Of a stretch of DNA of 44,978 bases, positions 1-44,978 are shown piece by piece (within the stretch, counting starts at the first letter, position 1; each line of letters starts with the position of its first letter). The notes beneath the pieces were generated by a model. That model saw nothing but the letters and a program-made list of their open reading frames with translations, was not told the origin of the DNA and did not search any database. This DNA is from Capniomyces stellatus (Eukaryota > Kickxellomycota > Harpellomycetes > Harpellales > Legeriomycetaceae). The position numbers and the translations under genes are program-made. Location of the stretch: the NCBI GenBank assembly GCA_001661515.1, contig LUVW01000052.1, positions 43,976 to 88,953 on the forward strand, read 5' to 3'.

Positions 1-531
1 TGACATGTTGGTGGATATCTTTTGGTTTGGAACTGTCAAAACATTGTCTACCAGCGACTCCAACGAGGCGTCACTGAACAGGTGGTTTGACATGCTCTGT
101 CCAAAGTAGTCCGACTTGCTAAACATGTCCATGTCGTTGAATGGTGGTGTGTGTAGGCTTGCTTCTAAAGGCGAAAAGTCTGATCCAACTGGCGACATTG
201 AAAAGCTCATGGCTGCTGGCGGTGTCTGTGAGAACACCCGTCTGCATGGGATTTCCATTTGTGGCTGTGATTGTGGCTGTGATTGTGGCTGTGATCGTGG
301 CTGTGGCTGCTGTATTGTTTGGGCTGCTGTTTGTTCCAATGACGAAAACAAACTGCTGTTATTGACTCCACCCAGTGCTTCCAACACTCCCCCCAACCTT
401 CCCAGCCCATCCACTCCACTCATACATCCCATGCTTGGCTGCTCCACCCTCTTTTCTTGCATGTCTTGGCTCAGCTTTCCTAGCGCCTTCCATAGTGTAA
501 ACACTACATAGTCTACTTGATCCTGATTCAT
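1..531 (-). CDS. bZIP transcription factor, second copy, 5' part only
   Basis: This is the first 177 codons of a bZIP gene, reading leftwards off the window edge. The ATG is at 531-529. The sequence is base-for-base the reverse complement of the N-terminal part of the complete bZIP gene at 31683, so its partial protein is identical to residues 1-177 there. The DNA-binding domain lies at the C-terminus of that gene, so it is not visible here. Whether this copy is complete, truncated or a misassembly cannot be told from the window. Only 55 nt upstream of the ATG are shared with the other copy; beyond that the promoters are unrelated. The open frames on the plus strand over 116-511 are antisense shadows. 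Confidence 0.75.
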   Translation of the reverse strand, partial: MNQDQVDYVVFTLWKALGKLSQDMQEKRVEQPSMGCMSGVDGLGRLGGVLEALGGVNNSSLFSSLEQTAAQTIQQPQPRSQPQSQPQSQPQMEIPCRRVFSQTPPAAMSFSMSPVGSDFSPLEASLHTPPFNDMDMFSKSDYFGQSMSNHLFSDASLESLVDNVLTVPNQKISTNMS

Positions 532-586
532 TCTTTAGGTTTCGGTTTGTCGTGTTAGTTGTTGCTGTTTGTTGTGTGTTGTCTTT
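1..586. repeat. Left arm of perfect inverted repeat (bZIP 5' end)
   Basis: Position x matches position 32214-x on the other strand, with no mismatch seen in the stretches I compared. The match ends at 586/31628, where both copies enter a T (or A) homopolymer and then diverge. The left limit is the window edge, so the true arm is longer. Confidence 0.9.
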
Positions 587-2020
587 TTTTTTTTTTAAAT
601 ATGCTACTACCTGTAGCTTTATTTCTATTACTACATCAATAATAATGTAGCAAGGCATGTAGTCACTTATATTTTAAAATACATTGGCTAAACTAGTGCA
701 GATAAGCCTGGTATTCTTCTATTGATAACATTAGTAAAGCTGTATGTTTATCTTTAGTCAGGAGGATGTAGCTACTGATATTCCTGTGGGTATACGAATT
801 TACTTTTCTAAATATTTTGCAGTACCAACTAATTTGAGTGAATTGAGGTCTGTACAGCATACAAGCATTGTTAAATATGTATCTACTACAGCATTTAATA
901 GCTGTCTGTGTGTATATTTGGTAAATACTGTTGATTGCTTTGGAATGAGTCAATCAACACTGGAGCAATTCCACAAAAATACATAAAAAAAAGCCCAAAA
1001 ACAAGGTGTCAGTTTAAAACAGATTCAGAGGGTTCGGCTTTTAATTGGGAAATTCGAAAATGAAATGATTGAGACTAGCAGCCAATTAAATTGGCGTGAT
1101 AGAAAAATGTCGAGTGCTTTTGTCGCGAAATGAAAACGAGGTATTTGTAAAAATAAAATAAAAAAGTAAATGAAATGAAGGTAAAGGTTAGGGTTGAAAT
1201 AAATAAAAGTTCAATTTGAAGAAAAGTAACGCGTTATTTAGCATTGGTTAGCCAAAAATTTATAAAATAGTTAGTTAGGGTTATTGTAAAGTCGTGGTGG
1301 TATTTTCGGTAAATTTTATTGTTGATTGCCATAATATCAATAAAAAGGTGAAAATAAAACTTTTTAAAGAGAAAATGTGAAAAGTGAAAATAGGAGAGAA
1401 GGAATCAGGAGAGGTTGTAGTGATTGAAAAGGCTGATTAGAGGGGAGATAATCTGAAAATGCAGGCGTAAGATGAAAGAAAAAAAGAAAAGTAGAAAAGA
1501 ATAGTCAGTAGAAGAATTAGAGTAATAAGTAATGAATGTTGTAGTTAAGATGATTGGGTTATAGGGTCGAATTAATAATTAAAGTAACGTAAAGAAGATA
1601 AGGGAATGAGCTAGGGTTGACAAAAGATAATTAAAAAAGACCAAAAAACAAATAAACAAGTAGAAATAAAAGATAAATAGCTAGGGTTAGGGTTGGTATG
1701 CATTTTGCAAATAAATATATTTCGCAACAAAAAAGAATAACACGTCTAACACGTCTAACAAGAATATTAAAAAAATAGGCCAATAAATAAATAAATAAGC
1801 TCGTTAAACATTGAAATTTAAATTGAAAACATAAACAAAAACAGAACAGACAAAGGACGGTGTTTCACAAGAGAGGATAAAGTGAAAAAGGGCAACAGAC
1901 TAGGATTGTTATAATCAACATACAGAGAGAGGATAAATAATAAAGGAAATCGGTTCAGTGGTTTAAAAAGAGGGAAAGAGAGAGGTATTAGGAACTTGAA
2001 TGTAAAAGGATTAAAAAAAA
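587..2020. other. Intergenic region, promoter side of both flanking genes
   Basis: I see no supportable gene here. The left part (600-980) is the upstream region of the minus-strand bZIP copy. From about 1140 to 2020 the plus strand becomes strongly purine-rich (A/G), which is the leader of the TBF1/TRF-like gene. It contains scattered telomere-like TAGGGTT words, listed separately. Confidence 0.6.
1188..1694 (+). promoter_or_regulatory. Cluster of TTAGGG-type telomeric words upstream of TBF1/TRF-like gene
   Basis: TTAGGGTT occurs at 1188-1195 and 1275-1282, TAGGGTT at 1612-1618, and TAGGGTTAGGGTT at 1682-1694. Fungal Tbf1/TRF-type proteins bind TTAGGG, in yeast also within promoters. Because the next gene encodes such a protein, autoregulation is a natural inference. 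I saw only isolated matches elsewhere in the window. Confidence 0.5.
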
Positions 2021-5000
2021 ATGTCAGGGAACCTAAACACAAAAAGGAGTAAACTGATTCCAGTAAAGTTTAGCGAGATAGACAAGGCCTCGTTGCTATA
2101 TAAACATCTGAAGAAATATGGCATAACAAGTGCGGCACAGGTAGATAAACTTGATGGGAGGTCAATAGAATTTAGAGCGCTAAAGAGGCTGGGATATTTC
2201 CAATCAGGCGAGGAGGAGCCGCTTGAAAAGAGGATAGGAACAGATATGGAGAGCTTGGCCAGTAGTTCGCAGGCGAGTGGCGGGGAGAATTTTACGGAAC
2301 AGAGTTTAGCAGCAAAATTACAGAGAGGTACAGGCTTGCCTGGTGCGGTAAGGGGTGGTAGGGGGGCAGGTCGTAGGGGGCGGGGGAGTAGAAGGGGAGG
2401 TAGAGCTAGTGGATCGTTAGATCGAGAGAGCAAGAGAAGGCAGATGGAAAGCGGTAAACAGGATGGCGAATTTGACAAGGATGAAGAGGAGCCAAGTGAA
2501 AATGCGAGCGCGGTGGAGGTAACTGAAGGCGAAAAGAGGGGTGAGGTGGGGTTGGTGGAGGGGAATCGGGAGGAGGAGGACCGGGAGGAAGAGAATGAAG
2601 AAGGGGGGGAGGAGAGAGTTGAGAAGGAGAGAGTTGAGAAGGAGAGAGTTGAGGAAATGAGAACGCCTAGAAGTCAGAATGGAGAGGGAAACAGATTGAG
2701 AGAAAGTTCAAAAAGGCAGGGGTTGAATCCGGATAGTGGTAGTAGTGGTAGTAGTAGTGTTAGTAGTAGTGGTAGTGTTGGGTTAGGGTTAGGGTTAGGG
2801 AAAGGGAATAAAAGAAGAAGAATGGGGGATGTAGAATTGGGTAAGTTTAGTGGGGATAAAGAAGATGGTGAAGAAGGGAAAAGAGAAGAGGAAGAAAGAG
2901 AGGTGGGTAAAGTAGAAGTAGAGGCAGAGACGGATAGTTTAGAAGGGGATTTTGCATATATGCTGAGAGAGTTTTTTGAAGAGGGGGCGGCAAAGAAAGA
3001 GGATATGGTGGTTAGGGAGAGAAAAGAAAGGAGAGAGTCAGAGAGGACGACACGGATGGAAGAAAAGACAGAAAAGAGGCGTAGAAGGTTCCTGGAGAGG
3101 GATTTGGGATTGTTGGAAAAGTTTGTGGATATGATAACAGAGAGGATAATGGTGATAATAAAGGGGAGTTATAAGACGTCAATGTCGAGATGGGATGAGA
3201 ATATTGAGAAGGACAAGAGATTGGATTGTTTGATTCAGTCATACCACGGTAAGTGATAAATAGATGGATAAATAGATGGATAACGTAATATATGATAATG
3301 ACGAGAGTTGATTTTGGTATTAGGGATTAGAAGGATGATTAGTGGGGACAAGTTTTTGTTAGATCCAGGGATTGTGGAAGATTTGGAGGACAAGAGACAC
3401 AGCCTGACGATATACAACAGCAACTTGATCTGTATGATGGGATTGACGTGTTTCCCAAGGATGTTTTTGCTGCGAGCGGGAGGTAAATGGACGAATGAGT
3501 ATAACGAGGTATCAGAAAAAGTAAACAAAGTATGCATACAGTCGGTGGGTGAGGGTGAGGGGGATAGGGATAGGGATAGGGATAGGGATCGTGAATTTGA
3601 TATGCAGGTGGGCGTAGAGTGGATGAATTATGGAGTGTCGTTATTTTTCATTGAGCCAGTCAAGTACCTGTTTGTTCCAGACAAGGTGCGGCAGGTGGGG
3701 GAGGGAGAGATTGAGGCGAGGGATTTGAATATGATTGACTTGTTTGTGGATATGTTTACGCAGCTGGCGTTGGTGCTGAGAGAAGGAGACATTGATGTGG
3801 GCGAGTTGGGAGATGACGGAAGCAAGGGTGGTAGTGCTCGAGAAGTGATTGAGGGGATGAGCTTGGAAAAAAAGACACAAGACCGGTTTGCCAGGAACAC
3901 GAGATTTTACTTTGAAAACGGGGCCAAGACAGTAGGGTCAATTAAAAATACATCTCTCCAGGCCTACTTTGAGACGATGGCAAAGGAAAGGATGCAAGAC
4001 ATTTTGGACGCCAGAATCCGCTTGGCAAAGGAAACGTTTCCACCAGTGTCACTCAAGCGCAACGTGTCAAAGTTTATTGACATCAACTTGGTAGTTCCGT
4101 TTATCAAGAGATTGGGCCAATTGAAACGAACGAACCAGATGTTGGGCAGTTTAAGAAGAGCCAATCAGGAGCTCGACACCGAAACAACAGTTCTGATGCT
4201 CAAGTATGGCGACCTGAACCACCGGAAGGACTTTGCGGGATTGAAGGGCCAGAAGTTGCCAGGCGGCCGGCAAACAGAAGGGGGTGGAGTGGGGGAATTG
4301 GATTTGTCAGGGGAGTTTAATGATGGGGGCTGTTCAAGTGAAGGAGGTGTGGACCAAAGTTTGCCAGAAAACTTGTCAAACAGCAAGATGAGAGATTCGA
4401 CGCATTTGCGGTTGGCACGTAGAGGAAACAGCAGAGTCAAGGGAGCGAGTGCTGGTATGCCAAGAAACGCGGATAAGGGCAGGATGAAGATCAACGCATC
4501 GATTCCTATTCCAAAAAGGCAGAGCCAGCAAGTCCAAGAAGAGGCGGAAGGGACAAAGCAGAGGGCAGGGTGGATGGGTAATGGGAGGCGGCTGGAGGCG
4601 GCGGAGTTTTATAGTGATGACGATATTGGTTCGGAGGATGGAATTTCGGTTACTGAGGACACCAGTACAGAGTCCGACTCTGGGCACGCAGCGCAGCGTT
4701 TGGCTTCTATCAAGGAAAGACGCAGGGAAAAAAGAGGCGCGCTGGACAAACAGGGCGGCGATAAGGAGGCTAGGGGCACGGCTGGGGGCGTTAGAAACAA
4801 TTTGGTTGTCAGTGTCAACGTGCCCAACCCTAGATTGTCCAATCAAATTGCCCAGAATCAGAATCAGAATCAGAATCAGAAACAGAAGCAGATCCAGGAG
4901 AGTGATGGTGATAGTGGTAATGATCGAGATGGTGAATTCCAAGTAATCACAGAGCTTTCGATAAATGGCCAACCACGGTCCAGGGCGTCAATAGAAAGAA

Positions 5001-5287
5001 TCCGCGCAATTTTATCCACAGTTCGCTACAGCGCTGGGAGAAACGGGCAGTCTTTATCCAAGAAAAACTGGACTGCAGAGGAGATTATCTGTCTTGATGG
5101 GTGTATTGAGCTATACAAGGATTCTAGCTACGCCATGTTTCTGGAGTACCATGGCAGGAATGGCATTTACACCAATGTCTTGGAGGACCGAAACAGTGTC
5201 CAGCTCAAAGATAAAGTCCGAAACATTGTTCGTTTTCTTTCCAGAAACAACATACCTTTGGGTCCATACTCGTTTTGTGCAAGATAG
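2021..5287 (+). CDS. TBF1/TRF-like telomere repeat-binding protein
   Basis: The gene has two exons, 2021-3248 and 3324-5287. The 75-nt intron starts GTAAGT and ends TATTAG; the junction restores the frame (SYHG then IRRMISG). The product is 1063 residues. The C-terminal Myb/telobox domain starts near Trp992 (NWTAEE) and ends with VQLKDKVRN at about 1035-1043. This matches the fungal Tbf1/Taz1 form VQLKDKARN, with Val where Ala or Trp is usual. The middle region around the intron (about 360-560) is helical and probably corresponds to a TRF-homology dimerisation domain, which is inference. Residues 100-310 are charged and disordered (RG-rich, Glu-rich, a Ser/Gly run, then VGLGLGLGKG). A DRDRDRDRDR tract follows in exon 2. 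Expected role: binding TTAGGG DNA at telomeres and perhaps at promoters. The coding strand is G-rich at 5' and C-richer at 3'. It converges on uS4m, 257 bp away. Confidence 0.85.
2783..2800 (+). repeat. Intragenic telomeric repeat (TTAGGG)3
   Basis: Three perfect TTAGGG units, preceded by TTGGG, lie in the reading frame of the telomere-binding protein and encode Leu-Gly repeats. They are on the coding strand. Confidence 0.9.
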
Positions 5288-5288
5288 C

Positions 5289-5400
5289 ACCATTTATTTA
5301 TTTATTTATTTGTTTGTTTATTTACTTTTTTATTTGCTTGATTTGCTTGACTTGATTGTTCGTTTGTTTATTTATTTGCTTCATTTAATTGTTTGTTTCG
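5289..5400 (+). repeat. TTTATTTA-type low-complexity tract
   Basis: An imperfect run of TTTA/TTTG units lies just after the stop of the telomere-binding gene, in its 3' flank. No function is inferred beyond a possible 3' UTR or polyadenylation region. Confidence 0.7.
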
Positions 5401-5544
5401 AGCTGGGGTGACTCATCCCAATTATTTGTTATTTTGGTTTATTTAAAGTAAGTGTCAAATGTAATAAAGTAAAGGAGAAAGGAGAAAATAAAGAAAAAAT
5501 CGCTCAACAATAATAAATAAATGAAATGACGATATTGGTTTATT

Positions 5545-6670
5545 TTAGTAATGGGTTCGTCCCCTTCTCACATAGTAAAGGAACGCTAGCGAGTGCAGCT
5601 CTGGTGGGAATGGTGATGGCAACTCACAGCTTCCTGGCTTTGTTATTGGGCTGCGCAAAAACATTGTTGAACATGTGTTGTAGTTCACTTCCAAATATTC
5701 AGGCAAAAACATAAATGGCTGCTGGTAAGGAAGCGCCTTGAACTCGAGTTCTTGCTTGTTCTTTTTCTCTATTTTCTCTGCTGTGTCTTTATTCTCTTTA
5801 CCTTCTTTACTCTCTATTTTCTCTATTTTCTCTTCCCCTTCTTTACTCTCTGTCTTTTCGTCGCTTTTTGTTGTTTCGATTTCTGCCTTTGATTCTGCTT
5901 CTAACACTGATTCCACCACCGCTACCTTTGGCTCTACTAGTGTTGGTATCGCCTCTGGATCCACCGACACGATTTCTCCGTCTTTAACAAGGTGGCTTGG
6001 GTGCTTGAACTATACATTTAAATTTACATTTATACATTACATCAATTCTTTTTCTACTCTTTTTATTCTCATATTCGCATTTAATAAAGTTCACTTATAC
6101 TATATCAATCATATTCACACCAATAATGCCCATCGTTATCCCCCCCCCTCCCCTTTGACTTACTGTTTTTCCATTCACTTTGACGTGTCCCTGAAGAACC
6201 ATTCTTCTTGCTTCCCAAATCGACCTTGCAAAATGACTGCGAAACACTATGAAATCAACTCTCCTCTCCATATCCCTGTACATCAATGCACTGGCCTCTG
6301 GGTGATTTGCCTGCTTTCTACCCCCACGTCTACTCACCTTCTCATCCAGTACCTTTCCCGGACTCTCCAGCCTCACTCCCCTCTTGCTCCCGCTCTTTCC
6401 ACTCGCCCCCAAATTGATACTCACTGCTGGCAGCTTTGGATTAAACATACGCAGCCACTGACGCTCCGTCATGTCTGAATCATGATACGCTCTCGTTTCT
6501 TTCTTTGCCACCCACATTTGCTGAAACAACGTTCTTCTCATTGCCGCCTTTCCTGTTGTTGCTATTGCGTTTTTCCTCTTTGACGCCAACATGAACAGGT
6601 TGTACTTGTTCCATGACAACCTTACCACTCCTCTTGTCAATTTATGTCTTGCGCTTTTCTTGATTGTCAT
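5545..6670 (-). CDS. Mitochondrial small-subunit ribosomal protein uS4m (Nam9-like)
   Basis: There are two exons on the minus strand, 6670-6164 and 6009-5545, joined across a 154-nt intron (GTAAGT donor, TATAG acceptor). The join is phase 0 and rebuilds an S4 RNA-binding domain: HVKVNGKT then FKHPSHLVKDGEIVSVDP. The product is 323 residues. The N-terminus (RLSWNKYNLF) is typical of mitochondrial uS4. A Glu/Lys-rich low-complexity insert lies between the S4 domain and the C-terminal block. That block (FLPEYLEVN, RSPITKPG, SPFPPELH) resembles the end of yeast Nam9. It would bind 16S-type rRNA in the mitoribosome small subunit. Neither exon alone contains the full S4 domain, which supports the splice. 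Confidence 0.88.
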
Positions 6671-7941
6671 TTTTTCTCTCTAATCTTGCTTTATTGTCTT
6701 TTTTTTATATACCTCCTTGTCGTATCTTGTTTCCTTTTATATGGATTTTGAATATTGGATTTTGGATTTTGAATATTGGATTTTGGACTTTGGATTTACT
6801 TTGGATTTACTTTGGATTATTGGATTTTAAATCTACTTTGGTTATTTTTTTTACCTTTATAAAAAAAGTTGTTTATCTTTGGATCTTTGATCTGTAGTGA
6901 TTCCAAAATTAACCTTCCCAACAATCCTAATTTTTGTCGTAGCTTATTCTGAATTCAAGCTTTAATAAAACACTAAATCCTTTGATTTTACTAGAACTGT
7001 TTTTTTTTAAAAATATTATTTACTTTTGCTTTGTTAATTTTTTTTTTTTTTTAACTAGATAAATACCGAGTTTTCTAGTAAAGATAAAAAAATATATAAA
7101 AGTATCCCGCAAAACTAAATGTCATAACCAAAACTAAACCAAATCGATTATATTTGAATCAAACCAAATCGAACTGATCGAATTAAAAACAAAAATTAAA
7201 TCGACTGATAACGCATAGTACATAGTAACATGGACGTGTAACAGCGTCACAGTCTTACATTTACTAATACTAGCCATATTCATTTAAGAGCAATAACACT
7301 ACTAACACATCCATCAATACCACCAGCAGAAAAGACTGTGTTTTACACAATCTACACTGTAGTTATGAAAGACGAACAGGGTTTGTGCTTGAGAAGTTGA
7401 ACAAGAATATAAAGTTTTCGTCAGTGGAGGCGACAATTACGCAAATCGAGGGAAAAGTCCAGGCTAGCAGCGACAGTTTTTAGCAGTTTATTACCAAATC
7501 AAGATGAAGGTAAAGCTGTAGGGAAAGTGGGAAATGAAAAACAGAAAGAAAAAAAATATTTCAAGAAAATGTTAAACTAGAACGACCAATGAAATGCAAT
7601 AGTTGCTTCTGATAAAAAAAAAAAACAAAGAGAAGGATTGTGTTGATTTTTTTTTTTTTTAAAGAAAAAAATTTCAAGATGATTTTGTGAAATGGTAAAG
7701 AAATGTATAGTAGCTGGATAAAATAATAATTCAAATAATAAAAGAAAAAAAAAGTTCCAGAGAAATAATATAGGTGAACAAGAAACAAGTGGAAAGAAAA
7801 GAGAGGAAGGAAGAGAAAAAAAAAACACAAGGATATAAATAATATTAATAAAGGCAATAGTATATTATATAAGGAGATTGATTGCTTGTTTAGATTGATT
7901 TAAAGAGAATATAAAGCAACTATTTGAAAAACGGAATAAAA
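6671..7941. other. Divergent promoter region between uS4m and eIF3i
   Basis: The left part is T-rich on the plus strand and includes short repeats of a GGATTTTGAATATT type at about 6740-6835. The right part (7500-7940) is A/G-rich, so each gene has a purine-rich leader on its own coding strand. Between 7255 and 7480 two frames look weakly coding but give no complete gene. Confidence 0.55.
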
Positions 7942-9159
7942 ATGGTAAGTAGATTCAACTTTAGATTGATGGAAAAGAAGGATATATTGAACAAGTGATG
8001 GAGATTAAAGAGATTGTGAAGAGATTGTGTAAAGAGGCGGAAGGAACGGAAAGGAAAGATATAGAGAGAAGGAGGGGTGGAGCATTTAAGAAGGATTCGG
8101 GTTGGATCAAGATTAAAAAACAGAGAATTAAACTATAAACTGTAAACTATAAATGTAAATTGTAAAATGTAGAGACCTATTCTTCTTCAAGGTCATACAA
8201 GACCACTTACACAGATCAAATACAATCGGGAGGGAGATTTGTTATTCACGGTTGCAAAGGATAATGTTGTGAATTCATGGTACTCGCACAATGGGGAGAG
8301 ATTGGGGACGTATGATGGGCATAAGGGAGCGTTGTGGTCGGTGGATGTGAATTCAAAATCAACGTTGTTGATGACGGGGTCAGCAGACAATACAGCGAGG
8401 TTATGGGAGGTTAGGACGGGTAAGATGTTGCACATGTGGACGGTGAACACGGCGGTGAAGAGGGTAGAATTTTCGCCAGATGACAAGTATGTGTTGTTTG
8501 TGACAGAGAAGCGAATGGGCTTTGAATGCGAGATTTATGTTTACAGGATTGAGGAGGGGGAGAGTGAGCAGACAAATGAGCCAGAGGTAGTGATTAGACC
8601 AAGCCCATCGAAGGCGACTGTTGCAGCGTGGGGAATGTACAACAAGTATATAGTGGCAGGACATGAGGATGGGTCAGTGTCGCTGTACGACTGGAGGGCG
8701 GAAAATGAGAGCGAGATGGTGGTGAAGAACGTGAGTGTGCATCTTGACACAATCACAGATCTGCAGGTGTCAAAAGACAGAAGCTACTTTATTACAAGCT
8801 CAAAGGACAAGACCGCAAAGCTGATTGAGCTGGAAACGCTTGAGGAATTGAAGCTGTACACGGCAGACACCTCGCTAAACACTGCAACTATTGTGCCAGA
8901 CAAAGACCTGGTTGTTTTGGGCGGTGGTCAGGCGGCCAGTGAGGTAACTACCACATCTTCGCGCCAGGGTAAATTTGAGTCGAGGTTTTACCACGAGATT
9001 TTTGAGCATGAGGTTGGAAGAGTCAGGGGCCATTTCGGTCCAATCAACACTGTTGCTGTGTCTCCACTTGGTGACAGCTTTTCAACTGGAGGAGAGGATG
9101 GTTATGTTAGAGTCCACTTTTTTGATTCTGATTATTTCAAGTTTAAATTTGATGTTTAA
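7942..9159 (+). CDS. Translation initiation factor eIF3 subunit i (TIF34-like, WD40)
   Basis: Exon 1 is the ATG alone (7942-7944). A 228-nt intron (GTAAGT at 7945, TAG ending at 8172) follows, and exon 2 runs 8173-9159. The spliced start reads [19 protein letters not shown], the conserved eIF3i N-terminus. The unspliced frame would need an internal Met and would lose the first WD blade. The product is 329 residues, normal for the family. WD signatures include [39 protein letters not shown] and [15 protein letters not shown] near the end, giving a seven-bladed propeller. It acts in the eIF3 complex on the 40S subunit. The purine-rich leader and pyrimidine-rich 3' flank follow the pattern of the other core genes. 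Confidence 0.93.
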
Positions 9160-9365
9160 GTCTTCTTTTTCTTTCCTTTTTTTTCTTCTTTTTCTTCTAA
9201 TTAAATCTTTATTATTCATTGATCAAAAATAAAATAAAAAAATGGGAATAATAATAATAACAATAAAAAAAAAACAATCTTGGTTATATATTGGCTATAT
9301 TTCAGTAAAAAAAGTGCAAGTGTGGAAGGGGAAAGTGTAGCAATAGTGTTAATTTAAATAGGATT

Positions 9366-10274
9366 TTAGTCGCGTTTGACAATGTTGATGAGTTTGGGAG
9401 TTGCAATGCAATTCTCATTAGGTTGAATTACGATGGGGGTGTCAAAGATGGTTAGTTTCTTGGTGGGCAAGTTTTTGATGGTTAGTTTTGGATCTTTTAC
9501 GAGTTTACCGTTAACAATGGCCTTTGAGCCAAGAGGTAGTTTCGACACGGTGTTGAATTGGATTATAGAGTTTCTGTAGGAGTTGGAATTGGAGTTGGAA
9601 TTGGAGTTGGAATTGTTGTTGTTGTTAGAGTTGTTGTTGGAATTAGAATTAGAGTTGGAATTGGAATTAGAGTTGGAATTGGAATTGGAATTGGAATTGG
9701 AATTGGAATTGGAATTGGAATTGGAATTGGAATTAGAGTTGGAATTGGAGTTGGAATTGGAAATAGAATCAGAGATAGATATAGAATCAGAGTTGGAGAT
9801 AGAATCAGAATTGGAGATAGAATCAGAATTGGAAATGGAGAGGGAATCTTCGTTTTCGTCGTAACCGTTTTCGTAATTGTGGTTGTAGCAGCCGTTGTAG
9901 CGCAAGAGATCTTTTTTGATTTGTTGGTCTAAAAAGTAGAGTTCGTGTTCTCTGTTTTTGAGGCGGCGATAGGCACGGTACTTTTGGCGGATAAAGAGGG
10001 CGGAGATGGAGGCGAGTATGGCGAGAAACAAGAGAGATCCAAAGGCTACAATAGCGATTGAAGAGGTAGACCAAGGAGCTTGGGCAGGCGAAGGGGGGTC
10101 AGGGCTGGAGGTAGGTGTTCTGTAGCCGCACTCGTATCGGGCACAGGCTTTGCAAGAGTAATTGATGATTCCCCAGACCTGGTCGACTTTTAAGCAGGGT
10201 TTAATGGGTAGTTTTCCGAGGGGGGGGCAGTTTGAAATACAGTTATTTTGATCAAGAATAGGGACAAAGGACAT
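9366..10274 (-). CDS. Opy2-like single-pass membrane protein A, with Ser-Asn repeat tail
   Basis: 302 residues, no signal peptide. The short N-terminal ectodomain has six Cys in a NCPPLG...YSCKACARYEC pattern. A membrane segment follows at about residues 72-95 (IAIVAFGSLLFLAILAS), then a basic juxtamembrane stretch and a long cytosolic tail. The Cys pattern and N-out topology resemble fungal Opy2, the plasma-membrane anchor that recruits Ste50 in osmosensing MAPK signalling. The family link is inference from the pattern. The tail carries a long Ser-Asn dipeptide tract encoded by a hexanucleotide repeat. Conserved short patches shared with the paralog at 25192-25857 are KDLLRYNG, VNGKLV..PKLTIK and PKLINIV. 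The coding strand is pyrimidine-rich. It lies downstream of the chitin synthase gene on the same strand. Confidence 0.7.
   Translation of the reverse strand: MSFVPILDQNNCISNCPPLGKLPIKPCLKVDQVWGIINYSCKACARYECGYRTPTSSPDPPSPAQAPWSTSSIAIVAFGSLLFLAILASISALFIRQKYRAYRRLKNREHELYFLDQQIKKDLLRYNGCYNHNYENGYDENEDSLSISNSDSISNSDSISNSDSISISDSISNSNSNSNSNSNSNSNSNSNSNSNSNSNSNSNSNSNSNSNSNNNSNNNNNSNSNSNSNSNSYRNSIIQFNTVSKLPLGSKAIVNGKLVKDPKLTIKNLPTKKLTIFDTPIVIQPNENCIATPKLINIVKRD
9585..9840 (-). repeat. Hexanucleotide (AATTCC-type) coding repeat for poly Ser-Asn
   Basis: On the plus strand the unit reads GGAATT or GAGTTG. It is imperfect and lacks stops in several frames, which explains the spurious Glu-Leu and Val-Gly-Ile-Gly frames on the other strand. 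Such tracts usually vary in length between strains. Confidence 0.85.
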
Positions 10275-10369
10275 GGTTTATACATATATATATAATAGAG
10301 CAAATAAGATTGAATTGGATAATTGGAAGAAAAAGTAAAGAATAAAGCAAGCAAAGAAGGTAAAAAAAA

Positions 10370-10413
10370 GGGGGGGGGGGGGGGNNNNNNNNNNNNNNGG
10401 GGGGGGGGGGGGG
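10370..10413. other. Poly-G tract containing an assembly gap
   Basis: 15 G, then 14 N (10385-10398), then 15 G. The true length is unknown. It sits in the short space between the chitin synthase 3' end and the Opy2-like A start. A further AATTG/GGTAAATT microsatellite follows at 10441-10505. Confidence 0.9.
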
Positions 10414-10577
10414 TGAAAAAGTGGTTAATAAAGAAGATAAATTGGTGAATTGAATTGAATTGAATTTGGTAAATTGGTAAATTGGTAAATTGATTTGGTA
10501 AATTAACTAGTAAAGAGGTAATATAAAATCTAAAAGGAATAGAGAATAGAGAATAGAGAATAAAGAATAGATTGAAT

Positions 10578-13526
10578 TTAAGCGCCAAACAAATAGTGGG
10601 AAATGATGTAGCAGGTGGAGCCAATGAAACGGATGATGGCAAGAACGGCAACGCTCCAAAAGATAAAGCTGAGGTAAGGGTTGTAGTCCATGGTGGGATA
10701 AGCGGATTGGAGGTAGGAAATGAACCATTCAGAGGACATGACGAGGGCAAGAGTGATGTTGGAGAAGGTCCAAGCAAGAACGAGATTAGTTCTGAACATT
10801 TTATTGTTGTCTTCTTGCTTGGTAGAAGCGTCTCTTTTCTGGTGAGTTTTAACGATGGGTTTCCTGAGGTTGAGAAGGAACTGATCGTAGTTGGCGTTGA
10901 CATCAACTTGATCGGTGGCAACATTGATGGTGGCAACAGCGATACCGTCCTTCTGAGTTTTGATTTTAGCGTGGCCGAGATCATTAGACACAGAAGTATC
11001 GCCCTTAGTTCCCCAGGACACATCGTGGATGTTGCAGAAGGCGTAGACCATGAGGATGTTGATAGATGAGGGGACCCAGAGCATGTACTGGAGGAAGGAA
11101 GTGACCATGTGGAAGGGCTCGAGGTAGATGATGGAGGCGAGGAGGTAGACGCCATAAGTGGAGGCAGTGGAGATGACAATGTCTCTAAAGTAGCCGTCGT
11201 TGAGGAGAGAAAGACCGGCGGAAAGATCGGTGGTTTGGAGTTTTCTATAGATGGAAAAAGCGGCGATGTAAGTGATAACAATCATAATCATAGCAAAGAT
11301 CATAACGGAAAACCCGTAGATGAACTTGGAGCCCTGGGGACGATTACCGAGAGCGAGGATGAAGATGGTGATTAGGGCAAGAATGTAGAGCATGCGGAAG
11401 ACTTCAGTGACGGTTCGACCGGCGCCAAAAAAGGGGTCATTAGCGACATTATTGACGGCGTTGAACTGGACAGAGCGGGCAAGGAAGAAGTAGGCGAGGT
11501 AGAAGTTGGCAAGGGAAAACCACGAGAAGATCATAGTGATGACCTGGTAGATAAACTCGATAAACAGTAGAGTCATACGGAACATATTATGGTTTGTTGC
11601 ACCGATTCTGTACCAATGAACGATCGCATAGAACATCGCAAAGAACGACCCGTTAAGCCACCGTCTGCGCTGCGAAATCAGTTCACTCAGCGAGTCAGGC
11701 ACATCAGTCATTGCCTTTGCCGACTTGACGTACTTGAGCACATAGTTTGCGTTCTTCTTTGCAACAAGCTCAAAGCACAGAATTCGGTCCTCGGCCAAGT
11801 ACATGTTCGCCTCAAATATATCCCCCGTTCCCTCTGCACTGTGCATCAGTTCGCCCTTGAAGTACGAGTGCAATGGGCCCGATGTTGGACTCGAGTTCTG
11901 CAACGCCTCGTACCGGTACGCTGAAAACGCTCCTGGCAGCACTGAAATGTACCCAAACACCGATTCAAGCGGCTTGTCCAGAATGTTCGACATCTTGTAC
12001 TCAAAGTTCTGCGCTGCTACCAGCATGTTCCACAGCCCGCAACAGTTTTCTCCAGTGTCTACGCAGATTTCCCCGCACGCTCCCGCAACCGACGCGTCCT
12101 TGTCAAACGCCTTCCACAGGTGGTAAATCGACGTCCCGCTTGGCTTTGTTCCCACGTCTATCAGCACACACACTTTTGGCTGCAACAACGGTGAAAATGC
12201 ATTGAAAAACCATCGATGACTGTTGATCTTCTTTGCGTTCTTCTCCTTCAAGCAGAACAACACTTGTACCGGCACGTATCCCCTCTCCGCCCCAATAAAG
12301 TTCATTCCCGTGTCCACACATATCTGCGTCGTGTACTCAAATATGTGCGCCTGTACCTCCTTCCCACTCACGCTGTTCTGCATCACTCCCTCTTGGTACA
12401 CCCCCATACACCCCAGCACCTCCAGCACCCGCTTGTCCACCTTCTGCCGCCCATCCGACACTATACATATCACACACTTCTTCCACGAGTCCGCCCCCCA
12501 CGTCCTGCTCCGTGTCCGCGTCTGCAAGTGCGTAATGTTCTTCACCATCGACTTGAACGTCCTCGTAAACAACTCTGCGTCCTCATTGTACATCGTCAAC
12601 ACTGAAAATATCTCCGTTCTCCGCCCATACATCACCGGCCTCAACGTGTACTTTTCATTCATAAACTCGTTCGGGTCACACGTACACGCCGTGTATCGCA
12701 TGTGCGTAAACTCCTGCCCCGTCTTGTACTTTCCCGCATTCAACACCTTCTCCGCTACCGGACAGTCCAGCACCAAGTTCCCCGACGTCAATTCCACCTG
12801 CTTCAAGTGCCTCATCCTCTGCTCCTTGTACGCCTCGTACATCCGCGACTCCACCGGTGGCGCTTCCGACATGTCATACAGCTGTGACAGCTCTGGGTCC
12901 ACCTCTGGCATCTGCCGTGGGTCTATCCGCCCCCGCGACATCGTGTGATCCACATTATACTCTGCTATCGGCATCGCCTCCCTCAAGTTCACCTCATGCA
13001 AACTCGGCGTCCTCCTCCTCTCCATTTCCTGCGGCCTCACCGGCACCGGTAACGGCTTGTATCCCTCCCCCAACCTTGGCGCCTGCCCCTGCCCATAATA
13101 CCCCTCCTCTCCCATCCCCACCCCTCCTCCACTACCATATCTATCATCATACCCCCCTCCATTGCCATATCTATCATCATATCCCCCCCCGTTACCATAT
13201 CCATCGTCATATCCCCCTCCATTTCCATACCTTTCATCATATCCATCGTCATACCCCCCTCCGTTATAATACCCCCCTGCCCCATACCCTGGATCCTGCA
13301 GTATCTCTGCCTCACTAGCATTCAACTGCTGAAACCCCTGCCCCGCCACCTGCGGCCCCACTCCCCCCATTTGCCCCTGAACTCCTGCCCCCTGCTCCTG
13401 CCTTTGGCCATGGTTTACCTCCTCCCCCTCCCTCATTCGCAAAGTTGGCGCCGACGGCTTTGTCTGCCGCCCCATCATTTCATATCCATTCTCATTCTCC
13501 TCTTTCTTATACCTTGGTCTACTCAT
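10578..13526 (-). CDS. Chitin synthase, division 1 (class I-III type)
   Basis: A single 982-residue exon. The N-terminal 150 residues are disordered, with Gly-Tyr-Asp repeats of the GNGGGYDD type. Then come the chitin synthase N-terminal domain and the catalytic GT2 domain: CPVAEKVL at about 254, FSVLTMYNED near 307-316, DVGTKPSG near 457-464, EDRIL at about 579-583 and QRRRW at about 619-623 (the QxxRW signature, followed by LNGS). After residue 640 a set of membrane helices ends near YLFGA. It polymerises N-acetylglucosamine from UDP-GlcNAc into chitin at the plasma membrane. The lack of a myosin motor and the order of motifs exclude classes V/VII. The coding strand runs from G-rich at 5' to C-rich at 3', and the upstream flank is purine-rich for over 1 kb. 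Confidence 0.95.
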   Translation of the reverse strand: MSRPRYKKEENENGYEMMGRQTKPSAPTLRMREGEEVNHGQRQEQGAGVQGQMGGVGPQVAGQGFQQLNASEAEILQDPGYGAGGYYNGGGYDDGYDERYGNGGGYDDGYGNGGGYDDRYGNGGGYDDRYGSGGGVGMGEEGYYGQGQAPRLGEGYKPLPVPVRPQEMERRRTPSLHEVNLREAMPIAEYNVDHTMSRGRIDPRQMPEVDPELSQLYDMSEAPPVESRMYEAYKEQRMRHLKQVELTSGNLVLDCPVAEKVLNAGKYKTGQEFTHMRYTACTCDPNEFMNEKYTLRPVMYGRRTEIFSVLTMYNEDAELFTRTFKSMVKNITHLQTRTRSRTWGADSWKKCVICIVSDGRQKVDKRVLEVLGCMGVYQEGVMQNSVSGKEVQAHIFEYTTQICVDTGMNFIGAERGYVPVQVLFCLKEKNAKKINSHRWFFNAFSPLLQPKVCVLIDVGTKPSGTSIYHLWKAFDKDASVAGACGEICVDTGENCCGLWNMLVAAQNFEYKMSNILDKPLESVFGYISVLPGAFSAYRYEALQNSSPTSGPLHSYFKGELMHSAEGTGDIFEANMYLAEDRILCFELVAKKNANYVLKYVKSAKAMTDVPDSLSELISQRRRWLNGSFFAMFYAIVHWYRIGATNHNMFRMTLLFIEFIYQVITMIFSWFSLANFYLAYFFLARSVQFNAVNNVANDPFFGAGRTVTEVFRMLYILALITIFILALGNRPQGSKFIYGFSVMIFAMIMIVITYIAAFSIYRKLQTTDLSAGLSLLNDGYFRDIVISTASTYGVYLLASIIYLEPFHMVTSFLQYMLWVPSSINILMVYAFCNIHDVSWGTKGDTSVSNDLGHAKIKTQKDGIAVATINVATDQVDVNANYDQFLLNLRKPIVKTHQKRDASTKQEDNNKMFRTNLVLAWTFSNITLALVMSSEWFISYLQSAYPTMDYNPYLSFIFWSVAVLAIIRFIGSTCYIISHYLFGA

Positions 13527-16500
13527 TCTTCCCTTTTTTGTTTTCTTTCTTTGCTTTCTTTTCCCCCTATATCTTGTTTATATTCTCCTTTCTGGTTTCT
13601 GTGTCTATATTCTTGCTACACCTTTTTTTTTCTACGCCCTTTATTTATTTTTTCTCTATTCAAACAATAAACGTCAAGAAAAAAAAAAAAAAAAAACTNA
13701 AAAAAACAAAAAAAAAAAAAAAAAAAAAAAAACGTAAAAAAAAAAAAAAAAAAAAAACTGCCTCTTATCTACTATCTCTCTTTCTATCTATCTATCTCTC
13801 TGTTTTCGGTACTTGTTTACTAGGCTTTGATTAATACTGTTCCTTCTTTCTTTTCCCAATATAAACTGTCCTTTCCCTTTATTTTTATTTATTCTCTATT
13901 TATCCAAAAGTCAACATTAACGCTTTTTGAATTGTCCTCTTCATTGTTTTATACTTTTTTTACTTTAATTGTTTCCCACTATTCAAATCCTTTATTTCTG
14001 CCTTTTTTTTTCCTTTTATCCAGCTCTATTTCCATTGTTCGTTCATTTCCCTATTACTTTACCTTGATTTATTTCTTGTTTTTCTTCTTTTTTTTTGATG
14101 ATATTTGCATCACATTTTCTGCCTTTGATTTACCATTTAATCATCCTACTTTTATTTATTTATTTGTCTTTATTTGTCTCTTTTGTTTATTTTTTTTTAC
14201 ATAATCTCCTCCTGTTATTATTCAACTTGTTTTTTGTTATTTCTGTTACACTATTATTTCCTCTTTCTCTTTCTCCCCTTTACTTTTACTTTTACTTTTA
14301 CATCTTACATCTTACATCCTATCCCATCTACTCCTTATACGCTTCTACTTGCTCTTTTGTCCTGCTTCCAAGCCTCCGTTACTCCAACTCTTGGTAATGT
14401 GTTTAAGATTATCAATACCAATTCTTTACCTTCACCAACTACACTCATTAATCACCACCAATTTACTTTTTTCTTTTTATTATTTCTTTGCCAATAATCC
14501 TTTTTTTTAATTATACCGAAAACCCTTTGTTTTTTTTTTTCCCTCATTTCCCTCGATTCCTTTCACCACTTTGCCAACTAATCATTCCCAAACCCACTCA
14601 CCTTTCTTTCTTTATTAACCAACTTGCAACTTAAATTGCCTGCTTTTATCTGTATTATCGCCTATTTTCCTCCCAGCCCATCAATTATTTATCCTGAATA
14701 TTTCTCCATACTCATTTTGCTTTATTACCAACGTTTTAACACCTTACAAGTTTTTCGCCCTTTTTCTTTTAAATCATGTTTTTTTTTTATTGAAATTTTT
14801 AAATCATGTTTTGATCACGCTTTTTTTCACTTATTTATTTACTAATCCGCTCCATTACTTGGCCTTTACAATCCTGTTTGCTCGTTTCCAATTTGCTTCT
14901 ATATTTATACCTCTCAAGTTTGATCCACTCATCCGCCTTGCTACTCAATTTCTCCAAGCTCTTTCACCACTCATTAGTAATTTGCCACTTTCTTGACCTA
15001 CCAGCTTTAATCATCACCCAATTATAACCCTGCTACACTTTTATATTTACCCACTTTACCAACCTTGTCACTATAAACCTACCCACACAAACTATTGCTG
15101 TATTCATTTATTTCACTCTGTCGCCAACACCACAGTTCCAATACAACTCTCTATCACAATATCAACCCAAATCATCCCCATAGCCAAATGCTTAATACTA
15201 CCTTTCCCCCCATCCCCCCCCTGAAACTCTGCCCAAGGGATTCATACATCTCTCATCCACCATCCACCATCCACCATCCACCATCCACCATCTTCAACCT
15301 CTCTACCTTTTCTTCAAAGTTGGACAGATCAAAAAATAAGGAGCCCCCTACCAATAGATACAGGAATATTTGCCAAGGCCGCATATTTGTAATTCATGTT
15401 TATAATCCCGTAAATATGCCAAGTCTTGTATGCCTTTGCCAAATTTTTCACCCAAAGGAATATTACACTATTTTTTCGTAACATTCAATCGGATATTAGA
15501 TAAAATTCTATACTTCTAGGTTTTAATGCTTTTGTCTCAAGCCATTTAAGCTCCAAACCAACAATCCCGTCTCAATAACCAACACGCAGTAACAATTTTT
15601 GGATATACACTACATTGGCCTAAACGTATACATTACACCACAAAAGCTTGCAATAACTCGACAACGTGTTGATGCCCGTCTTTGTAACACAGACTCCACC
15701 CTTTTTTTTTTTCTAACCTGATTTAAAACTCAAACTAAACACACTTTGAATTAACAATTACCAGTGCACACATACTCCGAGCACTCGCTTTTTTTTTATT
15801 TAATGAACTTTAACCTTCACTTTTTTCAATCACCATTGCACCTTTTCATTTATCATTAAAATACTATGGCTTATCTTTCTGTTGATTGTCAAGTTGATTC
15901 GACAGCATTTCAATTAACTCGATGCGATCCAATTGATCATTATTATTTATTTATTTTAGCCATCGTTTTTAGCAACTCCGGTTGGTTTCCCTTTTTTTCT
16001 TTCTTCTCCTGCCCATTGTTCGCAAGCTTAGTAAAAATCAAAAGCAATGTATGTATACATATCACAGTTCCCTTTCCGAAACACGTTTTGCTTTTCTTTG
16101 TTTTCCAATTTCTTTGCTTTCCAATATCTTTGTTTTTCAATTTCTTTTTTTGGTTTCTGCTTTCCTGCAAGGCATCTTACTCTTTATAGTCTGTGTTGCT
16201 GTTGTACACAATGCCATGATGGTTACCGAGTATGGCCATGGAACTATGGCTTAATCCACAGACTAGTCAAAGACATCAAATTGCATTTTTGAAATTTATC
16301 TTTACCACTATCAATTACAAACGCATTGGTCTGTTACTCGAACACCTTTTTACCCATTAACTTTGCATAAATACACTCACTGTCGACTTACTAGGGCTAT
16401 GTTTAGCCCAACAGCTACTTTATTCTGATTATTTAAATTATCATTTCGCAAAAGTCTACACATACTTTATATTTACAAACCACAACTGATATTCATTAAA

Positions 16501-16615
16501 ACGCGAATCCCGCAGTACCTAAAAAAACCAGTGTTTATACTTGCAACAGTAATCATAAATCTATATTGCATCTTAGGCGACAAATAGGGCCGACCTGTAC
16601 ATCATAACTTGGACT
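13527..16615. other. Long intergenic region, pyrimidine-rich on plus strand
   Basis: I find no supportable gene. 13527 to about 15000 is T/C-rich on the plus strand and is probably the long leader/promoter of the minus-strand chitin synthase gene. Poly-A runs at 13678-13757 include a single n at 13700. An ATCCACC minisatellite sits at about 15257-15292. 15300-16615 is ordinary AT-rich DNA. Confidence 0.6.
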
Positions 16616-17260
16616 ATGAAGGTTTCATTATCGCTAGCCGTTGTATTTTTTACAAATGCCTCTTCAACCAATGCTAATACTCTGGGAATATATAAAACTA
16701 GACCCACTGGCACATTTTCTGCGTCAGCTTCGGGGGCCATTACAGCAGATGTCACATCGAAATTTGGTATAGATAACGCAGATAGTGGCACCATTTATAA
16801 CGCTCAGACGATTAAAATGGGAAAAGTGAATCGCGGCAGCGGGAATAATAGGCATCACCAGAGAGAAGGCACGCAACACTATTCTCGCAAGTATAATGAG
16901 AGGGCCAGCAGTAATGCGAAAGGCAAAAAGTATCGCATAATAAACAAAAGCGAGGACAAGGGAATGGACGAAAATAAAAATGACCAAGACCACACACACC
17001 CTCCACCAAAGCAAAAAAAAAAAAGCAAAACGATAAACGTAAGCGAGGGACATTGGAGCTGGAAGAATAGGATTAGATGGGCGTTTATAAAAGGACTACG
17101 GCATAAGCCAAGAGACCGCCGCGAGTTCAAATTTGAGCTTCTGTACACATATGTGAGAGGATTCAGGTATCGCTGGAATTCCGACTACAGGTTTAGACAC
17201 AGGTTTGATAACGACCATCGGTTCAGAAAGCTATGGCTAGATTACGTAAAAAGCATCTAG
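16616..17260 (+). CDS. Secreted RFR-domain protein A (unknown function)
   Basis: 214 residues, intronless. The N-terminus (MKVSLSLAVVFFTNAS) looks like a signal peptide. A low-complexity hydrophilic middle with His, Lys and Pro runs leads to a compact basic-aromatic C-terminal module at residues 170-214. That module has FRYRWNSDYRFRHR and DHRFRKLWLDYV and no Cys. It aligns without gaps to the last 45 residues of the protein at 21923-23419 (20 identical positions by my count), so it is a real shared domain. I do not recognise it as a known family. It is the first gene of the accessory secreted patch. Confidence 0.75.
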   Translation: MKVSLSLAVVFFTNASSTNANTLGIYKTRPTGTFSASASGAITADVTSKFGIDNADSGTIYNAQTIKMGKVNRGSGNNRHHQREGTQHYSRKYNERASSNAKGKKYRIINKSEDKGMDENKNDQDHTHPPPKQKKKSKTINVSEGHWSWKNRIRWAFIKGLRHKPRDRREFKFELLYTYVRGFRYRWNSDYRFRHRFDNDHRFRKLWLDYVKSI

Positions 17261-18346
17261 ACCGGCTAGCCTTTTTTTTTTCTTTCACTTTCTCCCCCCA
17301 TAATATTATCATTTAATAGCTTTGTAAGCTAAAATATATTTTCCATGTTTTCTTTATATATCCGTTAGATACTACTATTCTTGAATAAACTGACTGAACC
17401 GATTCTTGTTTTGTTTTATAATTAATACATTTTGGTTTCGGCTAAGAGACTGTATTTTGAGAATTTACCGAAGTATGTGCGTTTTTCGCTTAGCAGCGTT
17501 CGATCCAAGCTTGGGAACTGAAATTTATTTGACTGGAGTTTTAAAAGGACACCAACTGTATTTTAAAGTATTGCTGAGATTTCAAACACAAACATAACGT
17601 CCTTACGCATTGTTTCCACAAGTGGGCCAGCAACAGGACTTATTTTATTCTCAGCCTAAAACTCAATTGTTAATAGTGCACCAAAATTCATTCTTGTTAT
17701 AATTTTACGCAAAAGCGTCGTTGCGTGTCCGGTTCCGCTTTTTGGTTTATTATACTGGTTTGGGTATAAATTTATCATATTTTACCTTTTACTGCCATCA
17801 ATCCATGTTCCAAATAACTTTTGTTATTTAATTCCGCTTCAAAACGTTTGTAATTGTTGTAAACCACCGCTAACCAGTAACAATCGGGCTACGTGGTTTC
17901 AAATACAAGCATTGTTTGGAAGGGGAGAGGAGGAGCTTGCTTCATAAAACAATTAAAAATACCACTAGTACTTGAAAATTCTTGTTGAATCGATTGTACT
18001 GGGGAATACATGAATGGTTGTAATACTACAAGTTTTACATATTGAGCATGTATAAGTTGCCCTTAAATGGCTACATTTGTTGTTAGCCAATACCAACTCG
18101 ATACAGTTAATATACGTTCAAGTGCAGCTATTGTGGTTACTAGTATATTTTATTCAGCTACTGCAAATTACAAAAAAAAAGAGTTCAAGCACAACGTATC
18201 AACAATATTAATATAAAGCAAGAGCCAGAGCAACCAGAAAATTAAAACTGAGACTAGACCATCAGCAGTTTACTTGCATTTTTAAATCTACAAGCTCAAC
18301 ATCTTAATATAAAATCCCAATAGCTCTATAATCAGTAATTACAAGC
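17261..18346. other. Intergenic, no gene seen
   Basis: AT-rich DNA without a supportable reading frame, RNA gene or mobile element. The short frame near 17406-17597 shows no conserved feature. Confidence 0.5.
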
Positions 18347-18678
18347 ATGAGAAATATACTGTCGTTGGTTGTTTTGTTTGCTGTGCAGACACTTTTGGCA
18401 TCCGCCAAAACGAAAAAACAGAGTAAACCCACATTGTCCGTTGTACCAGACGAAGTGTTCCCATTGAACGCAATCCAAGATCCCAGTCTTTTAAGGAGAG
18501 ATATGTATGTTGCCGAAGAGGAGGGCAGAATTTAGCCGATATTTAGCTAGGATACAGGCAAATTGCACCAGTTTTCATCTACTACCAATTAGTTGCGAGT
18601 ATGCCATACTGCTTTACTGTATACAGGGGAGCTGGACCAAGGATTGGAAGCCCGTATGCTTGGTATCAAAAGAAGTGA
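18347..18678 (+). CDS. Small secreted protein, possible processed peptide precursor
   Basis: The start at 18347 gives a clear signal peptide (MRNILSLVVLFAVQTLLASA). Unspliced, the product is 62 residues and ends at 18535. A GTATGT donor at 18505 and the CAG ending at 18626 would define a 122-nt intron. Splicing gives 69 residues whose end reads LLRRDMGAGPRIGSPYAWYQKK. That layout (signal, pro-region, dibasic RR, short peptide, terminal KK) is what Kex2/Kex1-processed fungal peptides look like, but no second copy of the peptide is present. Other acceptors (for example after 18550) give different tails, so the 3' part is uncertain. No homology recognised. Confidence 0.45.
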
Positions 18679-20059
18679 TGGTATGGGCTAGAGAAACCTA
18701 TAAATTTGGACGTATAGCTTTTTGTATTTCGTTTTTGTACACTAGACTCTTTACGATAGTTTTGTCTTGGTGTATTTGCCAACTTGTACACTTTAAACAA
18801 TTGCTAATTTGTTTGGTATTTCGTTGCACAAACATCCTGAAACGGGATTGATTGAGAGGGAGTGAGAAAGTAGCACTTTCACATAATCCCGTTGGCTATT
18901 TCACAAATAAACTGTAAATTCAAAAAAATATGGACTAAACCAGATACATTTATCTTTTTTTGGCTAGATTGCTAGTATCAACTACCAGTCTATTCGAGAG
19001 TCTTAGCCCAAATTCCAGCCAAACTGGTTCATTATACTAGCGTTTTTACCTTTACTTTCAACAAAGTATTACGGATTAGTAATGCAAACTGTTTTATATT
19101 AAAGTGGTTAAATCAATGCCTGTGAATTTATTTTCAGTGTAACCTGGAGAATCAAGCTGTTCGTTTTGACTTTTGAATTCAAGTGGTTTATTCAAAAGTG
19201 TTGATAAAGCCGGAAATCCATCCACTTAAATAGCTAAGGTATGGATCAAGCTAAAGATGGTGTTTTTTTTTTTTCCTTTTCAAGCTGAAATTAAATGAAG
19301 CTGAATCATGTAAAACTTAGATGGATGGTGTAGATTTAATTAGCGCATTCGAACGTAGTCCAATTGTTATTCATTTTGCACTGAATTACCTTCCCTCTCC
19401 CCCCAATAAAACACAGTCTGCCTAGTATACTTCAATCGTGTTCTTGTTGACCTCAGGGCTCTTGCTGGACTTTTACAACTTGACAGTATAATCCATGTTC
19501 ATGTTTTACGTATTAATAGTAATTAATTAGGCGATGTCAGCTCTTAAATTAAAACGGTGGTGTTTATAAAACCAATCGATTACTACAAATATCCCATATG
19601 TTGTTCTACCAATTAGACCAGTATAGAACCTGTTTGCACAAAGATGATGCCGTTATTCAACTAAATTAACAAACCAATTTCAACTAAAGCAAACCAACAC
19701 TTTATCAAGCCATTGATTATTGTTTGTATTAGTTTATTTTTACCAATTTCAAACATTTGGTAGTTGATTAAGGAGCTTGGGTGGGGGGAGTGAGATAATT
19801 CGTATTTCAGAATCTGTAAAATTCAAATTACAACTACAACTTATAAATAACTCGATGACCAGGTTAAATTTAATCAAGCTTTTAATCAGCAAAACTTTTA
19901 TTCCAACTCTTAAAAACACGACTAACCAGCCACTCTACTTGATCTGATATTCTACCCTCTAATATCGACAAGCGTTTATACATATCGCTACAGCTATATT
20001 ATCCCAGCGACCCTATTCAACTATATAAATCCGTAATTATCTTTTAAAGCAACTCAATA
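18679..20059. other. Intergenic, promoter of GDSL gene at right end
   Basis: AT-rich and without a supportable gene. The only regulatory word I can point to is the TATA-like motif at 20022-20029. Confidence 0.5.
20022..20029 (+). promoter_or_regulatory. TATA-like box of the GDSL esterase gene
   Basis: TATATAAA ends 31 nt before the ATG at 20060. If used, the mRNA leader would be very short. Confidence 0.35.
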
Positions 20060-21259
20060 ATGGTATCAGCAATCAACGTACTTTCGGTCTTTGTAGCAAG
20101 CCTAGTTGCTATCTCCGAAGCCAAAGACAAGCTCATTGTCTTTGGAGATAGCTTGTCGGATGTCGGAAACACGTACGATAGACCTCTTGCAGCTCCTTGG
20201 TGGAAGACCAGATACTCAACTGGGCCGGTTTGGAACGAATACATGGCATACTTCAACGACTATATTATGGTGAGCTATGCCGTAGGAGGTGCTACATCAA
20301 ACAAAACCAGCGTATCGGCTTTTACAAAGCAGGAAAGTACATTCACGAGTGTACCAGAGCAGATCAGCTCTTTCACAAAGACATTTGAGAAAAAGTTTTC
20401 CTCAGACGCCCTCAGTAAAGATATTGCAGCCATTGAGGTTGGTGCAAACGACTTGCTTCTTGGATTACCAATGATAGCAGTTGGAGCCATTGACGTTGAA
20501 AAATACACTGATTCGATTGTATCAAACATAATGTCATCGGTCAACAAGCTTATAGATTTTGGATATAAGAAGATTATTGTGACAAACATCCCAGATGTTG
20601 TGATCATGCCTATTGCCAATTCCCTTCCTGCTTCACAATTGAAGCAAATTGACTTGTACGTTAGTTCCACAAACGCCAAGCTTAGTCAGGCAATAAACGA
20701 TCTTGTGTCGTCAAAAAAGAGCAGTATCGACTTTGTAAGAATTCTCAAGTTTTATGACTTGGTACACATTCTCACCAACCCTACTGTATCAACTGCACTT
20801 GGGCTTAAAACCCTCAACGAAAGCTGCTATAAGATCAACAATAATACGCTGGTGTCCTCGTGCTCCGACTCGGACGAATACGCTTTTGGAGACTTTGTTC
20901 ACCCAACAACAAGAATACACGGTCTTGTTGGGGCTGTTGCCTCAAAGCTGGTTAAATCAGATTTTCTTGTCTCCCAAGAGTCCGTCATTGAAGTTATAAA
21001 GCAATACAACATCACAGCTCTTAAAGCCAGAACAAATGCGCTATACAACAACGATACCTACGAAACCGGAATCACCAAGGTTGAGTCGTATAACATAAAG
21101 ACAGCTGAAGGAAACGCCACTTATTTGGCTACTGGTGTTGGCGGACCTAACAAAACCGGGCCAGGCTCAAACGCAGCCAGAAACGGTGACGGGCTATTTA
21201 GCAAAATCATGTTTACTGCTGTGCTTTCTATTATTTTTATTTCTTTTTCCTTGGTCTAA
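20060..21259 (+). CDS. Secreted, probably GPI-anchored GDSL/SGNH esterase
   Basis: 399 residues, intronless. A signal peptide covers about residues 1-21. Block I is FGDSLSDVGN with the nucleophile at Ser31. AVGGATS fits block II. The block III motif is VGANDLL (Asn). Block V is FGDFVHPTTRIHG, with the catalytic Asp and His in DxxH-like spacing. Several N-glycosylation sequons occur. The C-terminus has a small-residue stretch (GPGSNAARNGDG) followed by a hydrophobic tail (FTAVLSIIFISFSLV), the arrangement of a GPI-anchor signal. It is expected to hydrolyse lipid or carbohydrate esters at the cell surface. The substrate cannot be inferred. It sits between the two RFR-domain genes. Confidence 0.88.
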   Translation: MVSAINVLSVFVASLVAISEAKDKLIVFGDSLSDVGNTYDRPLAAPWWKTRYSTGPVWNEYMAYFNDYIMVSYAVGGATSNKTSVSAFTKQESTFTSVPEQISSFTKTFEKKFSSDALSKDIAAIEVGANDLLLGLPMIAVGAIDVEKYTDSIVSNIMSSVNKLIDFGYKKIIVTNIPDVVIMPIANSLPASQLKQIDLYVSSTNAKLSQAINDLVSSKKSSIDFVRILKFYDLVHILTNPTVSTALGLKTLNESCYKINNNTLVSSCSDSDEYAFGDFVHPTTRIHGLVGAVASKLVKSDFLVSQESVIEVIKQYNITALKARTNALYNNDTYETGITKVESYNIKTAEGNATYLATGVGGPNKTGPGSNAARNGDGLFSKIMFTAVLSIIFISFSLV

Positions 21260-21922
21260 CTTGACTGTATTTAAGTTGACTTTGTCGTCACCCACTAGTA
21301 GGCAACACATCTTTATGGGCCATTGTTTGGTATTCTTGTCGACATTTGTATTCAAAAGCTTTCATAGGGTTTACTACTAGATGGTACTGTCAAGCGTTAT
21401 TTTATTGTATTTTTGCTACCATTATGAAGGTTATACCTAAATAAAACTGCATAAACATTTATTTTGGTGTTCATACATGTAAGCATGAAAAAAAAAACAT
21501 GACTAGGTTTATACGTTACTCAAAAAGTTGGCCAACTTATCCAACCACGAATAAAAGCAAATGAAGTTTAAGTAGACAATCAAGAAGGGAAAAAGAGTAG
21601 TGTCGTTGAAATGTTGGACACGAGGTAAATACACTTTTGCAAAATGAAACCAGCAAATACTGTGTGTTTTGTTATGTTTTGTTGATTCTGTTGCAAATAT
21701 ACTGCGTAAAAAAAATAAAATTAACAATAAAACCGTTTATTACAAAACTTACTACAAAATACTATGTCAATAAAAAAAATAGAAAAATAAACCATAGAAT
21801 ATAGGCAAACATGGCATAGACAACACTTTGTGAGGATATACAGGCTATACACGTATGCGATTTTTGTGTATTTAGGCTAACCCACCACATTCTGCAATGC
21901 AGATATACACCCAGACCATCAA
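21260..21922. other. Convergent intergenic region
   Basis: The space between the 3' ends of the GDSL gene and RFR protein B. AT-rich, no gene seen. Confidence 0.5.
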
Positions 21923-23419
21923 TTAAAAGTTATTTATAATATCAAACCAATATTTTCTGAATCTGAAATCGAGTTCCCATCTCCTTCTAAATCTGTGGTC
22001 ATAGTTCCATCTTCTCTTAAACTCGGGGATGTAGTTGTAAAGAAATTGGAATCTCCTTCCGTAAAAATTACTTGGTCTGTACCTTATTGTATTCACAAAT
22101 CGCCGGTCAACAACATCATCCAAGTACCATATTCTCCCATTGATGTATTTACTTGGGCGTTTATATGGTTTTGGTCGATATTCTGGCCTCCATTTATTGT
22201 ATGTGAATCCTGGGTCTACACGACCATTATACTTGTGATTGTAGCCAGGTTTGCTGATGTACTTGTCATTCCAACCATTTCTTCCTCTCCCATCACCCCT
22301 TCCATCGCCCTTTCCGTCCCACTTTCCATTCCACTTTCCATCCTCTCTACCGTCACCCTTTCCATCGCCCTTCCCATCACCCTTCCCGTCACCTTTGCCA
22401 TCACCCTTTCCATCACCCTTCCCATCACCTCTGCCATCACCTTTGCCATCACCCTTCCCATCACCCTTCCCATCACCTCTGCCATCACCTCTGCCATCAC
22501 CTCTGCCATCACCTCTGCCATCACCTCTGCCATCACCTCTGCCATCACCTCTGCCATCCCCTCTACCGTCACCCTTTCCATCACCTCTGCCATCGCCCTT
22601 TCCATCCCCTCTACCGTCACCCTTCCCACCTCCTCTCCCATTATTTGTTCCATTACCATCACTATTTCCGGTAATGTTGCCTTCTCTGTTTCGGTCATCA
22701 TTGTTTAAACCACCGCTGCCATTTTGATCACCACCACGACTTTGGCCACCTTTGTCACCAAACCCGCTACCCCATTTTGGTAAATCGGCTGGCTTATCAG
22801 CTGCATCACTAACCCTGTTTGTGAGAACATTGATGTCTTGGTTGTCCAATGGTTCATTTTCACTTATGTTTTTGTTGGAGACAAACCTGTTCCCACTCTC
22901 AACTGAGGCATCATTGTTGTTAGGAACCAAATCTGTTTCTGGTACAGATGGGTTAGTACCTGGTACAGCTATATTTGGACTGGCCATTCCAGAATTGTCA
23001 TCTTGGTTGGCGTTGGCCTCAGGATCCTGCGGTGGCTCCGGGATTGGTGGCGCGTTAGCACTCGCCTCTTTGTTGATATCTGTGGCTCCAGTATCTTGTG
23101 GAAGGTTGAAATTTAAGCTTCTTGCGCCAGCAACTCTGTCGTTAGAATATTGTCTGTTTTCTTCTGGCTCGTATTCGCCAGGTCGAAGGTAATCACCATC
23201 CTGGTTGTCTACCCTGTCGTTTTGATAATATCCACGGTAGTAATTATTACTATTATAGCCCATATTTCTATTATTAGAAGCCGAACTAGGAACGTCATCA
23301 AACGCATCGACCGCCACCGGCCTGATATACTGCGAATTGAAATTTTGGTAGTCATCTCTTGGTACTGTGTCTGAAATACACGGCGGTATTAAGCATAACC
23401 CCAGTATTGATAAACGCAT
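21923..23419 (-). CDS. Secreted RFR-domain protein B with RGD/KGD repeat array
   Basis: 498 residues, one exon. The N-terminus ([16 protein letters not shown]) is a short signal peptide. Residues 20-240 are Asn/Asp/Pro-rich and probably disordered. Residues of roughly 255-375 form a tandem array of GDGR/GDGK units, giving about a dozen RGD and a similar number of KGD tripeptides. The last 45 residues are the RFR module ([24 protein letters not shown]) shared with the protein at 16616-17260. RGD and KGD are integrin-recognition tripeptides in animals. In a low-complexity hydrophilic array this may be meaningful or fortuitous. No known family recognised. Probably cell-wall associated or secreted. 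Confidence 0.8.
22285..22640 (-). repeat. Tandem 12-nt coding repeat (GDGR/GDGK)
   Basis: The plus strand reads as repeated CCATCACC-TCTG or CCATCACC-CTTT units. The array is open in other frames, which produces spurious frames on both strands. Confidence 0.9.
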
Positions 23420-25191
23420 TATTTTTGTGCAATATTTTATGTATAGTCCTTATTAAAGAGAAGATACTTGATTATTTTATAATGAAATGTGAGCCTTAAC
23501 TGTTAGAATAAATGCATAACTGCTTGTATTATATTAACTACAAAATACAAAACAAAAATGGTGGTTATAACCTATTTCAGTTTTTTTTTTAGTTTTGAAA
23601 ATTTAAACTTGACATTCCTTTCGTGCTATGGTGAAGCCTGTTTAAGTTTATACGTGATACACCTAATGTTTGTTGATATCAGTGTTGTTGTAAGAGTAAA
23701 AATATTTTTTTTAGCGTTGTACTTGGACTGAGTTTGAAGTTTAAGGAATCATGGGTCGTAAATCATTCCTTGTTTAGTCTTTCCAACCAAAACAAAATTC
23801 TACTTGCCTTTAATTGTTTTAATGTACAACTTAAATTTAATTGTGTTGTTTTTACTTGAGAATAATTGGGGAAAATATATGTAATTGGGTCAAGTCGGGC
23901 TTTATAACAAAAAATATGTCATAGTGATTGTATGTTTGTGATTGTAGCGATTGTGTCGGTTCTGTTTCATTGTGCTTGGCAATACTATTAATAACAAAAA
24001 TTAAAGTACACTTCACGCTGTCAAAACATTTTTGGTAGAATTTGGCTAGACCCTTAACCCGACTCGACCTGTTAAAGCTCAAGTTGAAAACAGCGATGAA
24101 TGAGCCTGTTGGAAAATGGCGTGTATGCTTTGTTACTATAATAGACTTGATAGGGGTTGCTCCAACAGAATAAATGAGTTGGAACAAGGAGCATATTCAA
24201 CTTGAGAAACACTAGAGCGGTTAAATGTAATGGGTATAATAGCATCACTTGCTTTTTGGAAAGGAAGAATGCTCGATATGATAACAAATTTGTACTAGAT
24301 CGGCTTTGATATTGTTATTTTTATAAACCAGTGGCAGCACAATCGATGCAGTATGGATGATATACATTTATCATTACTGAGTTTTATATACACATATTGA
24401 TCCAGAGTACATTGATGAATTTGGTGCAAACCAAACCATAGCAAACCAAAGCAGGCGCGGTTATTTCAAAATAAATAGCACTGTTATTAGACATTTAAAA
24501 AGCAATTAAAACCAGTAGTTTGGCCAAATGAATAAGGTGGTGCTAATTTTATATACAGAACCTGCTCGCCTATTTAGTACCAAAGTATCGGTGTTTTCCA
24601 ATCAATATATCCTATATCACAAATCCTGGTATTGGCACCTTGGTCACTTGCGCTATACGACAATCACTCTGTGGAAAGACTGAACTACGTACTTTTACTG
24701 CAAGTTTTTATTATTATTTTGACAGAATTGATGTTTTTACTTAATTTTATTCGTGTAGCTTATATTAAAAAGGAATTGTATATAAATAAGAATAAACATA
24801 CGGGTAAAGATGAGGTATGTAACTAATCAGAACTACAAACAATGTCGACAGTTAGGGGATGGGTAAGTTGCGAATTAAGAAGCCATTAAGGTGAGTAAGA
24901 GTCTATATCAAGGTAAGAAAAGTAAAGGTAAAAGTAAAAAAAATAACGCTGTCGGGATTTACAATATTCGGTAGAAATACACGGTGCCGTTGTAACAGAA
25001 ATTCGCCCTCTGGCCAGGAATCGGTTGAAATTTTGAATTATGAGTCGGCGTTGTCTGTGCTGTCTACCCCCAGCCGTGGCTTAGATTTCCAAAATAGTTA
25101 ACGACCCGGGTTATAAGCTGCTGTGTAATATTATGATTTCTGAGTATATTTATGCTTTGATATATTTTTATATCTGCAAGATATGCTAATT
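23420..25191. other. Intergenic, no gene seen
   Basis: AT-rich. Short open frames at 23852-24187 and 24632-24826 have no signal peptide, motif or conserved pattern. Confidence 0.5.
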
Positions 25192-25857
25192 TCATTGCTC
25201 GTTGATCGGGTTTCTATCAAGGTTGACAATTTTAGGCCTCAGATCGACAGGACTATTGGCGCTATTTAAAAATGTAATTATAGTTGGTGGCTGAGCTGGA
25301 AGCTTGGTCTTTCTTATCCCGGAAGGAGGTCCAAGGTTGGACAAACCTCTGTTGTTATCGCTTTTTATTGTCAGTTTGGCCTCAACAAGATTTCCATTGA
25401 CCACTGATTTTAGTGGGCGTGGGTCACACTCGTATATAGAACATTCATCGTCACTATCAATTGAGCCTATGGTAGACAGTCTTGCGTTCGCTATTGTACC
25501 ATATTCGCTGTATCCGTTATATCTTCGTAGATCCCTTCTAACTTTCTCGTTCAGCACCATTCTATTTCTTATTTGCTCTTTCTTTCTTTTGTATTGTATT
25601 CTCTTTCTATAAACAAGGAATCCCGCCAAAACAATAAATAAGACAACAGATACTGTTACAATTGTGATATTGACCACGCTGTAACCCGTGGTAGCTCCAG
25701 TCTCAATCTTTGTACAGCTATATTTTGCGCAAGCTGTGCATGAATACGGATTTATTGACCAATTCTGGCCTGCGGGACAGAGTTCACTTGGTATTCGCCC
25801 AACAGGTGGACAGTCCTTTATACAGCCGTATTGATCGCGGGCCGGGTTATCCTCCAT
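25192..25857 (-). CDS. Opy2-like single-pass membrane protein B
   Basis: 221 residues, intronless. It has the same architecture as the protein at 9366-10274: no signal peptide, an N-terminal six-Cys module (GCIKDCPPVG, then YSCTACAKYSC), a membrane segment at about residues 57-83 (VVNITIVTVSVVLFIVLAGFLVY), a basic juxtamembrane helix and a cytosolic tail with VRRDLRRYNG, VNGNLVEAKLTIK and PKIVNL. The Ser-Asn expansion of copy A is absent. The Cys spacing and N-out topology suggest the Opy2 family, a MAPK-pathway membrane anchor. This is a pattern-level assignment, not proof. An alternative is a lineage-specific surface receptor family. It is the rightmost gene of the accessory patch. Confidence 0.7.
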   Translation of the reverse strand: MEDNPARDQYGCIKDCPPVGRIPSELCPAGQNWSINPYSCTACAKYSCTKIETGATTGYSVVNITIVTVSVVLFIVLAGFLVYRKRIQYKRKKEQIRNRMVLNEKVRRDLRRYNGYSEYGTIANARLSTIGSIDSDDECSIYECDPRPLKSVVNGNLVEAKLTIKSDNNRGLSNLGPPSGIRKTKLPAQPPTIITFLNSANSPVDLRPKIVNLDRNPINEQ

Positions 25858-27777
25858 GTTTTATAAATGTGAAATGAGATTCGTAAATATAGTCTCGACT
25901 AGCTCGATAAAAAAAAAATCATATACAGTCAACAGCTTATGTACAGAGGTTGGTTTGTTTTGATTTAAAATCGCTAAAGGTGAAGAGTTGCTATTTACTT
26001 TGGGTTAAAAGGAAAACTAATTATTACCTTTTATATTTACCAAAAAAAAAAAAAGGAAAAAAAGGAAAAAATAACCATAAAAAAATAACCATTAAACCAC
26101 AGACTTTACTGTTTATCAGCCTTAAAATTCAGCAACCACAAGACTAAGTTAGTGAGTGAATATTTGAGTAGCTTGATGATAGGTTTTGTCCATCGTTGGA
26201 ATTAGCAGGCAAATGTTGCACTGAATAACCATCTTGCAAAACAGAATTATATGGGATTGACTCAGTAATGGCAAAAATTACACAAGCTTAATGTCAACGA
26301 TGTTAAAGAAACTAGTTGTGCTCTGCTAGATTACCGTAACTAGTTACGTAACTGAAGTTAAAGAGGATTAAAGTTTGTCAGGACAAAAGATGAATTAAAC
26401 CACTGAGGAGCTAAATAATAAATAAAACCACCGCGAAAATAAAGTGCTAATTTTCAACACTAGCAAATCGTAGCTTTGATGTGGATATTGAGGGCGAATC
26501 AGTATAGTATTGGTCTATACACTAGTTTTCGCCAAATTAAAGAGTCAATAAAAATAAGTAGGTTAATAGCCCTTGGACCAATAGACAAAAAAAATCACCA
26601 ATGGCTATCTATTTAGTTTTAATTTATTTGGCATTACTTGAAATTGGCCAGCTTTTTTTGACGATATGCTCAGTAGTACTAGCTTAATTACAAACAAGCC
26701 AATTAAATGAAATTCAGTCTTGGGAAATTTGAATAAACGCTATTTATTTATTGGTATAGAACTAAACATTTTTTGCGTTATAAATTCGTGGCAGCTTATT
26801 ATGTCAATTTTCAGTTTTCCCAGATATTTTAATAGAATGTAGACATATATTGCTTGAAGAAACCCGCTAAACAAGGTATTATTAGTTTTGCAACTTGGAG
26901 TTAGAACCAATAGATAGCGGAAGCTTTAGACTGCAACAAAAAGTAAAGTAAAACTTTGACTGAAAAAAGTAAATCGAACGTAACAAATGGAGTAACTGAA
27001 AACAAAGTTGGACACATGTAAAAAAATAATAAAATAAAATTATAAAATTATTAGAAAAGCAACTACGACTGTCGAGTGATTTGCTCTTAAAACGGGCGCC
27101 AATTTCAAAGAGCATTGCCACAGACATTTGGAACGGGTTTTGAAGATATTGACAGTGAAATTTTATTATTATTGCAAAGTTGAGAATATTTTAATGAGCG
27201 AGAAACAAGAGTTGTAAAGCAAATTCAAAAAATTGTTAATCAATGCAAATTAACTACAAATCGGCAACTTTAACACACGAAATCTAGCAATGTTACAAAA
27301 CAAGCCCGATTCTATTAAAAAAAAGCAAAAAACCCAAAAGCGTGGATTTGTATGAAAACAGTTTTAATTAGGCTGAATCGTCCAATTTATCCATGGGCCG
27401 ATAACATTCGGTGATCAGAAAGCATCAAATGCTTGTAACTTGACGGGGGCTTCGCGGTACCCAATTACATGTCATAATAGAATTAAATGGCTTAATCAAC
27501 GCGACTTTTCTGCAGAAAAACGTTATTATTCCACAAGGTTCAAACTACTTGGTCCAACCGCCCAGGCCTTTCTTTTCGGCATTTTTAAACGCACAAGATC
27601 CAAAAAGCCTTTATACCCGGCCCAACTTATTTTACTTTGGCCACAGCGTTCTAGTTGCGTTATTGGAGTGAAGGTGGTTAAAAGTGTGCTATGGTTATGC
27701 GAGTGTCGAGTTGGGCTGTATGGACAAGTGTGTATGTTTTCCAACTCGGTAGAAGCAGGGTGAATTAGGTGCAAGTC
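25858..27777. other. Intergenic, no gene seen
   Basis: AT-rich with a poly-A tract near 26040-26090. The open frame at 27440-27763 has no recognisable feature and overlaps the 3' flank of the next gene. Confidence 0.5.
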
Positions 27778-28912
27778 TTAATTGTGCCTAAAGTACTTCA
27801 TCCCGACCCAGTTCCAGAAAATAAAAAAAATCGAGGAGAACGCGGAAATAGGAACAAGTAGAATGTAGTACTCGTCGTGTTTTATAGAGTCCAAAACCTA
27901 TATTGCGTACAATTAGCAGTAGATAAGTACACATGCACAAAATTGGGGTTGAAAAGTTAGAGGAAATAAAATGACGTTGGTGTTAAAAATAGACAAGAAC
28001 GCAAAGGAAACTTACAACATTGCCGGTATCAGGAAGCATTTTACTAAAAAACAACGCATAAGTAAAGACCACCAGCGTCAACACAGTAAACAACAACAGC
28101 GCAACGCCATAGAGTGGTGTAGTGTCTGGATCCGTGCTAATAAAACGCTTCGATGTATCTCTGGTGTATAACGGAGGTGCGTAGAACTGGGGATCTAGTA
28201 AGTGTTCGGACAAATGCGACTTGAAAATAGACAAACTGCTTGAAACAGACTCGATCCGCTTTAGTTTCTCGCTGTGCATCAAAGGCTCGCTAAATTTCGA
28301 ATTTAAAGTTCCATGTGCTTTTTTATTTAGCGAATAAACGTACTTTATGTAATCGCCATCCAACTGACTTTTTGGATCGGAGGTTGTGCTTGTAACCCTT
28401 ATACTTGGCTTGACATTAGTGCTTGCTTTAATGGCTATATTATTACAGGCAAACTGGTTGAGAGTTTCTCGTTTTTGGACCTGTCTTTTCGTTCGCTCCC
28501 GCATTCCATCTCGCTCACTCAAGTAAACGGAGCCCGAGTTCGGTGCTTTGGGTTTACGATATACTGCATCCTCTATGTTTTTGTTTTTAATTCGTTTATT
28601 AGCGTCCCTTTGAATCGGACTGATTATCGCATCGCCTCTATTTGTTTTTGGTGTAGATTGAAGACTTTGTGTTTCGATACTTTTACTGCCCCTCGGCGGC
28701 CTTTGGTCGTTAATAGAAGTTTGTCTTTGAGCACCGCTGCTCAAAGGTATGCTTTTGTTTGCAGCTCTTTTTTTATCCTCTGCCGATTCGTTTGAAAATT
28801 CTGCTTTCGAAATAGGTGTTTGGCCGCTTTGTTCCAGGGTCGCTCTACGTTTAGGAATCAAAGAAAGAGCTTTGTTTTTTGTGGCCGTAGCTAAATTCCC
28901 AACAGCCTTCAT
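27778..28912 (-). CDS. PIG-P/Gpi19-like domain protein with long disordered N-terminus
   Basis: There are two exons, 28912-28016 and 27897-27778, with a 118-nt intron (GTAAGT donor, ATATAG acceptor, phase 0). The product is 338 residues. Residues 1-260 are basic, Ser/Lys/Arg-rich and probably disordered. The C-terminal part has one membrane helix (YGVALLLFTVLTLVVFTYAL), a loop, then in exon 2 DEYYILLVPISAFSSIFFIF, a second helix. Two helices with a Tyr-Tyr/Trp-x-x-x-x-Pro motif before the second are the hallmark of PIG-P (Gpi19). That is a subunit of the GlcNAc-transferase that starts GPI-anchor synthesis in the ER. PIG-P proteins are usually much shorter, so the N-terminal extension is odd. 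Without the second exon the domain would be cut in half. Confidence 0.6.
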
Positions 28913-30732
28913 TTTATTTTAATTTTGGTTTGTCTTTTATTTTAAATTAGTTTTCTTAGTCGAGTCCAAAAACGGAATTAAACAAAATAACCATTAGAGC
29001 ACTAGTATGATTACACGTACGTTAGCAAAAATATCTCTATACTCGCCAAAAGAAATAAAACAAGGAGGTAAAAAAAAGTTTGATACTGCTTTGATGCCAA
29101 CTTTTAGGAGCTAATCGCTGAAATGTATAATTCTAACAAGTTAAAAGTAGACCAAGTATATTCAATAAACAAATGTCAAAGTAAGAAAGAGTATTTAAAG
29201 TGAGTGTTGAAGGAAAGGAGCGACAATATCTATTGTAATTTAAATCTAGCCTTTTTAGGTAAACAATACTGCAAATTCAAGCAATGGATGGCCAATAAAA
29301 GTGTACACATTGCAACTCCAAAATACCAATTAAACATTTTCTTATTTGCCACATTGTCTATGTTAGCAAAAACGGCTAGGGACAAGTGAATCGTATTTAC
29401 AAATAGTAGGCTGCTCAAAGTGGTTTGCCATAAAAGTACTTTGTTGCTATAATAAATGCACTTAGGTAGCTCTGGACACTTTGAAGCTCAATACCCATTC
29501 AGGTTAATGCTAGTTGCTTTTTCAAACTGCTAGAGGGTGATCTTTGCCTAATAAAAACACTTTCTGATACTAAGAAAAATATTTGAGGAGTAAAGCAAGT
29601 AGGGATATTGAAAATACGCTCTCATCTCACAAAGTTACTAAAAGACATTACAACCTCTACTCCTATAGTCACCAAAACACAGTATCATTACCACCTCTCA
29701 AAAATAAAAATAAAGGAATCGACATCGATTTACTTTTAATGGTGGGTCAAATAAAGTTACCAATACTTGAAAAGAAACCCAATTTTGGCCAAGTTTAAGA
29801 GTGTAAAATTCGAGTTAACGAATTATTTAGCTAGAAAAGTTAGACTAGTTCATGGCGGTGAAAAAAGAAGAACGCTGCGCAAGTAACCAAGTAATACTGG
29901 TGCAGGGTTGGTTGGAGTGTTTGGTATTTAACAGCTGGAGTTTTACCAAAATGTGAAATCAATTGTAATGAGGCAAATATAATTTGGTCATTTTTCACAT
30001 TATTTAGAATTTGATTTATGTTAGGGCCGTCATACCTAGATTTGAAAAGATAGTTGAGGAAACGCAAATCAAACTACAAATCACCTTTTAGCCAAAGTCA
30101 AAATTAAAGGGAACGAGCGAGTGTGTATATTTAAAAGCACAAAGAGAGATCAGTAAAGGGTAAAGGGAATTAGTTGAGAATAAAAGATGCGGTTAATAAA
30201 ACTTTAAAGATAGTAAATAAACCACGTGAAGATATTTAGTCCCGAAACTGAATAGTTCAAATCGATAACAAAAAGTTGAGAGATGATAACAGATGGGGGG
30301 GGGGAGGCAAATTGAGGGTTAGTGAGTGGTGAATAATAAATATTGGCATTTATAAAAGCCATGAGGAAGATACTCGGATGATGATTTGAGAAATTCCTGC
30401 AATAAAAAACAAATTAATAATTGGAATTTACAAGCAACAATCACCGACATTTAAAGAAAAAAGGTGGGCCAATGGAAAGTAAAAACAAATTAAGCAAATT
30501 AAGTGATCATTGCAAAACAAAAGCAATGGGGATTATGGATATTATTCAACAAATTGGGATGAATAAGTGGGGGGGGGGGAATTTCAGAAAAAAGGAAGGA
30601 AATAAAATATCAATAGTGGGAGATGGGAAATGATAAAAATAGTTTGAACAATCCTTAAGGTTTATTGGAAATAGGGAATTATTAGCAAGAAACAATTAGA
30701 AATAGAATAATAGGAAATATTATTTGACAGTT

Positions 30733-30767
<35 letters not shown>

Positions 30768-31627
30768 ATAAAACAAAGATAAATTGATAATGAATAGAAC
30801 TAATCGATATAGAAGCAATAAATGATAAAAGAACAGAAAAAGATGGGCAAAAAACCTGAAACAAAGGCAATAAAAAGAGACAGTTGAAAGCAAGTAATTA
30901 ATTGGTCTAGACCCAAAGCAAAAATAATGTAATAATTTGTAATGTTTGGTGAGTATAATGAAATACTGCGAAACTAAAAAACGAATAGTGAGCAATAATG
31001 ATGGAAGTTTTAAAGGAAAAAAAGAAAGAAGAAAAGTAAATATAGAAAAAAGGTAAAAGAGAAAAAAGTATAAATATAAAATGGTGGAACCAAGTTGGAA
31101 GAAAGAAATTGTACAAAAAGAATTCATATCAGTAGTATTTAACTAGTAATAAATAAAAATAAAGTCTTCAAGAGATAGAGTTTTTATATATTAGAACATA
31201 TTAAAAAGTAAATATTTAAGAATATAGTATACAGTTTAGTAGAAACGGTACTATAGTAACAATAGCATAGGATTCAAGCCTTTATATTTTTAAAACAACT
31301 AACCCAACTTTTACAAACATTCGCCAAGATGGTTGCCTCAGTTTAAAATAATTTTAAAAAAAAAAAATTAAAAGATGATTCGAAAAATACGTCCTATGGT
31401 TCTTGTAACCCATGGTCAAAGCAATGCAATTGTTTTGACTACTGGATAGTGCACTTACCATATGGATTAGTTTTTGAGTCGTCATTTTGTATATGAATAT
31501 ATCACAACTAACTAATCACAGAAATAAGCAACTCCAAGTTTTTTTTTTTACGTATAGTAAAGAGAATTTATTGTAAAGAATAGATAGATTAATAAGAAAA
31601 TAAGAAACATTCCGGAAAAAAAAAAAG
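28913..31627. other. Intergenic region left of the complete bZIP gene
   Basis: No supportable gene. 30650-31620 is A/G-rich on the plus strand and includes a poly-A run at 30735-30765. G runs occur at 30295-30304 and 30570-30579. Short upstream frames starting at 31329, 31375 and 31493 precede the bZIP start, and a branch-like ACTAACTAATCACAG near 31510 could end a leader intron. Confidence 0.5.
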
Positions 31628-32213
31628 AAAGACAACACACAACAAACAGCAACAACTAACACGACAAACCGAAACCTAAAGAATGAATCAGGATCAAGTA
31701 GACTATGTAGTGTTTACACTATGGAAGGCGCTAGGAAAGCTGAGCCAAGACATGCAAGAAAAGAGGGTGGAGCAGCCAAGCATGGGATGTATGAGTGGAG
31801 TGGATGGGCTGGGAAGGTTGGGGGGAGTGTTGGAAGCACTGGGTGGAGTCAATAACAGCAGTTTGTTTTCGTCATTGGAACAAACAGCAGCCCAAACAAT
31901 ACAGCAGCCACAGCCACGATCACAGCCACAATCACAGCCACAATCACAGCCACAAATGGAAATCCCATGCAGACGGGTGTTCTCACAGACACCGCCAGCA
32001 GCCATGAGCTTTTCAATGTCGCCAGTTGGATCAGACTTTTCGCCTTTAGAAGCAAGCCTACACACACCACCATTCAACGACATGGACATGTTTAGCAAGT
32101 CGGACTACTTTGGACAGAGCATGTCAAACCACCTGTTCAGTGACGCCTCGTTGGAGTCGCTGGTAGACAATGTTTTGACAGTTCCAAACCAAAAGATATC
32201 CACCAACATGTCA
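31628..32213. repeat. Right arm of perfect inverted repeat (bZIP 5' end)
   Basis: The reverse complement of 1-586. It includes 55 nt of leader and the first 531 nt of coding sequence. The right limit visible here is set only by the window edge on the other side. Confidence 0.9.
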
Positions 32214-33173
32214 GCAGCCACAAACACGTTCAACAACACGTGCAGTGCGATGGACTCGATTAGTCTGATTAATCCGGCTAGTTCGGTCAGCAGCATTGCA
32301 CAAGTTCAATCGCCCGTATCACCATCAAATCTACCATCATTTACCCCTATTAACGTTGAAGGCAATATCCCAATGCTACGATTCAACACTGAAAACTATA
32401 ACATGTCAACCAATATGACATCCAATATGACATCCAATATGACATCCAATATGACACCCAATATGACAGCCAATATGATTGACGAAAAGCACATTAGTGT
32501 CAGCAGTGCAAACCTGGACTCGATTTTCAGCTTTGGAACAGATTTCAGCAACCAGAAATCAGACGTCAAGACTACCAGCCGCCCCGCAGTCAACACCACA
32601 AGTGTTCCCACTCCAGTTGAGATTTTGCCCAGAGCCAGGCAAAACGACACAGACAGCCGCGTGACGTTTAAGGACGACAAGTCACTGGTAGCAAGTCTGG
32701 ACACCAACGAGTTCCGAAAGCGATGCGACAACAACTTTCTGGCGTCACTTCCACCTCAGCTTGCATTGAAGCGCAAGAGAACCAGAAGTGCCAAGCAGCT
32801 GGCGGTTATCGACGAGCTGATCAATTCCAACAAAACAGACTCACCACTTACCAGCCAGGACGTTGCATCAGGCCAAATCGACTTGAACGACCCGAACGAC
32901 CTGAACGACCAGACAGATGCAATCAAGCGCCACAAGAACACCGACGCAGCCCGACGCTCCCGACTCCGCAAGGCTCTTCGTCTTGACACCCTGGAGAAAC
33001 ACGTGGCAGTTTTGGAGCTTGAAAACAAAAGTCTCAAGGAGGCAGCCGAGCAGTTTGAGGCCGAGAGAAGGTCGTTTGTTGAACGAGAGGAAGCACTCAA
33101 GGCGGAGATCCAAAAGATGAACTCGCTGCTGGAGTCGACACTTGGGAAGGGCTACAAGCTGAGCAGCAACTAA
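31683..33173 (+). CDS. GCN4-type bZIP transcription factor
   Basis: 496 residues, one exon. The bZIP domain begins near residue 412. Its basic region has NTDAARRSRLRK (N-x-A-A-x-x-S-R, the Gcn4/CPCA form), followed by a leucine-zipper coiled coil that continues into a long Glu-rich helix. The N-terminal 400 residues are Ser/Thr/Asn/Gln-rich, with a Gln-Pro repeat near residues 80-97 and NMTS repeats near 240-262, typical of a disordered activation region. The expected role is control of amino-acid or stress genes by binding TGACTCA-like sites; the exact target set is inference. The coding strand is G-rich at 5' and C-rich at 3', with a T-rich 3' flank. The first 586 nt of the unit are duplicated in reverse at the left edge of the window. 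Confidence 0.9.
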   Translation: MNQDQVDYVVFTLWKALGKLSQDMQEKRVEQPSMGCMSGVDGLGRLGGVLEALGGVNNSSLFSSLEQTAAQTIQQPQPRSQPQSQPQSQPQMEIPCRRVFSQTPPAAMSFSMSPVGSDFSPLEASLHTPPFNDMDMFSKSDYFGQSMSNHLFSDASLESLVDNVLTVPNQKISTNMSAATNTFNNTCSAMDSISLINPASSVSSIAQVQSPVSPSNLPSFTPINVEGNIPMLRFNTENYNMSTNMTSNMTSNMTSNMTPNMTANMIDEKHISVSSANLDSIFSFGTDFSNQKSDVKTTSRPAVNTTSVPTPVEILPRARQNDTDSRVTFKDDKSLVASLDTNEFRKRCDNNFLASLPPQLALKRKRTRSAKQLAVIDELINSNKTDSPLTSQDVASGQIDLNDPNDLNDQTDAIKRHKNTDAARRSRLRKALRLDTLEKHVAVLELENKSLKEAAEQFEAERRSFVEREEALKAEIQKMNSLLESTLGKGYKLSSN

Positions 33174-34111
33174 CCATACCTTTATTTCTTTTCTCCCTTT
33201 TTTTTATTTTTGCTTATTTGGCAGGAAGAGCTTGGTTGTTTTCTTTAANNNNNNNNNNNNNNTAGTTTACCATTTCTACCATTTCTACCATTTCTACCAT
33301 TTCTACTATTTCTACTATTACAATTCGTTTTTTTACCTACTATATATTTTTTTGATTTGTTTGGAGATTGATTGAAATAAATATATGCTTATTATATTAA
33401 ACGGATGTTGTATTTGGTATTTGGTGTTTATGTGTAGTTGGTATTTACGTGTAGTTGGTCAAGTAGAGCAGCGCACAAGTACATCATTGTACAATATAGG
33501 ATGTACCCAAAATGAAGTTTGTTCCCAATAGTTGGGTTCTCTAGCTGACTCTCACAATAACTGGTTCGTCTGAAAAATAGAGAACAGTCGTTTGTTTGGC
33601 TGCTACTTTATTCGATTTGTAGTACAGTAATGTCAGTTTTATTCGGCGTTCAATTAGCGAGTAGAAAGTGAGTAGAAACGGATTGAACATCACCGCAATT
33701 CAGCAGCTAAATTGGTCCCAAAAAAACACATTGGATTCAAAAGAAAACGAGAGAAATAAATTCAACAAAAATGGCACCACTTGCAAATGAGCAGATATTA
33801 ATAACCAGACCAGCATTCATTCGCTGAAAACATGGTGATCCAGATTGGAAAAGCAGGTTATGTTTGAAAAGCCGAGTGCTGTTAGCATTGTGTTGTATTG
33901 GCAGAAGCAGGGAGAATCAAAGTGGATATGGAAGAAATGATTTGTTGGAATTGAGAGTTGGTTGAAATAAAAGTAGTAATGGAATAAATAGAAACTGAGA
34001 ATACCCAGAATAATTTAATTTAGCAAAACTGAGAAAATGAAAACCAAGTGTTAAAACGTAATGGAATCAACAGGAAAACAACCTTGGCCAAAATAGATTT
34101 AAATTAAACCT

Positions 34112-34258
34112 GAAATGGTAATAGTAATAGTAATAGTAATGTAAATGGTAAATGGTAAATGGTAAATGGTAAATGGTAAATGGTAAATGGTAAATGGTAA
34201 TAGTAATGTAAATGGTAAATGGTAAATGGTAAATGGTAAATGGTAAATGGTAAATGGA
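34112..34258 (+). repeat. TAAATGG heptamer microsatellite
   Basis: Two arrays of the 7-nt unit TAAATGG are separated by a short AATAGTAATG stretch. There are no spacers, so this is not a CRISPR array. Confidence 0.9.
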
Positions 34259-34754
34259 AACCAGAATACAAATCCAAGTCTGATTACAAATGTGCATAAC
34301 AGACGTGAATAAACGAAACAACGAGATAACATAACAACGTATTAAATGGCACAGAAATGCAGACAAAAGCAGAGCTAAAAATATTGGATTGTAGAAATAT
34401 TGATTCGTAGAAACGTTGAAATAAAGTATAGTGTAAAAGTATAAAAATGTATAAATTTAGAAATTCAGGATGTAGAATGTGGAAATGCAAGTATAGGCTT
34501 AAAAAGCAGTACTGAATTGGCAAATTGGTTATAGTGACATTGTGTCGATTTGATGTGATTGCAAATTAATAAATCAAATAGGTTTAAACAGCAATTCATC
34601 AGCTTTTGTTGATTGTACAGCGTAAAACGTAAAGCGCAAAATATCAACATCAGTACCATTTCAAACACAAAGTTGCAAAAAAGAAAAAAAAAAACAAGAA
34701 GGCAGGCAGAGATGAAGAGATTTTCCAAATTGAAAACAGTTTTCAACAAAAGAA

Positions 34755-34868
34755 AAGAGGAATAGTAGAGGAATAGCAGAGGAATAGTAGAGGAATAGTA
34801 GAGGAATAGTAGAGGAATAGTAGAGGAATAGTAGAGGAATAGAAAAGGAATAGAAAAGGAATAGAAAA
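34755..34868 (+). repeat. GAGGAATAGTA 11-mer tandem repeat
   Basis: About ten near-perfect 11-nt units, the last ones drifting to AAAGGAATAG. Confidence 0.9.
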
Positions 34869-36392
34869 CATCAGGTATTACAAAGAATGAGCAAGAGAGG
34901 GGTAGACAATTACGTTATAAATTGTCGGCGTAATTGACAATGGCGATTTGTATTGGCACAAAGCAAAAAACCGCAGGAGTTTACAGAACAAAGCAGAGCG
35001 AAACAGAACAAAGCAGAAAAATATTTTGCTCTGAAAAAGGCAAGAGCCGACAATTAATTTGGCGATGGTTTTTGTTTTGCCATCATTTTCACGCTTGTTT
35101 TGTTTTTATTGCTTGATTTGTTTTATACCATTTGTAATTTAGGTTGATAAAGCAATCTATTTATTCCATACTAATATTTATTTCATACTTTAATAGTTAT
35201 TTATTTACTTCACATTATAATATTTATTCATTTCATACTCTATAATTTATTTCATACTCTATAATTTATTCCATACTAATATTTATTTCATACTTTATAA
35301 TTTATTTATTTCATACAACATAAACTATTTTGGTGCATCTTTTACATTAGATTGTAATTTATAAACTGCTTTGTTTGCTTGCAAATATTGCAATTAGCAA
35401 AAGCAGGAATAGGGTAGAATAGAATAGAAAGTATAGAATAAAGACAAAAACAAAAACAGAAAGGCATTATTTTCATCTGATTTTTCGACAATATTTTTTT
35501 CATCAATTGTTTTTTTACATAGTATTTTTGGGATTATTGCCGTGTCATTGTCATTATATTATCGTTTTATCTCTTTATCGTTTTATTTCTGCAAGCAAAG
35601 TTTGACTTGCATTTTGTTTCGGTTTGCGAAAAAACAAAAGAAAAAAAAGAAAGAAAAAAAAAGAAAAAGCGGGCTGAATAAAATCAAAATCCTTTAATAA
35701 AAGTTATCGGAATTGACCCAACAGATTCTTTGGTTTTTAGCTTTCGACTTTTGTTTCTAATCTTTAATTTATTCTTATTTTATTTTATTTTTTTCGCTTT
35801 TGTTTAGTCGGTTTAGGATTAGTAGAAATAGCGAAGGGAATAAATAACAGCAATACAATTATAGCTACAGAAACAATTCATTAATAGCAACATCAAAAGC
35901 AACAGCAGAGAATAATAGTCATAGTATACAATTCAATTTTTATTTCAATTTCAATTTCAATTATATTTATATTTTATTTTTGTTTTATTTTTTTCGCTGC
36001 TGTTTTATGCTTAGCCAATACATTTCTCCAACGTCCTTCCGTCATTTTCAACACCAAAATATTTTCACCCAAACCCGCCAAATAAAAACCCTGGCCAACA
36101 GTTTTTCAGTTTTACAGTTTTTTATACGTACTTTCTGTTGTCAAAGTTGCCGAGTGAAAGCAGAGGAAAGAACAGAATAGCAAAGTTCAACTGAACAGAA
36201 CAAAATTCAGCTGAATTGGGGTTGGCGAAAAAAAAGAAAGGGGATAGGAAAAAAAAAAGGCAAAATCGATTATATATATTTTTGCAGTAGGGAATTAGTA
36301 ATAGTAAAAGTACCAACAGAACAGTGCCAAAAAAAAGGCGACGTGTAATACTGGCGAATAAAACCGTAGCTGGCAATAAACAATTATTAGCC

Positions 36393-38357
36393 ATGCAAAG
36401 CTGGAGACATACCTACAATAGCAACCTGCGACTGGACAATCCAGACGTCAACAGCAATGGGGTGGGAAACAGAGTAAACAGCGCCAGCAGTATCAATAGT
36501 ATCAACAGTATCAACAATATCAACAGTGTTAGTAGTATCAATAGTATCAACAGTATCAACAATATCAACAGTGTTGGTAGTATCAATAGTATCGGTATAG
36601 CCAATATGTACAACAGCTCGAGGAGGTACAAGAGAGCCAACTCGCAATGGGGCTACAATGAGGGGTTGGGGGAGGTAGATGGGCACAGCTATGAGCTGGG
36701 CAAGCGTTCGTACAGCCAAAGCGAGATTCATTCCAATAAGAGATTCAAGGAGTATGGAGTGGAGGGGGGAAAAGAGTATAGAGTGGAGGGAGGAAAAGAG
36801 GTGCAGACACAGAAATATAACAGACCGCCTGCAAGTCCCAGGGCAAAACTGGGCAAAAAAATGTCGCTGATCTCGGGGATTTCCCGGGAGTTTATGGAGG
36901 ACGAGAAACACCGGGAAAGAGACAGTGAGGACAAAACAGGCAGGGGAAAGTACCTGGGCTACAAGCGGTACGTGGTGAACGAGGGGTCGTTTTTCAATGA
37001 CTACTCGGACAACACGTGTGTGGAGGAGCAATTTGGCGGGTGTGAGAACGAAGAGGACTACAAGGTGCCATATCTGAGACACAGCAGACTGGGCCGGTTT
37101 GGCGAGCCGGATCTGGGGTCTCAGACAACACTAGGCTCGTCACCAACGTTCCGGTTTCCCTTTTCGCAGCCACTGACGCCGAGCAAGAACTACGGCAGCA
37201 ACGTAAAAAGTGGAGATGGAGAGGATGGTGGAAATGAAGATGGTGGAAATGAAGAGGATGAGGATGGTGAAAATGGGGATGATGAGGATGGTGGAAATGA
37301 CAGCAAGGAGCTGGAACAGTTTGTGTTTGACATGATGGCGGCTGAACAGAGCCACGCCAGGGCCTGTATGTACCTAGAAAACCATCCGCAGCTGAACAGC
37401 CGGATGAGGCCGATTCTGATTGACTGGCTGATGGAGGTTTCGGCAGATTATATGCTGCGCAGACACACTCTGCACCTGGCGGTTTACCTGCTGGATCAGC
37501 TGATGACACGCACCAAGAACATCCCCACAACGCTCCTGCAGTGTTACGGGACAGCGGCGTTGTTCCTGGCAATCAAGATGGAGGAGAACAACGTGCCCAA
37601 GCTGACCGAAATGACTGCGATTTCCCAGGGCGCATTTACAAGCGTGCAGCTCAAGGCAGCCGAGCTTGAGATTCTGCAGGCTGTCAACTGGAGTCTGTGC
37701 GTGCCCACAATCCCGGTGTTTCTGGCTGTTTTCATGCAGCAGTCCTCGCGGCTCTGGCCCGAGTTTTTCGGCTGCGATCTTGCGCCAACCCCATTTGACA
37801 TCTCCAACATTTCTCGGGAAACTCTGGTAGACTCTGGTCTCCACTCCCCCAGAAATCCCGGTCCAAATCCCCTGCCAAAAAAACGTTCGTGCCTGGCCTC
37901 AATTGGCTTTGTTGGCCCGCGTGAAAAAACGCCGTACGAGACGCTCAAGTACGCAAAGTCTTTTTCCACTGCTGCCTTTGAACTCGCCTGCGACTACGCA
38001 GACCTTGTTGTCCACAGCTACGACTCTCTGCACTTTCCCGCATCCAAGCTGGCTGCTACTTGCTACTGGCTTGCCGTCCGCAACATCCGGTTCTCGGGCT
38101 GCGACTCTGCGGGTCTGGAGCGAACCACCGGGTATTCTCTGGAGAAGCTCTGGGACTGCATCGGCTTTGTCGAGGGTTTGCGGGAAAATGTTGTTTCCAA
38201 ACCCGACCTTCATAGCCAGTGCTGCTCCTTTGAATCTCGATACGGCTCCAATATCTCGGCTGCCAATTCTGAAGATCTGTGGTCTTACCAGCCACACCAT
38301 CGCCATCTGCTGCCTCAAATCCAGACTTGGAGCTCTGAACGACGCAAACGCCAATAA
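36393..38357 (+). CDS. Cyclin (E/A-like features)
   Basis: From the first ATG the product is 654 residues. The same frame is open upstream to 36291, without an ATG, through VPKKRRRV, so an upstream exon is possible (a CAGTAG acceptor precedes it). The N-terminal 300 residues are disordered, with Ser-Ile-Asn repeats (about 30-70) and a later acidic Gly/Asp/Glu run. The cyclin box has MRPILIDWLMEVSADY, then LLQCYGTAALFLAIKMEE, PKLTEMTAISQGAF and LEILQAVNWSLCVPTI. The second fold has FPASKLAATCYW and GYSLEKLWDCI. The LLQ-x-x-G, PKL, GAF and GY-x-x-x-x-x-x-C positions resemble cyclin E more than fungal B-type cyclins. It would activate a CDK. The coding strand runs from G-rich to C-rich, with a pyrimidine-rich 3' flank. 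Confidence 0.88.
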   Translation: MQSWRHTYNSNLRLDNPDVNSNGVGNRVNSASSINSINSINNINSVSSINSINSINNINSVGSINSIGIANMYNSSRRYKRANSQWGYNEGLGEVDGHSYELGKRSYSQSEIHSNKRFKEYGVEGGKEYRVEGGKEVQTQKYNRPPASPRAKLGKKMSLISGISREFMEDEKHRERDSEDKTGRGKYLGYKRYVVNEGSFFNDYSDNTCVEEQFGGCENEEDYKVPYLRHSRLGRFGEPDLGSQTTLGSSPTFRFPFSQPLTPSKNYGSNVKSGDGEDGGNEDGGNEEDEDGENGDDEDGGNDSKELEQFVFDMMAAEQSHARACMYLENHPQLNSRMRPILIDWLMEVSADYMLRRHTLHLAVYLLDQLMTRTKNIPTTLLQCYGTAALFLAIKMEENNVPKLTEMTAISQGAFTSVQLKAAELEILQAVNWSLCVPTIPVFLAVFMQQSSRLWPEFFGCDLAPTPFDISNISRETLVDSGLHSPRNPGPNPLPKKRSCLASIGFVGPREKTPYETLKYAKSFSTAAFELACDYADLVVHSYDSLHFPASKLAATCYWLAVRNIRFSGCDSAGLERTTGYSLEKLWDCIGFVEGLRENVVSKPDLHSQCCSFESRYGSNISAANSEDLWSYQPHHRHLLPQIQTWSSERRKRQ

Positions 38358-38634
38358 CGCCTTTTTTTCCTTTCCTTTTCCTCTCATCCTTTCCGCTGCT
38401 TTTGCTTTGTATCATTCCAACCTAGTTTTATTGTTACTTTTGACCTTTAGATTTTTTTCTTTCTACTTTTTCTTTTCTACTTTTTCTTTCTGCCTTTTCT
38501 TTTCTATCGCCCTTTTGTGGCTCTTTGGCACATTCTTGTATATTACTCCAAATAAAAACAAAATATAAAACCATCACACCCGCCTTCTCTTCCTACCTCT
38601 TATTTCCCTTCTACCTTTTGTTATTCCTCTCCCT

Positions 38635-38946
38635 TCAAACCTGAAATCCTTCTTTCACCTGCCCAGCCTTGAGATCCACCCACATGTTAGCACCACGTGC
38701 CTTGTTACAAGGACACCTCATTTCTCTCAAATTGCTCAAACCTGCTTCAAAGGTGGCCAAGATCTCGTTCAGTGCTAATCTGTTGTCATGCGTCTAGCTC
38801 CAACGTGTTGCTACAGCCTAGTAGCACTGCAATGTTAAACGGTCCAGGTGGTGAGACTGCCAGGTACATCCTTTTTTTCTTAAAGATTCCTACCGAACAG
38901 TCAAAAGCTGTTGTTGACCGAGATTTCTTTTTCTTTCTTTTACCAT
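38635..38946 (-). CDS. Candidate small spliced gene, ATG-only first exon (unknown)
   Basis: On the minus strand an ATG at 38946-38944 is followed at once by GTAAAAG. A TAG ending at 38794 then opens a frame from 38793 to the stop at 38635. The spliced product would be 53 residues, starting MTHDNRLALNEILATFEAGL and containing MRCPCNK and NMWVDL. The exon-2 frame has no stop, a mixed helical composition and a codon pattern that looks coding, unlike its surroundings. The same ATG-then-intron layout occurs in eIF3i in this window. An overlapping frame from 38869 (MYLAVSPPGPF) also looks weakly coding, so a frameshifted relic is an alternative. I recognise no family. Confidence 0.3.
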
Positions 38947-40914
38947 CTTGTCTTTTGTTTTTCTTTTTCTTTTCTTTTACTGTTTAAAGTATAGGTGGGC
39001 TAAAACGAACAATAAACTCACCCACAACACTGTTTTATTTCATTTTATTTTAGAGTCCTGTTCTGCTTCTGCTTCTGTTTTATTCTGTTCAATTTTTTTT
39101 TCCTTTTTGCTCTAAAACGTAAATTGTTTGAATTGAAACTTTTCTCGACAATTTATTTGCTTAATTTTCTTGCTTTTTCACTTTTCACTTTTCACTTTTT
39201 ACTTTTCACTTTTTCTTGCTTTTACTTTGTTTGATTTTACTAACAAACAAAATCGCTTCATTTTTGGCTTGTATTTTCTGGCTAAAGAAAAAAAAGCTTA
39301 TTATATAAAACTCAGTTGCTCTTTTGGCCAATGTTAGTGGCCGATTTTAACGCTTCCATTTACCAAACAACAACCCATCTAAAATGTTTCCATGTGTTTT
39401 TTTTTTTTGCACAATTCATGCCTTCCTCGTCACTAATCCCGTCCTTGTGATTTACTTAAATTTATCACTTTTTCTATTTGTGCGTCTAAACTTGTCAATG
39501 TATTGTTATTTACATACATATATTTGTCTAAAATTACTAGTATCACCAGCTCTTTCAACTCTATCAAAGTGATCAGATTGTATTGATATGTTGTAATTTT
39601 ACATGAATATACTAAGGATCAAGTTCGATTTACACGTATATGATGTATTTGTGTAATACATTGGTTCTAAGCAGTCAGGTTTCTGTACAGTTACATTTTT
39701 GCAGTTTTGGTCCGTTTTCCAAAATCAATTTATTCCGTGAACTTTTGGTTAGTATAAATCGCTTTCTCATGCTAATTTCGTCAGCTTCTTGGTAGAACTG
39801 TACCTAATTTTTCTATATTAGGATTTGGTCTCAGTACCTAGAGTATTTTTCTTTACTAGTAAGTGTACTTGGTAGGTTGCTTATATTTTAATCCCAATAT
39901 GGATTCGGTGTAGTAATAATAGTTGTATCTGTAGTAGTAGCTGTAGTATTAATAGTAGTAGTAGTAGTAGTTGTAGTATTAATAGTAATAGCAGCCGTAG
40001 TAGTATTGTTGTGATGAAAATTTGCTAATCTCAGACAACACAAGTAAGTGTATAGTTATAATGTTTATTAAGAGTAGACATTTGACATTTTTAGAAAAGA
40101 CCCTAATCACACTGTGCTCATACAGCGCGCTATAGCTGTATATAAACTGAGACACTATTCATTAGTAAAAACACTTTATCAAAAAGGTTCCCTAATGGCT
40201 TAAAGTATTAAGATAATATATAATATGTAATAAATGTAGTTAGAATGAAAAGATTATCTATTGAAATCAAGCACCCTATTGATCACAAAGGCTCTTTGTA
40301 GCAAAAGAGCTATTGTATTCAGCTATTTCCCCATCGGCACGGCCTATCAATGCGCAAGAATAGATGTCTGTAATAATAAGATGTTAGTAGTAGTGTGTAT
40401 AATAAAATATAGTAAAAGAAAACATGGTACTCGTAGCTTTTCGGATAAAAAACCCTGTGATAGGAAAACCGTTAAAGCATATACCATTCCCTGTAGTTAG
40501 AATTAATCCACGACATATCAAGATACTCCAAGGAAAAAAAGATCCAGCTTCAGAAAAGTAGTTATCGTAATATGCTTTCCTGATCTATTCCTTATAAAGC
40601 CCAAACAGGCTAGATATTTAGAAAAATAGAAAAAACAGCTAAACTAGGCTGCTATAGTGGACATGGAAGTGTGGAAAAATAGAGTGGTTTGTAACAACCA
40701 GGTGCTGCTACTAGTACTACAACCAATCAACAAATTCACTAGTTTGCAAGCGATATCAACCATAGTTTTGGTACAAGAAAGTTGCTGTTTTAGACTTGGT
40801 TGCCTACATTCTCAAAAGTTGGCGCCATGGGTTAGAATTAGTGATTATTTATACAATTTTTCTTTCAAAAAAGAACGAGAAAAAGAAAAAAGAGGATCTA
40901 AAATATTAAAAACA
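38947..40914. other. Gene-poor region
   Basis: T/C-rich to about 39260, then plain AT-rich DNA. Open frames at 39384-39572 and 40261-40500 have no recognisable feature. Confidence 0.5.
39911..40010 (+). repeat. TAG/TAA trinucleotide microsatellite
   Basis: An imperfect run of GTA/ATA triplets in intergenic DNA. Confidence 0.85.
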
Positions 40915-41708
40915 ATGACCAAAAATATTTTAACCTTGTCCCAGGTCGTTGCGACTATGGCAGCAATGTTGGTGTTGGGAATGTGAAGTTGGGATATGAA
41001 TTAAGTAAGCAAATAACTTGAAGAAGAGCTGGAACTCTGAACAACTTTTCAGCAGTTGGGAGAATTTATATACCAAGGGCTTTTTTGAGATGCGAAGATT
41101 GTGGCACCGTGTTTATGACCAATAGGCTCGTTTTAGCACCAGAATATTGTCTAGAGAGTGGCAGTGGCAAGACTCACGATAGACGTGTGCATTTTTTGCA
41201 TTTCGGAAAACTGAACCCAAGTTGTCTTAGCTCAGGCCCACATTACACGATTAGGGTTAAAATACATGAAGACTATGTAAAGAAGCATGCATGAGCTTTG
41301 CATGACACAGCCTTAGTTGAGCTAGAGTTCGTAAATTCTCAAACAACTTTTGCTGCAAAAATATACAGCAGGTCGACAACACCGAGTTTAAGTGTAATGG
41401 ATGCTGTGTGAGGTGTTGCTAATGTAAATTCGAGCAAAGGTTTGTCAGAGTCAATGAAAGCTGATATAACCGTTTCTAAATCAGTAGCATGTGGCAACAA
41501 CCCTGTAATGTAGAAAAACACAAGAAACGACGAAACAATTTGTACCTACACATCTATTCAACCTGCAGCATATGCCGGTGATGCAGGCAGATATTTATTT
41601 AAAAGCGGTGCTCCAGAATATTTATTCGTAAGTATCATTAGCTATGGCGGCAGTAGCAAGATAGGTTATTTAGGAAAGACTTGCGGATTGGCCAGAATCA
41701 CAGATTAA
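40915..41708 (+). pseudogene. Decayed trypsin-like (S1) serine protease
   Basis: An ATG at 40915 opens a signal-peptide-like stretch (MTKNILTLSQVVATMAAMLV) that stops at 40984. In another frame, one continuous S1 protease reading runs from about 41022 to 41708: GRIYIP, then CEDCGT...LVLAPEYCLE, HEDY, HDTALVELEF, GVANVNSS, ETIC, AGDAG, ISYGGSS and a terminal TAA. It is interrupted by TGA at 41292, TGA at 41409 and TAG at 41511, with a further TGA at 41019. The first catalytic position reads Tyr (41145-41147) instead of His, and the nucleophile reads Ala (41583-41585) instead of Ser. The Asp is kept (41304-41306). The TGA at 41409 falls where the GWG Trp is expected. This is an inactive relic of a secreted protease. 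Confidence 0.72.
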
Positions 41709-43253
41709 TTTGCCGGGGGGTTTGCAGCTATATCGGATGGATTATATATAACCCGGCAGTGAATGTGCTAATATCAGAGTTGAGCATGCATTCATTTCAA
41801 ACCCGGCTAGCACTAATGCTGAGAATTACAGAGAGAAAGACAGTAAGCTCTTGATTGTAATAGTTTGAGTTGGGAGGTTTAAAGTGCTTTACTTTTAAGC
41901 TGAGAGGTATAACTGGCTTGAGTTTTCAATCCAAGTCCACCAAAAGTGACTGGTTTCTGGTATTAATCTAACAATTGTAAATCTCATCAAATCTTGTATT
42001 TGGTCAGATGTTTTCAATAGAGCCAGAGTTTATCATTTTTAACCTGTTTTTCTAGTGAACTATTTTTTTCCCCAAGTTAGTGGTTTAAAAGTAAACAAAT
42101 TATGCGAATAATCAACTATAGCTTATGTTTCATAATAACTGATAATCCCTAATGTCAAAGTAAAAAAAACGTGTAAGGGTCAGATTTTTTGAATTTCAAA
42201 TTTTTTTAATAAACGTAAAAATGTTATCAGATTATGAAATTTTATTCGACGAAACTCTTATCTGATTAACAAATTTGCAAATAGCTAAAGTTACAAAGTT
42301 TGCGATGTTTTCACATGTTGTATTAGCCAATTTAGAATGACAATTATGCCATACTAAGCCAAATTAGCTGAGAAACAATAGACGGAATATAAAACAAGCA
42401 AACCTGATATCAAGGTTAAAGTATGGGATGATATTTTGGACATAATCCTCACCAATTACCTGCGCTGGACAATCCACTCCAGTCAATCAAAGTCGAGCTA
42501 AAGCTTTACTAACGCTACACAGCTACAGGTGTATACCCAACCACAGCGCTTTTAGATGCCTTTTCGTGTATTTCTAGCCATACTTTTTTGGTTGGATAGA
42601 AGCTTGCTTAATAATGGGTCTGAAGCTACCCCAATACACACAAGATTGGTATGGATGCTAACTGTGACAGTTGTTTATTAGAGGGGTTGTTTTATCAGAT
42701 AAGACCTTTGGAGTCATTGTCATTTGTCGCAATAGATGCACAGTTTTACGAATATATGTTGGTTGACTAGCCAGTAATATCAAGAGATATATTGTATTTT
42801 AAACCACATACTTTGAATGTTGCTGTTTGCGGATGTTTTGATAGTAAGCGCCATGCTAGTTTGTATAAGGGTGTTCCTAGAATAGTCAAGTTTTTTTTTA
42901 GTTTAAAGCAGGTAATTGGTATTTGGAATGGAAGAAGTCGACAGAATTGTAATTTAATGAATTTGTAAGATATTCCACAATTAATCAGCGATATTTACAC
43001 ATTGATATCAGCATTAATATTTTGGTTTCAACCAAGTAAGGTAGTGATAAAAAAAGAGTAGGATTTAGTTTAAAGGAACAAAAAAAGGGTTGTTGGATTT
43101 AGTATAAATTAAGCCAGGATCCTCACTAATCGAAAGTAATTTCTAAACAAATAAATAATCTTTTATACAATCCAAGTATACAAGACAACAAAACCGAATT
43201 TCAGGATAGCAAGAAGTATTTTATTTATTTGCACAAGGCCGTAGCAAGTCAGC
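41709..43253. other. Intergenic, possible gene fragments
   Basis: AT-rich. Around 42545-42770 two short frames (MPFRVFLAILFWL and GMDANCDSCLLEGLF) look more protein-like than the surroundings but end quickly. I cannot assemble a gene. The rest is featureless. Confidence 0.45.
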
Positions 43254-44978
43254 ATGGTTAAAACAAACATAACACACGATTTTACTAGTAAGTACCTTGA
43301 ATGTTTTTTTTTGGTCTACCTGGTACCCTATTGATTGAAAAGTCGTGTGATTAACTGACTAAAATTATCTTCAACTGTACTTGTAGTCACAAACAAAGGG
43401 GTGTTTATAATCCTCACTATTCTACAGCTATCGTACTTTTTTGTGAATGCATTCACATTTACCGGAGTCAAGGGTATTAGATACCTGTTCAAGGCAACAT
43501 TTCTGCCAATTGACGCAAATCTAGCACTGATGTTCATATCAATGTCACACACAACTCTGACATTGCTTAAGCACTATGTGTTGGCTCCACTGAGCAGGCT
43601 TTTAAAGCCAAGCAAAAAGTATCGCTGGTTGGTGGGGTGGAGATCAATTAGAATGGAAAACACCTTGGGGCTGCATGTGTTTTTTGGAATATTCTTTTTT
43701 TCCTGGTGCGTGTTCCATACCGTGGTGGCAATATTCATTTACTATGCCAAAATATACAGCACTCCATCAATTCCAACCTCACAACTGAGAACGGCTGGGT
43801 TTGATGGTCTGTCAGGGTTAGATAGCAGGTGAGCATACATATAAATATTACAATATTAAACTTGAATCACCTATTCTATTACAAAAACTGACCAATACTG
43901 ATGTGTCAATGTAGCAGCTTTGTGAAGAGGACCGAAAAGTACAAGCTGATTAAGAGTAACGGAGCAAACCAATACGTGTTTGTAACAGGGATAATAACAA
44001 TGTCCATATTCACCACATTCATCTTTTTCTCAATCCGTAAGATTTTTCAGCAATTAATCAGTTGTATATTGCATGTCTGCTGTATTATATGTATTTATCT
44101 GTATCAACTAACTCGACTGTATCTCCTTGTAAACTGTAGCACGAATAAGAAAACGATTCTACGAGCTGTTCTACTACTCGCATCACTTGTTTATCCCTGG
44201 ATTGATTGCAAATATATTCCATGTCAGAGCAATCGGTTTCTGGAGTTGGATGGGCTGCTTCATGCTGTTTGTAGTAGACAGGACTTATAGACAGCTGATT
44301 AAGAAAAAGGTGTCGGGTTCAGAGATACACGCTGTAAAGTGGTCCAAATCCATGTTTGAAATCCAGTTCCCCGTCAAGAAAGGCGCAGTGCTAAAGACCG
44401 AGTTCCCTAAACTAAACTACTGCCAGTTTGTCTACCTGAACTGTCCAGAGATTTCATCAACCGAGTGGCATCCCTACGACTTGGCGTCCAACAAATACGA
44501 CAAGTACAACAGCGTCATTATTTCCAAGCGAGGAGACTGGACTGTTAAGCTGCACAATCTGCTGTTTGGTTCTGACGGCGATGAGGCGGACTTGGCAGTT
44601 TCTGGGTCCGAAAACTCGTCCAACTATGGCGACGATGAGAAGAGTAGAGTGATGAAAACCGGGGGTGGTTTGATTGTAGAGGGTCAGGTGACGGATAGTG
44701 GCGAGGTTGTTGTGAGCAGCCAGGATAGAACCAGCAAAATAAGCATCAAAGTCAGTGGGTACTATGACTCGCCATTCCAGTACATTTTTGAGAACCAGGT
44801 GGCTATCCTGGTTGCCACAGGATCGGGGATTTCGTCGATGATCTCGCTGATCAAGGAGTTTACACTGAGCCTGAGCACTGCTGGGTCGTCGATAAAAACC
44901 AAGAAAATATATTTGATTTGGAGCCACAGGGAAATCGATGCATTTTCGTTGTTGAAGGTAGGCTTTGATTTACTTTTT
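43254..44978 (+). CDS. NADPH oxidase (NOX/ferric-reductase superfamily), 5' part
   Basis: Four exons are visible: 43254-43287, 43387-43828, 43915-44036 and 44140-44957. A GTAGGC donor at 44958 then leads off the window. The introns (99, 86 and 103 nt) all rebuild the frame, and 472 residues are seen. The membrane part has the two heme-binding His pairs: HVFFGIFFFSWCVFH (13 residues between) and HHLFIPGLIANIFH (12 between first and last). HPYD near STEWHPYDLAS is a divergent FAD-binding HPFT, and LVATGSGISS a divergent NADPH-binding glycine motif. A roughly 60-residue low-complexity insert separates these motifs. It would pass electrons from NADPH through FAD and heme to O2, making superoxide. 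The acceptor of intron 2 is a TAGCAG tandem. The remaining C-terminus lies outside the window. Confidence 0.82.

What the first reader, a model, noticed from the sequence alone, without database searches (positions are those of the whole stretch)
1188..2800. Telomere-binding-protein gene carries TTAGGG repeats in its own promoter and coding region
Seen: (TTAGGG)3 in frame at 2783-2800 and five TAGGGTT words between 1188 and 1694, directly upstream of and within a gene whose product has a Tbf1/TRF telobox (VQLKDKVRN). Known: Tbf1/TRF-type proteins bind TTAGGG, and yeast Tbf1 also binds promoters. Inference: the protein binds its own gene, giving a feedback loop that could sense free versus telomere-bound protein, so telomere length could set its own binder's expression. 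The intragenic block might act as a roadblock or an expression sensor.
Basis: partly seen in the sequence, partly recalled or inferred. Interest (0 to 1): 0.75.

Follow-up and report, generated by a model that had tools for sequence, protein, structure and literature searches.

The report
Telomere-protein gene carrying telomere-like words
In a fungus from an insect-gut lineage, the gene for what looks like its telomere-coating protein has several copies of the telomere word TTAGGG upstream of it and one short block inside it, which suggests, but does not show, that the protein regulates its own gene, as its yeast cousin probably does.

Summary
The DNA observation is real. Five TAGGGTT words lie 327-832 bp upstream of a two-exon gene with a C-terminal Tbf1/TRF-type telobox, and (TTAGGG)3 is in frame in exon 1. 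The genome is a Harpellales fungus, very probably Capniomyces stellatus, with one TTAGGG telomere-type array. The upstream cluster is unlikely to be chance: 0 of 1000 local shuffles reach five, and 0 of 10 other window genes or ORFs has one upstream. Two of the 26 listed non-telomeric TAGGGTTAGGGTT places in 24.5 Mb lie in this locus. The intragenic block is weak evidence: three of the five other non-telomeric (TTAGGG)3 places encode the same Gly-Leu tract in other long ORFs. Best reading: autoregulation. S. cerevisiae Tbf1 is already reported to bind its own promoter (PMC2834713), so this is a new member of a known kind. What is unusual is that the upstream word equals the telomere repeat, so titration by telomeres is physically possible; nothing here tests it. 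No orthologous DNA was available, and a TRFH domain was not detected.

The parts
1188..1195 (+). upstream word 1, TTAGGGTT
1275..1282 (+). upstream word 2, TTAGGGTT
1612..1618 (+). upstream word 3, TAGGGTT (preceded by GC)
1682..1694 (+). upstream words 4 and 5, TAGGGTTAGGGTT; bases 1683-1695 match the first 13 of the S. pombe histone box AGGGTTAGGGTT(t/g)tgat bound by Teb1
   Evidence: histone box from PMC4839565 passages
1562..1567 (+). degenerate word TAGGGT followed by C, not counted among the five
2021..3248 (+). exon 1 of the TBF1/TRF-like gene, low complexity, G- and purine-rich
2783..2800 (+). (TTAGGG)3, in frame, Leu-Gly three times
3249..3323 (+). putative spliceosomal intron GTAAGT...TTAG (one of eight frame-keeping GT/AG pairs listed; chosen for its donor)
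3324..5287 (+). exon 2; whole product 1063 aa
5066..5248 (+). C-terminal Myb/telobox (residues 28-88 of the translation of 4985-5284), with VQLKDKVRN
   Evidence: phmmer to S. pombe trf1 8ynu E 8.6e-8 and S. cerevisiae TBF1 8x6d E 8.7e-5

Best explanation
The gene encodes the fungus's TRF/Tbf1-type TTAGGG-binding protein, and the five TAGGGTT words upstream are its own binding sites, so the protein regulates its own transcription. Shown: an open gene with a telobox, the word cluster, a TTAGGG array in the genome. Inferred: the splice, that the protein binds telomeres and these words, and that the effect is negative (excess free protein lowers its own synthesis). The in-frame (TTAGGG)3 is most simply a Gly-Leu-coding microsatellite, which may be an extra accidental binding site.
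For: Telobox match to the S. pombe and S. cerevisiae Tbf1-type domains. No second telobox relative found in the genome with exon 2 or with the telobox alone (two and one candidates scored). Telomere-type array of about 93 TTAGGG units. Upstream cluster beyond local shuffles, first-ranked recurring 7-mer, 0 of 10 other window genes or ORFs with a word in 1424 bp upstream. For pairs with a gap of 62-92, 15 non-telomeric rows are listed; only this locus and two GGGTT-microsatellite places (C16, C27) have more than one. Two of 26 listed non-telomeric TAGGGTTAGGGTT places are in this locus, P about 1.2e-5 under uniform placement. Precedent: S. cerevisiae Tbf1 occupies its own promoter and needs clustered TTAGGG without fixed spacing or orientation (PMC2834713). 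In Ustilago, whose telomeres are TTAGGG, the Tbf1-like Trf2 is an essential telomere protector (PMC7952879 passages).
Against: No binding data and no orthologous DNA (searches found no relatives). In C. albicans Tbf1 binding to its own promoter was not seen, so the trait is not general. The region is strongly G-skewed (GC skew up to 0.56 upstream, 0.81 in exon 1), which favours G-rich words on this strand, although trinucleotide shuffles allow for that. The words lie 327-832 bp from the ATG. No TRFH domain was detected. Genome-wide, TAGGGTT is rarer than its reversal (2258 against 4683), TAGGGTTAGGGTT outside the array is no more frequent than its reversal (38 listed rows against 38), and pairs with a gap of 62-92 are fewer (15 listed against 27). 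Within the gene body TTAGGG is not enriched once close copies are merged, while reversed GGGATT is.
Confidence: 0.55

Rival explanations
1. Coincidence favoured by sequence make-up: a purine-rich, G-skewed, slippage-prone region makes TAGGGTT-like words and Gly-Leu hexamer runs without any selection for protein binding.
For: GC skew 0.3-0.8 from about 1000 to 3500; other hexamer runs in the same gene, (GGGATA) at 3561-3589 and (CAGAAT) at 4853-4881; reversed GGGATT is also over-represented in the gene body; three of five other non-telomeric (TTAGGG)3 places encode Gly-Leu tracts in long ORFs, one lies in a long ORF read as Asn-Pro, one in no ORF of 100 aa; 38 listed non-telomeric TAGGGTTAGGGTT rows against 38 for the reversed word.
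Against: Local trinucleotide shuffles never reach five upstream words; the upstream words are 6 to 336 bp apart, not one tandem run; an equally skewed upstream region (chitin synthase, skew 0.57) has none.
Confidence: 0.27
2. The words are sites of a broader telobox regulon, bound by this or another Myb protein, as S. pombe Teb1 binds the histone box, and the gene is just one target; or they lie in a transcribed 5' leader and act there.
For: The 1683-1695 site matches the S. pombe histone box; 41 Myb matches in the genome; the purine and G skew begins near 1000, about 1 kb before the ATG, which would fit a long leader.
Against: No TAGGGTT in the RPS6 locus (L051), none nearer than about 1.2 kb at RPL3 (L062) and none at a second, partial L3-family match (L063); one of three U3 gene copies has a word about 250 bp upstream. 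This sample is small. No other telobox relative was found.
Confidence: 0.13
3. Telomere-length sensor: free protein not held by telomeres represses its gene through these words, so the telomere repeat pool sets the expression of its binder.
For: Upstream word and telomere repeat are the same sequence here, unlike in S. cerevisiae, where telomere sequence has diverged (PMC7952879 passages); only one telobox gene was found.
Against: No measurement; only one telomere array is assembled, so the number of telomeric sites is unknown; autoregulation alone needs no telomere input.
Confidence: 0.1

Closest known systems
S. cerevisiae TBF1 and its probable autoregulation (PMC2834713)
   Same: Tbf1-type telobox; Tbf1 found at its own promoter; clustered TTAGGG is the bound motif, no fixed spacing needed
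   Different: S. cerevisiae telomeres are not TTAGGG repeats; here they appear to be. Binding is shown there and only inferred here
Ustilago maydis Trf2/Tbf1 (PMC7952879)
   Same: TRF/Tbf1-type protein in a fungus with TTAGGG telomeres
   Different: Essential telomere role shown there; the passages I read mention no self-regulation
S. pombe Teb1 and the histone box AGGGTTAGGGTT (PMC4839565)
   Same: Telomere-repeat-type Myb protein used as a promoter factor through two tandem TTAGGG; bases 1683-1695 have the same 13-base core
   Different: Teb1 is of the Tay1 type; the reported targets in the passages read are canonical histone promoters
S. cerevisiae Rap1 autoregulation (PMC2834713)
   Same: Telomere-binding factor that binds its own promoter
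   Different: Different protein and different telomere sequence

Membership tests
Tbf1/TRF proteins | C-terminal Myb/telobox with a VDLKDKWRN-type motif (motif recalled) | tested here: met
   VQLKDKVRN; E 8.6e-8 to S. pombe trf1 and 8.7e-5 to S. cerevisiae TBF1. Pfam gave no significant family for the telobox (best E 0.19, an unrelated family)
Tbf1/TRF proteins | TRFH dimerisation domain N-terminal of the telobox | tested here: inconclusive
   No Pfam or PDB match for a 378-residue piece spliced across the intron, nor for exon 1 in the PDB; no alignment available for a fold
Tbf1/TRF proteins | binds double-stranded TTAGGG | not testable with these tools
   needs EMSA; a single-sequence model of the telobox had mean pLDDT 44.3 and was not used
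autoregulated telomere-binding factor gene | binding words enriched upstream of its own gene | tested here: met
autoregulated telomere-binding factor gene | occupancy of own promoter and dependence of expression on it | not testable with these tools
   needs ChIP and mutants
Tay1/Teb1 | two consecutive Myb motifs near the N-terminus (PMC7952879) | tested here: inconclusive
   only one Myb stretch, at the C-terminus, is seen, and exon 1 matches nothing in Pfam or the PDB; but Pfam also misses the telobox, so these tests are not sensitive

The most novel reading that the evidence does not exclude
In a fungus whose telomeres are TTAGGG, the gene of its single TRF/Tbf1-type protein carries the telomere repeat as its own operator, so telomeres and the promoter compete for one protein pool and total telomere length sets the expression of the telomere coat; the in-frame block adds a second, intragenic brake.
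Probability: 0.1. Interest if true: 0.78.

Novelty: new member of a known kind. Interest (0 to 1): 0.42.

Why it matters
How cells match the amount of telomere-coating protein to the amount of telomere DNA is, to my knowledge, an open question. A self-regulated TRF/Tbf1-type gene in which the operator word and the telomere repeat are the same sequence would allow a direct test of titration. It would also suggest that Tbf1 autoregulation occurs outside the budding yeasts, in a culturable early-diverging fungus.

Tried and rejected
Orthologs: two protein searches with exon 2 (whole: 7991 candidates scored; telobox region: 43 candidates) returned nothing at E 0.001, although fungal proteins are in that database. 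The first may have been swamped by low-complexity words (my guess). So conservation of the words and of the Leu-Gly tract is untested.

Fold: a single-sequence model of the telobox had mean pLDDT 44.3, so no fold search was made.

Regulon: RPS6, RPL3 (and a second partial L3 match) and three U3 loci gave no clear pattern. TAGGGTT pairs with a gap of 0-30 (52 rows listed before the telomeric array; control 84) look mostly like GGGTT-type microsatellites and were not taken as regulatory evidence; six of these places were fetched and only their ORFs and words were listed. A partial telomerase match was found, but its upstream DNA could not be read.

Rejected: that the in-frame block is by itself special.

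Whole-genome place lists are capped near 100 rows. In one search one further forward row, and possibly some reverse rows, lie beyond the 38 non-telomeric rows listed; the P value uses the 26 listed places.

Full report
What was checked. The five TAGGGTT words (starts 1189, 1276, 1612, 1682, 1688, all +) and the in-frame (TTAGGG)3 at 2783-2800 are present as described. The window as a whole is poor in TTAGGG (16 against a mean of 24.07 in shuffles), yet eight of the 16 fall in 1188-3325.

Where it is. The window is G000:C48:43976-88953 of a 24,510,316-base genome in 59 contigs. Its chitin synthase is 82% identical to Zancudomyces culisetae and 78-80% to Smittium and Furculomyces proteins (the top-scoring row there is an Entrophospora entry at 58% identity), so this is a Harpellales gut fungus. 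Size and GC fit Capniomyces stellatus (24.8 Mb, GC 37.8%, 72 scaffolds; PMC5954228 passages; PMC4974312 whole text; window GC 38.7%). The contig count differs (59 against 72), so the species name is an inference.

The gene. Exon 1 2021-3248, intron 3249-3323 and exon 2 3324-5287 give 1063 residues; the splice pair is one of eight listed that keep the frame and was chosen for its GTAAGT donor. The C-terminal 100 residues match the telobox of S. pombe trf1 (E 8.6e-8) and S. cerevisiae TBF1 (E 8.7e-5). No significant Pfam family was found for either exon or for the spliced middle, and no PDB match for the middle or for exon 1, so a TRFH domain is not shown. Searches of the genome with exon 2 and with the telobox found only this gene; they scored two candidates and one, so a diverged second copy is not excluded. 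The general Myb family has 41 matches.

The telomere. One array of about 93 TTAGGG units is in the genome; its sequence starts right after an N and runs into degenerate repeats and AT-rich DNA, as a chromosome end would. None of the 18 scaffold ends fetched carries two or more tandem units; four of them read N at the outer edge, two of these throughout. The telomere assignment therefore rests on one array.

Is the upstream cluster more than chance? Local shuffles of 597-2020 that keep dinucleotides or trinucleotides give means of 0.16 and 0.26 and never reach five in 1000 each. Among 7-mers found in at least three separate places, TAGGGTT ranks first (P 1.1e-4 for 597-2020, 1.9e-4 for 1020-2020); as 6-mers, TAGGGT is third and first in these two regions. 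Its genome rate, about 93 telomeric copies removed, is 0.088 per kb, and about 0.03 clusters of four separate words in 506 bp are expected in the genome if words fall at random. Of 10 other genes or ORFs of the window, none has a TAGGGTT on either strand within 1424 bp upstream; for eIF3i the position taken is an exon, not a proven start. For pairs with a gap of 62-92 bases, 15 non-telomeric rows are listed against 27 for the reversed control; only C16, C27 (GGGTT-type microsatellites) and this locus have more than one pair in one place. The double word TAGGGTTAGGGTT has 38 listed non-telomeric rows in 26 places against 38 rows for its reversed control; two of the 26 places are in this locus, 1102 bp apart. 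Uniform placement gives P about 1.2e-5 for two in 597-5287 and 0.03 expected such close pairs in the genome. This assumes uniform placement, which skewed and repeat-rich genes break.

The intragenic block. Six non-telomeric places carry (TTAGGG)3. Of the five others, C15, C38 and C45 encode Gly-Leu tracts in long ORFs (not annotated here), C27 lies in a long ORF read as Asn-Pro, and C3 lies in no ORF of 100 residues. The same gene has (GGGATA) and (CAGAAT) hexamer runs, and 24 hexamer runs of 21 bases or more, of 20 kinds, occur in 196 kb of window and fetched sequence with the telomere array left out. Counting close copies once, TTAGGG is not enriched in the gene body, whereas the reversed control GGGATT is. 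So the block alone is ordinary; only its company with the upstream words is unusual.

Skew. The + strand is purine- and G-rich from about 1000 to 5000. This can explain why all words point the same way and may mean a long transcribed leader. Similar skew upstream of chitin synthase (0.57) comes with no TAGGGTT.

Mechanism. Most likely the protein binds its own upstream words and adjusts its own synthesis. Precedent: ChIP on tiling arrays found S. cerevisiae Tbf1 at its own promoter ('probable auto-regulation'), not so in C. albicans, with clustered TTAGGG as the required motif in S. cerevisiae (PMC2834713, passages and section 9). Bases 1683-1695 have the core of the S. pombe histone box bound by Teb1 (PMC4839565 passages). 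In Ustilago, a fungus with TTAGGG telomeres, the Tbf1-like Trf2 protects telomeres (PMC7952879 passages). This makes competition between telomeres and promoter possible here in a way it is not in S. cerevisiae; it is untested.

Limits. No orthologous DNA, no transcript data, no binding data. The ribosomal-protein and U3 sample (RPS6, RPL3 with a second partial L3 match, three U3 copies) is too small to describe a regulon. Papers holding both Harpellales and telomer-: two, neither on telomere proteins in the passages read.

Noticed in passing
1-596 and 31617-32213: 99.8% identical inverted copies of the 5' part of a bZIP gene; the left copy starts at a run of N and ends at a poly-T. Either an assembly duplicate or a real inverted duplication.
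   Followed up: partly
35158-35330: AT-rich repeats with a TATTTATTTCATACTTTATA-type unit that resemble by eye the AT-rich DNA next to the telomere array in L032.
   Followed up: no
16616-17260 (+) and 21923-23419 (-): Two predicted proteins with signal-like N-termini share an RFRKxW-type C-terminal segment (read by eye), perhaps a secreted family.
   Followed up: no
9366-10274 (-) and 25192-25857 (-): Two small proteins with the same Cys-rich N-terminus (CPP ... YSCxACAxYxC, read by eye); the first has a long Ser-Asn repeat.
   Followed up: no
3320-3325: A TTAGGG word spans the putative 3' splice site of the gene's intron.
   Followed up: no
L032 (G000:C58): The telomere array is joined at its outer side to sequence that looks like a retroelement gag zinc knuckle (my reading of the letters), probably a scaffolding error.
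   Followed up: no
L059-L061: Three U3 snoRNA matches in the genome; one has TAGGGTT about 250 bp upstream.
   Followed up: partly
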